Shown one piece after another: positions 1 through 60,042 of a stretch of 60,042 nucleotides of DNA. The DNA lies in contig JAFXVJ010000034.1 of assembly GCA_017524615.1 (NCBI GenBank), forward strand, positions 1 through 60,042, given 5' to 3'. The position numbers and the translations under genes were made by a program. Source of the DNA: Clostridia bacterium (lineage in GTDB: Bacteria; Bacillota; Clostridia; Christensenellales; Aristaeellaceae). The number at the start of each line of letters is the position of its first letter. Positions within the stretch are counted from its first letter, which is position 1. The notes beneath the pieces were generated by a model, which had not been told where the DNA came from, made no database searches, and was given only the letters and a program-made list of their open reading frames with translations.

Positions 1-137
1 CATCCCGAGCGGAGTGGAGCGAGAGCGGAACGAAGTCGAGGGATCTTTGAGAAACAGATTACTTCCAGCAGCATATTGCCCAGTTTCCAGATCCCTCCGC
101 TCCGCTTCGCTCTCGCTCCGCTTCGGTCGGGATGACA
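1..137. repeat. Imperfect inverted-repeat intergenic element
   Basis: Positions 1-46 and 91-136 are near-complementary arms of 46 bases, rich in alternating GAGCG / CGCTC steps, separated by a 44-base spacer. Both arms begin or end with the CATCCCGA / TCGGGATG motif. A related single arm occurs at 40091-40140. The element may extend left of the window. It looks like a MITE- or REP-type hairpin repeat and carries no gene. The remaining intergenic DNA up to 407 holds no convincing gene. It includes a string at 229-255 that is nearly repeated at 59647-59673. Confidence 0.6.
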
Positions 138-327
138 TTGTAACTTCGTCTATCTTCCTTGCCGATTTTATTTGAGAATGGTATTAGATCTTTGGACGTC
201 TTTTTCGTTCTGGCAGCGCGTCACTGCGGTCAATCCAGCGCTGCTGCGCCTCCCTTCGTTCCGCTTTGCCAGGGGAAAAATGGCTCGAAAATCTTATCTC
301 CTTTTCATCAGAGTTTAGCATGAACAG

Positions 328-354
328 GCGCCGGCCGGGTTTCCCGACCGGCGC
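328..354 (-). terminator. Weak terminator hairpin downstream of the serine hydrolase
   Basis: A 12-base-pair stem with one mismatch and a three-base loop lies 54 bases past the stop codon of the minus-strand hydrolase. The base run after the stem on the minus strand (CCTGTTCATG) is only weakly T-rich, so termination efficiency is uncertain. Confidence 0.4.
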
Positions 355-407
355 AAAAGATATTACGGTTTCTCCGCCGCCCGGCGCGCGGATTCATCGG
401 GCGTTCC

Positions 408-1550
408 TTATAACGAAGCGTACATGGACGCCATCAGCTTGGGAATAAAACGGTAATGGCTGCCGGGCAGGTTGGTGGTCAGGTACACGCAGGTCAGGTT
501 TTCCTTGGGGTCCACGCAGAACCAGTTGCCGAAAGCGCCGTCCCAGCCCCATTCGCCTACGGAGCCATTGATCCCGGCGATTTGAGGATCGGTCATGACG
601 CGCACGCCCAGGCCGTAACCATAGCCGCGCTGGGTGTCCCAGTTGTGGGTGGCCTGCTGCCGGGGCGTCAGGTGGTCGGTGGCGATCAGGTCGACGGTTT
701 TGCGGCCCAGGATCCTCTCGCCGTTCAGCGTGCCGCCATGCAGCAGCATCTGAGCGAAGCGTGAGTAATCCTCTGCCGTGGAAAACAGCCCGCCGCCGCC
801 GCTTTCAAAGGCCGGCTTTTCGCTGGGGTATTCTCTTTCATGCGGCTTCATGCCCTCCTGGATATGATACAGCGTAGCGATCCGGTCCTGCTTTTCCATG
901 GGGACGCAGAACCCCGTATCCTTCATGCCCAGGGGGTCGAAAACCGTCTCCTTCAGGTAATCGCCCAGCGTTTTGCCGCTCAGCACCTCTATGACGCCGC
1001 CCAGCACGTCGATGGAAAAGCCGTACATCCATTTTTCGCCGGGCTCAAAGGCCAGGGGAAGCTGTCCCACCAGGTTGCAGTACTCCACGGTATGGGGCAG
1101 GGCATGATGCTCCGCCAGGTATTCGTCGCCTTTCTGATCGGCGATGCGCGCCGCCGCCGTGTCATTGCCGGCATAAGGGACGCCGCTGGTCATGGTAAAC
1201 AGCTGCCGCATGGTCACTTCTCCCTTGGCGGGCACGATCTCATAGGTGCCGTCCGGCTTTTCCAAGGCTATCGTGGGATTTTTGAAGCCCGGCAGGTATT
1301 CGCTGACCGGATCCCAGAGCTTGAACAGCCCCTGCTCATACAGCCGCATGATGCCGACCACGGTAATGACCTTGGACATGGAAGCGATGGGGAAGATCGT
1401 CTGATCGGAAACGGGGATTTTCTTTTCGATATCGGCATATCCGAAGCAGCCTTCAAAGCAAACGTCATCATTGCGCATGATTTTCGCGGCGCATCCGGCA
1501 ATCTGCCCGGAGGAGACAAAGCGGCTGAGCGTATCCCGCACAAGCTTCAT
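408..1550 (-). CDS. Serine hydrolase, beta-lactamase class C / family VIII esterase fold
   Basis: This 380-residue protein has the penicillin-binding-protein fold of beta-lactamase-related esterases and peptidases. The catalytic SxxK tetrad is S57-M-S-K60. The second motif is Y176-G-F, embedded in a stretch (SIDVLGGVIEVLSG) typical of family VIII carboxylesterases. Near the C-terminus a WGWDGAFGNWF segment stands where class C enzymes have their KTG-like strand. No signal peptide is visible, so it is probably cytoplasmic. The start at 1550 is preferred over ATGs at 1574 and 1559 because AAAGGA lies 8 bases upstream. The substrate (short-chain ester, beta-lactam-like or D-amino-acid compound) cannot be told. 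It is on the same strand as the aldo/keto reductase but separated from it by 129 bases, so it is probably a separate unit. Confidence 0.8.
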   Translation of the reverse strand: MKLVRDTLSRFVSSGQIAGCAAKIMRNDDVCFEGCFGYADIEKKIPVSDQTIFPIASMSKVITVVGIMRLYEQGLFKLWDPVSEYLPGFKNPTIALEKPDGTYEIVPAKGEVTMRQLFTMTSGVPYAGNDTAAARIADQKGDEYLAEHHALPHTVEYCNLVGQLPLAFEPGEKWMYGFSIDVLGGVIEVLSGKTLGDYLKETVFDPLGMKDTGFCVPMEKQDRIATLYHIQEGMKPHEREYPSEKPAFESGGGGLFSTAEDYSRFAQMLLHGGTLNGERILGRKTVDLIATDHLTPRQQATHNWDTQRGYGYGLGVRVMTDPQIAGINGSVGEWGWDGAFGNWFCVDPKENLTCVYLTTNLPGSHYRFIPKLMASMYASL

Positions 1551-1679
1551 GGCACTCATCCTTTCATGAAACATTCATTTTCTTTTTTGGCACAACTGTT
1601 CCGCCGCGGAATCGGGCGGCAGGGGGAAAACGCGCCGGCGGAGGAGCAATGCCCGCCCACGCCGGCATCCCCTTTTTTG

Positions 1680-2606
1680 TCAGGGCAGGAATTTTCCGGC
1701 GGCCAGATACAGCCGATACCATTCCTGATGCGTCAAACGCACCTTCGCCGCGGCGCAGATATCCCGGAGATGCTGGGGGTTCATGGTGCCCGCAATGGCC
1801 TGCATGCGGGCGGGGTGCCGCAGGATCCAGGCGATGGCGACGGCCGTTTTGGGCACGCCGTACTGTTCTCCGATTTCGCCCAGCGCCCTGTTCATCTCCG
1901 GAAAATCCGGATGATCCACAAAGCAGCCCTTGAACATGCCGAACTGCAGCGGGGACCAGGCCTGGATGGTGATGCTGTTCAGCCGGCAATAATCCAGCAC
2001 GCCGTTGTCCCGGTCGACGGATCGGTCTGTGGTCAGGTTGTTCAGATACAGGCCGGGATCGATCAGCTGCGTCTGTTCCAGGGAAAATTGCAGCTGGTTG
2101 ATCACCAGCGGCTGCCGCACGTATTTTTTCAGCAGCATCAGTTGCCCCGGCGTTACGTTGCTGACGCCGAAAAAGCGCACCTTCCCGCTTTGCCATAACT
2201 GCTCAAAGGCTTCCGCCACCTGTTCCGGCTCAAACAGCAGATCGGGGCGGTGCAGCAGCAGCGTGTCCAGATAGTCCGTCCTGAGCCGCCGAAGGCTTCC
2301 GTCCACGCTGGACAGGATATCTTCCTTGGACCAGTCGAATTCTTTCCGGTCGAAGTGCAGCCCGCATTTGCTTTGCAGGTATACCTGCTCCCTGCGCAGC
2401 CCTGTTTCGGGGAATGCGTCTCCAAAGCGGGTTTCCGCCTCGCCGTCGCCGTAGCAGGTGGCGTGATCGAAGAAATTGATCCCTTCCTGCCACGCGGCGC
2501 GAATCATGCCGGCTGCGTCGCTGACCGACAGGGCAGGCATGCGCATACAGCCCAGAATGATGGAAGAGGCGTGTTCGGGACCGTTCACAATGTTCAGATA
2601 CTGCAT
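1680..2606 (-). CDS. Aldo/keto reductase, YdhF-like
   Basis: This 308-residue NADPH-dependent oxidoreductase has the TIM-barrel AKR fold. The catalytic tetrad is visible as D47, Y52 (in CYGDGE), K80 (LQSKCG) and H119 (LLLHRPD). The segment GKVRFFGVSN and the overall spacing resemble Escherichia coli YdhF. The start at 2606 is fixed by AAGGAGG seven bases upstream; an in-frame extension to 2720 has no ribosome site and is basic and low-complexity. It reduces a carbonyl or ketose of unknown identity in the cytoplasm. No neighbour points to a specific pathway. Confidence 0.85.
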   Translation of the reverse strand: MQYLNIVNGPEHASSIILGCMRMPALSVSDAAGMIRAAWQEGINFFDHATCYGDGEAETRFGDAFPETGLRREQVYLQSKCGLHFDRKEFDWSKEDILSSVDGSLRRLRTDYLDTLLLHRPDLLFEPEQVAEAFEQLWQSGKVRFFGVSNVTPGQLMLLKKYVRQPLVINQLQFSLEQTQLIDPGLYLNNLTTDRSVDRDNGVLDYCRLNSITIQAWSPLQFGMFKGCFVDHPDFPEMNRALGEIGEQYGVPKTAVAIAWILRHPARMQAIAGTMNPQHLRDICAAAKVRLTHQEWYRLYLAAGKFLP

Positions 2607-2714
2607 GTTGGTTTCCTCCTTGATCCGTTGTCTGCGCCGGGCGTCATCGTGCCGGCCTTTCCTGAAATGCTGTGTTTTCGGGCTTTCCTTTATTATCTCC
2701 GGAAAGATCCAACC

Positions 2715-3381
2715 TGTCAATGGCTACTTTCCGGCACGCCCATTGCCGGGTATGACGGCCGCAAGGATTATGGCATCAGCTATGACACCACCAGGAACCG
2801 CGCGCGGGTGGATTATGTGAATACGGTGAATCCGAACGCGCGTCAGCACCTGACCCTCACCAAGAAGCTGTATCAGGAGGACGGCGAAACCGCCATCAGC
2901 GACACCGATGATCCCTCCACCTTCAGCTTCCGGCTGTACCTTGGCACGGAATACGACGCGGCGCCCGAACCCGCCAACATGCACACCTATCACGTGAAAG
3001 ACCCGCAGGGGAACTATTCGGACATACCGGCTGGTCAAAAACGGGACGGGAAGCACCATTGCCTCCAGCGGGACCTTCACCTTTGCCCATGGAGAATCTG
3101 CAGTGATCACCGTGCCGATGGGCAAAGCCATCACCGTCTCGGAGCGGAAGGAAGACTACATTGCTTCCTGGGCTCTGAACGGTGGCGAAAAACATAGCGG
3201 CAGCGTCTGGACCGGATCTCTGACGGCATCGGCCGGCGCTTCCCTGTCGTTCGAAAACAACCTGTCCCAGGATGTCCCCACAGGGGTCACACTCAGCGCG
3301 TTGCCTTTCTGGCTGTTGCTGGTTTTGGGCGCGGGCCTCACGGCGATCCCGGTTCGGGGCAAAAAGCGGGAGGATGCATGA
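2715..3381 (+). pseudogene. Frameshifted 3' remnant of a cell-surface (pilin/adhesin-like) protein
   Basis: Two consecutive reading frames encode a plausible C-terminal end of a surface protein but neither has a start. The first frame (about 2715-3020) has beta-sandwich-like sequence with DDPSTFSFRLYLG, as in Cna-B / VaFE-type repeat proteins. The second frame resumes near 3025 as YRLVKNGTGSTIASSGTFTF and runs to the stop. The end has a hydrophobic segment (ALPFWLLLVLGAGLTAIP) followed by the basic tail RGKKRE, which looks like a degenerate sortase or membrane anchor. A frame change between about 3012 and 3024 and loss of the 5' part make it nonfunctional. A sequencing error could explain the frameshift but not the missing N-terminus. 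Confidence 0.6.
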
Positions 3382-3416
3382 TCCTTCCCCCTTATTACGG
3401 CTGTCAGAATGAAAAC

Positions 3417-3458
3417 GTCCCTGAGGAAAGCATCCGCGTTTTCCTCAGGGGCGTTTTT
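3417..3458 (+). terminator. Rho-independent terminator, probably bidirectional
   Basis: Arms CCCTGAGGAAA (3419-3429) and TTTCCTCAGGG (3440-3450) are perfectly complementary and are followed by GCGTTTTT. On the minus strand the stem is followed by ACGTTTTC, so it can also end the DUF368 operon that stops at 3536. Confidence 0.8.
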
Positions 3459-3535
3459 CCGTGACTGTCCGCCGGACGGTCCCAGTCCGCGATGAAACAT
3501 CATTTCCGCGGGCACAGCGCCGTTCTGTACGTGTA

Positions 3536-4417
3536 TTATGCCAAGGCGTCTTCCTTGCTGTTCTTTGCCAGAAGCCAGGCAACCAGGAAGCCTGCCGCAA
3601 AGGTGACCACGCTGATGAGCACCAGCCCAAGGCCCACGCCGTGCATATCGGTCTGCATCAGCAGGGAAATGGGGGACGCCACCACCAGGCCCATCACGCC
3701 GCAGTAGGTGTGGGTGGGGTACTTGTGGGTCAGCCATTCGATCAGCTTGGCCACGCCGAAAATGCCCAGCACGATGCCCACGGCAAAGGGAAGCAGCATC
3801 AGCAGCGGCTGGCCCAGCGAGGAAAACTCAAAATGCACCAGGCCGTGGCCCACGGTTTTCAGCGCGCCGGTGACAGCCTTGTAATAGCCCAGCAGCATCA
3901 GCACCAGGCTGCCGGACACGCCGGGGATGATCATGGTGGCGGAGGCGATCATGCCCAGGACCACCATCAGCAGCAAACGGCCGAAATTCATGTCGATGGT
4001 ATCGGCATTGGCGATGGTGCCCCTGTTTTTGGCGCCCAGCCAGATGATCAGGGCGAAAAACAGCACGAAGACCACCGCGCAGCTGTCGGTCACCTTTTTC
4101 TTGTCAATTTTCTTCACCAGCGGCCCCAGGCCCCCCAGGATCAGGCCGATAAAGAGGGTGTTTGTAGGCAGAAGATAATTCTCCAGCCCCCAGGTGATCA
4201 GGCTGGCCAGGGCCAGAATGCCGATGAGCATGCCGATGGCGTAGGGCAGCAGGGTTTTGATGCTTTTCCAGAATTCCTTGAACAGGTGGGTGATGCAGTG
4301 GATCAGCGTATCGTAGATGCCCATGCTCACCATCATGGTGCCGCCCGACACCCCGGGAATGATGTTGGCCACGCCGATGACCGCGCCGCGCAGGATTTGA
4401 TTCAAAAGGTTTTTCAT
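3536..4417 (-). CDS. DUF368 polyprenyl-phosphate transporter family membrane protein (PopT-like)
   Basis: This 293-residue polytopic membrane protein is predicted to have about eight to ten hydrophobic helices. It carries the two-fold repeat signature of DUF368: PGVSGG at residues 21-26 and PGVSGS at 165-170, each in a re-entrant-type hydrophobic segment. Members of this family have been linked to returning undecaprenyl phosphate across the cytoplasmic membrane. It is the last gene of a three-gene minus-strand operon, 33 bases after the ligase-ACP-oxoamine synthase fusion. That position raises the possibility that it moves or supports a lipid made by that enzyme rather than serving only cell-wall lipid recycling; this is inference. 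The start ATG at 4417 has GGAAAGGAA upstream. Confidence 0.85.
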   Translation of the reverse strand: MKNLLNQILRGAVIGVANIIPGVSGGTMMVSMGIYDTLIHCITHLFKEFWKSIKTLLPYAIGMLIGILALASLITWGLENYLLPTNTLFIGLILGGLGPLVKKIDKKKVTDSCAVVFVLFFALIIWLGAKNRGTIANADTIDMNFGRLLLMVVLGMIASATMIIPGVSGSLVLMLLGYYKAVTGALKTVGHGLVHFEFSSLGQPLLMLLPFAVGIVLGIFGVAKLIEWLTHKYPTHTYCGVMGLVVASPISLLMQTDMHGVGLGLVLISVVTFAAGFLVAWLLAKNSKEDALA

Positions 4418-4450
4418 GCGTCCAGATTCCTTTCCGTTATATCCTATGCG

Positions 4451-7400
4451 TCAGGAGGGCAGTTGAATGCCGGCTTCCTTGGCGCATTCCTGCAATTTGT
4501 CCAGGGCCTCCACGATCTCCTCGGGCTTGTGCTCGCTGATCACGCAGAAGCGCAGGCGGGCCTTGTTCTTCGGCACGGCGGGGTACACGGCCGGCGGCAC
4601 GATGACGCCCTTTTTGCGCAGGCGGTTGCTCAGCTCCCAGGCATCCTCGTCCTTGCCCACCAGGATGGGCAATATGGCCGTTTCCCCGGCCAGGCAGGTG
4701 TTGAAATGCCGCTTGTGGGCCTCATCCATGAAGCACTTGATGTTGCGGCGCATGCGTTCCATGATGCTGGGGTCGCTGCGCAGCAGCCGGATGGCGGCCA
4801 GGCTGGCGGCGGCCAGGGGCGGGGAAATGCCCACGGAGAACACAAAGCCCGGCAGGTTATAGCGCATATAGTCGATGATGGCGTGGCTGCCGGCCAGGTA
4901 TCCGCCGCAGGTACCCAGACCCTTGGACAGCGTGCCGTACTTGATGTCGATATCGTCCGGGGCCAGGCCGAAGTATTCGTCCACACCGCCGCCGGTCTTG
5001 CCGATGACGCAGGCGGAATGGGCCTCATCCACCATCAGGAAGCAGCCGTACTTCTTTTTCAGCTTCACGAATTCGGGCACCGGCGCGATGTCGCCGTCCA
5101 TGGAATACGCGCCCTCGATCACGATCAGCACCTTGGCGAATTTGTGGCGCTGATTGCGCAGGATGCTGTCCAGCGCGTTCACATCGTTGTGGGGGAAGGG
5201 CTTGGCGGTGGCCTGAGAAAGGCGGCAGCCCTGCTCGATGGAATTGTGGGCGATGGCGTCGTACACGATCAGGTCGCCCTTGCCGCAGAAGTTGCCCACG
5301 CAGGTGACGTTGGTGGAGTGGCCGCCCACCAGCACCAGGGCGGTTTCGGTGTGCTTCCAGTCGGCGATTTCCGCTTCCAGCTCCTTATGCAGCGTTTTTT
5401 CGCCCGCCAGCAGGCGGCTGCCGGAGGCGGAGGTGCCATACTTGTCGATGGCGGCCTTGGCGGCGTCCATGGTTTCCTTGCGGCCGCTCATGCCCACATA
5501 GTTGTAGGAGCCGAAATCCAGCATCCACTGGTTATCCACAAAGCTCTTGTCCAGCAGCGGGGAATCATGGGCGACAAAGTAGGGGTTTTCCTGGCCGGAG
5601 GCGGTCAGGGATTCCAGGCGCTTCTGGAACGCCTGATACTCGGGGGAATCCTCGAACCGGGTGATGGGGGTCACCGGCTCCTGGTTTTCCGGAATGGCGT
5701 TTTCATAGGCCACATTGCCCCGCACCCGGGCGTACAGCAGGGCGGACAGATCATTCACCGTGGTGCACTTGCCGTATTCCTCGGTGGGGATCAGCACATT
5801 GAACTGCTCCTCGATTTTGAGGCTCATGCCCAGCACCTGCAGGCTGTCGCCGCCCAATTCATCGATAAAGTGGGCGTCATCCTTGATTTGATCGGCGGGG
5901 ATATCCAGGGTTTCGGCGTACACCCGGCGCACCTTCTGCTTGATTTCCTCCATTTGCAGGTCGGAGGGAGTGTTTTCCTGCTGGATCAGGGGCTTGCTTT
6001 CGCTGGCCTGCTCATCCTTGCGGTTGAAATCAATATCCCGGTAGGCCAGCTTCTTTTCCTCGATTTCCTTTTTCAGCGCCAGCCGCTTGATCTTGATGCC
6101 TCCGGCGGTCTGGAACTTTTCCGGAGTGGCCAGTACGCGGCTGACCCGCTTGAGGGCGGGCAGGGTGCTGTTGATGCGGCGCACCTGGCCCATCATGTCG
6201 GCGATGTAGGCGTCGTCCCGGAAATGCTGGCCTACATTGATTACCAGGGTGATATCCTCATAATCCACCACGCCCTTTTTCCGGCCGGACAGATGGGGAT
6301 GGGGAATGTGGCTCAGCAGGCCTTTTTCTTCTTTCTCTTCCTTGCCCCGGGCCTTCACGCCCAGCACGCAGAACTGCTCCACGCCCTCCAGGGCGCCGAA
6401 AGCGTCCTCGATTTCATCGGGGTACACGTTTTCGCCGGATTCGTTGATGATCACGTCCTTGGCCCGGCCCTCCACGTACATGCGGCTGCCTTTTTCCAGC
6501 CGCACCACGTCGCCCGTGCGGAACCAGCCCTCGTCGTCCAGGCTGGGGGGCAGCAATTTGCCCTCCACCAGGCGCCCGGTGTGGATGGTGTTACCCCGGA
6601 TATACATTTCGCCGCGGTTGCTCTTTTCCCCGTCGCTCTGCACCCGGTATTCCGCGCTGGAAAGGGGCCGGCCCACGGAGCCGGAGGTGCGGGTGATGAC
6701 GTTCATGTTGGTTTCCACCGAGGTGATGCCCGTTTCCGTCATGCCAAAACCGGACACCGTGAAATAGCCCAGGGCGCTCAGGGTGCGCATATGCTCTTTG
6801 GGGGTATGGCTGCCGCCCAAAATGATGCAGCGCACGTCAGGCCCCAGAATCTGGCTGACCACGGATTTGAACAGCACGTTCCGGGCAAAATCCAGCCCAA
6901 AGCCGGGGGCGACGCTCTGCAGCGCCAGGGAAATGCCGCGCAGGGTCTTGAACGCCGCGCGCTTGAACCGCTTTTCCTTGGCCACTTTTTTATTCAGCGC
7001 CACGCACAGGTTATTGGCCAGCAGCGGCACCGCCATCAGGTGGGTGATTTTGAAGCGCTGGGCCGTTTCCTGGATGCATTTGGGGCTGCGGTCATGGAGA
7101 TACACCGTTTCGTAGCCCAGGAAATGGATCCATTGCAGGCACACCATGAAGCCGAAAATGTGATGATAGGGCAGGAACGCCAGGCTCCGCCGGGGCTCGT
7201 CGCAGATGATGCGCCGGTTGGCCTTGTAGAGCATTTCCGCATTGAGCACCTGGCTGCACACCGCCGCTTCGTCATACACAAATACACGGCTGGTGTCGGT
7301 GGTGCCGGAGGTGCACAGGGCCACCTGACGGCCAAACTGGGGCTTGAAATGCGCGGAGGGCTTGGCCTCCCCCAATTGCTTCACAGTGAACTGCCTGACG

Positions 7401-7792
7401 TCCGGCAGATTGCGGGGGGCGCGGCTGATCAGGGCCACCGCTCCCGCCTGACGCAGGATGTAGGCCGTCATGTCGTCATTCAGGGTGAAATCCATCAGCA
7501 CCGCGTTATAGCCCGCGGCCATGACGCCCCAGAACAGATAAAACCATTCGGGGCAAGTGTCGGCCTGAATGCCCACGAAGCTGCCCTGCCTGTTTTCGCC
7601 GATGGCGGCGCGCAGCATCGCGGCGCAGGCAAAGGTGCGCTCTTTATATTCTCCGTAGGTGATGGCTTTTTCTTCGTCGCCGTCCAGATACCGGGCGGCC
7701 ACCTTATCGCCATCGGCGCAAAGAATGCTGAACAGGTTTTGCAGCGTCATGTTTTCCCGCAATTGATTGCTGCGGGCCAGCACCTCGCTCAT
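4451..7792 (-). CDS. Trifunctional fusion: acyl-activating AMP ligase - acyl carrier protein - alpha-oxoamine synthase (serine palmitoyltransferase-like)
   Basis: This 1113-residue cytoplasmic protein joins three modules. Residues 1-590 are a class I adenylate-forming domain with TSGTT (161-165), FGMTETG (349-355), TGD (426-428), GRAKDVI and a candidate catalytic lysine K567. Residues 615-700 are an acyl carrier domain with the phosphopantetheine site GGDSL at S650. Residues 715-1110 are a PLP-dependent alpha-oxoamine synthase with HNS (849-851), DEAH (922-925) and the Schiff-base lysine K957 in GTLSKGLG. The predicted reaction activates a fatty acid, loads it on the ACP, then condenses it with an amino acid with loss of CO2, giving a long-chain alpha-amino ketone as in sphingoid-base synthesis. 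The start at 7792 has GAGAAGG seven bases upstream. A BioF-like role is possible, but no biotin gene is nearby. Acyl chain and amino acid are unknown. Confidence 0.85.
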   Translation of the reverse strand: MSEVLARSNQLRENMTLQNLFSILCADGDKVAARYLDGDEEKAITYGEYKERTFACAAMLRAAIGENRQGSFVGIQADTCPEWFYLFWGVMAAGYNAVLMDFTLNDDMTAYILRQAGAVALISRAPRNLPDVRQFTVKQLGEAKPSAHFKPQFGRQVALCTSGTTDTSRVFVYDEAAVCSQVLNAEMLYKANRRIICDEPRRSLAFLPYHHIFGFMVCLQWIHFLGYETVYLHDRSPKCIQETAQRFKITHLMAVPLLANNLCVALNKKVAKEKRFKRAAFKTLRGISLALQSVAPGFGLDFARNVLFKSVVSQILGPDVRCIILGGSHTPKEHMRTLSALGYFTVSGFGMTETGITSVETNMNVITRTSGSVGRPLSSAEYRVQSDGEKSNRGEMYIRGNTIHTGRLVEGKLLPPSLDDEGWFRTGDVVRLEKGSRMYVEGRAKDVIINESGENVYPDEIEDAFGALEGVEQFCVLGVKARGKEEKEEKGLLSHIPHPHLSGRKKGVVDYEDITLVINVGQHFRDDAYIADMMGQVRRINSTLPALKRVSRVLATPEKFQTAGGIKIKRLALKKEIEEKKLAYRDIDFNRKDEQASESKPLIQQENTPSDLQMEEIKQKVRRVYAETLDIPADQIKDDAHFIDELGGDSLQVLGMSLKIEEQFNVLIPTEEYGKCTTVNDLSALLYARVRGNVAYENAIPENQEPVTPITRFEDSPEYQAFQKRLESLTASGQENPYFVAHDSPLLDKSFVDNQWMLDFGSYNYVGMSGRKETMDAAKAAIDKYGTSASGSRLLAGEKTLHKELEAEIADWKHTETALVLVGGHSTNVTCVGNFCGKGDLIVYDAIAHNSIEQGCRLSQATAKPFPHNDVNALDSILRNQRHKFAKVLIVIEGAYSMDGDIAPVPEFVKLKKKYGCFLMVDEAHSACVIGKTGGGVDEYFGLAPDDIDIKYGTLSKGLGTCGGYLAGSHAIIDYMRYNLPGFVFSVGISPPLAAASLAAIRLLRSDPSIMERMRRNIKCFMDEAHKRHFNTCLAGETAILPILVGKDEDAWELSNRLRKKGVIVPPAVYPAVPKNKARLRFCVISEHKPEEIVEALDKLQECAKEAGIQLPS

Positions 7793-7873
7793 CGCTGTAC
7801 CTTCTCTCTTTTCTGAATGATCCCCCGGGCATTGTCCGCCCGGCACGCGCCACGGCTGTGCCGCGGCCCCGTC

Positions 7874-8695
7874 TCATCGCACGTTTTTCCGGTAATAGGA
7901 GCCAATGATCTTTTCAAACAGGCGGTTGGGCAGCAAATCATGCAGGATGACGGCAACATGCTGATCCGGCTTGGCGATGCGCAGCCGCCGGGGCAAATGC
8001 TTCTTCTTCAGGGTGCGGGCGATTTTTTCGCCCAGTCGGTCCGGGTCGCTGCCGTTATCCTCATCGTGGGCAATCACCCGGGTGCCCAGGTCAAACGCCG
8101 TCTTGTAAGGGGAATCGTCGGTGATTCCCTTCGAATGGCCCCGGTAGGCCCGGGAGCCGCTGCGATGGTCCCCCGGCTCCACCAGCATGATTTCGATGCC
8201 GAAGGGCTTGACTTCCAGCGCCAGGCATTCCGAGTAGCCCTCAACGGCGTGCTTGCTGGCGGTATAGGCCCCCTCAAAGGGAATGCCCAGCAGCCCGTTG
8301 ATGGATGAGAAATTCACGATCCGTCCATGGCCTTTTTCCCGCATCAGCGGCATGACCCGGGAGATCATGGCCGCCTGGCCGAAAAAATTCGTCTCCATCA
8401 CCTGGCGCAATTCGCTCAGCGGATAGCTTTCACAGGCGCCCAGGATCAGCATGCCTGCGCAGTTCACCAGGATATCCGGCGGCCCGGCAAAGGCAGACGC
8501 TTCGCGGACAAAAGCGTCCATGCTGTCCGCATCCGTCACGTCCAGCGGCAGGCAATGGCAGCCCTCCGCCTGCTTCCCTTTTCCAAAGGATCGGGCACCG
8601 GCCACCACCTGAAATCCGTTCCGCGCCAGAGCCTGGGCCGTGTGCAGTCCCAGCCCGCTGGACGCGCCGGTGATCCATACCACCTGATCCGCCAT
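7874..8695 (-). CDS. Short-chain dehydrogenase/reductase (candidate ketosphinganine-type reductase)
   Basis: This 273-residue classical SDR has the cofactor motif TGASSGLG (9-16), NCAG (78-81) and the catalytic residues S131, Y144 and K148 (YTASK). Its length and the basic C-terminal region (LKKKHLPRRLR) resemble SDRs acting on lipid substrates such as 3-ketodihydrosphingosine reductase, but that match is only by pattern. It is the first gene of the operon, 81 bases upstream of the ligase-ACP-oxoamine synthase fusion, and so is the natural candidate to reduce the amino ketone to an amino alcohol. The ATG at 8695 is chosen for its GGGGAGGGG ribosome site; an upstream ATG at 8716 lies before that site. 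Confidence 0.8.
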   Translation of the reverse strand: MADQVVWITGASSGLGLHTAQALARNGFQVVAGARSFGKGKQAEGCHCLPLDVTDADSMDAFVREASAFAGPPDILVNCAGMLILGACESYPLSELRQVMETNFFGQAAMISRVMPLMREKGHGRIVNFSSINGLLGIPFEGAYTASKHAVEGYSECLALEVKPFGIEIMLVEPGDHRSGSRAYRGHSKGITDDSPYKTAFDLGTRVIAHDEDNGSDPDRLGEKIARTLKKKHLPRRLRIAKPDQHVAVILHDLLPNRLFEKIIGSYYRKNVR

Positions 8696-8779
8696 GGCAG
8701 CCCCTCCCCTTCGCACGCCTGTCAGTGTTCCGGTCGAAGATATCCGCCCGGATGTAAAAATCCGAAGGATATCCTATAC

Positions 8780-8808
8780 ATTATACGTCATTTTATGATA
8801 TAATGCAA
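8780..8808 (-). promoter_or_regulatory. Sigma-A promoter of the SDR / fusion / DUF368 operon
   Basis: On the minus strand TTGCAT (8808-8803), a 17-base spacer and TATAAT (8785-8780) form a near-consensus promoter about 85 bases upstream of the SDR start. A plus-strand TATAAT at 8799-8804 overlaps it and may serve the methyltransferase gene, though its -35 is poor. Confidence 0.65.
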
Positions 8809-8944
8809 ATGCCGCACACCAAAAAAACAGTAAGATGCGGAAAAGTGAGAAAAAACTGAGAAAAAACGGCAGCTGTTCCGCAAAGACTGAACCATTGCAA
8901 AGGCAATGAAAATGTGACGCGTTTCACAGGGAAGGATACAGCCT

Positions 8945-10114
8945 ATGGCAGATGTGATTTTGCTCCCCGGCAAGGAAAAACGGGTATGGTCCGGTCATCC
9001 GTGGGTTTTCCGCAGCGATATTGCCCGCACCAAGGGCAATCCCGCGCCCGGCGACACCGTGCGCCTGACCGCCAGCAACGGCCGTTTCCTGGCCATGGCG
9101 GTCTACAATCCCGCCTCCCAAATCGCCCTGCGCATCCTGAGCCACCGGGAGGAACCCATCGACGATGCGTTCATCCGTCAGCGGGTGCACGAAGCGGTGG
9201 AATATCGCCGGGCTTTCGCCGATCTCACCTCCTGCCGCCTGATCTTTGCCGAATCCGACGGCCTGCCCGCCGTGATCGTGGACGCCTTCGGGGACGTGCT
9301 GGTGATGCAGTGTCTGTGCCTGGGCATGGAGCAGTACAAGGATGCGATCTGTGACGCGCTGATGGACGAAGTGCATCCCCGGGGCATTTACGAGCGGGGA
9401 GACGTGCCCGTGCGGGAGCTGGAAGGCCTGCGGCAGGTGACGGGCGTTTTGCGGGGCACGGTACCCGATCGGGTAATGATGGAAGAAAACGGCGTGAAAT
9501 TCTGGGTGGACGTGAAAAACGGCCAGAAAACGGGATTCTTCCTGGATCAAAAGGAAAACCGCGCCGCCATTGCGCCTTTCGTGAAGGGGAAACAGGTGCT
9601 GGACTGCTTCACCCACACCGGCTCCTTCGCCTTGCACGCCGCTAAATTCGGCGCTGCCCAGGTAACGGGCGTGGACATATCCGAATTTGCCTGCGATTGC
9701 GCCCGGGAAAACGCCGCGCTCAACGGCTTTGACAACGTGGATTTTGTGGCGGCCAACGCATTTGACTACCTGAAGGAGCAGTGCGCCCTGGGCGCTCAAT
9801 ATGACGTGGTGATCCTGGATCCGCCCGCCTTTACCAAAACCCGGGCCGCCGTGGAGGCTGCAGCCCGGGGGTACAAAGAGATCAATCTGCGGGGCATGAA
9901 GCTGGTGAAAAGCGGCGGGTATCTCGTCACCTGCTCCTGCAGCCAGCACATGCTGCCCGGACAGTTCAAGGATGTGGTGCTGTCCGCTGCCCGGGACGCC
10001 CGGGTGCGCCTGATGCAGGTGGAATACCGCACCCAGGGCCGGGATCATCCCATCCTGCCCGCCGCGCCGGAAACTCAATACCTGAAATGCGGCATTTTCC
10101 GGGTGGATAAATAA
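8945..10114 (+). CDS. Class I SAM-dependent 23S rRNA (cytosine-5) methyltransferase, RlmI-like
   Basis: This 389-residue protein has an N-terminal PUA-type RNA-binding domain (GHPWVFRSDIA near residue 18) and a Rossmann methyltransferase domain. Motif I (VLDCFTHTGSFALHAA) begins near residue 218, motif IV (LDPPAFTK) near 292, and the SCSQHM cysteine segment near 330. This is the layout of RlmI (YccW), which makes m5C1962 in E. coli 23S rRNA. The ATG at 8945 has GAAGGA eight bases upstream. It is monocistronic and diverges from the SDR operon. The family is confident; the exact rRNA position is inferred from the family. Confidence 0.88.
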   Translation: MADVILLPGKEKRVWSGHPWVFRSDIARTKGNPAPGDTVRLTASNGRFLAMAVYNPASQIALRILSHREEPIDDAFIRQRVHEAVEYRRAFADLTSCRLIFAESDGLPAVIVDAFGDVLVMQCLCLGMEQYKDAICDALMDEVHPRGIYERGDVPVRELEGLRQVTGVLRGTVPDRVMMEENGVKFWVDVKNGQKTGFFLDQKENRAAIAPFVKGKQVLDCFTHTGSFALHAAKFGAAQVTGVDISEFACDCARENAALNGFDNVDFVAANAFDYLKEQCALGAQYDVVILDPPAFTKTRAAVEAAARGYKEINLRGMKLVKSGGYLVTCSCSQHMLPGQFKDVVLSAARDARVRLMQVEYRTQGRDHPILPAAPETQYLKCGIFRVDK

Positions 10115-10658
10115 ATATCAGCATGCGCGGCGCGGAGAAAACACCGTTCCGGCAAAAGGGCAAAAGGCCCCTGGAAGGCTGCGCTTTTTCACGGGGTTAT
10201 CCGTCGCACCGCAATCCAATAACAGGCAGACACACGAAATAATGGCTTTCGATTATTTCGATTCTTGTTCGGCTTTTTTCGTTTATTCTTCGTTTTTCGT
10301 GTTTTTCTGAGCACAGAATGATCCTGCTTTGTCTTTTCTGGAAGGGGAGATGAGCCGCACAGCATCAGCGGCCCCTCACGCATATTGCAATTTGTCTGCC
10401 CGCTTCCTCGCGGAGGATAGGGGTTTTGAGGCCCGTCCGCGGACAGGGTTTTTTGACGCGCGCACAAGGCCGGCGGAACGGATGGGGACGGCCGCCGGTG
10501 CGGTCATTTTTCCAAGATCTTCAAAAATAAATGTAATGAGCATAATAAACGTAACTGCTCCTTCCTCAGCCGAACAGTTGGCAAAAAATAAAAAACGCCG
10601 TGAGGATCGGCCGTTCCGACGTGTCTAATGAATGGAACGCGTTTCAAGAGGTGATGGA
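10115..10658. other. Intergenic region between rRNA methyltransferase and sigma factor
   Basis: No credible gene is visible in these 540 bases; apparent frames on the minus strand are lysine/asparagine-rich low-complexity readings of an AT-rich patch near 10220-10310. The region holds one terminator-like hairpin (10432-10454), a GC-rich inverted repeat at about 10346-10376, and several A-tracts upstream of the sigma gene. I could not identify an unambiguous promoter for the sigma operon. Confidence 0.5.
10432..10454 (+). terminator. Small terminator-like hairpin with T6 tail
   Basis: CCC-GTC and GAC-A-GGG arms with a CGCG loop are followed by TTTTTT. It lies more than 300 bases after the methyltransferase stop, so it may end a long 3' UTR or a short separate transcript. 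Confidence 0.45.
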
Positions 10659-11114
10659 ATGGACAGGGAGACTTTTGTGCGGGAACTGGAAAAAAGCAGC
10701 GGGACGCTGTTCCGGGTATCCTGGTCGATGCTGCAGAACCGCGAGGACTGCCGGGACGCGATGCAGGAAACCGCTCTGCGGGCGTGGGAAAAGCGGCATA
10801 CCCTGCGGAATGAAGCTTTCTTTTCCACCTGGATCGTGCGCATCCTCATCAATGCCAGCCGCGATATCCTGCGCAGACGCCGCCGCACCGTATCCCTGGA
10901 GGAGACGGCCGAGCCCATTGCCGACCTGCCGGATCCGGCGCTGGCCCTGGCCCTGCAGCGTCTGCCGGAAAAGCTGCGGCTGCCGCTGGTCATGCAGTGC
11001 TCCGAGGGCATGACCTACGCGGATATCGCCCGGGCCCTACGGATCACCGAGGCGGCTGTCCGCGGCCGCATCCATCGGGCGAAAGAAGCTTTGAGAAAGG
11101 AGCTGGAGGAATGA
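10659..11114 (+). CDS. ECF-type RNA polymerase sigma factor
   Basis: This 151-residue protein has sigma region 2 (SMLQNREDCRDAMQETALRAW, roughly residues 20-40, then ILINASRDILRRRRR) and region 4 with a helix-turn-helix (MTYADIARALRITEAAVRGR, near residues 117-137) and nothing between, as in group 4 extracytoplasmic-function sigma factors. The ATG at 10659 is preferred over one at 10632 because AGAGGTGAT lies directly upstream. Its stop overlaps the next start as ATGA, so the two proteins are translationally coupled, the usual sigma / regulator arrangement. Its target promoters and inducing signal are unknown. Confidence 0.88.
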   Translation: MDRETFVRELEKSSGTLFRVSWSMLQNREDCRDAMQETALRAWEKRHTLRNEAFFSTWIVRILINASRDILRRRRRTVSLEETAEPIADLPDPALALALQRLPEKLRLPLVMQCSEGMTYADIARALRITEAAVRGRIHRAKEALRKELEE

Positions 11115-12280
11115 ACGAGCGAGAGACTGATGCGCTGGATCTGCGCGGCGCGTTTCCTGATGTGCCGCAGGACTGCCGTGACGCCCTCCTTCGGGCCGCC
11201 CGCTCTGCTGAGGAGGAACAGAAAATGAGAATCAAAAAAACACCCGTCCGGGTGGTGGTGATCGCCGCTCTGATCCTTGTATTGACCATGACCGCCGCTG
11301 CCGCTGCGGCCCTGGGGCTGAATCCGTTTGCCTGGTTCAGCGACCGCAGGCCGGAATACCGGGACATTGCCGATCACACGGCCATTGCGCCCGCAGATCC
11401 CGTGGTTTGGACGGACGAGCGGGCGGGCAGCGTCGCCGTGACGTGCGAATATGCGTATTACGATGGCAGTTCGCTGCTGCTGGGATGCACCGTTACGAAC
11501 GACATTTACGTGGAAGACTATGTGCCCACGGACGCGGAATTGCGCGCGATGCAGCACATGGAGCGCAATTTGCTGCCCATGGCGGAAACGGAACAGGAGC
11601 AGCGTATGCTCCTGCGTCTGGGGCAGGCCCGGCAAAACGGTGAAAGCCTGGGCTGGGCCGTGTATCAGGTGTATTTTGCCGATCACAGCGATTCTCTCAC
11701 GGGGATCGACCTGGGCCGTTCCGGCGGCGAGGAGGAGCGGCTGGACGGCGCTTTGATTGCCATCCGGGATTATTGGGAACTGCCCTCGGAAATGTGGAAT
11801 CAAAAGGAAATCACTGTGCGCGTGCCGATCAGACAGTCGGTGCAGCGGTACTATTTCGACGGCGAAACGCTGTATCATCGCATGGAAGGGACGGAATTGG
11901 CGCCTTTGATCGTCACCGTGCCATGCACGGACGCGGCCCTGCGCCGTTTCACAGGCGAAACGGCGATCCGGGGCGTGCCTGCCCGGGTATCCATCATGGC
12001 CACGGCGGTGCGGCTGTTCGCAACGGTGGATTTCGCGGAAGAAATGCCGCGGCCGGAGGAAGACGCCATCTGGTGCGACCTGGCGCTGTACGATGAAAAC
12101 GGCAATATGCTGACCACGGACAGCTGCCGTTGGCAAAGCGACAGATGCGTGTTTTTTACGGTGAACGGCACGGGGCAGGTGCCCGAAGCCCTGGAGGGGA
12201 GCTTTGTGGTGGGCGTCCCCATGCCTTCGGGGGAAGATCAAACCGAGGAATATCCGCTGCATATGGAAGCTGAACACTGA
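11111..12280 (+). CDS. Membrane-anchored partner of the ECF sigma factor (putative anti-sigma / DUF4179-like)
   Basis: This 389-residue protein has a short cytoplasmic N-terminus (about 40 residues), one transmembrane helix (VVVIAALILVLTMTAAAAAA, about residues 47-66) and a long extracytoplasmic beta-rich domain. The arrangement fits an anti-sigma factor that holds the ECF sigma at the membrane and senses an external signal. The start overlaps the sigma stop (ATGA). No HxxxCxxC zinc motif is present, so it is not a ZAS-type anti-sigma factor. The DUF4179 assignment is by general resemblance only. Confidence 0.65.
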   Translation: MNERETDALDLRGAFPDVPQDCRDALLRAARSAEEEQKMRIKKTPVRVVVIAALILVLTMTAAAAAALGLNPFAWFSDRRPEYRDIADHTAIAPADPVVWTDERAGSVAVTCEYAYYDGSSLLLGCTVTNDIYVEDYVPTDAELRAMQHMERNLLPMAETEQEQRMLLRLGQARQNGESLGWAVYQVYFADHSDSLTGIDLGRSGGEEERLDGALIAIRDYWELPSEMWNQKEITVRVPIRQSVQRYYFDGETLYHRMEGTELAPLIVTVPCTDAALRRFTGETAIRGVPARVSIMATAVRLFATVDFAEEMPRPEEDAIWCDLALYDENGNMLTTDSCRWQSDRCVFFTVNGTGQVPEALEGSFVVGVPMPSGEDQTEEYPLHMEAEH

Positions 12281-12324
12281 AAATGAGGAATCCCCCGGAT
12301 GATCCGTGCCGGGGCACAAATAAA

Positions 12325-12368
12325 CGCAGGAGAAGGCATCCCTTCTCCTGCGAATTTATATTGTTTTG
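12325..12368 (+). terminator. Bidirectional terminator between convergent operons
   Basis: A perfect 12-base-pair stem (CGCAGGAGAAGG at 12325-12336, CCTTCTCCTGCG at 12341-12352) with a CATC loop is followed by an AT-rich tail ending TTGTTTTG. On the minus strand it is followed by TTTATTTG. It separates the sigma operon from the VOR operon, which stops at 12377. Confidence 0.85.
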
Positions 12369-12376
12369 TCGGCGGG

Positions 12377-12904
12377 TCACTCGCCCAGGAACGCCTGCTT
12401 GTTCAGCGGGATCAGGGCAGCTTTGCGGCCGGTGAATTTTTCCGCGAACACCTCTTCGCAGACGGTTTCGGGCTTCACCACGCCGGTACGGCGCACCACT
12501 TCGCCCAGCATCACCATGTTGGCCACTTTATCATTGCCCAACGCGGACGCGCGGGCAGCCAGGTCCACCGCCACGGCGGTGATATCGTCCCGCTTGGGCT
12601 TGCGGTCGATGATGGATTCATTGTAGAACAGCCATCCGCCGGGCTTGACCATGGGCTCAAACTTATCCATGGAGGGCAGGTTCATGACCACCGCGATGTC
12701 GGCCTCATAAATCAGGGGGCAGGAAATGGGCTTGTCGGAGACCACCACGGTGCAGTTGGCGGTGCCGCCGCGCATTTCGGGGCCGTAGGAAGGCAGGAAG
12801 GTGGCTTCCTTCCCCTCAAACATGGCCGCCTGAGCGATCATCTGGCCCATCAGCAGCACGCCCTGGCCGCCGGACCCGGCGAAAAACATTTTGTAGGTGC
12901 TCAT
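12377..12904 (-). CDS. 2-oxoacid:ferredoxin oxidoreductase, gamma subunit (VOR type)
   Basis: This 175-residue subunit has the gamma-domain signature GSGGQGVLLMGQ near the N-terminus and SYGPEMRGGTANC near residue 40. It is the CoA-binding part of a heterotetrameric 2-ketoisovalerate-type oxidoreductase. Its ATG overlaps the stop of the TPP subunit (ATGA). It is the last gene of the operon delta-alpha-beta-gamma and is followed by a strong terminator. The complex interconverts a 2-oxoacid plus CoA with acyl-CoA, CO2 and reduced ferredoxin in the cytoplasm. Confidence 0.9.
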   Translation of the reverse strand: MSTYKMFFAGSGGQGVLLMGQMIAQAAMFEGKEATFLPSYGPEMRGGTANCTVVVSDKPISCPLIYEADIAVVMNLPSMDKFEPMVKPGGWLFYNESIIDRKPKRDDITAVAVDLAARASALGNDKVANMVMLGEVVRRTGVVKPETVCEEVFAEKFTGRKAALIPLNKQAFLGE

Positions 12905-13653
12905 GCCTGCTCATCCTCCTTCGGCTCACACATGACCCCCAAGGGATAATAGGGGATCACCTTTTCGCGTACCCAATCCAGCGCCTTCACGGGGGTGAGG
13001 CCCCAGTTGGTGGGGCAGGTGGACAGGAATTCGATCAGGGTGAAGCCCAGGCCCTTTTTCTGGATTTCAAAGGCCCGGCGCACGGCCTGCTTCGCCTTGC
13101 GCACATGGGCGGGGCTGTCCAGCGCCACGCGCTCCACATAGACCGCGCCGTCGATGGTGGAGATCATTTCGCTCATCTTGATGGGCATGCCGTTCAGTTC
13201 CTTGCTGCGGCCCTCCTGGCTGGTGGTGCTCTTCTGGCCGATCAGGGTGGTGGGGGCCATTTGGCCGCCGGTCATGCCGTAAATGCCGTTGTTGATGAAG
13301 AAGGTGGTGAATTTCTCCCCGCGGACGGCGGCGTGGATGATTTCCGCCGTGCCGATGGAGGCCAAATCGCCGTCGCCCTGGTACGTGAACACCATTTTGT
13401 CGGGATGCACCCGGCGGATGCCGCTGGCCACGGCGGGCGCGCGGCCGTGAGCCGCCTCGCACATATCCACGTTCATGTACTGATGCGCCATCACGGAGCA
13501 GCCGATGGGCGCCACGCCGATGGTGTTGCCCAGTTCGCCCATTTCTTCCAGCACTTCCATGATGATCCGGTGGGCGATGCCGTGGGTGCAGCCGGGGCAG
13601 TAATGGGTGGGCATATCGGTCATGCCCTTGGTATATTCAAAAATCGGCTTCAT
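12901..13653 (-). CDS. 2-oxoacid:ferredoxin oxidoreductase, beta (thiamine pyrophosphate) subunit
   Basis: This 250-residue subunit binds thiamine diphosphate. The CPGCTHG motif lies at residues 19-25 and the TPP/Mg motif runs from GDGD (93-96) to NN (121-122). A VAPIGCS motif near residue 48 and the HYCPGC start are typical of VOR/KOR beta subunits. It overlaps both neighbours by four bases. It supplies the active site where the 2-oxoacid is decarboxylated. Confidence 0.9.
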   Translation of the reverse strand: MKPIFEYTKGMTDMPTHYCPGCTHGIAHRIIMEVLEEMGELGNTIGVAPIGCSVMAHQYMNVDMCEAAHGRAPAVASGIRRVHPDKMVFTYQGDGDLASIGTAEIIHAAVRGEKFTTFFINNGIYGMTGGQMAPTTLIGQKSTTSQEGRSKELNGMPIKMSEMISTIDGAVYVERVALDSPAHVRKAKQAVRRAFEIQKKGLGFTLIEFLSTCPTNWGLTPVKALDWVREKVIPYYPLGVMCEPKEDEQA

Positions 13654-14744
13654 TTCAATCCCTCCAATACGGCCTGGGCCCGGGCGGCCACCTCGGGCGA
13701 GGTGGGCACCATGCCGCCGGTGCGGTGGGCCAGGAATACGGGCAGGCGGCCGTTCAGGGCCAATTGCACGTCGGTGATCATCTGGCCCATGGAAAGCTCC
13801 GCCGAAATAACGGCCTTCGTGGTGCCAAAGTCGATTTCGTCAAAAGCTTTGTTGGGGAAGGGCCACAGGCTGATCGGCCGGATCAGGCCCGCCTTGACGC
13901 CTTTTTCGGCCAGGATCTCGATGGCCTCCCGGCAGATGCGCGCCGTGGTGCCGAAGGCCACAAACACCACGTCCGCGCCCTTCAGGTTTTCCGTTTCGTA
14001 GCGCGCCAGTTCCTTTTCGGCCCGGGCGTACTTTTCAAACAGCTTTTCCACGTGCTCTTCCAACTTTTCGGGCTGCATGCGCAGGGATTTTACCACCCGG
14101 CGTTCCTGATCGCCGCCCCGGTCGGCATAGCCGGTGCAGGCCCAGTTCCGTTTCCCGGCGATTTCGCTGGGCGTCAATACGGGCTTGTAATCCGGCAGGC
14201 GCACGGGCTCCATCATCTGGCCGATCATGCCGTCGGTGAACACCATGATGGGGTTGCGCCATTTCTGGGCCATTTCGGTGCCCTCATAGAGCAGATCGAC
14301 GGCTTCCTGAATGGAAGCGGGGGCGAACACGGGAATGCGGTAGTCGCCGTTGCCGCCGCCGCGGGTGACCTGGTAATAGTCCGCCTGGCCGGGCTGGATG
14401 CCGCCGATGCCGGGGCCGCCGCGGCTGACGTTCATGGCCAGCAGGGGCACCTCCGCCGAGCACAGGAAGCTCATGCCCTCCTGCATCAGGGCGATGCCCG
14501 GGGAAGAAGAGGAAATGAACACGGATCCGCCCGCCGCGCCGGCGCCGTAAGCCATGTTGATGGCGCCCAGTTCGCTTTCCGCCTGTACGAAATGACCGCC
14601 CACCTTGGGCAGCTCCCGGCTCATATACTCGGGCACTTCGCTCTGGGGCGTGATGGGGTAGCCGAAATACAGCCGCGCGCCGCCGCGGATGGCGGCCTCT
14701 GCGAAGGCTTCGTTGCCCTTCATGAGCACTTTATCGGTGATCAT
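13650..14744 (-). CDS. vorB: 2-oxoacid:ferredoxin oxidoreductase, alpha subunit (3-methyl-2-oxobutanoate dehydrogenase, VorB-like)
   Basis: This 364-residue subunit carries the pyrimidine-binding domain (GYPITPQSE at residues 28-36, then ESELGAINMAYGA) and the transketolase-type C-terminal domain. The stretch RGGPGIGGIQPGQADYYQ is typical of alpha subunits annotated as VorB, which act on 2-ketoisovalerate and other branched 2-oxoacids. 2-Oxoglutarate (Kor) use cannot be excluded from sequence alone. It overlaps the delta and beta genes by four bases each. Confidence 0.85.
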   Translation of the reverse strand: MITDKVLMKGNEAFAEAAIRGGARLYFGYPITPQSEVPEYMSRELPKVGGHFVQAESELGAINMAYGAGAAGGSVFISSSSPGIALMQEGMSFLCSAEVPLLAMNVSRGGPGIGGIQPGQADYYQVTRGGGNGDYRIPVFAPASIQEAVDLLYEGTEMAQKWRNPIMVFTDGMIGQMMEPVRLPDYKPVLTPSEIAGKRNWACTGYADRGGDQERRVVKSLRMQPEKLEEHVEKLFEKYARAEKELARYETENLKGADVVFVAFGTTARICREAIEILAEKGVKAGLIRPISLWPFPNKAFDEIDFGTTKAVISAELSMGQMITDVQLALNGRLPVFLAHRTGGMVPTSPEVAARAQAVLEGLK

Positions 14745-14974
14745 TGGTCGCCCTCCTCCTTCTGGTAAATCTCGATGGCGCCGTCAGGGCACATCAGCGC
14801 GCAGCTTTGGCAGCCGATGCACGCTTCCGGGTTCACCGCGCAGGCGGGATGATACCCCTTCTGGTTCACCTGAGCGGCCATGCCGATGACGCCCTTGGGG
14901 CATACGGATCGGCATAATTCGCAGCCCTTGCACTTTTCCGGATGGAAAACAAGCTTGAACGCCCGCATCGTCAT
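14741..14974 (-). CDS. 2-oxoacid:ferredoxin oxidoreductase, delta (2x[4Fe-4S] ferredoxin) subunit
   Basis: This small protein of about 77 residues has two CxxCxxCxxxCP clusters (CKGCELCRSVCP and CIGCQSCALMCP), each binding a 4Fe-4S centre that passes electrons between the TPP subunit and external ferredoxin. AAAGGAG precedes two nearby ATGs at 14974 and 14968; the former is four bases and the latter ten bases from it, so the start is uncertain by two codons. It heads the four-subunit coupled block. Confidence 0.9.
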   Translation of the reverse strand: MTMRAFKLVFHPEKCKGCELCRSVCPKGVIGMAAQVNQKGYHPACAVNPEACIGCQSCALMCPDGAIEIYQKEEGDQ

Positions 14975-15011
14975 TTGTCTCCTTTCGTTTCTTATCATTC
15001 TGCAGACAGGT

Positions 15012-15698
15012 TTATTTATCCAGGTAAGCAGGCCGTATATACAGCCCCAGGGGGTAGAGGGGAGCGATGCCCTTCAGATCCTCGGGGGACACCAGGCCTG
15101 CGGGATAGCAGGTAAACAGCAGGGGCAGGCCCATGATATCGGCCAGCGCCACGGCCTTTTCATAGCCTTCCTTCAAAATATCGGGGGTGGATTCCCGCAG
15201 CAGGTGGGTGTTGTTCACCAGGCCCGTCACCCGCAGCCGCAGCTCGTTTTCGATGGATTCCACATGCTCCCGGGCGGTTTCGATATCCCGGGTTTCATAG
15301 CGCCGGAAATTCACCACAGCCCACAGTTCGTGATCGTCGCCCTCAAAATATTTGCCGAACTGGCGCAGGACCCGGGCGCCGGCGTCGTTGCCGCCAAGAT
15401 CCACGATGGTCTGGCAGCCGGGATCCTCCAGGGGCGCCCGCAGGGCCGCCGTCAGGGCGGGAAGCTCGGCGGTGGCGCCGGTGGAATCGAAACTGTCCCC
15501 GTACACCCGGACGCCGTGGGCCTGCAGCAGATCCATCCGTTCCCGGGAGCGGAAGTAGGGGTTGGCCACGTCCAGATCCACCAGGGAAAGCCGGGGAAAG
15601 GGGCGATCCTGCCGTTTTGCCAGGTCCATCGCCAGGCTGACGGCCAATTCCGTCTTGCCGCTGCCGTAATGGCCCGAGATCACAATGATCCGTCGCAT
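15012..15698 (-). CDS. P-loop NTPase (CobQ/MinD-like) encoded with VOR
   Basis: This 228-residue soluble protein starts with a Walker A motif (GHYGSGKTELA at residues 7-17), then has LVDLDVANPYFRSRE and a Walker-B-like IVDLGGNDAGA. It resembles SIMIBI-class ATPases that load cofactors or partition. Its placement 37 bases upstream of the VOR delta gene and behind the same promoter suggests a role in maturation or regulation of the oxidoreductase, but that is inference. The start at 15698 has AAAGGAGG six bases upstream; an extension to 15752 would cover the promoter. Confidence 0.75.
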   Translation of the reverse strand: MRRIIVISGHYGSGKTELAVSLAMDLAKRQDRPFPRLSLVDLDVANPYFRSRERMDLLQAHGVRVYGDSFDSTGATAELPALTAALRAPLEDPGCQTIVDLGGNDAGARVLRQFGKYFEGDDHELWAVVNFRRYETRDIETAREHVESIENELRLRVTGLVNNTHLLRESTPDILKEGYEKAVALADIMGLPLLFTCYPAGLVSPEDLKGIAPLYPLGLYIRPAYLDK

Positions 15699-15751
15699 GG
15701 CGCTCCTCCTTTCCCTGCCATTCTTCCCAGGGGAAATCCGTGCTTCCATCA

Positions 15752-15780
15752 ATTATCCCCCGGAACATGGAAAATGTCAA
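15752..15780 (-). promoter_or_regulatory. Sigma-A promoter of the VOR operon
   Basis: On the minus strand TTGACA (15780-15775), 17 bases and GATAAT (15757-15752) lie about 54 bases upstream of the P-loop NTPase start. It diverges from the T-box promoter, with only 55 bases between the two -35 boxes. Confidence 0.8.
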
Positions 15781-15835
15781 TCCCGGATGGCTGTATTTCT
15801 TTTGTACGCAAAGAGAAAATCGGGGGCGGAACCCG

Positions 15836-15864
15836 TTGACAAGGCCGCGAAAATCTGGTACACT
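15836..15864 (+). promoter_or_regulatory. Sigma-A promoter of the T-box leader transcript
   Basis: TTGACA (15836-15841), a 17-base spacer and TACACT (15859-15864). The transcript would begin near 15871 and enter the T-box leader almost at once. Confidence 0.8.
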
Positions 15865-15879
15865 ACCCGTAATCGCATA

Positions 15880-16144
15880 GGAAAGGCGATGACGGAGAAG
15901 GCGGGCGCGCCATCCGATTCAGAGAGCCGGCGGATGCTGAAAGCCGGTGAAGATGCGCTCCCAATGCTGTGGCTCCCGAGCCGGGATCCTGAACAGGAAT
16001 CAGTAGGGGTCTCCGCGACCGCCGCGTCAGTGCGGAGGGCTTCAAAAGGAGCCTGATGAGGGGCGCTGCAAAGCGCAATTTGAGTGGTACCGCGAGCTGA
16101 CATTCAGCCCGTCTCAAAGAATGACTTTGGGACGGGTTTTTCAT
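15880..16144 (+). promoter_or_regulatory. T-box riboswitch leader with terminator
   Basis: The leader has the order of T-box elements: AGAGAG on the 5' side of Stem I (about 15921), a distal GGATGCTGAAAG segment, a 3' specifier region ending CTCCCGAGC (about 15973-15981), and the conserved T-box core TGGTACCGCG (16085-16094). A terminator follows (CCCGTCTCAAAG / CTTTGGGACGGG, 16108-16135, then TTTTT). By position relative to the GAGC end the specifier triplet reads GTG (valine). The UGGU anti-acceptor pairs with an A discriminator, which fits tRNA-Val and excludes tRNAs with G or U there. The specifier is tentative because flanking bases are not canonical. Uncharged tRNA should permit read-through into the acyl-CoA synthetase gene. 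Confidence 0.88.
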
Positions 16145-16174
16145 TCGTCCCCAGGCAGAAGGAGGAAACAAAAG

Positions 16175-18457
16175 ATGGAAATGACCGCGCATAAGCCGCA
16201 GGCGCCGCAGATGCTGCATGACGTGGCGGCCCGTATTCATGAGCTGAGGGAGATTTCCGGCTTTTCCATTGCCGAACTTGCCCGCCTGACCGACACCACC
16301 GAGGCGGACTGCGCCCGGTATGAGGCCGGCGCGGCGGAAATGCCCTTCTATTTCGTGCATAAGGCTGCTTTGGCCTTCGGCGTGGACATCGTGGATCTGA
16401 TCGAGGGCACCAGCCCCCGCCTGTCCTCCTACACCGTCACCCGCCACGGCCAGGGCGAACTGACCACAGACAACAAGGGCATTGAAATGCGAAACCTGGC
16501 GCCTTTCTTCCGCAAGCGCCTGGTGGAGCCCTACATGACCCGGTATTCCTACGATCCGGAATTGCAGGCCCGGCCCATCCAGACCAACACCCACTCCGGC
16601 CAGGAATTCGACTACATCATTTCCGGTGTTCTCAGGGTGCAGATCGGCGAGCACACCGAAACCCTGCGCCCCGGCGATTCCATCCTGCTGGATTCCTCCA
16701 CGCCTCACGGCATGATCGCCGCCGAGGGCGAGGACTGCGTGTTCATGGCCATCGTCATCCCCGGCGAGGAAACCGAAGCGCCCGCCGTGCACGAGCCTGC
16801 CGTTCCCGCGCCGGCCTCCGCCGCCACCATCGCCGATCGGTATATCGACACGCGGGTGGACGAAAAGGGCACCCCCACATATATCCATTATCACGATATC
16901 GACCACTTCAATTTCGCCTTCGACATCATGGATGAATTGGCCCGGGAGCATCCGGATCAGATGGCCCTGCTGCATCTGGATATCAATAAGCAGGAACGCC
17001 GCTTCACCTTTGAGGATCTGCGCCGCGCCTCCAACCGGGCGGCCAACTACTACAAATCCATCGGCTTCAAGCGGGGCGACCGGGTGATGCTGGTGCTGCG
17101 CCGCCAGTATCATTTCTGGATCACCATGCTGGCCATGGAGAAGCTGGGCGTGGTGGTGATCCCGGCCACGGACCAACTGCTGTGCAAGGATTATATTTAC
17201 CGCTTCCAGACCGGTGAAATCTGCGGCGCCATCGTGACCGCGCACGGCCAGGCCGCTTCGGAGATCGAAAAGGCGCTGCCGGAGTGCCCCGGCGTCAAAA
17301 CCCTGGTGTACTGCGGCGGCAGCCGGGAGGGCTGGCACGATTTCGACAGTGAATACACCCTGTACACTTCCCATTTTGACCGTCCCGCGGACGCCCCCGG
17401 CGGGGACGATCCCCTGCTCATGTTCTTCACCTCCGGCACCACCGGCTATCCCAAGCTGGTATGCCACAGCCACAAATATCCCCTGGGCCACTACATGACG
17501 GCCAAATTCTGGCATAATGTTATGCCCGGGCAATTGCACCTGACCATTTCCGATACCGGCTGGGCCAAGGCCTGCTGGGGCAAGATCTTCGGCCAGTGGC
17601 TGTGCGAAGCCGCCATTTTCGTTTACGATTTCGACCGCTTCCACGCGGAGGATATCCTGCCGCTGTTCAAGCAGTACAACATCAAAACCTTCTGTGCCCC
17701 GCCCACCATGTACCGCATGCTGATCAAAGAGGATCTGAGCAAATACGATCTCAGCTCCATCCGCCATGCCACCATCGCCGGGGAGGCCCTGAACCCCGAG
17801 GTGATGGTGAAGTTCAAGGAGGCCACCGGCCTGACCATCATGGAGGGATTTGGCCAGAGCGAAAGCGCCATCATTGTGGGCAACCTGACGGGCATGACGC
17901 CCAAACCCGGCTCCATGGGCAAGCCTGTGCCCCTGTACGATGTGGATATCGTGGACCATGACGGCAAGCCGGTGCCGGTGGGCGAAGTGGGCGAAATCGT
18001 CATCCGCACCGACAACGGCCCCCAGTGCGGTTTGCTGACCGGCTATTACGGCAGCGAGGACAAGAACGTCAACGGCAACTGGCATGACGGCCTGTACCAT
18101 ACCGGCGATACCGCCTGGAAGGATGAGGACGGGTACTTCTGGTATGTGGGCCGGGTGGACGACCTGATCAAATCCTCCGGCTATCGCATCGGACCGTTTG
18201 AGATCGAGTCCGTCATTATGGAACTGCCCTACGTGCTGGAATGCGGCGTCAGCGCCGCGCCTGATCCCATCCGCGGCCAGGTGGTCAAGGCCAGCATCGT
18301 GCTGGTGAAGGGCAAGGAAGGCACAGAGGAACTGAAAAAGGAAATCCAATCCTATGTCAAGCAGCGCACCGCGCCCTACAAGTATCCCCGCATCGTGGTA
18401 TTCCGGGACGAGCTGCCCAAAACCACCAGCGGCAAGATCCAGCGCGCGCTGCTGTAA
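16175..18457 (+). CDS. HTH-cupin-acyl-CoA synthetase fusion
   Basis: This 760-residue protein starts with an XRE-type helix-turn-helix (about residues 15-75, with IAELARLTDTTEADCARYE), then a cupin barrel (about 135-198; metal-site-like H140, E144 and H178). The rest (245-755) is an acyl-CoA synthetase with TSGTTGYPK (419-427), a GQSES motif (560-564), TGD (643-645) and catalytic lysine K754 in TTSGK. The enzyme part resembles medium/branched-chain acyl-CoA synthetases that form acyl-CoA from acid, ATP and CoA. The N-terminal pair is the usual layout of small-molecule-sensing regulators, so it may sense its substrate or regulate its own gene. It is controlled by a T-box and diverges from VOR, implying that its product feeds or drains a VOR acyl-CoA. 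AAGGAGG precedes the ATG at 16175. Confidence 0.85.
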   Translation: MEMTAHKPQAPQMLHDVAARIHELREISGFSIAELARLTDTTEADCARYEAGAAEMPFYFVHKAALAFGVDIVDLIEGTSPRLSSYTVTRHGQGELTTDNKGIEMRNLAPFFRKRLVEPYMTRYSYDPELQARPIQTNTHSGQEFDYIISGVLRVQIGEHTETLRPGDSILLDSSTPHGMIAAEGEDCVFMAIVIPGEETEAPAVHEPAVPAPASAATIADRYIDTRVDEKGTPTYIHYHDIDHFNFAFDIMDELAREHPDQMALLHLDINKQERRFTFEDLRRASNRAANYYKSIGFKRGDRVMLVLRRQYHFWITMLAMEKLGVVVIPATDQLLCKDYIYRFQTGEICGAIVTAHGQAASEIEKALPECPGVKTLVYCGGSREGWHDFDSEYTLYTSHFDRPADAPGGDDPLLMFFTSGTTGYPKLVCHSHKYPLGHYMTAKFWHNVMPGQLHLTISDTGWAKACWGKIFGQWLCEAAIFVYDFDRFHAEDILPLFKQYNIKTFCAPPTMYRMLIKEDLSKYDLSSIRHATIAGEALNPEVMVKFKEATGLTIMEGFGQSESAIIVGNLTGMTPKPGSMGKPVPLYDVDIVDHDGKPVPVGEVGEIVIRTDNGPQCGLLTGYYGSEDKNVNGNWHDGLYHTGDTAWKDEDGYFWYVGRVDDLIKSSGYRIGPFEIESVIMELPYVLECGVSAAPDPIRGQVVKASIVLVKGKEGTEELKKEIQSYVKQRTAPYKYPRIVVFRDELPKTTSGKIQRALL

Positions 18458-18551
18458 ACAGCCCGGGTGATAAGGCCGCCGTACTTTCATTTTCGCGCCA
18501 TTTTTAGATCAAAGGCAAATCTGTGGGCGTTTTTTGCCCTCGGACATCCGC

Positions 18552-18651
18552 TGGCCGGCTATGCAGGCCGGCCAAAGCGCCCGGGAAAAAGGGCGGGGAT
18601 TTCCCCAAATGAGCAAGCTCATTTTTGGGGAAATCCCCGTCCTTTTTGGCT
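18552..18651 (+). terminator. Double hairpin: GGCCGGC stem plus very long inverted repeat
   Basis: A perfect GGCCGGC / GCCGGCC hairpin (18554-18574 region) is followed by a long inverted repeat at about 18586-18650: AAAAAGGGCGGGGATTTCCCC on the left and its near-perfect complement on the right, with an AA loop between GAGC and GCTC. The arms end in runs of A and T, so it can terminate on both strands, serving the convergent acyl-CoA synthetase and the small gene ending at 18657. The arms are far longer than a normal terminator needs. Confidence 0.7.
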
Positions 18652-18656
18652 CTTTG

Positions 18657-19061
18657 TCAAATGTTGGGGCAAGCCGGATTCGCAGACCATAAAATGCGAG
18701 CGCGGAAGTTATGGAAATTCCGGAAGCCAAAGGCAATGCGTGTCAGGGCTATATGCCGCACGGCGCGGATTTCTTCCCGCATGGCGCGGGAGGGGATCAC
18801 AGGACGGAGCATTTCGAACGCGCCGGGCGGATCAGCCTGCCGGTGTTCTCCGGCGGGCACGGGCCGGATCATGCTGTCCGCGGGCAAACAGCCCTCTCCG
18901 GCATGCGGCGCCTGATCCGTTTGCGTCTGCCAGTGCGCGCCGCCCGAAAGGATGATCCTGTCTCCCGGCGCATACACCCGGTCCACGCACATGCTGGGTT
19001 TCCCGCTCATGGGCGCACTGCGCCGGCAACCGGTCATCGCCGGCCATGCCTGCATTTCCAT
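18657..19061 (-). CDS. Small hypothetical protein, possibly a truncated relic
   Basis: I do not recognise this protein of about 134 residues. It is translationally coupled to the GH88 gene: GAGAGG overlaps the GH88 stop codon and lies six bases before the ATG at 19061. The first two thirds (CVDRVYAPGDRIILSGG and following) look like an ordered beta-rich domain. The last 30 residues (FRNFHNFRARILW...) look random and run straight into the long hairpin. This suggests that an originally longer exported or carbohydrate-associated protein was cut short here. No signal peptide or membrane segment is visible. Confidence 0.5.
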   Translation of the reverse strand: MEMQAWPAMTGCRRSAPMSGKPSMCVDRVYAPGDRIILSGGAHWQTQTDQAPHAGEGCLPADSMIRPVPAGEHRQADPPGAFEMLRPVIPSRAMREEIRAVRHIALTRIAFGFRNFHNFRARILWSANPACPNI

Positions 19062-19071
19062 CATGATCCTC

Positions 19072-20181
19072 TCACAGCCACAGCATGGGATCGCAGCGGT
19101 TCATTTTGGCCAAAGCCTCGATGAAAAAGTAATCGCCGTAGGTGATGTTGGTGTGGCGGCCCGCCCCATCGTCATGATAGCTGGCGGTGCAATGGGTCAA
19201 CAGGCCCAGATGGGCATCCGACCAATCGCAGCAGTGATCCATGAGCCCGTCCACCAGCCGCAGCGCGGCGGCGCGGCAGCCGTCCTTTCCCGTGATCTCC
19301 GCCAATTCCATCAGCCCGCAGGCGGCGATGGCCCCGGCAATATTGTCAATGCGCTCCTCGGTGTCCGGCTGGCAGAAATCGCAGTCTGTCAGCCCGTCGG
19401 GCCGGATGTGCGCCATGAAGTTTTCAGCGATTTTTTCCGCCGCTTCCAGATACTCCGGCTTTTTCGCGTTCATGAACGCCAGGGTAAAGCCATACAGCCC
19501 CCAGGCCTGCCCCCGGCTCCATTGGCCGCCCAGGGCGTAGCCCTGCCCCGCGTGCTCCCGCACCCGCGCCCCGGTTTCGGGATCAAATTCCACGATGTGG
19601 CTCACCGAGCCGTCCGGCCGCAGGAACTCCCGCAGGGCCGTATGGGCGTGAATATCCGCCACGTGCGCAAAACGCGGGTCCTCCGTCTGGCGGGTGGCCC
19701 AATATAGCAGTGACAGATTCATCATACAGTCGATGATGGCATAGCCCGCCTGGCTGGGGTGGTTCCACGCCCGGATATAGCCCGCCGGGTTGAAGCGGCC
19801 CATCAGCAGGCTGGCGGCATGCAGGGTGTCCTGCCGGGCCTGCGCGTCGCCGGTCAGCTTATGATCCGCGCCGCAGGAGAGCAGATACATGAACCCCACG
19901 TCGTGATTGAGCTCGCAGAACACACGGAACTGGTCCGTCAGCATCGCCTGCGTGCGGCGCGCCTCCCCGAGAAAGAATGCATCCTGGGTTCTGGCATACA
20001 GCAGCCACATCAGCCCCGGCCAGAATCCCCCGGTCCACCAGCCGTTGCCGGCGTAAGGGGAAGGGATCCACGCGCCCCGTTCGCTTTTGTAGGGGATGAT
20101 TCCCTGGTCCGCCGCCAGATGCGCCGTGCGGCGGAATTTTTCCGCAGCCCGGTTCAGGGCATCCTCATAACGATTCGGCAA
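19072..20181 (-). CDS. Unsaturated glucuronyl hydrolase, glycoside hydrolase family 88
   Basis: This 369-residue cytoplasmic enzyme has the alpha6/alpha6 barrel of GH88, which removes unsaturated uronic acid from oligosaccharides left by polysaccharide lyases. The two catalytic aspartates are visible: D94 in NHDVGFMY and D151 in AIIDCMMNLSLLYWA, matching the pair known from Bacillus unsaturated glucuronyl hydrolase. NGWWTGGFWPGLMW is also typical. No ATG fits; a TTG at 20181 is seven bases after GAGGAGGTG, and this start overlaps the upstream gene by 17 bases. An ATG at 20256 would lie deep in the upstream gene and adds a cysteine/proline-rich tail. It is co-transcribed with the GH154-like gene. 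Confidence 0.88.
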   Translation of the reverse strand: MPNRYEDALNRAAEKFRRTAHLAADQGIIPYKSERGAWIPSPYAGNGWWTGGFWPGLMWLLYARTQDAFFLGEARRTQAMLTDQFRVFCELNHDVGFMYLLSCGADHKLTGDAQARQDTLHAASLLMGRFNPAGYIRAWNHPSQAGYAIIDCMMNLSLLYWATRQTEDPRFAHVADIHAHTALREFLRPDGSVSHIVEFDPETGARVREHAGQGYALGGQWSRGQAWGLYGFTLAFMNAKKPEYLEAAEKIAENFMAHIRPDGLTDCDFCQPDTEERIDNIAGAIAACGLMELAEITGKDGCRAAALRLVDGLMDHCCDWSDAHLGLLTHCTASYHDDGAGRHTNITYGDYFFIEALAKMNRCDPMLWL

Positions 20182-21976
20182 GCTGAAGCACCTCCTCAGG
20201 CACGGATTTGACGGGGCTGTCCCCGGCATCGGAAAACACGGCGCACACCAGCGCATGCTCTCCCGCCGGCAGATGCGCCCGGAGCATGGGCAGCAGCGTG
20301 CGGGGATACATGAGATTGGTATTGGGCTCGGGCCAAACCATTTCCGCTACGGCATACCCCCGGAGGGCAAAAATGGCGCTGGTGCCGTACGCGCCGCTGG
20401 CCTGAGCCGCCGTGCCTCCTTCCATATCAATATCAATGCGGGAAGCGATGCGGTCGCAGGGCCGTCCGCCCGCCCAGTCCCGGCGCACGGCGAAAGCCCC
20501 TTCGGCGATTTCAATGGGCGCGTCCGTGCGGATCACATGCTTTCGCACGTGCCACATGCCCAGGGGCGCGATGACGGTGTCGATTTCCACCCCCGCCATG
20601 GGCGACCAGGCGAAGCGCACCTCCCGTTCCGTCAGCGTAAAGCTTTCGCACCCGCTGCGGCCGTGCCACAGATCCTTGCCCTCCCGCTTCACCGCCAGCA
20701 TGGAATCAAAGGCGCCCTTGGCCAGGGTGGCGGCTTCCTTGACCACAGAAAAGGCGAATTGGGTGGAATAGGCGAATTTTTCGTATTTTTCGTCCTCGTG
20801 CATGTGTTCCCAGGCATGATTGCCGGCGGTATAGGCGATCACCTGCCGGTTTTCCCTGTCCCGGGTCAGAAGCAGGCGCACCTGCTCATCCAGGAAAACG
20901 GCGGGAGCGGCGAAGGGCCTTTCCTCCGCCTGCCAGAAAGGATGATCCCCGGGCAGCGCCAGGGCAAAGAACGTTTTCATGCCCCAATAGGGAGACCCCG
21001 GCGCGTTGTAGCCCTCCGCGGCGCACAGGTTGGGATAGCCGTAGCCCACCGTCAGCGCGCCGCCCCGGTCGAAAATGGGCATGCGCAGCCAGAAACGCAG
21101 ATTCCTGAGCAGAAGCCCCTTCATTTCGCCCCAGCCGATCCCTTCCGCCGTGACCCCGGCCAGGGCCATGGCGGAGAAAAAGCAGCTTTGGGCGAAGCGG
21201 TAGGTCAGGCTCCGGCCATAGGGCAGCCCCCGGCCCTCCCGGTCGAACCAGCAGGCGAAGCGGGGCGCGATAAGCCGCGCCCGCTCCCGGAAACGCCGGC
21301 AGCGTTCCGGGTCCCTGTCCGCCATGGCGGCGGCGTAAACAAGATTGTAAAAATGAAAACCCCAGAGCGTGTAATAGTCCCGTTTCGTGGGATAATCAAA
21401 ATACCAGCCGTCTCCGGCATAATGGCTTTCCATCATATCCAGGTCTTCCCGGAGGCGCGCTTCATTCACCGGGCGGCTCACCTTCAGAAAGCCGATGTTG
21501 ACCAGGATACGGAAAAACCGCCAGTTGTTTTGCGGCATATCGTAGCGGTTGATCTGATCCAGCCAGCGGTACAGGTGATCCCGCTGGGCAGGGGTCAGTT
21601 CCTCGTAAAATCTTTCGGGCAGGAAGCACAGCCCCGTGCCGATCACCGCCATTTCCACCATGCGCTGATCGGCGTCGGAGATGTCGCCCCAGTATTCCGC
21701 GTGTCCGGGATCGGTGCCGTGGATGATCCCCTCCCGCCACAGGGGCCAAAATTCCTCTGCCTCGGGGCAGCGGCCCATCATCATGGGCACCAGGGCCCAC
21801 AGCACCCGGGAAAAGCCCTCCATCCCCGCCACGTCCTCGGCGTAATGCGCGCTTCCCTCGCCCACGATCAGGCGGGCTTTGCCCGGCGTCAGGCAGGAAA
21901 CCAAGGGACGGATCATGTCCGCCGCCGCCCGGGCCAGGTCCTGTCGGGTCAGCAGGGGATTGCTTTGCACGTTCAT
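20165..21976 (-). CDS. DUF2264 protein, GH154-like (candidate beta-glucuronidase)
   Basis: This 603-residue protein has the DUF2264 layout: an N-terminal alpha/alpha barrel (VGEGSAHYAEDVAGMEGFSR near residue 38, PQNNWRFFRILVN near 148, DGWYFDYPTKRDYYTLWGFH near 190) and a C-terminal beta domain (about 410-600). DUF2264 corresponds to CAZy family GH154, whose characterised activity is beta-glucuronidase on plant arabinogalactan side chains, to my knowledge. No signal peptide is seen, so it probably works on imported oligosaccharides. It heads a minus-strand operon with GH88 and diverges from the ABC-transporter operon at 22552. Confidence 0.8.
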   Translation of the reverse strand: MNVQSNPLLTRQDLARAAADMIRPLVSCLTPGKARLIVGEGSAHYAEDVAGMEGFSRVLWALVPMMMGRCPEAEEFWPLWREGIIHGTDPGHAEYWGDISDADQRMVEMAVIGTGLCFLPERFYEELTPAQRDHLYRWLDQINRYDMPQNNWRFFRILVNIGFLKVSRPVNEARLREDLDMMESHYAGDGWYFDYPTKRDYYTLWGFHFYNLVYAAAMADRDPERCRRFRERARLIAPRFACWFDREGRGLPYGRSLTYRFAQSCFFSAMALAGVTAEGIGWGEMKGLLLRNLRFWLRMPIFDRGGALTVGYGYPNLCAAEGYNAPGSPYWGMKTFFALALPGDHPFWQAEERPFAAPAVFLDEQVRLLLTRDRENRQVIAYTAGNHAWEHMHEDEKYEKFAYSTQFAFSVVKEAATLAKGAFDSMLAVKREGKDLWHGRSGCESFTLTEREVRFAWSPMAGVEIDTVIAPLGMWHVRKHVIRTDAPIEIAEGAFAVRRDWAGGRPCDRIASRIDIDMEGGTAAQASGAYGTSAIFALRGYAVAEMVWPEPNTNLMYPRTLLPMLRAHLPAGEHALVCAVFSDAGDSPVKSVPEEVLQLAESL

Positions 21977-22114
21977 TGAGCTGATATCTCCTTTTCCGTC
22001 ACGGCAAACGCCGCGTCAAGGGCTGTGTCCGCCGTCAGACGCTGCAGCGGACAGGCCGCCGAAATGACGCCGCCCGTGAAGCCGGCCGCCGTCCGCTCGG
22101 GGCTCTCCCGATTT

Positions 22115-22142
22115 GTTATAATGAAAACACGGTATCATACAA
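22115..22142 (-). promoter_or_regulatory. Promoter of the GH154-like / GH88 operon
   Basis: On the minus strand TTGTAT (22142-22137), a 16-base spacer and TATAAC (22120-22115), about 140 bases before the GH154-like start. The rest of the intergenic stretch (21977-22551) holds the divergent promoter and an operator candidate but no gene. Confidence 0.5.
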
Positions 22143-22309
22143 TATAACGGCGCGGTTTCGGGCCTTATCCTTTGCTCTTTCCATAATGACACGAAATGCC
22201 GCTTTGAAACACGCAATGATTTTAGCATATGTTTTCTCCATGCGCAAGGAAAAACGGGGAATGCCATTCTGTATTTCTATGAAAGTTATCCAAAACCCAA
22301 AGAAAAACG

Positions 22310-22338
22310 TTGACAAGAATGCAAAATTATGATATGTT
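22310..22338 (+). promoter_or_regulatory. Promoter of the glycan ABC-transporter operon
   Basis: TTGACA (22310-22315), a 17-base spacer and TATGTT (22333-22338) on the plus strand. The 5' UTR before the solute-binding protein is about 210 bases and contains the palindrome at 22464-22477. Confidence 0.65.
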
Positions 22339-22463
22339 TGATTCAAGAAATGGGAATTATTTTTCTTTATTTTCCATTAAAAGAGCGCATTTCATGGAGG
22401 CATGCGGACGGTTCGTTCACAGCGTCAGTTCAGCGGCGCTGTCCGTTTTTTCCTGGAATCGCA

Positions 22464-22477
22464 TGAAACCGGTTTCG
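22464..22477. promoter_or_regulatory. LacI-family / cre-like palindrome
   Basis: TGAAACCGGTTTCG contains a perfect 12-base palindrome (GAAACCGGTTTC, 22465-22476) with the central CG of LacI-family operators and one end mismatch to the CcpA cre pattern. It sits in the transcribed leader, where a bound repressor would act as a roadblock. Confidence 0.45.
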
Positions 22478-22551
22478 TTCTTACACAGCGGGTCTATCGC
22501 TGTTGAGAAGGGCGCGGCGAAGCCGCCCCAATATTAAAGGAGGAAGACAAG

Positions 22552-24531
22552 ATGAAAAAATCCGTTGCTCTGCTGCTGGCGCTGATGATGCTGCTGGCCT
22601 GCATGCCCGCCGTACTGGCGGAAGAAGCGCCCACGGTGATCCGGATGGGCACCCACTGGGTGAATGAACTGGATCCCCACATGATCGACGAAACCACCGG
22701 CAACTACACCATCGGCGATGAAGAAGACCGCCTGATCCGCCTGGCCGCTGAGGACGCGGTGCGGGAAGCCTACAACGTTGAAATCCAGTATGTGCAGTAT
22801 GCCCAGGATACCCGGTCCGAGCTGGTGCTGAGCGTGCTGGCCGGCAACCCGGTGTGCGACCTTGCCCTGATGTGGAACGGCTCTGAAAACACCGTGCTGG
22901 CGCAGAACATCCTGCAGCCCCTGGACGACTATGTGGGCCTTTACGAAGGCGCGTCCTGGATGCTGCCTGACAAGGTGTACGGCCACAACTACTTCCTGAA
23001 CGCCAATCAGAGCTTCACCCAGTATTTCTCCCTGCTGGTCAACCTGACCATGCTGGAAAAAGTGGACGCCCTGAAGGATGCGGACGGCAACATCGTGTAT
23101 CCCACCGATCTGCTGGAAAAGGATCAGTGGACCTGGAGCACCTTCAAGGATTATCTGACCAAGATCGAAGCCTACTACGCCAACACCCCCGCCCCCGAAG
23201 GCGCGAAGGTGAGCACCGTGCAGGCTTATGAAACCGACCACCGCTATGCCACCCTGGCCGCCATGTATTCCAACGGCGGCGCCATCTACGGCGCCAAGGG
23301 CCTGCAGGTGAACAGCAAGGAAAGCATCGAGGCCGTGCAGTATATCCAGTCCCTGCGGGATGCCGGGGTCATGGTGGACTGCGGCACCTACGATGACGGC
23401 TATACCCCCCAGTGGTGCGAATCCGGCTACGACTTCGGCCGCGGCGCCACCGTGTTTGCCGAATGCCCCATCTGGCACATCAAGGGCCAGGTGGACAACT
23501 GCACCGCCCGCGGCGAATCCGTGGCGCTGATGCCCTGGCCCCGTCCCGACAACCTGGCCAAGGACAGCGAGGATTACCGTCAGGTCATTTCCGTGGGCGA
23601 CGTCTGGGGCGTGCTCAAGGGCATCGATCCTGAAAAGACCGAACTGGCCCTGAAGGTGTTCCGCACCTATTGGGAGACCTACTATGAGCTCAAAGCCGGC
23701 GTTGCCGACATGAGCGAATACAAGACCGCCATGGCTGAAACCGAAGCCATGAAATACGGCCTGGATATCTTCAATGAGAAGCTGGGCGACGGCATCCTGA
23801 ACGCCTTCATATTCAACTCCGAAAAGTGCGTGCCCAACGACTTTGCCAACCTGCTGGGCATGCGTGATCCCTGGGACCGCATCGTGGGCAAGGGCTTCTA
23901 CGGCGTGGAAGGCATGCCCGCCTATGAAGTGGCCATCGAAGCCAACATGAACAAGTTCACCGACACCATGGCCCAGATGGAAGCCATCCTGGGCAGCAAT
24001 GAAATCAACGACAACCAGGCGCCTTCCGTGAAGGCCGAAGGCTATCTGACCGTGGCTCTGGGCACCGATCTGAGCGATTATGACTGGTCCGTTCACTTCA
24101 CCGCCGAGGACGGCTTTGACGGTGTGCTGGATCCCGCTTCCGGCACCTTCGATGCGAGCGGTGTGGACGTGAACACCATCGGCGTCTACACCGTGAAGGG
24201 CATCTACGCCGATAAGGCGGGCAACGAAGGCAGCGCCAAGTTCGGCGTGCGCGTGTTCAACCCGGACAACACCACGCCGCCCACCCTGACCGTGAAGGAA
24301 GAACTGCCCCCCGTAGCCCTGGACGCTGACGCAGTGCTCATCGACTGGGCCGGACAATATGTGGACACCGCCGTGGACGCAGACGGCCTGGATCTGAAGG
24401 ATCTGGTGCTGGCCGACCTAACCCAGCTGGATACCACCACCCCCGGCGAATATCCCGTGGTCCTGACCGTTGAGGACTATGCCGGCAACAAAGCCTCCGT
24501 GGAAATCACGGTGAACGTGGTGGCGGAATGA
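22552..24531 (+). CDS. Carbohydrate ABC transporter solute-binding protein with C-terminal Ig-like domains
   Basis: This 659-residue exported protein has an N-terminal signal peptide; LLAC at residues 13-16 could be a lipobox, although a signal-peptidase I site (VLA-EE) is also possible. Residues 30-490 form a family 1 solute-binding domain (RMGTHWVNELDPH, GNPVCDLALMW, WTWSTFKDYL). The last 160 residues are two beta-sandwich domains of the DUF5011 / bacterial Ig-like type (GVYTVKGIYADKAGNEGSA and GEYPVVLTVEDYAGNKASV), probably spacers or glycan binders. It heads the operon and has AAAGGAGG upstream. A strong hairpin follows its stop, as is common after highly expressed binding-protein genes. 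Confidence 0.85.
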   Translation: MKKSVALLLALMMLLACMPAVLAEEAPTVIRMGTHWVNELDPHMIDETTGNYTIGDEEDRLIRLAAEDAVREAYNVEIQYVQYAQDTRSELVLSVLAGNPVCDLALMWNGSENTVLAQNILQPLDDYVGLYEGASWMLPDKVYGHNYFLNANQSFTQYFSLLVNLTMLEKVDALKDADGNIVYPTDLLEKDQWTWSTFKDYLTKIEAYYANTPAPEGAKVSTVQAYETDHRYATLAAMYSNGGAIYGAKGLQVNSKESIEAVQYIQSLRDAGVMVDCGTYDDGYTPQWCESGYDFGRGATVFAECPIWHIKGQVDNCTARGESVALMPWPRPDNLAKDSEDYRQVISVGDVWGVLKGIDPEKTELALKVFRTYWETYYELKAGVADMSEYKTAMAETEAMKYGLDIFNEKLGDGILNAFIFNSEKCVPNDFANLLGMRDPWDRIVGKGFYGVEGMPAYEVAIEANMNKFTDTMAQMEAILGSNEINDNQAPSVKAEGYLTVALGTDLSDYDWSVHFTAEDGFDGVLDPASGTFDASGVDVNTIGVYTVKGIYADKAGNEGSAKFGVRVFNPDNTTPPTLTVKEELPPVALDADAVLIDWAGQYVDTAVDADGLDLKDLVLADLTQLDTTTPGEYPVVLTVEDYAGNKASVEITVNVVAE

Positions 24532-24540
24532 TTTGATCTT

Positions 24541-24568
24541 GGGCGCGCCGTGATACGCGGCGCGTCCC
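24541..24568 (+). promoter_or_regulatory. Intercistronic stem-loop after the solute-binding protein gene
   Basis: GGGCGCGCCG (24541-24550) pairs with CGGCGCGTCCC (24558-24568) with one bulged T. There is no T-run, so it more likely protects the upstream mRNA end or gives partial termination. A second GC-rich hairpin follows near 24576-24612. Confidence 0.6.
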
Positions 24569-24684
24569 CCGCAGCGGCGGGCGTTGAGGGAATTTCCCGT
24601 TCGGCGTCCGCCGCCTTTCCTATTTATACTCCGTTTTCCCTGCAAACCGGTTCCGCGATAACCTCTCAAGAGGAGTGAACGCCC

Positions 24685-27594
24685 GTGCGCGATAAGAAAA
24701 AGATGCTCATTCTCCTGGCGGTGGCAGTGATCCTGCTGATCCTGGTCATCCGCGCCGTCATTCCCGACGGGGAGGACAGCGTGTTTGCCGTGCCAGCCTC
24801 GTCTCCGGTGCAGGCCCGGGAGAAAACCTATCAGGCCTATTTGGACCGTTTCGGCTATGACGGCCATCTTTCCGATGCCCGGGTGGACGTGGATGTGTTC
24901 ACCTGGCAGGCGGATGACGGCATGCAGGCGGAGAACGGTCAGGATGGCGTACTCACCGGCGACGCCGGCGTGATTTCCTGGCCCTTTTCGGTGGAGAGGG
25001 AAGGATTTTATAACCTGGAGGTGGGCTATATTGCGCTGCCGGGCACCACGTCGGATATCCAGCGCAGGGTGAGCCTGGATGGGGAATCGCCCTACACCGC
25101 CCTGACCCAGATCGTGTTCAAGCGGCTGTGGCGGGACGAGGAGATCCGGCTGAAGAACGACAACGAAATCCGCCCCAACGCGGAGGAAGTGTATCAGCCG
25201 CAAACGGTGTTCCTGGAGGATTACGACCGCCGCAGCGGCGCGCCGCTGATGCTGTATCTGACGCGGGGGGAGCATACCCTGGCTTTTGAGGTGATCAAGG
25301 AGCCCATGGAAATCACCGCCCTTTCCTTCCGGGCGGCCCCCGTGGCGGCGGGCTACGCCGAAACGCTGGCGGCCTGGCAGCAGGAGGGACGGCTGTACGC
25401 CGGGGAGGCCCTGGTGTGCCAGGCGGAGCGCCGGGAAGGGGGCACCACGGAGATCCTGAAATCCAGCCCCTCCATCAACGTGCAGAAGAATTATTCCGAC
25501 GCCGCTTTGGTGCCCTATCACGCGTGGCACACCCTGTATCCCACCATCGGGGCGGGCAGCTGGAGCCAGCCGGGGGACGCCCTGACCTGGCAGGTGACCG
25601 CGCCGGAGGACGGGCTGTATATGCTCACCTTCAAGGGACGGCAGACCAACCGGGGCGTCACCAGCTACCGCCGGCTGAAAATCAATGGCCAGGTGCCGTT
25701 TGCCGAAGCCGAGGTGATCGGCTTTGATTATTCCGGTGTGATGCAGAATTACACCCTGGCCGCGGAAGACGGCACGCCCTATTACGTGTACCTGCACAAG
25801 GGAGAAAACACCGTGTCGCTGGAAGTGGTGCTGGGCTCCATCGGCGGCGTGCTGAGTCAGGTGGAGGAAAGCCTGCGCAGCCTGAACGATCTGTATCTGC
25901 GCACCATCCAAATCACCGGTCAGGCCCCCAGCCAGTATATCGACTATGAAATCGCCAAGAAGGTGAACGGCTTTACCGACACCATGGCCTATGAAAGCCA
26001 GCGGCTGTACGGCCTGGTGGATGAAATGGTGCGGATCACCGGAGAAAAGGGCGAAAGCACGGCGCTGCTGGAAAAGATGGCCATCGAGGCAGAAGGGCTG
26101 GCCCGGAAGCCCGATAAGATCGTCAGCGAGCTGAATCAGTTCAAGAACAATATTTCCGCGCTGGGCACCTGGATCGTGAACATTTCCAACATGCCGCTGG
26201 AATTGGACAGCCTCATCCTTTCCGCCGATCGGGCGTCCCTGCCCGCGCCGAGGGAAACCAAGTGGGAGGGGATCAAGGCGGATACGGCCCGGTTCTTTGC
26301 CACCTTCTTCCATTCCACCAACAGCGTGGTATCCGACAGCGAGGGGAACGGCGGGCGGTCCATCAAGGTGTGGATGGCCTCCGCAGGCCGGGAGCAGGCC
26401 CAGATCATCCAGAACATGATCGACGAAACCTTCTCCCCGGAAACCAATATTTCCGTGAAGCTGCAATTGATCCCCACCGATGTGGTGCTGCGGGCGGCCC
26501 TGGCGGGCAACGGGCCGGACGTGGTGATCGGCCTCAATCAGGCCACGGCCCAGGATTTCGCCATGCGCGGCGCGGTGGTGGACCTGAGCAAGCTGGAGGG
26601 GTTTGCGGAAGCCACGGAAAAATACGGCGCCGGCCTGATGCGCACCGCTTCCTACCAGGACGGGGTATGGGGGATCCCGGAACAGGTGACCTTCCAGATG
26701 CTGTTCTACCGCCTGGATGTGCTGGAGGATCTGGGCCTGACGCCGCCCACCACCTGGACGGACGTCATGGAAATGATCCCGGTGCTCAGCCGCGAACACT
26801 ATAAATTCTATATGCCGTCCACCCGCGTGGCCACCGGCCTGAATGTGTTCCAGGCCATGGTGTACCAGAACGGCGGCGAGATTTACCGGGGACAGGGCAG
26901 CGATTACGGCGTGGCCTCCGCCCTGTACAGCGACGAGGCCATGGAGGCCTTCAAGTGGTTCACGGATCTGTTCACCGTGCATGGCCTGGAGGTGCAGGTG
27001 GATTTCAACAACCGCTTCCGTACCGGCGAAATGCCCATGGGCATCACGGATTACACCGCCTACTGCACCCTGGAAATCTTCGCCCCGGAAATCAAGGGCC
27101 TGTGGAGCTTCTCCCCCTTCCCCGGAACCGTCCGGGAGGACGGCTCCCTGGACAACACCTACGTGTGCGACACGGTGCAGACCGTGATCATGCAGGGGAC
27201 GCGGAACCGGGAGGCGGCCTGGGAATTCGTGCGCTGGTGGAATTCCACCAAGAGCCAATTGGATTACGCCAACACCCTGGAATCCATCATGGGCGCGGCG
27301 GCCCGCTATCCGGCGGCCGACCCGGATGTGATCCGCCAGCTGCCCTGGAGCAACAAGGAGCTGACGGAGCTGCTGGCCCAGTATGATGCCCTGAACGGCA
27401 TGCCCGCCGTGCCCGGCTACTACATGAACACCCGCATGATCTCCTACGCCTTTGAGGATGTGGTGGCGAATCTGAGCAGCCCCAGGGAAACGCTGTATCT
27501 GAAAATCCGGGATATTGACAACGAACTGACCAAGAAACGCACGGAATTCGGCCTGAGCACCGTGGCCACCTGGGAAGGAGAGATGAACAAATGA
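24685..27594 (+). CDS. Membrane-anchored solute-binding protein fused to CBM-like domains
   Basis: This 969-residue protein has a single N-terminal membrane anchor (residues 7-27) without a cleavage site or lipobox. Two beta-sandwich domains resembling family 6/35 carbohydrate-binding modules follow (about 45-215 and 240-370; WPFSVEREGFYNLEVGYIAL and WQVTAPEDGLYMLTFKGR). Next is a helical linker (about 370-520) and a C-terminal family 1 solute-binding domain (about 545-950; GPDVVIGLNQATAQDFAMRGAV, WGIPEQVTFQMLFYR). The usual order of free binding protein and anchor is thus replaced by one tethered multi-domain receptor. Start is GTG at 24685, nine bases after AAGAGGAG. Its stop overlaps the next permease start. 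Confidence 0.82.
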   Translation: MRDKKKMLILLAVAVILLILVIRAVIPDGEDSVFAVPASSPVQAREKTYQAYLDRFGYDGHLSDARVDVDVFTWQADDGMQAENGQDGVLTGDAGVISWPFSVEREGFYNLEVGYIALPGTTSDIQRRVSLDGESPYTALTQIVFKRLWRDEEIRLKNDNEIRPNAEEVYQPQTVFLEDYDRRSGAPLMLYLTRGEHTLAFEVIKEPMEITALSFRAAPVAAGYAETLAAWQQEGRLYAGEALVCQAERREGGTTEILKSSPSINVQKNYSDAALVPYHAWHTLYPTIGAGSWSQPGDALTWQVTAPEDGLYMLTFKGRQTNRGVTSYRRLKINGQVPFAEAEVIGFDYSGVMQNYTLAAEDGTPYYVYLHKGENTVSLEVVLGSIGGVLSQVEESLRSLNDLYLRTIQITGQAPSQYIDYEIAKKVNGFTDTMAYESQRLYGLVDEMVRITGEKGESTALLEKMAIEAEGLARKPDKIVSELNQFKNNISALGTWIVNISNMPLELDSLILSADRASLPAPRETKWEGIKADTARFFATFFHSTNSVVSDSEGNGGRSIKVWMASAGREQAQIIQNMIDETFSPETNISVKLQLIPTDVVLRAALAGNGPDVVIGLNQATAQDFAMRGAVVDLSKLEGFAEATEKYGAGLMRTASYQDGVWGIPEQVTFQMLFYRLDVLEDLGLTPPTTWTDVMEMIPVLSREHYKFYMPSTRVATGLNVFQAMVYQNGGEIYRGQGSDYGVASALYSDEAMEAFKWFTDLFTVHGLEVQVDFNNRFRTGEMPMGITDYTAYCTLEIFAPEIKGLWSFSPFPGTVREDGSLDNTYVCDTVQTVIMQGTRNREAAWEFVRWWNSTKSQLDYANTLESIMGAAARYPAADPDVIRQLPWSNKELTELLAQYDALNGMPAVPGYYMNTRMISYAFEDVVANLSSPRETLYLKIRDIDNELTKKRTEFGLSTVATWEGEMNK

Positions 27595-28499
27595 TGGTCT
27601 CCTCCAAAAAGATGCCGTTGGGGTCGGCGCTGAAAAGATACCGCAATCAATACCTGCTGGTGGCCCCCTTTGCCATCGTATTCGTGCTGTTCACGGTGCT
27701 GCCGGTGGCCGCGGCCATTTTTCTCAGCTTCACCTCCTTCAACATGACCTCCATGCCCACCTTCGTGGGGCTGAGCAATTACGTGACCCTCATCGTGGAG
27801 GACGACGTATTCCTGACCGCCATCAAAAACACCCTGGTGTTCGCCATCCTGACGGGGCCGCTGTCCTACATCATGTGCTTCCTGTTCGCCTGGCTCATCA
27901 ATGAACTGCCCAGGCCGCTCAGGGCCATCATGACCCTGGTGTTTTACGCGCCTTCCATTTCGGGTAACGTGTATCTGGTGTGGAAGCTGATTTTCTCCTC
28001 CGACACCTACGGCTGGGCCAACGCCTGGCTGATGAAGCTGGGCATCACCCGGGAAGCGGTGCTGTGGCTGACCACGGAAGCCTACATCATGCCCATCCTG
28101 ATCATCGTGCAATTGTGGATGAGCCTGGGCGTGTCCTTCCTTTCTTTCATCGCCGGCCTGCAGACAGTGGACAAGGCCATGTATGAAGCCGGCGCGGTGG
28201 AAGGCATCAAGAACCGGTGGCAGGAGCTGTGGTACATCACCCTGCCCGCCATGAAGCCCCAGCTGATGTTCGGCGCGGTGATGCAGATCACCTCTTCCTT
28301 CGCCGTCAGCCAGATTTCCCTGGATCTGGTGGGCTTCCCGTCGGTGAACTATGCCGGCCACACCATCATGACCCATCTGCACGACTACGGCAACCTGCGC
28401 TATGAAATGGGCTATGCCTGCACCATCGCAGTGGTGCTGTTCCTGATCATGCTCTTCTGCAACATCCTGGTGCAGAAGGTGCTGCGCCGTCTGGGCTGA
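27591..28499 (+). CDS. Sugar ABC transporter permease, MalF/UgpA-like (pair A)
   Basis: This 302-residue membrane protein has six predicted helices and the inner-membrane EAA loop (MYEAGAVEGIKNRWQELWYI, about residues 197-216), which docks the ATPase. It begins within the stop of the anchored binding protein (overlap of four bases) and is followed 14 bases later by its partner. No ATPase gene is in the operon, so a shared MsiK/MalK-type ATPase encoded elsewhere is likely. Confidence 0.9.
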   Translation: MMVSSKKMPLGSALKRYRNQYLLVAPFAIVFVLFTVLPVAAAIFLSFTSFNMTSMPTFVGLSNYVTLIVEDDVFLTAIKNTLVFAILTGPLSYIMCFLFAWLINELPRPLRAIMTLVFYAPSISGNVYLVWKLIFSSDTYGWANAWLMKLGITREAVLWLTTEAYIMPILIIVQLWMSLGVSFLSFIAGLQTVDKAMYEAGAVEGIKNRWQELWYITLPAMKPQLMFGAVMQITSSFAVSQISLDLVGFPSVNYAGHTIMTHLHDYGNLRYEMGYACTIAVVLFLIMLFCNILVQKVLRRLG

Positions 28500-28513
28500 G
28501 GGGGTGGAAGAGG

Positions 28514-29425
28514 ATGGACAAGAAAAAGACCCTGCACAAAATGCCCAGCCGCTTCAGCCCGGTTCAGGCGCTGCGCCGCCGGAAGCTGAAGCGCCGCCGT
28601 TCCCTGGCGGTGGATATCCTGATGTTCGTGCTGCTGGGCGGCTTTGGCATATTCTCCCTGTTCCCGCTTTTGTTCACGGTGGTCAACGCCTTCAAGCCCA
28701 TGAGCGAGATCTTCATTTTCCCGCCCAAGCTGACGGTGGATAACCCGACGCTGAACAACTTCTACGATCTTTCCTTCATCCTGGAATCCTTCGATGTGCC
28801 CATGAGCCGCTACATCTTCAATACCGCGGTGATCACCGGCCTGGGCACGCTGGGCACCGTGCTGCTGGGCTCCATGGCTGCCTTTGCCCTGGCCAAGTAT
28901 GAATTCCCGGGCAGTAAGCTCATGAGCAGCCTGATCGTGTACGCCCTGATGTTTTCCTCCTCCGTAACGGCCATCCCCAATTACCTCATCATGACCTACC
29001 TGGGGCTGGTGGACACTTATTGGGCAGTGATCCTGACCGCGGTGGGAGGCACGCTGGGCCTGTATCTGATGAAGAATTTCATTGTGCAGATCCCCGATTC
29101 CCTCATCGAAGCCGCCACCATCGACGGCGCAAACGAATTCGTGATCTATTGGAAGATCATCATGCCGCTGTGCAAGCCGGCGTGGATCACCCTGATCATT
29201 CTGTCCTTCCAGCAGATGTGGGGCACCACCGGCGGCGTGTTCATCTACTCGGAGGAGCTGAAGCCCGTTTCCTACGTGCTCAGCCAGCTGGTCAGCGGCG
29301 GCATCGCCCGGACCGGCGTGTCCTCCGCCGTTTCCCTGATTATGATGACCGTGCCTGTTGCGGTGTTCGTGATTTCCCAGAGCAACGTGCTGGAAACCAT
29401 GTCCACCTCGGGCATGAAGGATTAA
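28514..29425 (+). CDS. Sugar ABC transporter permease, MalG/UgpE-like (pair A)
   Basis: This 303-residue permease has six predicted helices, a long basic N-terminus (RRRKLKRRRS) and the EAA loop LIEAATIDGANEFVIYWKII at about residues 198-217. It pairs with the preceding MalF-like protein. The start ATG at 28514 follows GGAAGAGG. Confidence 0.9.
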   Translation: MDKKKTLHKMPSRFSPVQALRRRKLKRRRSLAVDILMFVLLGGFGIFSLFPLLFTVVNAFKPMSEIFIFPPKLTVDNPTLNNFYDLSFILESFDVPMSRYIFNTAVITGLGTLGTVLLGSMAAFALAKYEFPGSKLMSSLIVYALMFSSSVTAIPNYLIMTYLGLVDTYWAVILTAVGGTLGLYLMKNFIVQIPDSLIEAATIDGANEFVIYWKIIMPLCKPAWITLIILSFQQMWGTTGGVFIYSEELKPVSYVLSQLVSGGIARTGVSSAVSLIMMTVPVAVFVISQSNVLETMSTSGMKD

Positions 29426-29440
29426 GGAGGAGGATGCGTG

Positions 29441-30907
29441 ATGAAAAAAACGGTTCTTCTTCTGCTGACGCTGCTGATGCTGGCCTCTTCCCTGCCGGCG
29501 CTGGCGGCGGACGGCACCAGCAGCGTGTACGAGGGATATACCTACGACTTCTATGCCAATGTGAAATCCACCCCCGCCCCCTTCCTGCTCAGCCGGGTCA
29601 TTACCAGTGAAAACCTGAAGGGCATCGCCCTGGACAGCGTGGACGACGTGTGCACCTCCCTGGACGGCCGCATTTTCATGGTGGACAGCAAGCAGAGCCG
29701 GGTGCATGTGCTGGACGGGAACGGCAAAATGCTCAAGAGCCTGAAAACCATCCGGGACACGGAAAACAAAATCGTGATCCTGGAGGACGGCTCCCAGCTG
29801 ATGCTCAACGGCTGCCAGGGCGTGTTCTTCCATGAAAAGCAAAAGGAACTGTACATCGCCGATACGGCAGCCCAGCGGGTGATCGTGCTCAATGGCGATG
29901 ATTACACCTTCAAGCGGCTCATCACCCGGCCCTCCGCCATGACCGGCGTGACCGAATTCAAGCCCTCCAAGGTGACGGTGGACAACGCCGACCGCATCTA
30001 CCTGGTGGTGCAGAGCAGCTACGAGGGCATCATCGAGCTCAATGAGGACGGCACCTTCTCCCGCTATTTCGGCGTGAACGAACCCCAGATCAACCTGATC
30101 GATCAGATGTGGAAATCCATCGCCACCGACGCCCAGAAGGAAAAGATGGGCAAAACCTACGCCCCGGCCTTCAATAACGTGGCGCTGGACGGCGAAGGGT
30201 TTGTCATGGCGGTCACCAGCGATTACAGCGCCGCCCAGTCCGTGTTCCGCCTGAATTTCGGGGGTAAAAACGTGCTGCGGAAAAAGGGCAGCGTCCCGGT
30301 CATCGGTGATGTATCGACGCCGGACGGCACCAGTTCCGTGTTCGTGGATATCGCCGTGAAGCCCTATGGCACCTATGCCGTGCTGGACAAGGCCTTCGGC
30401 CGGGTGTTCCTGTACAATTTTGACGGGGAGCTGCTGTCCGTATTTGGCAGCAAGGGCAACCTGAGCGGGCAATTCAAAACGCCCAGCACCATCGCCTGGC
30501 TGGGGGATAAACTGGTGATCGGCGACAGCGCCCTCAAATGCGCCTATATTCTGGAGCCGTCAGAGTTCGGCCAGGCGCTGCTGGACGCCAACGAAGCCTA
30601 TTACTACGGCCGGTGGGACCAGGCCACGGAAAACTTTGAAAAAGTGCTGCGGCTGTGCTCCAACATGGAAACCGCCTATGTGGGCATCGGGAAAAACCTG
30701 CTGATGCAGGAAAAGTACAAGGATGCCATGGAGTATTTCCGGCTGGGCAACAACCGGGAATTCTACTCCAAGGCCTATAAGGGCTACCGCAGCGAGGTGA
30801 TGCGCTCCCACTTCGGCATCATCGCGGTGATCGCGGGGGTGCTGGTGGCGCTGGTGATCGGATCGGAAATCGCCTATAACCGCAAGCAAAGGAGGGGAAG
30901 CAAATGA
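29441..30907 (+). CDS. Exported NHL-type beta-propeller / TPR protein with C-terminal membrane anchor
   Basis: This 488-residue protein has a signal peptide (MKKTVLLLLTLLMLASSLPALA) and six or so NHL-like propeller blades (for example VDDVCTSLDGRIFMVDSKQSRVHVLDGNGK). A TPR-like helical segment follows (ANEAYYYGRWDQATENFEKVLRL, about 390-440), then a C-terminal membrane helix (about 452-475) with a basic tail. It is therefore held on the outside of the membrane. Start is ATG at 29441, seven bases after AGGAGGAGG; a GTG three bases earlier is less likely. Proteins of this type recur with YIP1 and DUF5696 genes in glycan ABC operons. The function is unknown; it may scaffold the transporter or bind glycan. 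Confidence 0.72.
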   Translation: MKKTVLLLLTLLMLASSLPALAADGTSSVYEGYTYDFYANVKSTPAPFLLSRVITSENLKGIALDSVDDVCTSLDGRIFMVDSKQSRVHVLDGNGKMLKSLKTIRDTENKIVILEDGSQLMLNGCQGVFFHEKQKELYIADTAAQRVIVLNGDDYTFKRLITRPSAMTGVTEFKPSKVTVDNADRIYLVVQSSYEGIIELNEDGTFSRYFGVNEPQINLIDQMWKSIATDAQKEKMGKTYAPAFNNVALDGEGFVMAVTSDYSAAQSVFRLNFGGKNVLRKKGSVPVIGDVSTPDGTSSVFVDIAVKPYGTYAVLDKAFGRVFLYNFDGELLSVFGSKGNLSGQFKTPSTIAWLGDKLVIGDSALKCAYILEPSEFGQALLDANEAYYYGRWDQATENFEKVLRLCSNMETAYVGIGKNLLMQEKYKDAMEYFRLGNNREFYSKAYKGYRSEVMRSHFGIIAVIAGVLVALVIGSEIAYNRKQRRGSK

Positions 30908-31536
30908 GATCGTCCATCACCAAGGAAAAGCTATCCTGGTGGGGCCATGCGCTGGTGCACCCCTTCGACGGCTTCTACGAGATCCGGTTCCGCAATCAGG
31001 GCAGCCTGCTGCTGGCCTTCCTGCTGATGGTGGCCTACGGGGTGCTGCGCTGCATATCGGCCCAGTACGCCGGTTTCGTGATGAACCTGACGAACCTGGA
31101 GGAGCTGGACACCCTGAGCCTGTTCATTTCCTGCATATCGGTGCTGCTGCTGTTTTCCCTGTCCAACTGGACCGTGACCACCCTTTTCAACGGCAAGGGA
31201 AAGCTCAGCGATATTTACATCGTGGTGTGCTATTCTCTGACGGTGCTGATCATCGGGGAGGCGCTGGTGTGCTTCGTGAGCAACTTCGTCACCACCGAGG
31301 AGGTCATGATCCTGCAATCCATCCGGATGCTGTGCATTGCCTGGTTCGCCTTCCTGCTGGTGGCCGGCCTGGGCACCATTCACGAATACAGTCTGGGCGG
31401 CAACCTGGCCTCCATCTTCATGAGCGTGGTGGCCGCCGCCATCATCCTGTTTATCGGCGTGCTGCTGTTCACAATGATGGAACGCATGGTCAGCTTTTTC
31501 TCCAGCGTGGGGGATGAGCTGATGCGCCGCCTGTAA
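30904..31536 (+). CDS. YIP1 family membrane protein
   Basis: This 210-residue protein has five hydrophobic segments in the Yip1 pattern. It starts with a conserved amphipathic segment (WWGHALVHPFDGFYEIRF) and then has NWTVTTLFNGKGKLSDIYIVV between helices 2 and 3. The start overlaps the propeller gene stop (ATGA). It lies between the propeller and DUF5696 genes and is probably part of the same transport assembly; its biochemical role is not known. Confidence 0.8.
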   Translation: MRSSITKEKLSWWGHALVHPFDGFYEIRFRNQGSLLLAFLLMVAYGVLRCISAQYAGFVMNLTNLEELDTLSLFISCISVLLLFSLSNWTVTTLFNGKGKLSDIYIVVCYSLTVLIIGEALVCFVSNFVTTEEVMILQSIRMLCIAWFAFLLVAGLGTIHEYSLGGNLASIFMSVVAAAIILFIGVLLFTMMERMVSFFSSVGDELMRRL

Positions 31537-31550
31537 GGAGGGATGCAGCG

Positions 31551-34166
31551 ATGAAAAACAAAGTCAAATCCATCCTGAACAAGCTGAGGGACTTCTACGG
31601 CGCGCATCCCATCCGCCGCACCATCGTGACCATCGTGCTGACGGCGCTGGTGATCCTGCTGGTGTATTTTCTGCCGGCCTTTGGCCTGCGGGCCGCGCCT
31701 GTCCCGGAGGTGCAGGTTGCCCACAGCGAAGTGGGCCCGGAGATTCCCGTGGGGGAAGCCGTCACCGTTGCGCAGCAGGGCGGCCGCACCCTGACGCTGG
31801 ACACCAGGGAATTGGTTTTCACGCTCACCGATGACGCCAGCGGAAAAACCTGGGTGTCTGCCTTGCCGGGCGCCAAGGAGGGCAAGGACAAAGCCCTGAT
31901 GCAGATCTCCTACCTGGGTGAGGACAACACCCTGCAGCAGTGGAACACCTACGACAACTGCGTGGCGTTTGGCACCTACAAGCTGTATGAAATCCCGAAC
32001 GGCGTGCGCGTTGAAATGAATGTGAACGAGGGCGAATCCACCGAGTTCTTTGAATACCTGCCGCAGCGCATCCCCACGGCCCGGTATGAGGAATTCCTGG
32101 TGCCCACCCTGGAAAAGCTGGCGGAAGAGGGCGCCATCAGCGAATCGGACTTCAAAAAGTACGAACGCGCGCTGAAAATGGTGTACAAAAAGAACAACGC
32201 GGAAAACTGCTATGTGCTCACCACCTCCGGCGCGCCTTCCATCAGCGCATCCAGCCAATTGATCGCCATGACCAAATTGGTGGGATATTCCCGGGATATG
32301 CTGATTGAGGACTGCGCGGCCTATGGCACGGTGCCGGATTTCCACGAGCCCGCTCAGTTCGATATCGTGCTGGAGGCGGCGCTGGACGGCGGCGACCTGG
32401 TGGTGCGTCTGCCCGGAGACGAAATGAAAACGGGCAATGATTTCTACCAGCTCTACCGCATGGCGGTGCTGCCTAGCCTGGGATCCGAAGCCTATGACAA
32501 GGATGGCGACGGGTTTTTCCTGGTGCCCGACGGCGCGGGGGCGCTGATGCGCTTCAACACCTACACCGCCACGGTGCCGGAATATGTGCGGCCCTTCCTG
32601 GACAACGATTATTACAGCGACTACTACTACAAATCCGAATACGGCCAGGAATTGATGACCCCCGTATTCGGCATCCTCAAGGGCGGCGAAACGCCTGACC
32701 AGGGGCTGATGGGCATCATCGAGCAAGGGGTGGAAACGGCCAATATGCACGTCACCCTGGCCAGCACCAGCGGCAGCGGCGCCAACCGGGCTTACGTTTC
32801 CTTTGACGTGATGGATTACACCCGGGTCAAGATCTACGGCGCGTATTCCGACAACAACGCCACGTACCTGTCCTCCTCGGGCCACATCGTGGCGGACTAT
32901 ACCCTGCGCTACCGGCCCTACGCGGAGGGCGTCACCTACTTTGACCTGGCCATGGATTACCGGGATTACCTGGCAAACAAAACGGGACGGGCCGTCGAAC
33001 CCCCGAAGGGGCCGACTGTGTACCTGGAGGCCATGGGCGCGGTCACCCTGGTGCATCGTTTCCTGGGCATCCCCTACGACAGCGTCGCCTCCATGACCAC
33101 CTATGAGGATCTGTCCGCCATCGCCCAGGATCTGCCCGCGAACGAAGGGATCACCATCCAGTACGACGGTGGATATAACGGCGGCTATCTGAGCGGCCTC
33201 AACGACGGGGCGCGGCTGGTGGGCCAGAACGGCAACGGCCAGGCCCTGGAAAAGGCCAAAGCGGACCTGGAGGAAAAAGGCATCGACCTGTTCTGGCAGG
33301 TGAACCTGTCCAGGGTGTACAAAAACGGCCGCAGCTACATCCCCTACCTCCACGCCCTGCGGGATTTCTCCAACGAGGCGGCGGAAATCTACTCCTACAA
33401 CTCGGCCACCAACATGCTCAACGGCCGCTGGGATCCCATCCGGCCCTACACCCGGGTGTCGCCCAAGTATCTGCCCTATCTGGCGGAGCGCTTCATGGCC
33501 GACGCCGGGGCAGATGCCAAAGTGGCCATCGGCGACCTGGCCCACGATATGTTTGTGGATTATCGGTATCATGCAGTGATCGATCCGGTGGAAGCCGGGC
33601 TGCTGGTGCGGCAGGCGCTGGAAAAAATGACCGGGCCCTTGGCCCTGCGCGATCCTGCCTCCGACCTGGCCCCGCTGGGCCAATGGGCGGTGGATGTGTC
33701 CCGGCGGTCCAGCGAATACGCTTCCTTCTACGCCACGGTGCCCTTCCGGCAGCTGTGCCTGTCCGGGCTGACCCAAATCGCCGGAGAGGATGTGAACCTG
33801 TCCTCCCGGGATCTGCGGTATTCCCTGCTGCAGGCGGCGGAGCTGGGCACGTCGGTGAAATTCACGGTGACGGGGCAAAACCCCTATGTGCTCAAGAGCA
33901 GCCATTTCGAATATCTCTTCGCCGTCTATTATCCCGATTGGAAGGATGAAATCCTGGAAGCCGCTGCCGCCACCGAAGCGCTGCGGCAGGAGATTGGCGG
34001 CCGGGCCATCGTGAACCATCGCATGCTGAACCCCGAGGTATTCGAAACCACCTATGAGGGCGGCGTACGGATCATTGCCAATTATTCCTGCGAGCCCTAC
34101 GAAAGCGAAAGCGGCACGGCGGAGGCCGGCGGCTGGCTGCTGGTGAAGGAAGGAGGATCCCTGTGA
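31551..34166 (+). CDS. DUF5696 protein, membrane-anchored
   Basis: This 871-residue protein has an N-terminal membrane helix (about residues 23-45) and a large external part. Residues 60-440 are beta-rich (DTRELVFTLTDDASGKTWVS), and the C-terminal half looks like a TIM-barrel glycosidase-like fold (GITIQYDGGYNGGYLSGLNDG, DLFWQVNLSRVYKNGRSYIPYL, AKVAIGDLAHDMFVDYRY). Carboxylates near strand ends suggest it could be an enzyme, but no family catalytic pair is established. It overlaps the next permease gene by four bases. The coupling to two permease pairs points to action on the imported glycan at the cell surface. Confidence 0.72.
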   Translation: MKNKVKSILNKLRDFYGAHPIRRTIVTIVLTALVILLVYFLPAFGLRAAPVPEVQVAHSEVGPEIPVGEAVTVAQQGGRTLTLDTRELVFTLTDDASGKTWVSALPGAKEGKDKALMQISYLGEDNTLQQWNTYDNCVAFGTYKLYEIPNGVRVEMNVNEGESTEFFEYLPQRIPTARYEEFLVPTLEKLAEEGAISESDFKKYERALKMVYKKNNAENCYVLTTSGAPSISASSQLIAMTKLVGYSRDMLIEDCAAYGTVPDFHEPAQFDIVLEAALDGGDLVVRLPGDEMKTGNDFYQLYRMAVLPSLGSEAYDKDGDGFFLVPDGAGALMRFNTYTATVPEYVRPFLDNDYYSDYYYKSEYGQELMTPVFGILKGGETPDQGLMGIIEQGVETANMHVTLASTSGSGANRAYVSFDVMDYTRVKIYGAYSDNNATYLSSSGHIVADYTLRYRPYAEGVTYFDLAMDYRDYLANKTGRAVEPPKGPTVYLEAMGAVTLVHRFLGIPYDSVASMTTYEDLSAIAQDLPANEGITIQYDGGYNGGYLSGLNDGARLVGQNGNGQALEKAKADLEEKGIDLFWQVNLSRVYKNGRSYIPYLHALRDFSNEAAEIYSYNSATNMLNGRWDPIRPYTRVSPKYLPYLAERFMADAGADAKVAIGDLAHDMFVDYRYHAVIDPVEAGLLVRQALEKMTGPLALRDPASDLAPLGQWAVDVSRRSSEYASFYATVPFRQLCLSGLTQIAGEDVNLSSRDLRYSLLQAAELGTSVKFTVTGQNPYVLKSSHFEYLFAVYYPDWKDEILEAAAATEALRQEIGGRAIVNHRMLNPEVFETTYEGGVRIIANYSCEPYESESGTAEAGGWLLVKEGGSL

Positions 34167-35065
34167 AACGATTCCGCATCGGTTATCAGACCCAGCGGCG
34201 GCTGCTGGGCTTTACCTTCCTGATTCCGTTCCTGCTGGGCTTTCTGATGTTCTTTGCCCTGCCCCTGGTGAATACGGTGATCTATTCCTTCAACCACATC
34301 ACCGTGGATGATGTGGGCGCCATGAAGCTGGAGCCGGTGGGCGTGCAGAATTACATCGACCTGTTCACCACAGAGGTCAGTACCCGCAGCCAGCAGATCC
34401 TGCGGGTGCTGGTGGATGAAAACTCCAACATGCTGGTGAATCTGCCGCTGATCACCTTGCTGTCCCTGTTCCTGGCGCTGCTGGCCAACCGGAAATTCAA
34501 GGGCCGGGCGCTGGTTCGCATGATCTTCTTCCTGCCCATCATTCTGGGCCTGGAAGTGGTGACCGATATGCTCACCGTCACCACCGGCAGCGACTGGGTG
34601 CAGGCCGGCGGCGGGCTGTTCTCCCAAAGCCTGGTGGCGCGGCTGCTGATCCGCTATACCTCGATCCCCAACCAGTATCTGCGCCAGCTGATTGCCTTCG
34701 TGGAGGATATTTTCTCCATCATTTCCCGCTCCGGCGTGCAAACGCTGGTGTTCCTGGCGGCGCTGCAGTCCATCAGCCCCAGCATGTATGAGGTGGCCAG
34801 GATCGAGGGAGCCACGGCCTATGAAACCTTCTGGAAGGTTACCATCCCTTCCATCCTGCACATTCTGCTGTTCGTGGTGGTGTACACCATCGTGGATCTG
34901 TTCCTCACCTCCCAGATTGCCGCCGAAGCCTATTCCTTCGCCTTTGAGAAAAACAAAATCGGCATTGGCTCGGCCCTGTCGGTGGTGTACATATTCAATG
35001 TGCTGATCATTCTGGGCCTGGTGCTTCTGATCACCCGAAAGGCGGTGGCAAACAATGCAAAATGA
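34163..35065 (+). CDS. Sugar ABC transporter permease, MalF-like (pair B)
   Basis: This 300-residue permease has six predicted helices and the EAA loop MYEVARIEGATAYETFWKVT at about residues 211-230. It is the second MalF-type protein in the operon and differs clearly from pair A. It overlaps DUF5696 upstream and its partner downstream by 4 and 11 bases, so the three are tightly coupled. Confidence 0.9.
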   Translation: MKRFRIGYQTQRRLLGFTFLIPFLLGFLMFFALPLVNTVIYSFNHITVDDVGAMKLEPVGVQNYIDLFTTEVSTRSQQILRVLVDENSNMLVNLPLITLLSLFLALLANRKFKGRALVRMIFFLPIILGLEVVTDMLTVTTGSDWVQAGGGLFSQSLVARLLIRYTSIPNQYLRQLIAFVEDIFSIISRSGVQTLVFLAALQSISPSMYEVARIEGATAYETFWKVTIPSILHILLFVVVYTIVDLFLTSQIAAEAYSFAFEKNKIGIGSALSVVYIFNVLIILGLVLLITRKAVANNAK

Positions 35066-36107
35066 GAGAAGAAAGCCGCTCAAACCGGTGCAGACCATGT
35101 CCGCAGCGAAAAAACGGGCCATGCACGCCCGCCTGTCCCCGGATCAAAAGATTTACCTGGCCAAGCGTCAGGTGTCGGGCTTCAGCATGAACCTGATCAC
35201 CTTCCTGCTCATCGCCGGGCTGTGCTTCGTGATCCTGTATCCCTTCATCCGGCTGGTGCCGTCGGTGCTGTCCAACATTGAGGATCTGGGCAATCCCAAC
35301 GTGATCTGGATCCCGGAAAAATTCTCCACCGTATCCTTCCAGGCGGCCTCCCGCATGATCATGCCGGAGGGCGTGATGACGATGGTGAAATCCATCGTGT
35401 ATGCCCTGGCGGTGATGGTCATTCAGGTGTTCATTTCCGCCATGACGGGCTACACCATGGCCCGGGTCAAATACAAGTGGACGGGCCTGCTGTATGTGGT
35501 GGTGGCGCTGTGCTTCCTGGTGCCCCGACAGTCTCTGCTGCTGGCTCAGTACATCTACTTCAATCACTTTGACGCCCTGGGCGTGATGCGGATTTTCGGC
35601 CAGGAGGTCAACCTGATCAACAAGCCGGTCACCCTGTATCTGATGGCCCTGCTGGGCTTCGGGGTGAATCAAAGCCTGTTCGTGCTGATTTTCAGCCAGT
35701 TCTTCAAAAATATCCCCAAAGAACTGGAGGAAGCGGCGCTGATCGACGGCTGCGGCTTCTACCGCACATATTTCCGCATCATGGTGCCCAATGCCATTCC
35801 CGCCATTGCCACCGTGGCCATCCTGGCCTTTGTGTGGAACTATGGCGACACCTACTACACCCGGTACTTTGACCCCAGCGGGCCGTATATGGCCTCCAAG
35901 CTGGCCACGACCTTCATCGACGCCAACAAGGTGACCTTGCTGGAGCGGGTGCGGGTATGGTACAATGTCCCCACCACCACCGACATGGCCTTCGACGCGC
36001 TGAAGCAGGCCGGTGTCCTGATTTTCCTGGCGCCGCTGCTGGTGCTGTATCTGTTCGCGCAGCGTTGGCTGGTGGAGAACCTGGAATCGTCCGGATTGGT
36101 GGGATAA
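35055..36107 (+). CDS. Sugar ABC transporter permease, MalG-like (pair B)
   Basis: This 350-residue permease has a long cytoplasmic N-terminus (about 45 residues, KPVQTMSAAKKRAMHARLSP) before six predicted helices. The EAA loop is LEEAALIDGCGFYRTYFRIM near residue 222. It completes the second permease pair. Whether pair B shares the same binding proteins as pair A or moves another oligosaccharide cannot be told. Confidence 0.88.
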   Translation: MQNERRKPLKPVQTMSAAKKRAMHARLSPDQKIYLAKRQVSGFSMNLITFLLIAGLCFVILYPFIRLVPSVLSNIEDLGNPNVIWIPEKFSTVSFQAASRMIMPEGVMTMVKSIVYALAVMVIQVFISAMTGYTMARVKYKWTGLLYVVVALCFLVPRQSLLLAQYIYFNHFDALGVMRIFGQEVNLINKPVTLYLMALLGFGVNQSLFVLIFSQFFKNIPKELEEAALIDGCGFYRTYFRIMVPNAIPAIATVAILAFVWNYGDTYYTRYFDPSGPYMASKLATTFIDANKVTLLERVRVWYNVPTTTDMAFDALKQAGVLIFLAPLLVLYLFAQRWLVENLESSGLVG

Positions 36108-36110
36108 GCG

Positions 36111-37559
36111 ATGAAAAAAGCGGTTATATGGTGTTTGCTGCTGGCGCTCGCGTGCGGGCGCAGGGCTGCCTGCGCCGGGGAAACAGATGTGCACATCGAC
36201 GAAAAGGTGACCTACCAGACGGTGGAGTCCTTCGGCGCCAGCGGCTGCTGGTGGAGCCAGTATATGGGCCTGTGGGATATGCCCTATGACGATACGGGCC
36301 GCGCCGCGCGGGACCAATTGGCCACGCTGCTGTATGACCGGAACTTCGGCATCGGCCTGACCAATTATCGCTACAACCTGGGCGCGGGCAGCGCGGACAG
36401 CGGAAAGGGTGAATACGGGGATCCCCATCGCAGGGCCCAGAGCTTCGAGACGGCGCCCGGCGTGTATGACTGGAATAAGGATGCGGGCGCGGTCTGGTTC
36501 CTGAACAAGGTGACGGAATTGGGCGCTCAGGAGGTGGTGCTGTTCTTCAACAGCCCCCTGGAGCGGCTCACGGAGAACGGCACCGCGCAAATGATCCAGG
36601 GCGGCAGCAGAACCAACATTGATCCCGCCCAATATGCCGCCTGGGCGGTCTATGCCTGCGACGTGGCGGAGCATTTCATCCAGTCGGGCGTACCCGTGCG
36701 GTTCATTTCACCGATCAACGAGCCCCAGTGGGATTGGTACGCCGGCAATCAGGAGGGCTGCCATTACGAGCCTCAGCAAATTGCGGGGGTGTACAAAGCG
36801 TTCCTGGAGGAGATGGAACGGCGGCCTGCTCTGGCCGCAGTGGAGCTGTCCGGCCCGGAAAGCGGCGAGTGGGGCGGGAAAACCACGCAGTACGTCAGCG
36901 CCATCCTCAATACCGCCGCGCTGAATGCTCACTTTTCCGCCATCGACTGCCACTCCTACTGGAGCGACACCCAGAGCAAAGTATCCTTCATGAATTGGAT
37001 GCGGGTGCACGCGCCGGACAAGAAGATCCGCATGAGCGAATGGTGTGAAATGGTCAACGGCACCGACGTGGGCATGGATTCCGCCCTGGTGCTGGCCCAC
37101 ACCCTGGCGGAGGATCTGACCGTGCTGAACGCCGTGTCCTGGAGCGTTTGGGTGGGGGTATCCCCCGGCGGGTATCACGACGGGCTGATCCACGCGGCGG
37201 AAAACGGCGCGGGCGGCATATCGCTGGTGCCGCTGAAGCGGCTGTGGGCGTATGGCAACTACACCAGATTCATCCGCCCCGGCTTCACGCGGGTGGAGGT
37301 CACCGGAGGAGAGGATTGCCAGGCCGTGGCCTTCACCGGGCAGGAATATGGCAAGCAGAAGCTGGTGGCGGTGCTGATCAACGACAGCCAGTCCCCCCGG
37401 GACGTGAAGCTCAGCGGAGCGTTTGCCAAGTATGACCGCATCACGGCGTATGAAACCTCCGCCGCGCGGAATCTGGTGAAAACTGCCGAGCGGGTGAGCA
37501 ACACGGCTTTTACCCTGGCGCCTCTGTCCGTGACCACCATCGTGTTTACGGAAGAGTGA
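36111..37559 (+). CDS. Glycoside hydrolase family 30 (candidate endo-beta-1,6-galactanase-like)
   Basis: This 482-residue exported enzyme has a signal peptide (residues 1-22), a GH30 TIM barrel and a small beta domain. The opening QTVESFGASGCWWS (about 35-48) is typical of clan GH-A GH30 enzymes. The acid/base is E203 in SPINEPQWDW and the nucleophile candidate is E309 in RMSEWCE. The C-terminal side domain (about 395-480; FIRPGFTRVEVTGGEDCQAVAFTG) completes the family fold. Subfamilies act on beta-1,6-galactan, beta-glucan or xylan. The glucuronidase neighbours favour galactan side chains of arabinogalactan, which is inference. It is the last gene of the transporter operon. Confidence 0.85.
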   Translation: MKKAVIWCLLLALACGRRAACAGETDVHIDEKVTYQTVESFGASGCWWSQYMGLWDMPYDDTGRAARDQLATLLYDRNFGIGLTNYRYNLGAGSADSGKGEYGDPHRRAQSFETAPGVYDWNKDAGAVWFLNKVTELGAQEVVLFFNSPLERLTENGTAQMIQGGSRTNIDPAQYAAWAVYACDVAEHFIQSGVPVRFISPINEPQWDWYAGNQEGCHYEPQQIAGVYKAFLEEMERRPALAAVELSGPESGEWGGKTTQYVSAILNTAALNAHFSAIDCHSYWSDTQSKVSFMNWMRVHAPDKKIRMSEWCEMVNGTDVGMDSALVLAHTLAEDLTVLNAVSWSVWVGVSPGGYHDGLIHAAENGAGGISLVPLKRLWAYGNYTRFIRPGFTRVEVTGGEDCQAVAFTGQEYGKQKLVAVLINDSQSPRDVKLSGAFAKYDRITAYETSAARNLVKTAERVSNTAFTLAPLSVTTIVFTEE

Positions 37560-37583
37560 CGGGACGGATGCCGGAAAGGAGCG

Positions 37584-37650
37584 GGAAGGGGCCTGGAGGG
37601 CGTTGCCATCAGATGCCCGCTGGGGTGGAAGCTCCACCCCAGCCCCTTCC
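37584..37650 (+). promoter_or_regulatory. GC-rich nested stem-loop between GH30 and GH112 genes
   Basis: GGAAGGGGC (37584-37592) can pair with GCCCCTTCC (37642-37650) and encloses a perfect inner hairpin CTGGGGTGGA-AGC-TCCACCCCAG (37620-37642). No T-run follows. It may be an attenuator or an RNA-processing site. The remaining bases up to 37847 show no gene. Confidence 0.5.
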
Positions 37651-37847
37651 GCCGGCGGGCACAGGATTTCACGGACTGCTTCATGAGTAGGCGGTCTTTT
37701 TGCTGTCCGCGCGTTTCCTCCGTTGCCTTCAGTCCTGTTTATTTGCTGGCCAGGATCGCACGCTTCACAAGAAAGCAAGCCCTCGGACTGAACAGAAAAA
37801 GAAACCCACGGAAAGCGCACCATCAACATATGACAGGAGAGAGAGCC

Positions 37848-40001
37848 ATGGACGATTACCGCACTGGTGGATTTACCCTTCCCGGGGAGGCCGGATATGA
37901 AGCGCTGACGCTGAAAATGGCAAAAAAATGGGGCGCGGACGTGATCCGTGACTCCGACGGCACCAGGCTGTCCCCCGAGATCGTGGAGGCGGGCTACAAA
38001 ATCTACTCCACAATCTGCATCATCCGGGAGCATAACGCCTTTGCCCAGGCCCACCCCGACGCCCAGCAGCAAACGTTCCTTTCCTCCGACGCCTTGCTGG
38101 CCACGGAGGACGAATTGGACATCGCGCCGCTGGCCGGCTATTTTGACCAGCAGTTCCAATTGAACGACTCCCCCGACGCCCTGCCCTTCTGGCAGGTGTG
38201 GGATCGGACGGAAAACCGCCTGCTGCCTGCCGGCGCATGGACATACGCCGATGGGATCGTGCGCGTCCGCGGCTGCGTACCCTATCACCGCTACACCGTT
38301 TCCTTCCTGGCCTGGCGCATCTGGGAGGAAATCAACATGTACAACCACACCACCAACCATTGGGAAAGCGAGCATTTGCGCCAACTGGACCCCCGCCATC
38401 CCCTGGCATGGGAATATTTGCAGCAGTGGCTGCGGGATTGGTGCAGGGACAATCCCCATACCGACGTGGTGCGCCTGACCTCCCTGTTTTACAATTTCGT
38501 GTGGATTTTCGGCAGCGATCTGCGTCGCCGCACCCGATTCGTGGACTGGGCCAGCTATGATTTCACGGTAAGCCCCGCGGCGCTGAACGCCTTTGAAAAA
38601 GCGTACGGCTACGCCCTGACGGCGGAGGATTTCATCAACAAAGGAAAATTGCAGGCCACCCACCGGCCGCCCACCGCCCACAAGCGGGATTATATGGATT
38701 TCATTCAGCGCTTCGTGGCGGAAAAGGCCAAAGCGCTGGTAGACATCATTCACGCCGCTGGGAAACAAGCCTATGTGTTTTACGATGACAGCTGGGTGGG
38801 CATGGAACCCTACGGCCGGTATTTTGCTTCCATCGGCTTTGACGGGCTGATCAAATGCGTGTTTTCCGGCTTCGAATGCCGTCTGTGCGCCGGGGCCCGG
38901 GTGCCCGTGCACGAATTGCGCTTCCACCCTTACCTGTTCCCGGTGGGCTTGGGCGGGGCCCCCACCTTTATGGCGGGTGGGCACCCGGAGCAGGACGCCA
39001 TGGCCTACTGGCTCCACGTGCGCCGCGCCCTGGCCCGGCAAAGCGTGGACCGCATCGGCCTGGGCGGCTATCTGCATCTGACCGTCGGCCAGGACGCCTT
39101 CAACGACGCCATCGAGGAAATGGGGATGGTATTCCGTCGCATCAAGGCCCTGCACGCCCTGGAAAAGCCGGCGGAATTGCCCGTCACCGTGGCGGTCATG
39201 CACACCTGGGGGGCCCTCAGGTCCTGGACGCTGTCCGGCCATTTCCACGAAACCGACGGCAATCTCCTGATCCATATCAACGAAGCGCTGTCGGGGCTGC
39301 CCGTGCGCGTGAAATTCGTCAGCTTTGAGGATGTGAAGCAAGGGGCCCTGCGGGATGCCGACGTGGTGATCAACGCGGGCCGGGCCGGCGACGCCTGGAG
39401 CGGCGGCGACGCCTGGCAGGACGCGGCTTTGACCGCTGAGATCACCCGGTTCGTATACGAGGGCGGCAGCCTGATTGGCGCCGGGGAGCCCTCCGCCGTA
39501 TCGGGGGCGGACGCGCGTTTTGCCCTGGCCCACGTGCTGGGCGTGGATCAGGACGACGGGGCCTACGCCTGTCACGGCGCCTGGGAATTCGTGACGGAGC
39601 CGGCCGATCCCTTCCTGATTGCCGACGAGGCCCTGGCCGCCACCGCCGGCATCCGACTGACTGCCCCCGACGTAAAGGTGCTGCGGCAGGCGGACGGTAC
39701 GCCCACCCTGACGCTGCGGCCCTTCGGCAAGGGCCGGGCCGTGTACATGGGCGGCTTTGCCTACAGCCCCCGGGCGGCCCGGATGCTGCTGGAAATGCTG
39801 CTGTATCTCACCGGCGCGGAGGGCAGGGCGGCCGGCCTGTGCAGCGATGCGCTGACGGAATGCGCCTGGTTTCCCCGGCAAAAGACGCTCATGCTGATGA
39901 ACAACGGCGACGCGCCTGTCCGCACAGCGGCGGCCTGGCCCGGCGGGGAGCGGGAATTCTTGCTGAAAGCCCACGAAACCCTGTTCCACACCGTGCCATG
40001 A
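37848..40001 (+). CDS. GH112 beta-galactoside phosphorylase (lacto-N-biose / galacto-N-biose / galactosyl-rhamnose phosphorylase)
   Basis: This 717-residue cytoplasmic enzyme matches the family length of about 720. It opens with GGFTLPGEAGYEALTLKMAKKWGADVIRDSDGT, characteristic of GH112, followed by an incomplete TIM barrel (NHTTNHWESEHLRQLDP, YVFYDDSWVGMEPYG), a Rossmann-like domain and a C-terminal beta domain. GH112 enzymes split galactosyl disaccharides with phosphate into galactose-1-phosphate and a free sugar. Known acceptors are GlcNAc, GalNAc and L-rhamnose. The plant-glycan context favours the rhamnose type, but the sequence alone does not decide. The start at 37848 follows GGAGAGAGAGCC; an upstream extension is arginine-rich noise. 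Confidence 0.9.
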   Translation: MDDYRTGGFTLPGEAGYEALTLKMAKKWGADVIRDSDGTRLSPEIVEAGYKIYSTICIIREHNAFAQAHPDAQQQTFLSSDALLATEDELDIAPLAGYFDQQFQLNDSPDALPFWQVWDRTENRLLPAGAWTYADGIVRVRGCVPYHRYTVSFLAWRIWEEINMYNHTTNHWESEHLRQLDPRHPLAWEYLQQWLRDWCRDNPHTDVVRLTSLFYNFVWIFGSDLRRRTRFVDWASYDFTVSPAALNAFEKAYGYALTAEDFINKGKLQATHRPPTAHKRDYMDFIQRFVAEKAKALVDIIHAAGKQAYVFYDDSWVGMEPYGRYFASIGFDGLIKCVFSGFECRLCAGARVPVHELRFHPYLFPVGLGGAPTFMAGGHPEQDAMAYWLHVRRALARQSVDRIGLGGYLHLTVGQDAFNDAIEEMGMVFRRIKALHALEKPAELPVTVAVMHTWGALRSWTLSGHFHETDGNLLIHINEALSGLPVRVKFVSFEDVKQGALRDADVVINAGRAGDAWSGGDAWQDAALTAEITRFVYEGGSLIGAGEPSAVSGADARFALAHVLGVDQDDGAYACHGAWEFVTEPADPFLIADEALAATAGIRLTAPDVKVLRQADGTPTLTLRPFGKGRAVYMGGFAYSPRAARMLLEMLLYLTGAEGRAAGLCSDALTECAWFPRQKTLMLMNNGDAPVRTAAAWPGGEREFLLKAHETLFHTVP

Positions 40002-40090
40002 TCCGGCTTCCGCGGTGTCCGTTCCGGACAGCGTGAACGTTCCGGGCAGCGGCGCATTTACCTTGCTGCGGCGCGCTGGAACCGGCATAC

Positions 40091-40140
40091 AGATCTTTCG
40101 GCTCTGTTCTGCTCTCGCTTCGCTCCGCTCAGGATGACAG
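40091..40140. repeat. Single copy of the CTCGCTTCGCTCCGCTC intergenic repeat arm
   Basis: This stretch shares the AGATC start, the alternating CTCGCTTCGCTCCGCTC core and the GGATGACA end with the arm at 91-139. The facing arm is missing here. The region 40002-40467 holds no gene, only this repeat, tandem GTGAAAAAGC-like units (40190-40235) and two terminators. Confidence 0.6.
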
Positions 40141-40238
40141 GCAAAGTCGTTTCCTTCTCCTTGACTTTCCGTGAAAAATCAAAAAAAGTGAGAAACCGCA
40201 AAAAACGTGAAAAGCGTGAAAAAGCGTGAAAAAACACG

Positions 40239-40272
40239 GGCCGTTCTCAGCGATGGGAGCGGCCTGTTTTTG
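40239..40272 (+). terminator. Rho-independent terminator (plus strand, GH112 side)
   Basis: GGCCGTTCTC (40239-40248) pairs with GGGAGCGGCC (40255-40264) including G-T pairs, followed by TGTTTTTG. Confidence 0.75.
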
Positions 40273-40327
40273 CAATCACGCATCCCCTCCCGGAGGCCAC
40301 GATCCGTTGCGTCCACCGTTTCGTATC

Positions 40328-40381
40328 ATAAAACGCCTGCCGCTTGATGAACACGCGTCGGCGTGGCTGAAGCGGCAGGCG
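40328..40381 (-). terminator. Rho-independent terminator of the sugar-phosphate-type operon
   Basis: On the minus strand a perfect 12-base-pair stem (40381-40370 with 40345-40334) encloses a second CACGC/GCGTG stem and is followed by TTTTAT. It lies about 85 bases after the aldolase stop. Confidence 0.75.
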
Positions 40382-40467
40382 CTTTGTATCCGGGATGTAT
40401 GGCGCGGCGTTGAGCGGATAAAAAACGGATGGAAAGACCCGCTTTTCCCTGCTTTACCCTGATCTAT

Positions 40468-41352
40468 TTATTCCTTACTGCCATTGTCGGCAAAATCAAA
40501 GGTGTAGCGGTTGGCGGAGCCGATCAACGCGATATAATCCTTCACGAAAGCCTTGATGGCGGCTTCGGCGGTTACCATGATGTTCAGATAATCGGTTTGC
40601 GGGTCTTCTGCCCACTTGGCCTTCATAGCGACCTCGGCGGCGTGGAAGGCATCGGTGCACACGTTGATCTTGTTGATCCCGCCTGCCACGGCGCGGCGGA
40701 TATTCTCCTCGCCGGAGCCGGAGCCGCCGTGCAGCACCAGCGGCATGCGCAGCGCGGCCTTCAGTTCGGCCAGCCGGTCAAAGTCCAGTTTGGGCACGTA
40801 GCCGGCAGGGTACTTGCCATGGGCTGTGCCGATGGCTACCGCCAGGGCGTCCACGCCGGTACGCTCCACGAATTCCACTGCCTGCGCAACGTTGGTAAAC
40901 ATATCGTCTGTGCGGCCGTCCCCGTCAGCGGCCTGACCCACATGCCCCAATTCCGCTTCCACGCTGATCCCCTTGGCGTGGGCCATATCCACGATGATCC
41001 GGGTGCGCCGCACATTTTCCTCAAAGGGCAGCGAGGAGGCGTCGATCATCAGGTTGGTGAAGCCCCAGTGGATGGCGTTGATTTCGGTTTGGAAATCCGG
41101 GCCGTGATCCAGGTTCAGGCAGACAGGCACATCGACCCGCTCCGCCATATTGCGGATCATGGGCAAGATGTCTTCATGGTGTGCCAGCTTGGCCATTTGG
41201 CTTCTGCCCATCTGCAGGATGATGGGAGAGCGCATTTCACTGGCGGCTTCGATAACGGCGCGGGCCATTTCCATGTTGACGCTGTTGACGGCCATGATGG
41301 CGTAGTGGTCCCGGTTGGCGGCATCAAGCATTCCTTTCATATTCACGAGCAT
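40468..41352 (-). CDS. Class II (metal-dependent) ketose-bisphosphate aldolase
   Basis: This 294-residue TIM-barrel enzyme has the class II aldolase metal site: H in LNLDHGPD, H in GTAHGKY and H in VLHGGSGSG, plus the acidic stretch EAELGHVG. It cleaves fructose-1,6-bisphosphate, tagatose-1,6-bisphosphate or a related ketose phosphate to triose phosphates. It is the last gene of the operon with the FbpABC-like transporter and YesL protein. A dedicated aldolase there suggests that the imported compound is, or becomes, a phosphorylated ketose. The glycolytic fructose-bisphosphate aldolase cannot be excluded. Confidence 0.85.
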   Translation of the reverse strand: MLVNMKGMLDAANRDHYAIMAVNSVNMEMARAVIEAASEMRSPIILQMGRSQMAKLAHHEDILPMIRNMAERVDVPVCLNLDHGPDFQTEINAIHWGFTNLMIDASSLPFEENVRRTRIIVDMAHAKGISVEAELGHVGQAADGDGRTDDMFTNVAQAVEFVERTGVDALAVAIGTAHGKYPAGYVPKLDFDRLAELKAALRMPLVLHGGSGSGEENIRRAVAGGINKINVCTDAFHAAEVAMKAKWAEDPQTDYLNIMVTAEAAIKAFVKDYIALIGSANRYTFDFADNGSKE

Positions 41353-41372
41353 GGCGGTAACGTCCTTTCTTT

Positions 41373-41996
41373 TTATGTGCGCTTTTGCGGTTTACGGAAG
41401 TGCGCTTTTTGGAATATCCGCGGCATCAGCTTCCAATGCGCGCAGGCGATCATGCCGGCCGCAAAGGGAAGGATGCCGTGGAAGAGGAAAATGCCCGCCA
41501 TCATCACGGCGGCCGTGATGAAAAGCAGCTGCAGGGAATCCCAGAAGCAGCGAAAGGCAAGGTCAAAGGCCTGGGCGAAGCAGGCGCGAACGGTCACGGG
41601 CCGATAGTGCACGATACAGGCAAACACCACCGACATCTCAAAGGCCAGCATCGTGGCCAGCACACAGACGGCGGTCATGGCCAGCGTATCCTGCACGGAA
41701 TCCCCCGCGCTGTAATACAGGATATCCAGCGTCAGCACGGCGATGGCAATCAAATGCAGCAGCCATACCTTCGTGGCCAGGGAAAAATGCTCCCGGAATG
41801 CGCGGAAAAAGATGGGCAGCGGCTTTTTTTCCTGATCCACCACGGCAGCGCGCATGCTGTCGTTGAGCGCCGCCGTGGAAGCGCCAACGGTCACGACACC
41901 CAGGCTGGTAAGCGTCCACATGATGCCCAGCAGGATGATATCCAGCAGCAGTTCAGGCAAGCGCTGGAAGGGGCTATGGCTTTCCCTGCGTTCCAT
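41373..41996 (-). CDS. DUF624 / YesL family membrane protein
   Basis: This 207-residue protein has four to five hydrophobic segments. The pattern WTLTSLGVVTVGASTAALND followed by a basic loop is the DUF624 signature, where loss of a TxG-containing first helix is rare. YesL-like proteins recur in sugar ABC-transporter operons of Bacillota. Here the gene sits one base downstream of the ATPase stop, and 20 bases before the aldolase. Its molecular role is not established. Confidence 0.82.
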   Translation of the reverse strand: MERRESHSPFQRLPELLLDIILLGIMWTLTSLGVVTVGASTAALNDSMRAAVVDQEKKPLPIFFRAFREHFSLATKVWLLHLIAIAVLTLDILYYSAGDSVQDTLAMTAVCVLATMLAFEMSVVFACIVHYRPVTVRACFAQAFDLAFRCFWDSLQLLFITAAVMMAGIFLFHGILPFAAGMIACAHWKLMPRIFQKAHFRKPQKRT

Positions 41997-41997
41997 A

Positions 41998-43116
41998 TCA
42001 GGCCCTCAGGGAGAGACTGCCCAGCGTGATCTGATTGGTGCTTTCCTTGTCGAAGAGCACAAAGCGGTTCCCCTCAAACGTAAAGCGGATGATGGAATCC
42101 ATCTTATAGTCCACAATGCCGAAATCAATGGCGGAGAGGATCGTTCCGCGGGCGTTCAGGGAGAGGATGGTATCCAGCCCCGTGGGAAGGGAGGAGATGA
42201 CCTTGCTTTCTATGCCGCCGGACGGAACGATTTTCACGGCCTCGGGCCGGATGCCCAGCACCAGTTCCTGGCCGCTGCGGATCTCGGCCGGTGAATTGGG
42301 ATGAAACAGGAGCGAGAAACTCTCCGCTTCCAGCTCGATGGCTCCGTCCCGGGGAGTGCCCTTGCAGGGCACGAAGTTCATGGAGGGATTGCCCATGAAG
42401 TCTGCGCAAAAGATATTCTGCGGGCTGCCGTAAAGCTCCAGGGGCGGGCTGTACTGCTGCAACACGCCCAGCTTCATCAGGCAGACCTTGCTGGAGAGGG
42501 TCATGGCCTCCGATTGATCGTGGGTCACATAGATGAAGGTGGCGCCCGTGTTCATGTGCAGCCGCTTCAATTCCGCGCGCATATCGTTGCGCAGTTTGGC
42601 GTCCAAGTTGGACAGCGGCTCATCCATCAGCAGAACCCGGGGATTGGGCGCCAGCGTGCGGGCGATGGCCACGCGCTGCTGCTGACCGCCGGAAAGCTCC
42701 GCGGGATAGCGGTCGATGTATTCGGCAATGCGCATGGTGTCGCAAATCTCTTTCACACGGCTTTCCACCCTGCTCTTTTCCCACTTCATGTTTTCCAGGC
42801 CGAAGGCGATGTTCCGCCGGACGGTCATGTGCGGCCAGAGGGCGTAATTCTGGAAAAGGAAACCCACGTTGCGCTTATCGGGCGAAATGTTGATGCCCTT
42901 ATCCTGGGAGAAAACGCACTGATCGTCAAAGTAGATTTCGCCCTCCGTGGGGGTTTCCAGGCCGGCGATCATGCGCAGGGTGGTGGTTTTTCCACAGCCG
43001 GAAGGGCCCAGCAGGGATACGAAATCCCCATCCTCGATGACCAGGTCCAGCTGATCCACCGCTTTTGAGCCCTTGGAAAACTGCTTGGTGATGTGTTCAA
43101 GTCTGATTCTTGGCAT
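41998..43116 (-). CDS. ABC transporter ATP-binding protein, FbpC/PotA-like
   Basis: This 372-residue ATPase has Walker A GPSGCGKTT (about 37-45), a Q-loop, the signature LSGGQQQR, Walker B VLLMDEP and the H-loop THDQSEA. The C-terminal 130 residues form an OB-like regulatory domain as in FbpC, PotA and MalK. It powers the fused permease encoded one base upstream. The same architecture serves iron, polyamine, aminoethylphosphonate and sugar-phosphate transporters, so the substrate must be judged from neighbours. Confidence 0.9.
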   Translation of the reverse strand: MPRIRLEHITKQFSKGSKAVDQLDLVIEDGDFVSLLGPSGCGKTTTLRMIAGLETPTEGEIYFDDQCVFSQDKGINISPDKRNVGFLFQNYALWPHMTVRRNIAFGLENMKWEKSRVESRVKEICDTMRIAEYIDRYPAELSGGQQQRVAIARTLAPNPRVLLMDEPLSNLDAKLRNDMRAELKRLHMNTGATFIYVTHDQSEAMTLSSKVCLMKLGVLQQYSPPLELYGSPQNIFCADFMGNPSMNFVPCKGTPRDGAIELEAESFSLLFHPNSPAEIRSGQELVLGIRPEAVKIVPSGGIESKVISSLPTGLDTILSLNARGTILSAIDFGIVDYKMDSIIRFTFEGNRFVLFDKESTNQITLGSLSLRA

Positions 43117-43117
43117 T

Positions 43118-44923
43118 TTACTTTCCTCCTACACCCTTTTCGATGGACGCGCCTGTCAGCTTTTCCACAATGAAATTGACCAGCAGGACGATAAAGATGA
43201 TGAGCAGGTTGATCGCGTTTCCGTACTGCGCCCAGCCCTTTTCATCATAGAAGAAGAGCAGCGTGGTGAGCACGCGGTTGTTGGCCGTGACCAGGATCAC
43301 GAAAAGGCTGAGCTCGCGCATGCAGGAAACGAAAGGCAGCAGGTAGCCCGAAACGATGGTGGTTTTTTCGATCGGAATGATGATGCGCACCATCCGCTTC
43401 CACCAGGGAACGCCCATGATCACGCCGGCCTCTTCGATTTCAGGCGAAAGCTGCATCATGGAATTCACACCGCTGCGGCTGGCCATGGGCAGGTATTTGA
43501 TGGTGCCGATCAGGGCGAGGATGGCAAAGGTGCCATAGAGCGAGGGGATGATGCCCCGCTGCTGAGAAAACATAGACAGATAAATGGCGGCAAAGGCCAT
43601 GGAAGGAATCAGGTAGGGGATGAAGGTGAGGTTTTCCACCAGACGGCTGAGCCAGCTGCCCCGGCGGCGGACGATGGAATAGCCCGCCAGGAAGCCCACC
43701 GTGCCGGCGCCGATGGCGCAGGTGACAGAGAGCTTCAGGGAATTGAACAGCGTTTTCCACACGTCGGCATTCCGCAGGATACCCGCCTTATCCTGATAGT
43801 CGTTCCCGCCCTTGGACAGGCCAATCCAGAAATCCAGCGTCATGTTGGACAGGGAATAGTCGCCGTCCGTCAGGATCACGGATTGGAGGATAAAGGAAAT
43901 CATGGGGATCAGGGAAATGCACAGCACGATCAGGCAGGCCAGCAAGGACAGGGGCAGCCGGGCACCCTTGAGGTGGAACAGGGAAATATTGGCGCTTTTC
44001 CCGGTTACCGTGGCATAGCTTTTGCGCGTGCCGATCATATATTGGTTCACCAGCATGATGGCCACGGAAATCACGATCATCAGGATGGCGATGATATAGC
44101 CTACGCCGGGGTTGGTGCCCTGGATGGTGGAGTACATTTCCGTGGTAAGCACATAGAAGCGTACCGGCAGGCCCAGGAACTGGGGTACCGCGAAGGAACT
44201 CATGGAGCTGGAGAACACCAGGATGATCGTGCTCATGACGGCGGGCATCACCATGGGGATTGTGATGCGCGTGAACATGCGCATCTTATTGGTTTTCAGG
44301 ATGATGGCGGCCTCCTCCAGGTTGGCATCCATGTTCCGCAGCACACCGCCTATGAGGATGTATGCAAAAGGCGCGTAATGCAAGCCCGTGGTGATGATGA
44401 TGGGGAAGGGGCCGTAAGCGAACCAATTGGGGATGGCGATGCCGGTAACGGCCGTAAAGATGCCGGGGGCGCCGCCCACCACCGCGTTCTTGAAAAAGTT
44501 CCGCCAGGCCAGCGCCAAGGTCCACGAAGGCATGATATAGGGGAAGATAAAGAGCTTGGTCAGCACCTTCTTCCACATCATGTCCGTGCGCGCCACCAGC
44601 CAGGCAAAGCCGCCGCCGATGAGGATGGACACCCCGCAGGCCAGCACCGAGGTGTAGACACTGTGCCACAGCGGCTCCCAGATCAGGATGGAGCTGAAAT
44701 TGCTGGCAAACGCTCTCAGCCAGTGGTACAGCGTAAAAGAGCCCACCGCCTGCTTGATGCGCGATTTTTCCGACGCATGGACCACAAAGGTATCCCGGAT
44801 GATGGAGATGAGCGGCAGGACGACGAGATACGTCAGGAAGATCAACAGCAGGATCAGCAGGATGTTGTACGGCTTGCTGAGAAAGGATTTCACCTTGTTC
44901 AGTTTTCTGTTCATCACACTCAC
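43118..44923 (-). CDS. Fused two-domain ABC permease, FbpB/AfuB-like
   Basis: This 601-residue membrane protein has about twelve helices in two homologous halves. Each half has an EAA loop: EEAAIILKTNKMRMFTRITI in the first and EEAGVIMGVPWWKRMVRIII in the second. Such duplicated permeases belong to the ferric/AEP/sugar-phosphate type (FbpB, PhnV/U-like, AfuB). It is downstream of the binding-protein gene after a stem-loop and directly precedes the ATPase gene. Confidence 0.9.
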   Translation of the reverse strand: MSVMNRKLNKVKSFLSKPYNILLILLLIFLTYLVVLPLISIIRDTFVVHASEKSRIKQAVGSFTLYHWLRAFASNFSSILIWEPLWHSVYTSVLACGVSILIGGGFAWLVARTDMMWKKVLTKLFIFPYIMPSWTLALAWRNFFKNAVVGGAPGIFTAVTGIAIPNWFAYGPFPIIITTGLHYAPFAYILIGGVLRNMDANLEEAAIILKTNKMRMFTRITIPMVMPAVMSTIILVFSSSMSSFAVPQFLGLPVRFYVLTTEMYSTIQGTNPGVGYIIAILMIVISVAIMLVNQYMIGTRKSYATVTGKSANISLFHLKGARLPLSLLACLIVLCISLIPMISFILQSVILTDGDYSLSNMTLDFWIGLSKGGNDYQDKAGILRNADVWKTLFNSLKLSVTCAIGAGTVGFLAGYSIVRRRGSWLSRLVENLTFIPYLIPSMAFAAIYLSMFSQQRGIIPSLYGTFAILALIGTIKYLPMASRSGVNSMMQLSPEIEEAGVIMGVPWWKRMVRIIIPIEKTTIVSGYLLPFVSCMRELSLFVILVTANNRVLTTLLFFYDEKGWAQYGNAINLLIIFIVLLVNFIVEKLTGASIEKGVGGK

Positions 44924-44968
44924 CCCTGAACAGCGCAGCCTTCACGGGATGCGCAGCGTTTGAAATGA

Positions 44969-45000
44969 GAGAAAGGGATGGCGTCCGCCACCCCTTTCTC
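44969..45000 (-). promoter_or_regulatory. Stem-loop between binding protein and permease genes
   Basis: GAGAAAGGG plus TGGCG (44969-44983) pair with CGCCA plus CCCTTTCTC (44986-45000) with two bulged bases. No T-run follows on the minus strand. It probably limits read-through or protects the binding-protein mRNA, giving more binding protein than permease. Confidence 0.6.
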
Positions 45001-45052
45001 CGCCATTGGTGCAATCATGGGTCGAAGCGCGCAATTTCAAGGAATGCGCTGA

Positions 45053-46240
45053 TTATTTGATCATCTTGATGAAGTCTTCTACATCCGCACGATGCTCAGC
45101 AGCAAAGATCGGGTCTTCCTGGATCAGGATCTTCTTCCATTCCGTCACGGGGGAATCGCCGTCCGCCACGGGGATGGCCTGGTTGCCGGAGTAGTCGCCG
45201 AAGCGGCCGGTCATGCCCACGAACACGGAGCCGTCACGCTGGGTGGTGACGCCGTCGCCGAACCAGCCGTCTTCCGTGAACAGCCACACCAGGAAGGCCT
45301 TGGCCAATTCAGGATTGTCAGCATTCGAGGTGATCAGACCGTAGATGGGATAGATAAAGCCGGCCACGGGCGTCATTTCCTTCACGTAATCCAGGGTCTT
45401 TTCGCCGGGCTTCACGGTGGAATCCTTCAGGTTCTTGACATACTTGTTCAGCGTGATGAGGGCAGACCACTTGGTGGGCGCTTCCTGCGCGGGGTTGCCG
45501 ATGGCCTTGGCGATATTGCCGTCGGAATCACCGGCCAGCAAGCCGTTGTTGTACATCATTTTGATGAACTGGTAGCCGGCGTTGGGGCAATCGGGATCCA
45601 GCACCAGGTCTTTTCCGTAGTATTCTTTATAGGCTTCCGTGAGCGCGGCCGCGTTTTCATCGGAGGTCAGCATGACCAGGAAGTTCATGTTGACGCCTTC
45701 CTTTTCGGGATCCTTCATCTGCAGCGTGCCGGCGTACTGGGGATCGGTGGCATACCAGATGTTGTTGATCTCGCCGCTCTCAACATAGTCGGCGTTGTAA
45801 ATGAACACTTTGTTGCAGTAATCCCAGACCAGCAGCGGCTCGCAGTCTTCGCCGACCTTGTCCAGAATCTCCTGGTTGTACCAGTTGTATACATAGCCTT
45901 CGTCCACCAGCTCGGCCACCGTGCGGGCGCCGTCCTGGATGAAGATGATGTCGGCGCCGGAAATGCCGCTGGCGACCTCGGTGGCTACCTGGGTGATCTG
46001 GTTGTTATCGCCGATCTGGGTGCCTTCCACCAGTTCAATGTCAATGCCGAACTTGTTGGCAAAAGCTTCGACAGACGATACGGTGACCGAGTGGGTGGTA
46101 TACACGGACAGCTTGTTGCCGTTGGCCTTGCCCGCTTCAAGCAGCTCTTCAAACGTGGCCGGATCAGCATCTGCGAAAGCGCAGGCGGAGAGTGAGAACA
46201 CCAGGAGACATGCGAGAATCAGAGCGGTCAGTTTCTTCAT
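45053..46240 (-). CDS. FbpA/AfuA-like extracellular solute-binding protein
   Basis: This 395-residue exported protein has a signal peptide with a lipobox (LVFSLSAC, Cys at residue 20), so it is a likely lipoprotein. It has the type II periplasmic fold of FbpA relatives: LSVYTTHSVTVSSVEAF (about residue 44), SGADIIFIQDGARTVAELVDEG and GNPAQEAPTKWS. The paired tyrosines that bind ferric ion in FbpA are not evident at the usual C-terminal place, although Y residues exist (PIYGLI), so iron binding is doubtful. AAAGGAAAGGTGAT lies upstream of the ATG at 46240; a longer reading to 46657 would cross the promoter. It heads the operon. Confidence 0.85.
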   Translation of the reverse strand: MKKLTALILACLLVFSLSACAFADADPATFEELLEAGKANGNKLSVYTTHSVTVSSVEAFANKFGIDIELVEGTQIGDNNQITQVATEVASGISGADIIFIQDGARTVAELVDEGYVYNWYNQEILDKVGEDCEPLLVWDYCNKVFIYNADYVESGEINNIWYATDPQYAGTLQMKDPEKEGVNMNFLVMLTSDENAAALTEAYKEYYGKDLVLDPDCPNAGYQFIKMMYNNGLLAGDSDGNIAKAIGNPAQEAPTKWSALITLNKYVKNLKDSTVKPGEKTLDYVKEMTPVAGFIYPIYGLITSNADNPELAKAFLVWLFTEDGWFGDGVTTQRDGSVFVGMTGRFGDYSGNQAIPVADGDSPVTEWKKILIQEDPIFAAEHRADVEDFIKMIK

Positions 46241-46357
46241 ACCAATCACCTTTCCTTTGATTGTTTGATTTTGGGAAACGCTTGCCGCGGAAACACGGGC
46301 GCATGGCCGCGCGTTCCGCTTTCTATGATAGATCTGGCGTTTACCACCGATGTGTTT

Positions 46358-46386
46358 ATTATATGGTTTTTCAGCCATAATGTCAA
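46358..46386 (-). promoter_or_regulatory. Perfect-consensus sigma-A promoter of the FbpABC-like operon
   Basis: On the minus strand TTGACA (46386-46381), exactly 17 bases, then TATAAT (46363-46358). The leader of about 110 bases contains an imperfect CG-centred palindrome at 46272-46286 (GGGAAACGCTTGCC on the plus strand), a possible LacI-type site. A perfect promoter usually implies tight repression. Confidence 0.85.
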
Positions 46387-46504
46387 TGGCTTTTTGCACA
46401 AATCGACGATTCAAATGACGCTCCGGCCGCCGGAACGCATCGCCCCGCTTGCCCATGCGACAGGCGGAAGATGCCTTGGCCGATACGCTGCGCGGCATCC
46501 CCCG

Positions 46505-46548
46505 GATGAAAAACGAAGCGCAGGCAAAGCAATTGCCTTGCCTGCGCT
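46505..46548 (-). terminator. Rho-independent terminator of the aromatic 2-oxoacid operon
   Basis: AGCGCAGGCA (46517-46526) and TGCCTGCGCT (46539-46548) form the stem. On the minus strand it is followed by TCGTTTTTC. It lies about 145 bases past the ACT-protein stop. The intergenic region 46241-46691 holds nothing else but the promoter listed above. Confidence 0.75.
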
Positions 46549-46691
46549 GAGAAGGGTCCGACGGCGATCTCCCCGCCGCGGGGAGGCGCGATGCCTGAGG
46601 CTGCGGACCGGAAGGGCCCCTGGAAACGGAATACGAGGCTCCGTGTATCCCTGCCATGACTCCGGTTTCTGTTTTCTGTCAGCAAACCGGA

Positions 46692-47123
46692 TCACAATTC
46701 GCTCAGTTCATCCTGATCCACCAGCCGGAAGCCCCGGGCGGTGAGGGCAGCGGCGGCCTTGTGGTGGCCCGCCACCTTGAAGATCATATAGGCGCTGTTT
46801 TTTTTGCCGCCCAGGAAGGCGTACATGTATTCCACGTTGACCTGTTCTTCCTTGAGCACCGTCAGCACCTGGCTCAGCCCGCCGGGCACATCGGGAATGG
46901 CCACGGCCAGCACGGAGCTGACGGTATGCACAAAGCCCGTGTCCTTGAGCACGGTCGTGGTCTTATACAGGTCGTCCACAATGATCCGGGCAATGCCGAA
47001 ATCGCTGGTCTCCGCCAGGGAGAAAGCCCGCATGTCGATGCTGTTTTCCGCAAGCACCTGGGTCATATCGGACAGGGAACCGGTTTTATTCTCCAGAAAC
47101 ACGGAAATCTGCTTGACGCTCAT
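46692..47123 (-). CDS. Tandem ACT-domain protein
   Basis: This 143-residue protein consists of two ACT domains (about residues 3-65 and 70-138; FLENKTGSLSDMTQVLAEN and IPDVPGGLSQVLTVLKEE). ACT domains bind amino acids, often aromatic or branched ones. It follows paaK by 16 bases and ends the iorAB-paaK operon, an association seen widely in anaerobes. It is probably a ligand-binding regulator of the pathway or of the ligase. Confidence 0.85.
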   Translation of the reverse strand: MSVKQISVFLENKTGSLSDMTQVLAENSIDMRAFSLAETSDFGIARIIVDDLYKTTTVLKDTGFVHTVSSVLAVAIPDVPGGLSQVLTVLKEEQVNVEYMYAFLGGKKNSAYMIFKVAGHHKAAAALTARGFRLVDQDELSEL

Positions 47124-47139
47124 GAAATACCCCTCCTGA

Positions 47140-48444
47140 TCATATCTTGCGCTTGTCGATGACGCGGACGGCCTTGCCCTCGCTGCGCACGATGGATTTG
47201 GGCGCGACCAAAGTGACCTTGGCGGTCAGGCCCAGCATGTTGCGCAGGCCCTCCACCAGCTTCTTCTGGCGCTGGGTGATTTCGCCCATGTTGTCGGTAA
47301 ACATTTCGGGGGTCATTTCCACCTGGACGTCCAGGGTGTCGGTGTGGTTCATCCGATCCACGATGATCTGGTAGTTGGCGGGATAGCCCTGGTTCAGCAG
47401 CACGGTTTCGATCTGGCTGGGGAACACGTTCACGCCGCGGATGATGAGCATATCGTCGCTGCGGCCCCGGGGCTTGCTCATTTTCACGTGGGTGCGGCCG
47501 CAGGGGCATTTTTCACGGCTCAGCACGCAGATATCCCTTGTGCGGTAGCGCAGGAGGGGAAACGCCTGCTTGGTGATGGCGGTGAAAACCAGTTCGCCCT
47601 GCTGGCCGTCGGGTAGCACCTCGCCGGTTTCCGGGTCGATGATCTCGGCAATGAAGTGGTCCTCGTTGATGTGCATGCCCGTCTGGGCGGAGCATTCAAA
47701 GGCCACGCCGGGGCCGGAAAGCTCCGTCAGGCCGTAAATATCGTACGCCTTGATGCCCAGGGTATTCTCAATATCCCGGCGCATTTCCTCGCTCCAGGCC
47801 TCCGCGCCGAAAATACCGGCCTTCAGGGGGATCTGATCGGGGGTCAGGCCCATTTCCTTCATGCTTTCGCCCAGGTACTCGGCGTAGGAGGGGGTGCAGC
47901 ACAGAATGGTGGCGTTCAGGTCCCGGATGAACATGATCTGGCGCTCGGTGTTGCCGGAAGACATGGGCACCGTCATGCAGCCCACCTTCTGGCTGCCATC
48001 ATGCAGGCCCATGCCGCCGGTGAACAGGCCGTAGCCGTAGCTGACCTGGCACACGTCCTCTTGTGTTGCGCCGGCGGCGGTCAGCGCCCGGGCGCAGCAG
48101 TCCGACCACAGATCCACGTCCGCCTGGGAATAAAAGGCCACCACGCGTTTGCCGGTGGTGCCGGAGGTGGAATGGATGCGCACCACCTGGTCCTTGGGAA
48201 CGCCCAGCAGCCCGTAGGGATAGGCGTCCCTGAGGTCATACTTGCTCAAAAAAGGCAGCTTATGCAGGTCCTCCGTTCCCTTGATATCATCGGGGGTCAG
48301 GCCCTTTTCTTCCATCTTTTTGCGGTAATAGTGCACGCTGTCCCATACGTGGCGCACCTGCTTGACCAGGCGCTCGTCCTGCCAGGCCTTGATCTGCTCC
48401 CGGCTCGCGGTTTCGATTTCGGGCTGAAAATACCTCTCTCCCAT
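47140..48444 (-). CDS. paaK: Phenylacetate-CoA ligase type arylacetate ligase
   Basis: This 434-residue adenylate-forming enzyme is the usual PaaK length. TSGTTGK is at residues 93-99, YGLTE near 237, and the C-terminal domain carries RSDDMLIIRGVNVFPSQIE and the end KAVRVIDKR. It joins phenylacetate, indoleacetate or 4-hydroxyphenylacetate to CoA with ATP, or makes ATP in reverse. Next to IorAB it either banks the energy of aryl-2-oxoacid oxidation or activates aryl acids for reductive carboxylation. The start at 48444 has GAAGGGAAG upstream. Confidence 0.88.
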   Translation of the reverse strand: MGERYFQPEIETASREQIKAWQDERLVKQVRHVWDSVHYYRKKMEEKGLTPDDIKGTEDLHKLPFLSKYDLRDAYPYGLLGVPKDQVVRIHSTSGTTGKRVVAFYSQADVDLWSDCCARALTAAGATQEDVCQVSYGYGLFTGGMGLHDGSQKVGCMTVPMSSGNTERQIMFIRDLNATILCCTPSYAEYLGESMKEMGLTPDQIPLKAGIFGAEAWSEEMRRDIENTLGIKAYDIYGLTELSGPGVAFECSAQTGMHINEDHFIAEIIDPETGEVLPDGQQGELVFTAITKQAFPLLRYRTRDICVLSREKCPCGRTHVKMSKPRGRSDDMLIIRGVNVFPSQIETVLLNQGYPANYQIIVDRMNHTDTLDVQVEMTPEMFTDNMGEITQRQKKLVEGLRNMLGLTAKVTLVAPKSIVRSEGKAVRVIDKRKI

Positions 48445-48475
48445 CGGCTGCTTCCCTTCTTTCATAAATAAATGT

Positions 48476-49117
48476 TTATTTTTCCTTTGAATTAACCCGG
48501 ATTTTTTCCAGGCCGTAAGGCGTGAAATCGGCGTACACGCTGTCGCTGGCCACGCTACCGAAATGCTTTTCCATAAAGGTCGGATCCCGGAAGGCGCGCT
48601 TGACGATGGCATTTTTCCAAAGCCCCAGCAGCACGCCGATGGCAATGCAGCCCAGCGTCACGTACAAAAGATGCATAGGCACCATGGGCTTTTTCTCCAG
48701 TACCACAAACATGCCCGCCATCCAGCCGAAAACCAGCAAACAAACGAGAACCAAATATACCTTCAGAAGCGGGCCCCGCAGATTCTGCATCTTGCCCCCG
48801 GCATAGGGCACCTGATCCAGATGGCAGGACGGGCAGCGGAGCTTGATGGCCGGGTGCTTGAGGTTCACTGTAGCGCAGGGCAGCAGACAGCCCTTTTCCC
48901 ACTGGCCCGCGATCCCCTCCACCTGCTGCTTCCAATCTGAGGGCAGATTTTCGCGGAGGATCTTTTCCGCGTTGTTCGCGCCGATTTTTGAGGCGCTCAT
49001 GGAGGTCGTTACCACGACGTATTGGGACACGGTGTAGCTTTTCCCACATTTCCCGCAGCAATAGCTCACATCCACGGGCAGTTTGTATTCCGCTGACGCA
49101 ACGGTTTCAAGAGGCAT
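48476..49117 (-). CDS. Zinc-ribbon protein with two membrane helices, unknown function
   Basis: I do not recognise a family for this 213-residue protein. It has a cysteine pair CCGKCGK near residue 20, a second pair CPSCH near residue 95 and a further cysteine near 81, which together look like a treble-clef or zinc-ribbon site. Two hydrophobic helices follow (about 119-140 and 148-168), then a short hydrophilic tail. It lies in the middle of the iorAB-paaK-ACT operon with its own AAGGAG site 8 bases before the ATG. Placement suggests a link to aromatic-acid metabolism, such as membrane tethering; this is only inference. Confidence 0.65.
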   Translation of the reverse strand: MPLETVASAEYKLPVDVSYCCGKCGKSYTVSQYVVVTTSMSASKIGANNAEKILRENLPSDWKQQVEGIAGQWEKGCLLPCATVNLKHPAIKLRCPSCHLDQVPYAGGKMQNLRGPLLKVYLVLVCLLVFGWMAGMFVVLEKKPMVPMHLLYVTLGCIAIGVLLGLWKNAIVKRAFRDPTFMEKHFGSVASDSVYADFTPYGLEKIRVNSKEK

Positions 49118-49134
49118 GGCGTTTTCTCCTTCGC

Positions 49135-49707
49135 TTATGCGTTCTTCCCCAGCTCAAAGGCCTTTCTGTTGAGCTCCAGGAACCTGGCGGGCACGATGGC
49201 CTCCATCGCCTTCTGCCACGCTTCCTGAGGCAGATCGAAATAATGGCTGAGGCGGCCCATCAGCACGATGTTCACGGCCTTGCTGCTGCCCGCTTCTTTG
49301 GCCAGCGCCAGGCAGTCCAGGGCGTCCACCTTCGCCCCGGCGGCCTTCATTTTTTCCACCAGGTTTTCGGGATACTGCGCCGCGCCCGTCACCACGGGCA
49401 TGGGGTCGATCTGCTGGGTGGAGGTGACGATCTGCCCGCCGGGCCGCAGGAAGGAAATCCAGCGGGCCGCTTCCAGCAGTTCAAAGGACACGATGAAGTC
49501 CGCTTCGCCTTTGTCGATCACGGGGGAGGCCACGCGGTCGCCGTAGCGAACGTAGGTGACCACGCTGCCGCCCCGCTGGCTCATGCCGTGCACCTCGGAT
49601 ACTTTTACGTCATACCCCTGTTCCATCAGCAGATGGCCCAATAATTTGCTGGCCAGCAGGCTGCCCTGGCCGCCCACGCCCACGATCATGATATTTTTCG
49701 TTTCCAT
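49135..49707 (-). CDS. iorB: Indolepyruvate:ferredoxin oxidoreductase, beta subunit
   Basis: This 190-residue subunit has GVGGQGSLLASKLLG (about residues 11-25) and SEVHGMSQRGGSVVTYVRYG, the gamma-type domain used as IorB. With IorA it oxidises aryl 2-oxoacids (from Trp, Phe and Tyr) to aryl-acetyl-CoA with ferredoxin reduction, or works in reverse. It is three bases downstream of iorA. Confidence 0.9.
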   Translation of the reverse strand: METKNIMIVGVGGQGSLLASKLLGHLLMEQGYDVKVSEVHGMSQRGGSVVTYVRYGDRVASPVIDKGEADFIVSFELLEAARWISFLRPGGQIVTSTQQIDPMPVVTGAAQYPENLVEKMKAAGAKVDALDCLALAKEAGSSKAVNIVLMGRLSHYFDLPQEAWQKAMEAIVPARFLELNRKAFELGKNA

Positions 49708-49710
49708 TGC

Positions 49711-51456
49711 TCACGCCTCCTTTGCCGTGCTTTCAAAGGCATCCTTGGGGCACAGCTGGCTGCATACGCCGCAGCCCACGCACAGCGTTTCATCCACCCG
49801 GGCCTTGCCCTCCTTGATGGAGATGGCCGGGCAGCCGATGCGCATGCAGGACTTGCATCCGATGCACTTGTCTTTATCCACCAGAAGCGGCGGCTGATGC
49901 TTCACATATTTCAGCAGCGCGCAGGGACGGCGGGAAATGATGACGGAAGGCTCGTCCGCCGCCAGTTCCTCCTTGACGGCCTGATCGCAGGTCTTGAGGT
50001 CATAGGGATCCACCACCCGCACCCGGGCAAAGCCCATGGCCCGGCACAGGCTTTCCAGGTCGATCTTTCCCGCCGGATCGCCCTTGATGTTGTAGCCGGT
50101 GGTGGGGTTCTGCTGGTGGCCGGTCATGCCGGTGATGGAGTTATCCAGGATGATGACGGTGGAATTGGATTGATTGTAGGCGATATTGGCCAGGCCCGTC
50201 ATGCCGGAATGCATGAAGGTGCTGTCGCCGATGACGGCGACGGTTTTGTGCTCGCTTTCCTTGCCCAGGGCCTTGTTGAACCCGTGAATGGCGCTGACCG
50301 ACGCGCCCATGCAGGCCGTCATCTCAATGGCGGACAGGGGCGCCACCGCGCCCAGGGTATAGCAGCCGATGTCGCCCAGCACGGTGCACTTGTTGCGGTT
50401 CAGGGTATAGAACAGTCCCCGATGGGGGCACCCGGCGCACATGACCGGCGGCCGGGCGGGCACCGTTTCTCCCAGCTGCGGCCCGGCTTCGTGGGCGATG
50501 CCCAGTTTGTCCGCCACGACGGTCTGGCTCAGTTCGCCCATCAGGGAGAACAACGCCTTGCCCACGGGATTCAGCCCCAGATTCCGGCAGTGCTCCTCGA
50601 TGAAGGGGTCCAGTTCCTCCACCACGATCAATTGATCCACCGACGCGGCGAAATCCAGGATCTTTTTCTCCGGCAGGGGCCAGATCATGCCCAGCTTCAA
50701 TACGGGATATTTGTCCCCGCACGCTTCCTTGACATACTGGTAACTGGTGGAGGAGGTGATGATGCCCCTGCTGCGGTCGGCGCCGGGCTCCACGCGGTTC
50801 AGCGCGCTGGTTTCGGCGAACTCGATCAGCTTCCTCGTGCGCTCCTCCACAACGGGATGACGGCGGATGGCGTTGCCGGGCATCATCACGTATTTGGCGA
50901 TGTTCTTTTCATATTTCTTTTCCGGCGGGGTCATGCGCTCCGCCGTATCCACCGGGGACTGGGAATGGGCCACGCGGGTGCACATTTTCAGGAACACCGG
51001 TGTGTCAAAGGCCTCCGAAATGTCATAAGCCTGCTTGGCGAAGGCCAGCGCTTCCCCGGAATCGCTGGGCTCCAGCATGGGCACCTTGGCCGATTTGGCG
51101 TAGTGGCGGCTGTCCTGCTCATTCTGGGAGGAATGCATGCCGGCGTCGTCGGCCACGGCGATGACCATGCCGGCGTTGACGCCGGTGTAGGAAATGGTAA
51201 ACAGCGGGTCCGCCGCCACGTTGAGGCCCACATGCTTCATGCCGCAGAAGCTGCGTTTCCCTGCCAGGCTGGCGCCGAAGGCCACCTCCATGGCCACCTT
51301 CTCGTTAGGCGCCCATTCGCAGTAGATCTCATCGTACTTTGCCGCTTCCTCGGTGATTTCGGTGCTGGGGGTGCCGGGATAACTGGATACCACGGCGCAC
51401 CCCGCCTCATACAGGCCCCGGGCCGCCGCCGCGTTGCCAAGCATCAGTTTTTTCAT
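49711..51456 (-). CDS. iorA: Indolepyruvate:ferredoxin oxidoreductase, alpha subunit
   Basis: This 581-residue subunit is close to the family length. It has the N-terminal pyrimidine domain (SSYPGTPSTEITEE), the TPP-binding part with CAGCPHRG and GDSTFMHSGMTGLANIAYN, and a C-terminal ferredoxin domain. The latter has two clusters, CIGCKSCMRIGCP and CVGCGVCSQLCP. In IorA the first cluster often has an altered spacing, as here (C-x2-C-x2-C-x3-C is stretched by one residue). The start at 51456 has AGAGAG upstream; an ATG at 51480 lacks a ribosome site. It is the first structural gene after the TrpR-like regulator. Confidence 0.92.
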   Translation of the reverse strand: MKKLMLGNAAAARGLYEAGCAVVSSYPGTPSTEITEEAAKYDEIYCEWAPNEKVAMEVAFGASLAGKRSFCGMKHVGLNVAADPLFTISYTGVNAGMVIAVADDAGMHSSQNEQDSRHYAKSAKVPMLEPSDSGEALAFAKQAYDISEAFDTPVFLKMCTRVAHSQSPVDTAERMTPPEKKYEKNIAKYVMMPGNAIRRHPVVEERTRKLIEFAETSALNRVEPGADRSRGIITSSTSYQYVKEACGDKYPVLKLGMIWPLPEKKILDFAASVDQLIVVEELDPFIEEHCRNLGLNPVGKALFSLMGELSQTVVADKLGIAHEAGPQLGETVPARPPVMCAGCPHRGLFYTLNRNKCTVLGDIGCYTLGAVAPLSAIEMTACMGASVSAIHGFNKALGKESEHKTVAVIGDSTFMHSGMTGLANIAYNQSNSTVIILDNSITGMTGHQQNPTTGYNIKGDPAGKIDLESLCRAMGFARVRVVDPYDLKTCDQAVKEELAADEPSVIISRRPCALLKYVKHQPPLLVDKDKCIGCKSCMRIGCPAISIKEGKARVDETLCVGCGVCSQLCPKDAFESTAKEA

Positions 51457-51519
51457 GATCGCACTCTCTCTTTTCTTCATTTACTTTTCTATGGTCATCG
51501 GGGACGCGCCACGCCCCGT

Positions 51520-51837
51520 TTAGACGCTTGCATCGGTGTTTTCCGCCAGGCCCATCCGCAGGATCAGTTCCCGCATCGCCCCGCCATCCTCGTTATCCAG
51601 GATGTTGCGGCGCACCCGGCTGATGGTGGCGCTGCTGGCCCCAGTCTTTTCCAGGATTTCGGTATACACCTGATCCTGCAGCAGATATACGGCCACATCG
51701 TACCTTTGTTCCATGCTGCGCAGCTCCGTGGGGCTGCACAGATCCTCAAAAAACCGCTTGCATTCCTCCAGATCCCTGAGCTGCAGGATGGCTTCATACA
51801 TGCCGGTGCTGCGTTTTTTCTTCGTGTTTCTGGCCAT
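51520..51837 (-). CDS. TrpR-like transcriptional regulator, YerC/YecD family
   Basis: This protein of about 105 residues has the all-helical TrpR fold. Residues 15-45 contain LRDLEECKRFFEDLCSPTELRSM, and the helix-turn-helix is EILEKTGASSATISRVRRNI near residues 68-87. YerC-type proteins are relatives of the tryptophan repressor, usually without a known ligand. It sits 63 bases upstream of iorA on the same strand, so it is a good candidate for aromatic-amino-acid control of the operon. The start at 51837 follows GGGGGAGG. Confidence 0.85.
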   Translation of the reverse strand: MARNTKKKRSTGMYEAILQLRDLEECKRFFEDLCSPTELRSMEQRYDVAVYLLQDQVYTEILEKTGASSATISRVRRNILDNEDGGAMRELILRMGLAENTDASV

Positions 51838-51901
51838 CCGTTTCCGCCTCCCCCGCTTCCGTGGCCCCGCGCCGCGCGGGTGTCCGTTGATGATACGCAA
51901 T

Positions 51902-51930
51902 ATTTTAACACATTAAAGCGTGTAAGTAAA
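51902..51930 (-). promoter_or_regulatory. Promoter of the TrpR-like / ior operon
   Basis: On the minus strand TTTACT (51930-51925), 17 bases, TAAAAT (51907-51902). The -10 lies beside a TTAA-CACA-TTAA imperfect palindrome (51905-51916) that could be an autoregulatory operator. Confidence 0.6.
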
Positions 51931-52065
51931 CCGCTTTTCTTGTATTTTCCATGGTTTTCTGACGTGATCCGCTGTCTTTGCCGGCTTTTTCGGCTTTTCC
52001 GGCTCTTCGGCTGCATCCCCCGCCCCGGTCTGTTCAGGCGCCTTGACGCTTGAGGGGATCAATCC

Positions 52066-52080
52066 GTACAATGTTTGTAC
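52066..52080. promoter_or_regulatory. Candidate operator GTACAA-TGT-TTGTAC
   Basis: A perfect six-base inverted repeat with a three-base centre directly abuts the -35 box at 52081. A repressor bound here would block the promoter. The GTAC ends recall TrpR half-sites but the core differs, so the TrpR-like protein is only one possible binder. Confidence 0.55.
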
Positions 52081-52109
52081 TTGACAATTTGCGGCGGCTG
52101 TACTATCAT
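52081..52109 (+). promoter_or_regulatory. Promoter of the adenylate-forming ligase gene
   Basis: TTGACA (52081-52086), 17 bases, TATCAT (52104-52109), about 55 bases before the start codon. Confidence 0.75.
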
Positions 52110-52163
52110 TTCTTTAGCGAATAAAAGCGGTAAAGCGCTTTTGAAGAAAGGATGTTGCCGTGT

Positions 52164-53798
52164 ATGCCCATTACCGATCTGCTGGAAAGAAACAGCAAGC
52201 TGTACGGAGATGAAGTGGCGCTGGTGGAGATGAACCCGGAGATTCAGGAGGAGCCGCGGGTGACCTGGCGGGAGTATGAACTGATCCAGCCCACCACCTC
52301 CACCCCCTACCGCCGGGAAATCACCTGGAGCGTATTTGACGAAAAAGCCAACCGCGTAGCCAATCTGCTCAGGCAGAGGGGGATCCGCAAGGGCCAGAAA
52401 GTAGCCATTCTGCTCATGAACTGCCTGGAGTGGCTGCCGATATATTTTGGCATCCTGAAAACGGGGGCCATCGCCGTGCCGCTGAATTTCCGCTACACGG
52501 CGGGAGAAATCGAATACTGTCTGCGCCTGGCGGATGCGGACGTGCTGTTCTTCGGGCCGGAATTCATCGGCCGGGTGGAGGATATCGTGCCCAAAATCAG
52601 CCGGGAAAAGATCCTGTTCTTCGTGGGGGACAGCAAGCCCTCCTTCGCGGAAAGCTACAGCGAGGCCGTGGCCAACTGCTCCTCCGCGGCGCCCAAGGTG
52701 CTCATTGAGGATACCGACGAGGCGGCCATCTATTATTCCTCCGGCACCACCGGCTTCCCCAAGGCCATTTTGCTGGATCATACCGCCCTTTTGCAGTCCG
52801 CCCGAATGGAAGCCATGCACCATGAAACCACCCACAGCGACGTGTTCCTGTGCATCCCGCCCCTGTACCACACCGGCGCGAAAATGCACTGGTTCGGCTC
52901 CCTGTTCACCGGCAGCCGGGCCGTGATCCTCAAGGGCAACACCCCCAAGGCCATCCTGGACGCGGTGAGCTGGGAGGAATGCACCATCGTGTGGCTGCTG
53001 GTGCCCTGGGCCCAGGATATCCTGGCCGCCATCGAACGGGGAGACGTGAAGCTGGAGGATTACCGCCTGTCCCAGTGGCGGCTGATGCATATCGGCGCCC
53101 AGCCCGTGCCCCCCTCCCTGATCCGGCACTGGCTGCAATACTTTCCTCATCATAAATACGACACCAACTACGGCCTCAGCGAATCCACCGGCCCCGGCTG
53201 CGTGCACCTGGGCATGGACCATGTGGACAAGGTGGGCGCCATCGGCGTGCCGGGCTTCGGCTGGAAATGCAAAATCGTGGACGAGCAGGATCAGCCGGTG
53301 CAGCAGGGCGAGGTGGGCGAACTGTGCGTCCGGGGCCCCGGCGTCATGAAATGCTATTATCACGATCCCAAGGCCACTGCGGATGTGCTGAAGGATGGCT
53401 GGCTGCACACCGGCGATATGGCCAAGCAGGACGCGGACGGCTTCATTTTCCTGGTGGATCGCAAGAAAGACGTGATCATTACCGGCGGCGAAAACCTGTA
53501 CCCCGTCCAGATCGAGGATTTCCTGGCCGCCCATCCCAAGATCCACGATGTGGCCGTTATCGGCCTGCCCGATCAGCGGCTGGGCGAAATCGCCGCCGCC
53601 ATCATCCAGGTCAAGGAGGGCATGGAACTGACCGAGGACGAGGTCAACCGCTTCTGCCTGGACCTGCCCCGGTACAAGCGCCCCCGGAAGATCATTTTCG
53701 CCAAGGTGCCCCGCAATCCCACCGGCAAAATCGAAAAGCCCAAGCTGCGCCAGCAGTACTGCGGCGTGCGTCTGGTGGAAGCCCAGAACAACAGCTGA
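52164..53798 (+). CDS. Class I adenylate-forming ligase (acyl-CoA synthetase)
   Basis: This 544-residue enzyme has the standard acyl-CoA synthetase layout: YYSSGTTGFPK (about residues 192-202), YGLSESTG, TGD and DRKKDVIITGGENLYPVQIE. The C-terminal catalytic lysine is in NPTGKIEK. It activates an unidentified carboxylic acid with ATP and CoA. The N-terminal 60 residues contain a slightly unusual insert (TWREYELIQPTTSTPYRREITW). It diverges from the TrpR-like / ior operon and is alone on its strand, so an aromatic or amino-acid-derived acid is possible. ATG at 52164 is chosen because an ATG at 52152 lies too close to the AAAGGA ribosome site. Confidence 0.85.
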   Translation: MPITDLLERNSKLYGDEVALVEMNPEIQEEPRVTWREYELIQPTTSTPYRREITWSVFDEKANRVANLLRQRGIRKGQKVAILLMNCLEWLPIYFGILKTGAIAVPLNFRYTAGEIEYCLRLADADVLFFGPEFIGRVEDIVPKISREKILFFVGDSKPSFAESYSEAVANCSSAAPKVLIEDTDEAAIYYSSGTTGFPKAILLDHTALLQSARMEAMHHETTHSDVFLCIPPLYHTGAKMHWFGSLFTGSRAVILKGNTPKAILDAVSWEECTIVWLLVPWAQDILAAIERGDVKLEDYRLSQWRLMHIGAQPVPPSLIRHWLQYFPHHKYDTNYGLSESTGPGCVHLGMDHVDKVGAIGVPGFGWKCKIVDEQDQPVQQGEVGELCVRGPGVMKCYYHDPKATADVLKDGWLHTGDMAKQDADGFIFLVDRKKDVIITGGENLYPVQIEDFLAAHPKIHDVAVIGLPDQRLGEIAAAIIQVKEGMELTEDEVNRFCLDLPRYKRPRKIIFAKVPRNPTGKIEKPKLRQQYCGVRLVEAQNNS

Positions 53799-53871
53799 CG
53801 CCATCGTTCGGCATGCTTTGATCCCGTTTCCAGCCGGCATGCACGGCTGGCGCCCGGCACACGCGCTGGAT

Positions 53872-53900
53872 TTGACAAACCGCATGGCGTGTGGTAAACT
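53872..53900 (+). promoter_or_regulatory. Promoter upstream of the 5'-nucleotidase C-domain gene
   Basis: TTGACA (53872-53877), 17 bases, TAAACT (53895-53900). The leader of about 170 bases has two small hairpins (GTCAGC / GCTGAC near 53909 and GGCC / GGCC near 53929). Confidence 0.7.
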
Positions 53901-54078
53901 GTCATCAAGGTCAGCACAAGCTGACAAAGGCCCGCACAAGCAGGCCGTCCGGTTTTGATGTGGCCATTGGTTTCAGTTTCCGGTATCATGAAGGTGCCGA
54001 TGATCCTCCCAAGAGGATTGTCGCGCCTTTTATTGTATCCGGGCCCCGGGAAACAAAAACGAAGAGGAGGAAATCCCC

Positions 54079-54951
54079 ATGCATGCTTTGAAAAGGATCC
54101 TGTGTGCGGCGCTTGCGCTGTGCCTGCTCTGCGGCCTGAGCGCAGCCGCTTCTGCTTCCACCTTTACCGATGCGCACGGCAATGTGATCGAATTGGACGA
54201 TTCCCTGGAGGCTTATGCGAATTACGCGCTCTATGGCGCGGATCACGCGGCGCGCAAGGCGGAGACCAACCTGGGGGATCTGTGGACGGATGCCCTGCGC
54301 TGGTTTGCCGTTTCCGGCGCCATCAACGCGTATTGGGAGGAAGACGACGTGACCGCCGGCAACACCGGGATCGCCGTCGACGCGGATCATGTTGTGGCGC
54401 TGTGGAACGGGGGCAACCTGCGCGCTGATGTGGCGGAAGGAAAATTCGGCGCGGAGCAGCTGGCCGAAGTGCTGCCCTATCCGAACAAGGTGGCCGTCAT
54501 CTATATGACCGGCGCGCAGCTGCTGGAAGCGCTGGAAGCCGCGTCCCAGGGGCTTCCCTATGCCGAGGATACAGCCGCCGCCTGCGCTTCCTTCATGCAG
54601 GCTTCCGGAATCAAGTACACGGTGGACACCGCCGTCGCCTACGATCAGGGCGAAGCCTACGGCGATAAGGGCATCTGGTTCAGGACCGCTTCTCTGGGCC
54701 GGGTGACGGTTGAAGAAGTGAACGGCCAGCCCTTTGATCCCGACGCCGTCTATGCCGTCATCACCAGCAACGCCAACTTCAACGGCATGGATTCTTCTTA
54801 TATGTTCAAGGCTGCCGCTGAAGAAAACGAAAAGAGCACCATCACCACCGCCGTGGTGCGGGATGTGATCTGGCTCTACATCACGGACGAACTGAGCAAT
54901 GTGATCGGCGACGCCTATGCCGAGGCACAGGGCCGCGTCACCGTCCGGTAA
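54079..54951 (+). CDS. Exported stand-alone 5'-nucleotidase C-terminal domain protein
   Basis: This 290-residue protein has a signal peptide (residues 1-27) followed directly by the 5'-nucleotidase C-terminal domain that binds substrate. Family motifs are KAETNLGDLWTDALRW (about 61-76), ALWNGGNLRADV (about 114-125) and LEVLPYPNKV-like EVLPYPNKVAVIYMTGAQLLEAL. The N-terminal metallophosphoesterase domain, with its metal-binding D-x-H and GNHD motifs, is absent, so it cannot hydrolyse nucleotides by the known mechanism. It may be a secreted nucleotide- or nucleoside-binding protein. No transporter is adjacent. Start ATG follows GAGGAGG. Confidence 0.82.
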   Translation: MHALKRILCAALALCLLCGLSAAASASTFTDAHGNVIELDDSLEAYANYALYGADHAARKAETNLGDLWTDALRWFAVSGAINAYWEEDDVTAGNTGIAVDADHVVALWNGGNLRADVAEGKFGAEQLAEVLPYPNKVAVIYMTGAQLLEALEAASQGLPYAEDTAAACASFMQASGIKYTVDTAVAYDQGEAYGDKGIWFRTASLGRVTVEEVNGQPFDPDAVYAVITSNANFNGMDSSYMFKAAAEENEKSTITTAVVRDVIWLYITDELSNVIGDAYAEAQGRVTVR

Positions 54952-55049
54952 ATCGCTTTGTCAAGAACAATTGAACACAAAGATGTGCTGCAATCGGCAT
55001 GTCTCTCATCCGGGCGGATCAGTTGCAGCTGTCTGAACGGATGAACAGC

Positions 55050-55093
55050 GGAGAACAGCAAGGCTTTTTATCGGCTTGCTGTTCTCCCTTTTG
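55050..55093 (+). terminator. Terminator / attenuator ahead of the MoxR operon
   Basis: A perfect 13-base-pair stem (GGAGAACAGCAAG at 55050-55062, CTTGCTGTTCTCC at 55075-55087) is followed by CTTTTGG. It ends the upstream gene and may attenuate read-through into the MoxR gene, whose ribosome site begins a few bases later. Confidence 0.65.
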
Positions 55094-55111
55094 GGGGAGG
55101 TAACCGGCCTG

Positions 55112-56065
55112 ATGCAATCTCAGCTTGAATCCGTCATCCGGGAAACAGAAAAGGTGATCATAGGCAAGCGGACAGTGATCGAAAAGATCCTGATGACGCT
55201 GCTGGCGGAGGGGCATGTGCTGCTCAACGATGTGCCCGGCGTGGGCAAAACGACCCTGGCCGTGGCGCTGAGCCGGGCGGTAGGGCTTGCCTTTCAGCGC
55301 GTGCAGTTCACGCCGGATGTGCTGCCCTCCGATCTGGTGGGCTTCTCCATGTACGACAAAAACAGCGGGGAGTTCGTTTACCGTCCCGGCGCGATCAGCC
55401 ACGCCAACCTTTTGCTGGGGGATGAGATCAACCGGGCCACCAGCAAAACCCAATCTGCCCTTTTGGAAGCCATGGAGGAGCGGCAGGTAACGGTGGACGG
55501 GAAAACCTATCCGACAGAGCGGCCCTTCATCGTGATCGCCACGGAGAACAGCGTGGGCACCGCCGGGACGCAATTCCTGCCTTACGCGCAGCTGGACCGG
55601 TTCCTGGTGCGCCTTTCGCTGGGATATCCGGACTATGAGGCGCAGATGACCATGCTGCGGGACCGCCAGGCGGAAAACCCGCTGGACAGCGTTGCCTGCG
55701 TGATGGAAAAAGACGAGTTGATCGCTTTGCAGCGGGAAGTCAGGGCCGTTACGGTCAAAGACGCCGTGCTGGATTATATCACCCGGCTGACCATGGCTTC
55801 CCGGGCGCATGAGGCGGTAGAGGTGGGCATCAGTCCCCGGGGCGCGCTGTTCCTCAACAGGATGGCCAAAGCCGGCGCCTATCTGGACGGCCGGGATTAT
55901 GTCACAGGCGGGGATGTGCAGGCTGTTTTCAAGGATGTGTGCGCGCACCGTGTGCTGCTGAAGGAGAATGCCCGGGAGGCCAGCGTAGAGCAGGTTCTGG
56001 AAGAACTGCTGAAAAAGGTGGAGAATCCCGACCGCAAAGGACTGTTTCCGGGGATCAAAAAATGA
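55112..56065 (+). CDS. MoxR-family AAA+ ATPase
   Basis: This 317-residue AAA+ protein has Walker A GVGKTTLA (43-50), Walker B LLLGDEINRA (about 103) and an extended QFTPDVLPSDLVG segment typical of MoxR. The sensor 1 region is ATENSVGTAGTQFLPYAQLDRF, where many relatives have ATQNP. MoxR ATPases act as chaperones that mature or activate partners, usually encoded with DUF58 proteins as here. The ATG at 55112 follows GGGGGAGG; an ATG at 55076 lies inside the terminator hairpin. Its stop overlaps the next gene (ATGA). Confidence 0.9.
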   Translation: MQSQLESVIRETEKVIIGKRTVIEKILMTLLAEGHVLLNDVPGVGKTTLAVALSRAVGLAFQRVQFTPDVLPSDLVGFSMYDKNSGEFVYRPGAISHANLLLGDEINRATSKTQSALLEAMEERQVTVDGKTYPTERPFIVIATENSVGTAGTQFLPYAQLDRFLVRLSLGYPDYEAQMTMLRDRQAENPLDSVACVMEKDELIALQREVRAVTVKDAVLDYITRLTMASRAHEAVEVGISPRGALFLNRMAKAGAYLDGRDYVTGGDVQAVFKDVCAHRVLLKENAREASVEQVLEELLKKVENPDRKGLFPGIKK

Positions 56066-57567
56066 AAAAGCGTTGGATCGGCTATGCCGCCTGGGTCCTG
56101 CTGGCAGCATGCCTGTATTTCTTTGAGAACAACACAGGAACACGTACGGTCCTGATTGGCTCCCTGCTGTTTCCGCTGATCCCCTTTCTGCGAACCGCCT
56201 TTTTCGCGGGCGATGACCCGGTCAGGGAAGAAACGGCAAGACCGCAGACCGTCAGGGCTTTTGTAAATCAGGAAACGGATGATCCGGGCGACGTGCGGCT
56301 GTACCGTCCCGGCGATCCCATCCGCCGCATTCACTGGAAGCTGTCTGCCAAAAAGAATGAGTGGCTGGTCCGGGAAACGGCGACGGAGGAGGAGCCCGTC
56401 GAGACGGAACAAACGGCGGTTTCAGACGGTTCCGGACGAAAAAGGATCCTCCGGAAACGTCTTCTGTGGATATCGGCCGGCTGGATGGCTATGTGCGTCC
56501 TGCTGCTCTGGCTGGTGCCGGAGGCAAGACGCGGGATACAGGCGCTTTGCAACCGGGTCTATTCCGCCAGCGAAGCTGTCAACGCCTACGCCTACGATTA
56601 TTTTCCGGTGCCGGAAGGCCAAAGCGTCACCGTCGCTGTGCTTCTGATGGCTGCCGCGCTCTTTGCGCTGGCCGCCCAAATGCTCCTGCTCCGCAGCAGA
56701 GCGATGGCGCTCGGGATCACGGCGGCAATCACGTTCTTTCAGGTCTACTTTGGCCTGCCGCTGCCCGCCTGGGCCAACATTCTCGTGTACGGTTCATTCG
56801 CCCTGTGGATGATCAGGCGGCCTGTTGACCGCATAACCGCTCTTTTTTGCATCGCCGCCATCCTGCTGACCGCCCTGCTTGTCACGCTCCTGTTTCCCGG
56901 CGTGGACGCGGGCACCGAAGCGGCATCCGAAAACGTGCGGGACCGTCTGAGCCGGATGGCGCAGCAGCTCACAGGCGCCATTGAGGAACTGCCCGAGGGC
57001 GAAACCGAGACCCGGCATGTCCACACGCAGTCGCTTCAGCCCGGCCAGAGTGAGGCCCAGGCCGACAGGGAGTATCGGCTGGTCACGGTGGAGGAAGAGC
57101 AGATTTCCATGCCCCGCTTCTTCAACTGGATAAAGACGATCCTCCTTTTCCTGCTGGTCATTTTTCTGGTCCTTGTTCCTTTTGCCCCGTTTCTGCTGCT
57201 GAACGCGCGCAAAAAGAAAGCCCAGGAAGAAAGGCAAGCCTTTGCTTCCGAAAATGTCAGCGAAGCCGTATGCGCCATTTTCAGGCAGGTCATCACCTGG
57301 CTGAAGGAAACAGGCCATGACGGGGGGAACCTGCTGTATCAGGATTGGACGGATGCGCTTCCAGGCAGCATGCCGGACGGATATGCGGCCCGCTTCAGCG
57401 CGTGCGCCAGGGATTATGAGGAAGCGGCCTACAGTTCCCATGACCTACCGGAGGAAAAACGCCGGCTGGCCCTGTCTTTGCTGAAGGAAACGGAAACGGC
57501 GCTTCTCAAAACCGCGGACTGGAAACAGCGTCTCCGCATCAGGTATTGGATGTGTTTATGCGAATGA
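56062..57567 (+). CDS. DUF58-domain membrane protein
   Basis: This 501-residue protein has two N-terminal hydrophobic segments. The DUF58 core RLYRPGDPIRRIHWKLSAKK follows at about residues 79-98, then a central block of five helices (about 130-285). An external region of about 90 residues precedes another helix (about 355-380) and a soluble C-terminal domain. The last part (FRQVITWLKETGHDGGN and following) resembles DUF4129-like domains of transglutaminase-associated proteins. The DUF58 von-Willebrand-like half appears shortened. It is the expected MoxR partner. Confidence 0.78.
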   Translation: MKKRWIGYAAWVLLAACLYFFENNTGTRTVLIGSLLFPLIPFLRTAFFAGDDPVREETARPQTVRAFVNQETDDPGDVRLYRPGDPIRRIHWKLSAKKNEWLVRETATEEEPVETEQTAVSDGSGRKRILRKRLLWISAGWMAMCVLLLWLVPEARRGIQALCNRVYSASEAVNAYAYDYFPVPEGQSVTVAVLLMAAALFALAAQMLLLRSRAMALGITAAITFFQVYFGLPLPAWANILVYGSFALWMIRRPVDRITALFCIAAILLTALLVTLLFPGVDAGTEAASENVRDRLSRMAQQLTGAIEELPEGETETRHVHTQSLQPGQSEAQADREYRLVTVEEEQISMPRFFNWIKTILLFLLVIFLVLVPFAPFLLLNARKKKAQEERQAFASENVSEAVCAIFRQVITWLKETGHDGGNLLYQDWTDALPGSMPDGYAARFSACARDYEEAAYSSHDLPEEKRRLALSLLKETETALLKTADWKQRLRIRYWMCLCE

Positions 57568-58586
57568 AAATCAGAAAGATCGGATGTCTGTTCGTGCTGC
57601 TGCTCCTCTGTCTGGCGCTGGCAGGATGCCGGACGAGGACGGGCGGAAGCGATGCCGCCCCTCCGGACACGGAAATGGAAGGCGCCGCGTCTGCGCAGCC
57701 GCTTGAACCCGGTTCCCTGCCGGATGCAGAATCCAATGCATCTGAATTTACGGAGGAACAGGAAAAGAACGAAGTTCCTGGGGAACAGACAAAGGAAAAC
57801 CCGGAGGCGTCCCGAAAGGAATATGATGAGAACGCGCCCGCGGAAATCGTGGCCGGAACGGATCGGACGGTGCATGCCGAGGGAGAAGGCGACGGCGCTT
57901 TCGCGCAGGGAGACCCGGACAGCGAAACGGTTTCCAAGCTGAATGCCGCCGCGGAAGAAACCGCCGCCCAGACAGTCCCGGCTGAAGAAGCGGAACAGTT
58001 GGGTGTGTCTGAGGACGCGGACGAAGCCGACTCCGCCATGACCTATTACACGGTGCTTCTTGCGGATCGGATGGGAAGCCTTTTTGAATGCCAGAGGCAG
58101 TATGTGTACTGGGAAACCGCAGCGGATCATGTGACGGTTTTCAAAACATCACCGGAGCACAGCCTCATTCTGAACGCCGGGGCCTACGACGTATCCGCCC
58201 GGCTGCTGGAAAAGAACCTGCTTGTGGACGACGGCTGGATCTGCCGGAAGAATCCCGGCGTGGTTGTCAAGGTGGTGGACGGCAGTGTGCTGGGCAAAGG
58301 CGTATCGTCCACAGGGAAGGCGAGCGGGGTGTATGCGGCTCTGCTGTCCCGCGACGGCTGGCCATCCATGGACGCGGTACGGAACAGACGTGTGATTCTT
58401 CTGTCGGAGGAACTGCTGGAAGCGCCGTATCTGCAGGTCGCCGCGATGCTGACCATCGCGAAAACGGCCAATCCGGAGCTTTTGGCGGAGGTTGACCTGG
58501 ACAAAGCGATAGAAATGCTGTCGGAGGAAGCGACCGGCAGCATGCCCATCGGAATATACTATTTTAACGGACAGGGAGGCTCCTGA
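57564..58586 (+). CDS. Lipoprotein with binding-protein-like C-terminal domain
   Basis: This 340-residue protein has a lipobox (LALAGC, Cys22). A very acidic low-complexity linker follows (about 25-155), rich in Glu, Asp and Ala. A folded domain of about 180 residues closes it. That domain (TYYTVLLADRMGSLFECQ, PYLQVAAMLTIAKTANPELL) recalls the C-terminal lobe of BtuF/FhuD-type metal-chelate binding proteins but lacks the N-terminal lobe, so the match is weak. The start at 57564 overlaps the DUF58 stop (ATGA). It may present a ligand at the surface on a flexible tether to the ECF transporter encoded downstream. Confidence 0.6.
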   Translation: MKIRKIGCLFVLLLLCLALAGCRTRTGGSDAAPPDTEMEGAASAQPLEPGSLPDAESNASEFTEEQEKNEVPGEQTKENPEASRKEYDENAPAEIVAGTDRTVHAEGEGDGAFAQGDPDSETVSKLNAAAEETAAQTVPAEEAEQLGVSEDADEADSAMTYYTVLLADRMGSLFECQRQYVYWETAADHVTVFKTSPEHSLILNAGAYDVSARLLEKNLLVDDGWICRKNPGVVVKVVDGSVLGKGVSSTGKASGVYAALLSRDGWPSMDAVRNRRVILLSEELLEAPYLQVAAMLTIAKTANPELLAEVDLDKAIEMLSEEATGSMPIGIYYFNGQGGS

Positions 58587-59008
58587 TGAACATTCTTGTG
58601 ATTGACGGCCAGGGCGGCAGGCTTGGACGCAAACTGGTGGAGAACATCCGCAAAACCTGCCCGGAGGCCGATATAACGGCTGTCGGCACCAACAGCATCG
58701 CCACAGAGAACATGATGAACTCCGGCTGCGCCAACCAGCTGGCGACAGGCGAAAACGCAGTCATCGTCGCCTGCAGAACGGCGCAGATCATCGTCGGGCC
58801 TTTCGGCATCGCGACCGCGGACGCCATGCTGGGAGAAATCTCCCCGGCCATGGCCAATGCCGTCGCGTCCAGCCCGGCCTATCGGGTGCTGATTCCCATG
58901 AATCTGTGCAATACCTATATTGCGGGCGTTGTGTCCGGCTCAGCGGCCATTCTGGAGGATGCCATGCAGCATATCCTGCAAATCATGTCCACGGAGAATG
59001 GCAAATGA
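58586..59008 (+). CDS. DUF3842 family protein
   Basis: This 140-residue cytoplasmic protein has a Rossmann-like start (NILVIDGQGGRLGRKLVENI), a glycine-rich turn and the conserved ANQLATGENAVIVACRTAQIIVGPFGI stretch of DUF3842. The function is unknown. A GGGAGG site lies six bases before the ATG, and its ends overlap both neighbours. The nucleotide-binding appearance suggests it may bind a cofactor or nucleotide. Confidence 0.82.
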   Translation: MNILVIDGQGGRLGRKLVENIRKTCPEADITAVGTNSIATENMMNSGCANQLATGENAVIVACRTAQIIVGPFGIATADAMLGEISPAMANAVASSPAYRVLIPMNLCNTYIAGVVSGSAAILEDAMQHILQIMSTENGK

Positions 59009-59538
59009 CCTCCTTGCAAGTCCGCAGGCTGACCTACGCGGCGCTGTATCTGGCCATTGCCATGGTGCTGCCTTTTGTGACAGGGCAGATTCAGCAGATC
59101 GGGGCGATGCTGTGCCCGATGCACATCCCGGTGCTGCTTTGCGGGTTTATGTGCGGATGGCCGTGGGGCTTGGCGGTCGGGCTGGTGGCTCCGCTGCTTC
59201 GTTCCGCCCTCTTCGGCAATCCCCTCATGCTCCCCACCGCCGTGGCGATGGCGTTTGAGATGGCTGTCTATGGCATCGTGTCAGGCCTTCTCTATCATCT
59301 GCTGCCAAAGAAAAAATGGATCATCTATGCCATCCTTCTGATCTCCATGATTTCAGGCCGTATTGTCTGGGGCGCGGCGCAGCTGATCCTTGCCGGTTTA
59401 ACCGGCGGCAGTTTTACATGGGCGCTTTTCCTGGCGGGCGCGGTGACCGACGCCATTCCCGGAATCATCCTGCATCTTGCCCTCATTCCCGTTCTGGTCA
59501 TCACCATGGAACGGGCCGGGCTGTCCCTGAACAGATAG
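59005..59538 (+). CDS. ECF transporter S (substrate-binding) component
   Basis: This 177-residue membrane protein has about five to six helices and the S-component pattern: an early AALYLAIAMVLPF helix, PMHIPVLLCGFMCGWPWGLAVG and a charged loop after helix 4. S components capture vitamins or metals and work with a shared EcfT/EcfA module, which is not in this window. The PMHIP motif is seen in S components with unassigned substrates. It ends the MoxR operon. Cobalamin or a related cofactor is a guess based on the upstream lipoprotein. Confidence 0.82.
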   Translation: MTSLQVRRLTYAALYLAIAMVLPFVTGQIQQIGAMLCPMHIPVLLCGFMCGWPWGLAVGLVAPLLRSALFGNPLMLPTAVAMAFEMAVYGIVSGLLYHLLPKKKWIIYAILLISMISGRIVWGAAQLILAGLTGGSFTWALFLAGAVTDAIPGIILHLALIPVLVITMERAGLSLNR

Positions 59539-59834
59539 GCGGAACTTGCCGGATCGCCTCCCAGTACCGTGCCTGCGCGCGGGTTACGGGCGGCAATCCG
59601 GGAAGGGCCCGCGGTCTCACTTTTTGGGGTTTTCGGCCCTGTTCCGGTCCACGCAGCGCCGCTGCGCCTCCCTATTCGAGCGAAAGGCCGCCCCGGGTTT
59701 TTGCCCGTTTATACTGATTCTCATCTAAGATCCAAATTGGCAAGGATGAAAAAAGAGCAAAGGGACGACGGGGTATTCTCTTTAGCCCGAAAGAGAACCA
59801 GAAAGGGCGCTATAACGGCGGTGGTCATCGTATA
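59539..59834. other. Intergenic stretch after the MoxR operon
   Basis: No gene can be supported in these roughly 300 bases. A short reading from about 59746 (29 codons, lysine/arginine-rich) has no good ribosome site. The string at 59647-59673 matches 229-255 in 23 of 27 positions and contains a GCAGCG-CCGCTGC palindrome. Confidence 0.5.
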
Positions 59835-59956
59835 GCTTCTGGCCCGGCCGCTGAAAGCGGCCAACCCGGATGCATCCGGGGAAAGCCGGGGAATCATCCC
59901 CAGGGAAAAGCTCGCTTTTCTCTGAGGATGATCCCGGCTTTCATTGGGCCAGAAGC
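59835..59956. other. Four-way-junction structured element (candidate ncRNA or intergenic repeat)
   Basis: A perfect 11-base-pair closing stem (59835-59845 with 59946-59956) encloses three hairpins. The first is GGCCGCT-GAA-AGCGGCC (59846-59862). The second is CCCGGA-TGCA-TCCGGG (59865-59880). The third is a long stem from AAAGCCGGG (59882-59890) to CCCGGCTTT (59933-59941), with an inner AAAAGC-CTCG-GCTTTT tip. Nearly every base is paired, giving a cloverleaf-like fold with no tRNA features. It can fold on either strand. There is no T-run, so it is not a simple terminator. Confidence 0.5.
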
Positions 59957-60042
59957 CCCAAACGTTCGCAATCCCAGCGTAACACGCGACGATTTCTTGG
60001 ATCTATCGATCAAGTAACTTCGCGAGGAGTGGGTCCAGGGGA

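Follow-up and report, generated by a model that had tools for sequence, protein, structure and literature searches.

The window, a stretch of 60,042 nucleotides from a Clostridia bacterium (contig JAFXVJ010000034.1, assembly GCA_017524615.1), encodes on its minus strand a protein that joins an acyl-activating ligase, an acyl carrier protein (ACP) domain and an alpha-oxoamine synthase (AOS) on one chain. We consider it likely that this protein is a single-polypeptide, SgaB-like sphingoid-base synthase that operates without a polyketide synthase (PKS). The basis of this reading is the domains and their motifs, the clade of the AOS, the lack of a PKS marker domain in the carriers searched, and the linkage and co-occurrence of an SDR reductase. 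The locus resembles a condensed form, free of polyketide synthesis, of a pathway reported only in 2025, the PfSgaA-SgaB-SgaC system of Pseudomonas fluorescens MYb115, which is a precedent for the chemistry (PMC12134224). The preliminary description had proposed that a single chain acts as a sphingoid-base-like synthase with a reductase as partner; the AOS clade, the SDR linkage and the absence of a BioF placement, all read from sequence, support that proposal.

Domain organization of the fused protein

The gene lies at 4451–7792 (minus strand; ATG at 7792) in the list of open reading frames and encodes 1113 aa. Residues 28–404 (6581–7711, minus strand) match AMP-forming acyl-activating ligases (PF00501 AMP-binding, E 8.5e-42), and the ligase C-terminal subdomain, to about residue 610, gave no Pfam match. 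An acyl carrier domain follows at residues 619–686 (5735–5938, minus strand; PF00550 PP-binding, E 5e-13) with S650, the serine of its GGDSL motif, as predicted phosphopantetheine site. The PLP-dependent AOS domain spans residues 757–1100 (4493–5524, minus strand; PF00155 Aminotran_1_2, E 2e-47), with K957 of the TLSK motif as predicted PLP lysine, and is preceded by an N-terminal extension (RFEDSPEY...NPYF...H; residues 709–745, 5558–5668, minus strand) that is present in PKS-coupled AOS proteins too. Domain order and catalytic motifs are common to 41 distinct fused sequences: the ligase P-loop CTSG(T/S)TxxSR and SGEN(V/I)YP, the ACP motif DSL and the AOS motif GTLSK were each found in 41/41. 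Since so many distinct sequences keep the same order and motifs, the fusion is beyond chance, and the claim that ligase, ACP (S650) and AOS (K957) share one chain was borne out. An AlphaFold model of the full-length protein, based on an alignment with 17 close sequences, was too poor (pLDDT 56.6, pTM 0.36) and was set aside.

Nineteen of the 20 named relatives are titled as Clostridia, Clostridiales or Christensenellaceae MAGs, in agreement with the earlier view of a Clostridia-like carrier genome; the 20th is a weak alphaproteobacterial match. A ruminant or its foregut is named in five of the 19 titles, and eight more are RUG isolates, a rumen series. Among the fused AOS domains, the one in genome G626 has lost both the PLP lysine and the H-N-S signature described below, and that in G685 looks degenerate in the same way.

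Phylogenetic placement of the AOS domain

AOS trees were built without near-identical relatives, and the careful trees also without four outlying AOS rows (Burkholderia, Streptomyces 523, B. ovatus and Thioclava) and several class-level BioF-like rows. In a tree additionally built without HemA, plant LCB2 and the degenerate G626 row, the window AOS and the PKS-coupled AOS proteins formed one clade with a support of 100/100. Signature residues are common to both: H-N-S (H849-N850-S851 in the window protein) is present in 45 of 47 rows of the PKS-coupled clade, the window type included, and in 0 of 17 other rows, which carry HAS or HSS. The placement of plant LCB2 is unsure, with a long branch, an AU p of 0.219 and a position that shifts between trees. 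From its sequence the AOS is probably of the SgaB/RkpG type, where SgaB itself is tied to the clade by its gene arrangement and not by its sequence.

A position inside BioF/Kbl was rejected (AU p 2.9e-11). The BioF model TIGR00858 gave the highest single NCBIfam score (342 bits), which would suit a biotin enzyme with its own pimeloyl loading; however, this value is below the cut-off of 426 bits, no biotin gene was found among the five neighbouring proteins scanned, and the partner SDR resembles KdsR. We regard this as the least probable of the readings weighed here. A BioF placement with biotin neighbours, which the preliminary description had set against its own proposal, did not materialise.

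Grouping of the AOS with bacterial serine palmitoyltransferases (SPTs) was rejected as well, in two trees (AU p 3.2e-5 and, in the 100/100 tree, 2.1e-5), and the scores against the NCBIfam SPT equivalogs (297, 278 and 230 bits) were all below the cut-offs (NF047600, 640 bits; NF047599, 500 bits; NF047603, 670 bits). These results bear on a fusion of the canonical acyl-ACP synthetase, ACP and SPT of Caulobacter and E. coli B. According to PMC9386255, an ATP-dependent ligase (AasR) there charges a dedicated ACP (AcpR) that feeds an AOS (Spt), and SPT of Rhodobacteria prefers acyl-ACP made by the dedicated ligase; together with the E. coli BL21 genes, this gives the same three activities as in the window. 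AasR, AcpR and Spt are, however, three genes, Spt belongs to another AOS clade, and the ligases are not closely related: the window domain matches E. coli B AasR with only 30% identity over 114 residues, versus 34–39% over nearly the whole domain for stand-alone Clostridia ligases. A fused Caulobacter-type set, as the comparison in the preliminary description might suggest, is therefore very improbable.

Probable acyl supply without a polyketide synthase

The nearest outside AOS, with 47.6% identity, forms the C-terminus of a polyketide synthase with the domain order KS-AT-DH-ER-KR-ACP-AOS. This Planktothrix agardhii plasmid PKS (WP_042158693.1) resembles the fusion in that the ACP is directly followed by the AOS on one chain, and a fatty acyl-AMP ligase gene lies nearby, but unlike in the Clostridia protein a full PKS module stands ahead of the ACP. 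Six of the ten best plasmid places were examined, and in 6/6 the AOS was part of a PKS gene, next to one or a single gene away; the same applies to the AOS genes of Sinorhizobium and of genome G464. In the carriers of the fusion, on the other hand, a search for the PKS dehydratase (PS-DH) domain yielded no match in 7/7 genomes, among them G000, which is 82% complete, versus 19 matches in G464 as control. The ligase and ACP thus appear to stand in for the PKS as acyl supply of the AOS. In evolutionary terms, an AOS of the SgaB/RkpG type would have exchanged its usual partner, an iterative polyketide synthase, for a ligase-ACP module.

What we infer, namely all four reactions, transfer in cis, serine, the chain length and the final lipid, can be outlined as follows. 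The ligase domain would adenylate a free fatty acid with ATP and load it onto the phosphopantetheine arm that S650 carries in the adjoining ACP domain of its own chain. The AOS, with PLP on K957, would then catalyse the condensation of this acyl-ACP and an amino acid, for which L-serine is the most likely candidate, under loss of CO2 to give a 3-keto-sphinganine-like amino ketone, whose 3-keto group the upstream SDR would reduce to an amino alcohol. The PfSga system likewise combines an AOS and a carrier-bound acyl supply with a KDSR-like SDR, and its product is of the 3-keto-sphinganine type that we propose here; there, however, the acyl chain comes from an iterative type I PKS and the AOS has a gene of its own, whereas in the Clostridia ligase and ACP are on the AOS chain and no PKS marker domain was found. 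No description of the fusion was found in the literature searched, so the idea of an undescribed route holds for the protein but not for the chemistry, for which PfSgaA and PfSgaB are the precedent (PMC12134224).

The preliminary description had held the amino acid to be unpredictable. By analogy with PfSgaB, the AOS of a Pseudomonas PKS gene pair and a proven SPT that has a marked preference for serine compared with alanine or glycine and is thought to feed the KDSR homologue SgaC (PMC12134224), the choice narrows to serine as leading guess. The same machine could use alanine or glycine and form a 1-deoxy or 1-desoxymethyl long-chain base or amino ketone. AOS enzymes vary in their amino acid, and no substrate-specific residue is established here; the residue numbers considered for serine binding in SPT 3a2b did not fit and are the basis of no claim. 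BioF is an alanine user, and the window AOS scores higher with the BioF model than with any SPT model, all below cut-off. Given the serine preference of PfSgaB and the signature residues common to the window AOS and the PKS-coupled AOS proteins, we nevertheless judge alanine or glycine unlikely.

Stand-alone forms and gene neighbourhoods

A stand-alone AOS was found in 14 genomes and the ligase-ACP part in none of them, so that the AOS can evidently be kept without the fusion. Two genomes from a different class have an ACP-AOS gene directly 3′ of a CDP-alcohol phosphatidyltransferase gene, a lipid context. As to which of the fused and stand-alone forms is the older in the family, stand-alone AOS sequences were nested inside the fused ones in a quick tree; the careful trees gave no resolution, and neither monophyly of the fused rows (p 0.289) nor of the stand-alone rows (p 0.414) was rejected when enforced. 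A neighbour survey that relied on plain gene picking was noisy, as antisense reading frames interfered; in it, any gene family besides the AOS was common to at most two of the 14 loci with a stand-alone AOS, and no conserved neighbour of the fused loci was seen except the SDR. Adjacency counts were therefore taken from tblastn-based tallies only, without the duplicate contigs L083 (= L050) and L086 (= L053) and the truncated L084 and L087.

The SDR reductase

The SDR gene (7874–8695, minus strand; 273 aa) lies directly upstream of the fused gene, as described before, with 81 nt between its end and the start codon of the latter. The protein contains TGxxxGxG and YTASK, and its best match among the 210 NCBIfam families with a match is KdsR (NF049977, 3-ketodihydrosphingosine reductase) with 228 bits, below the cut-off of 400. 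KdsR is also the best match for two of three other SDRs of the family, and second to another SDR family for the third. Of 34 distinct loci, 28 have the SDR right next to the fused gene, and in six it is not adjacent. It is present in 41/49 genomes with the AOS but in 4/51 without (Fisher p 2.8e-15, inflated by kinship), where genome G036, whose matches are limited to a ligase fragment and a BioF-like protein, was scored as lacking the AOS. Nine of the 14 stand-alone-AOS genomes carry it on another contig, and in G026 a stop interrupts its frame. In a search of 16 further genomes, three same-family genomes gave matches at 53–60% and 11 from other families of the order or phylum at 29–36%; G491 and G464 gave none. 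Adjacency and co-occurrence thus favor the proposal that the synthase has its own reductase, whose KdsR-like activity is suggested by a best match below cut-off.

The downstream gene and the promoter

A DUF368/PF04018 gene for an undecaprenyl-phosphate translocase-like protein (3536–4417, minus strand) begins 33 nt past the stop codon of the fused gene. Its product belongs to PF04018 but reaches only 161.5 bits with PopT (NF052563, polyprenyl-phosphate transporter; cut-off 400). The gene does follow the fusion in the window as described; it adjoins the fused gene in 0/32 other distinct loci with room, and we judged it adjacent but incidental, so that a role as the lipid-type transporter of the pathway is not supported. 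The proposed single promoter for the three genes agrees with a weak promoter-like match (TTTGCA-18-TATAAT, 10/12; 8780–8809, minus strand) that precedes the SDR gene and with the lack of any minus-strand match between the SDR, fused and DUF368 genes. However, four such sites occur in the region on both strands versus 1.6 expected by chance, so that this claim is weakly supported.

The translocase relative also bears on the fate of the lipid, which could be the anchor or carrier of a surface polymer rather than a membrane sphingolipid. Capsule or polysaccharide-export genes surround four related AOS genes. Locus L142 presumably corresponds to RkpA-RkpG-RkpH of the rhizobial rkp-1 region, which share the AOS clade and a PKS/FAS-type partner with an adjacent SDR; there, unlike in the fusion, these are separate genes in capsule loci, and the two SDRs tested did not match KdsR best. 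In PMC3557214, rkpA and rkpGHIJ are described to make, modify and transport a lipophilic molecule, maybe a carrier or anchor of the K-antigen. Since the translocase gene is not kept next to the fusion and only the SDR was seen as conserved neighbour in the noisy survey, we consider a surface-polymer lipid rather unlikely, although somewhat less so than the use of alanine or glycine.

Implications for possible sphingolipid synthesis in Clostridia

Our broader proposal, for which we see a little under even chances, is that Clostridia of the gut and rumen are producers of true sphingolipids through an unlisted route, in which an SgaB-type AOS freed from its PKS works with a reductase, acyl groups are supplied via ligase-ACP-AOS, ACP-AOS or the AOS alone, and free fatty acids, dietary and host ones included, are drawn straight into long-chain bases. 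SPT genes serve as marker for bacterial sphingolipid makers (PMC12134224). As the AOS stays under the SPT cut-offs and no PKS lies beside it, neither an SPT scan nor a search for PKS plus AOS as in that study would be expected to flag these loci. If the reading is true, the 1113-residue protein would be a compact system to study or engineer the hand-off from carrier to AOS, sphingolipid producers would gain a new class in the form of a ruminant-associated Clostridia lineage, and part of the microbial sphingoid bases in these animals would come from Gram-positive anaerobes, so far unrecognised as their source.

Distribution of the fused protein

The fused gene (1113 codons, 7792-4451, minus strand) encodes an AMP-binding domain (residues 28-404), an acyl carrier domain (ACP, residues 619-686) and an aminotransferase class I/II fold (residues 757-1100), the alpha-oxoamine synthase (AOS). 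The preliminary description had read this as one polypeptide and had assigned S650 of the carrier and K957 of the AOS correctly. The fusion is real: a search of relatives yielded 41 distinct fused sequences with 41-100% identity to the window protein, all of which keep the ligase P-loop CTSG(T/S)TxxSR, SGEN(V/I)YP, the carrier DSL and GTLSK. The P-loop (residues 160-169) is without Pro-Lys in 41/41, a pair that is usual in the ligase consensus. Among 20 named loci found with the fused protein, 19 are titled as Clostridia, Clostridiales or Christensenellaceae MAGs, and five of the titles mention a ruminant or a ruminant foregut.

We searched a 100-genome sample of the window's GTDB family, its own assembly (G000, 82% complete) included, and 60 matched the fused protein at E 1e-60. 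As read from the match table and loci, 35 genomes carry the fused form, a few copies ending at contig ends, and 14 have just the AOS, as a stand-alone protein (68-73% identical); the others gave BioF-like matches, in G036 a ligase fragment, or no match. All 14 stand-alone genomes lack a ligase-ACP; across the family this part is dispensable. At order level 26 of 297 genomes matched at E 1e-80, with fused proteins in three further families (f103, f3 and f89, the f89 copy ending at a contig end). In 391 class-level genomes the matches listed included no further complete fusion, scoring there having covered the top two candidates from each genome. A search of 398 phylum-level genomes gave an ACP-AOS protein of ~525 residues in two genomes of another class, and a related ligase was found in neither. 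This didomain gene lies directly 3′ of a CDP-alcohol phosphatidyltransferase gene (L178:6491-9107 in G783, L179:6959-9579 in G1077) and is followed, as checked in L178, by an ArsR-family regulator gene. No description of a ligase-ACP-AOS fusion was found in the titles or abstract openings of the literature searched, which took in few subscription journals.

Affinity of the AOS domain

The AOS domain reaches the cut-off of no NCBIfam equivalog (bioF 342 against 426, SPT-CFB 297 against 640, glycine C-acetyltransferase 293 against 460). Its nearest relative in the plasmid collection forms the C terminus of a polyketide synthase (PKS) from Planktothrix with the order KS-AT-DH-ER-KR-ACP-AOS (47.6%). 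Six of the ten top-ranking plasmid loci were examined (Planktothrix, Paraburkholderia, Streptomyces anthocyanicus, Pseudomonas, Caballeronia and Shinella), and every AOS there lies within a PKS, next to a PKS gene or one gene away; a lower-ranked Sinorhizobium AOS is likewise PKS-linked. Pfam searches confirmed the PKS domains in the Planktothrix, Pseudomonas, Sinorhizobium and S. anthocyanicus cases. In the class sample, genome G464 carries a stand-alone SgaB-type AOS directly after a 2180-aa PKS (L122:1572-9547). The PKS of Planktothrix agardhii plasmid p3 has glycosyltransferases and a fatty acyl-AMP ligase in its vicinity (L132:103-17784) and may form part of a cyanobacterial cluster of glyco-sphingolipid-like type. 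One Streptomyces AOS, less closely related (38.7%), neighbours discrete ketosynthase, AMP-binding and carrier genes, not a PKS. On a plasmid of Streptomyces sp. NBC_00523, SDR, AOS, ketosynthase, MaoC-type, AMP-binding and carrier-protein genes are clustered (L133:7845-15104), the same kinds of parts as in the fusion but on separate genes.

Phylogenetic analysis united the fused family and the PKS-coupled AOS, with support of 100/100 in a tree that included E. coli B Spt and of 100/98 in two others. Grouping the family with serine palmitoyltransferases (SPTs) was rejected (AU p 3.2e-5; 2.1e-5 after adding E. coli B Spt), as was grouping it with BioF/Kbl (AU p 2.9e-11). The clade is marked by an N-terminal RFEDxPEY...NPYF...H stretch and by H-N-S in 45 of 47 rows, the exceptions being S. 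anthocyanicus (HDS) and a degenerate fusion in G626 (neither). None of 17 SPT, BioF, Kbl, HemA, LCB2 and related rows has H-N-S; they read HAS or HSS. Downstream follows (S/T)(V/A)G in all clade rows except G626; the BioF-like row L107 has its glycine in common and lacks the motif. The G626 fusion has a broken AOS active site, with SLCG in place of TLSK and H-N-S gone, and that of G685 was judged likewise degenerate from its matching alignment (L180:7419-10610 and L190:7041-10232). By their residues these could be pseudo-enzyme fusions or have a new function.

Locus L142 is presumably the rhizobial rkp-1 genes. The rkp-1 genes are described as producing a lipophilic molecule, a possible carrier or anchor of K-antigen (PMC3557214).

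The ligase-ACP module as a probable replacement of the PKS

The PKS marker domain PS-DH was found in none of seven fused-enzyme genomes searched (G000, G094, G069, G030, G091, G736 and G066). As controls, G464, a PKS-rich genome of the window's class, gave 19 matches, and of 14 control genomes B. subtilis matched. The fused ligase domain is 34-39% identical to lone Clostridia ligases and 28-38% to ligase-ACP didomains; with E. coli B AasR it shares 30% over 114 residues only, no real resemblance. A second AMP-binding protein in the window (52314-53570, plus strand) is weakly similar to the fused ligase domain (26-29% identity). The ligase-ACP proteins of G316 and G204 (640-653 aa) adjoin genes for the fatty acid kinase FakA and a PlsC-type acyltransferase (L123:4266-10802 and L124:658-6264), L123 also holding DegV and MFS_2 genes. 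These neighbours suggest a role in fatty-acid activation, and the clusters may let outside fatty acids enter as acyl-ACP. A dedicated acyl-ACP feeding SPT is established in Rhodobacteria, on separate genes; the text of that paper does not contain the words fused, fusion, Firmicutes, multidomain or Clostridi- (PMC9386255).

Neighbouring genes

Upstream of the fused gene lies an SDR gene (8695-7874, minus strand), whose product carries the YTASK motif and the cofactor motif. Among NCBIfam families, 3-ketodihydrosphingosine reductase (KdsR) scores highest for it, at 228 bits and thus under the cut-off of 400; the next family scores 198. KdsR ranks first for two of three other family SDRs and second for one; two rkp-type SDRs score best elsewhere. 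In 30 of 36 loci with room, or 28 of 34 distinct loci after removal of two duplicate contigs, the SDR gene immediately precedes the fused gene in the same orientation. In the family sample of 100 genomes, 41/49 with an AOS have an orthologue (at least 45% identity), versus 4/51 without (Fisher p 2.8e-15, with kinship left out of account). The 41 comprise 32 of the 35 fused and nine of the 14 stand-alone-AOS genomes. In these nine, SDR and AOS are on different contigs, and in G026, with a stand-alone AOS, the SDR frame contains a stop. Matches outside the family reach only 29-36%, and two outside genomes, one being the PKS-AOS genome G464, gave none. The DUF368 (PF04018) gene (4417-3536, minus strand) starts 33 nt downstream of the fused gene and had been taken as part of a lipid operon. 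This did not hold in relatives: among 33 loci long enough to show it, 32 of them distinct, none has this gene beside the fused gene. Its placement in the window is probably local.

Relation to sphingoid base synthesis

In P. fluorescens MYb115 the PKS SgaA and the AOS SgaB produce sphinganines, and the KDSR-like SDR SgaC is the proposed ketone reductase (PMC12134224). Purified SgaB condenses acyl-CoA with L-serine, preferring serine virtually exclusively over alanine and glycine (PMC12134224). Because the PKS-AOS arrangement is seen in Pseudomonas and Burkholderia-group bacteria, SgaB would belong with the fused-family clade, a placement that rests on gene arrangement, not sequence. The position of the fused family among PKS-coupled AOS and the serine selectivity of SgaB together favour the sphingoid-base reading, with serine, by analogy, the leading amino acid for the predicted synthase. 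The preliminary description had picked out a real, unusual protein and guessed its chemistry well. Judged from its sequence, the fused protein is better described as a probable one-chain relative of the SgaB route that lacks a polyketide synthase and is paired with a KDSR-like reductase. The SgaB-type PKS-AOS route was already known; the PKS-free, fused version would be new.
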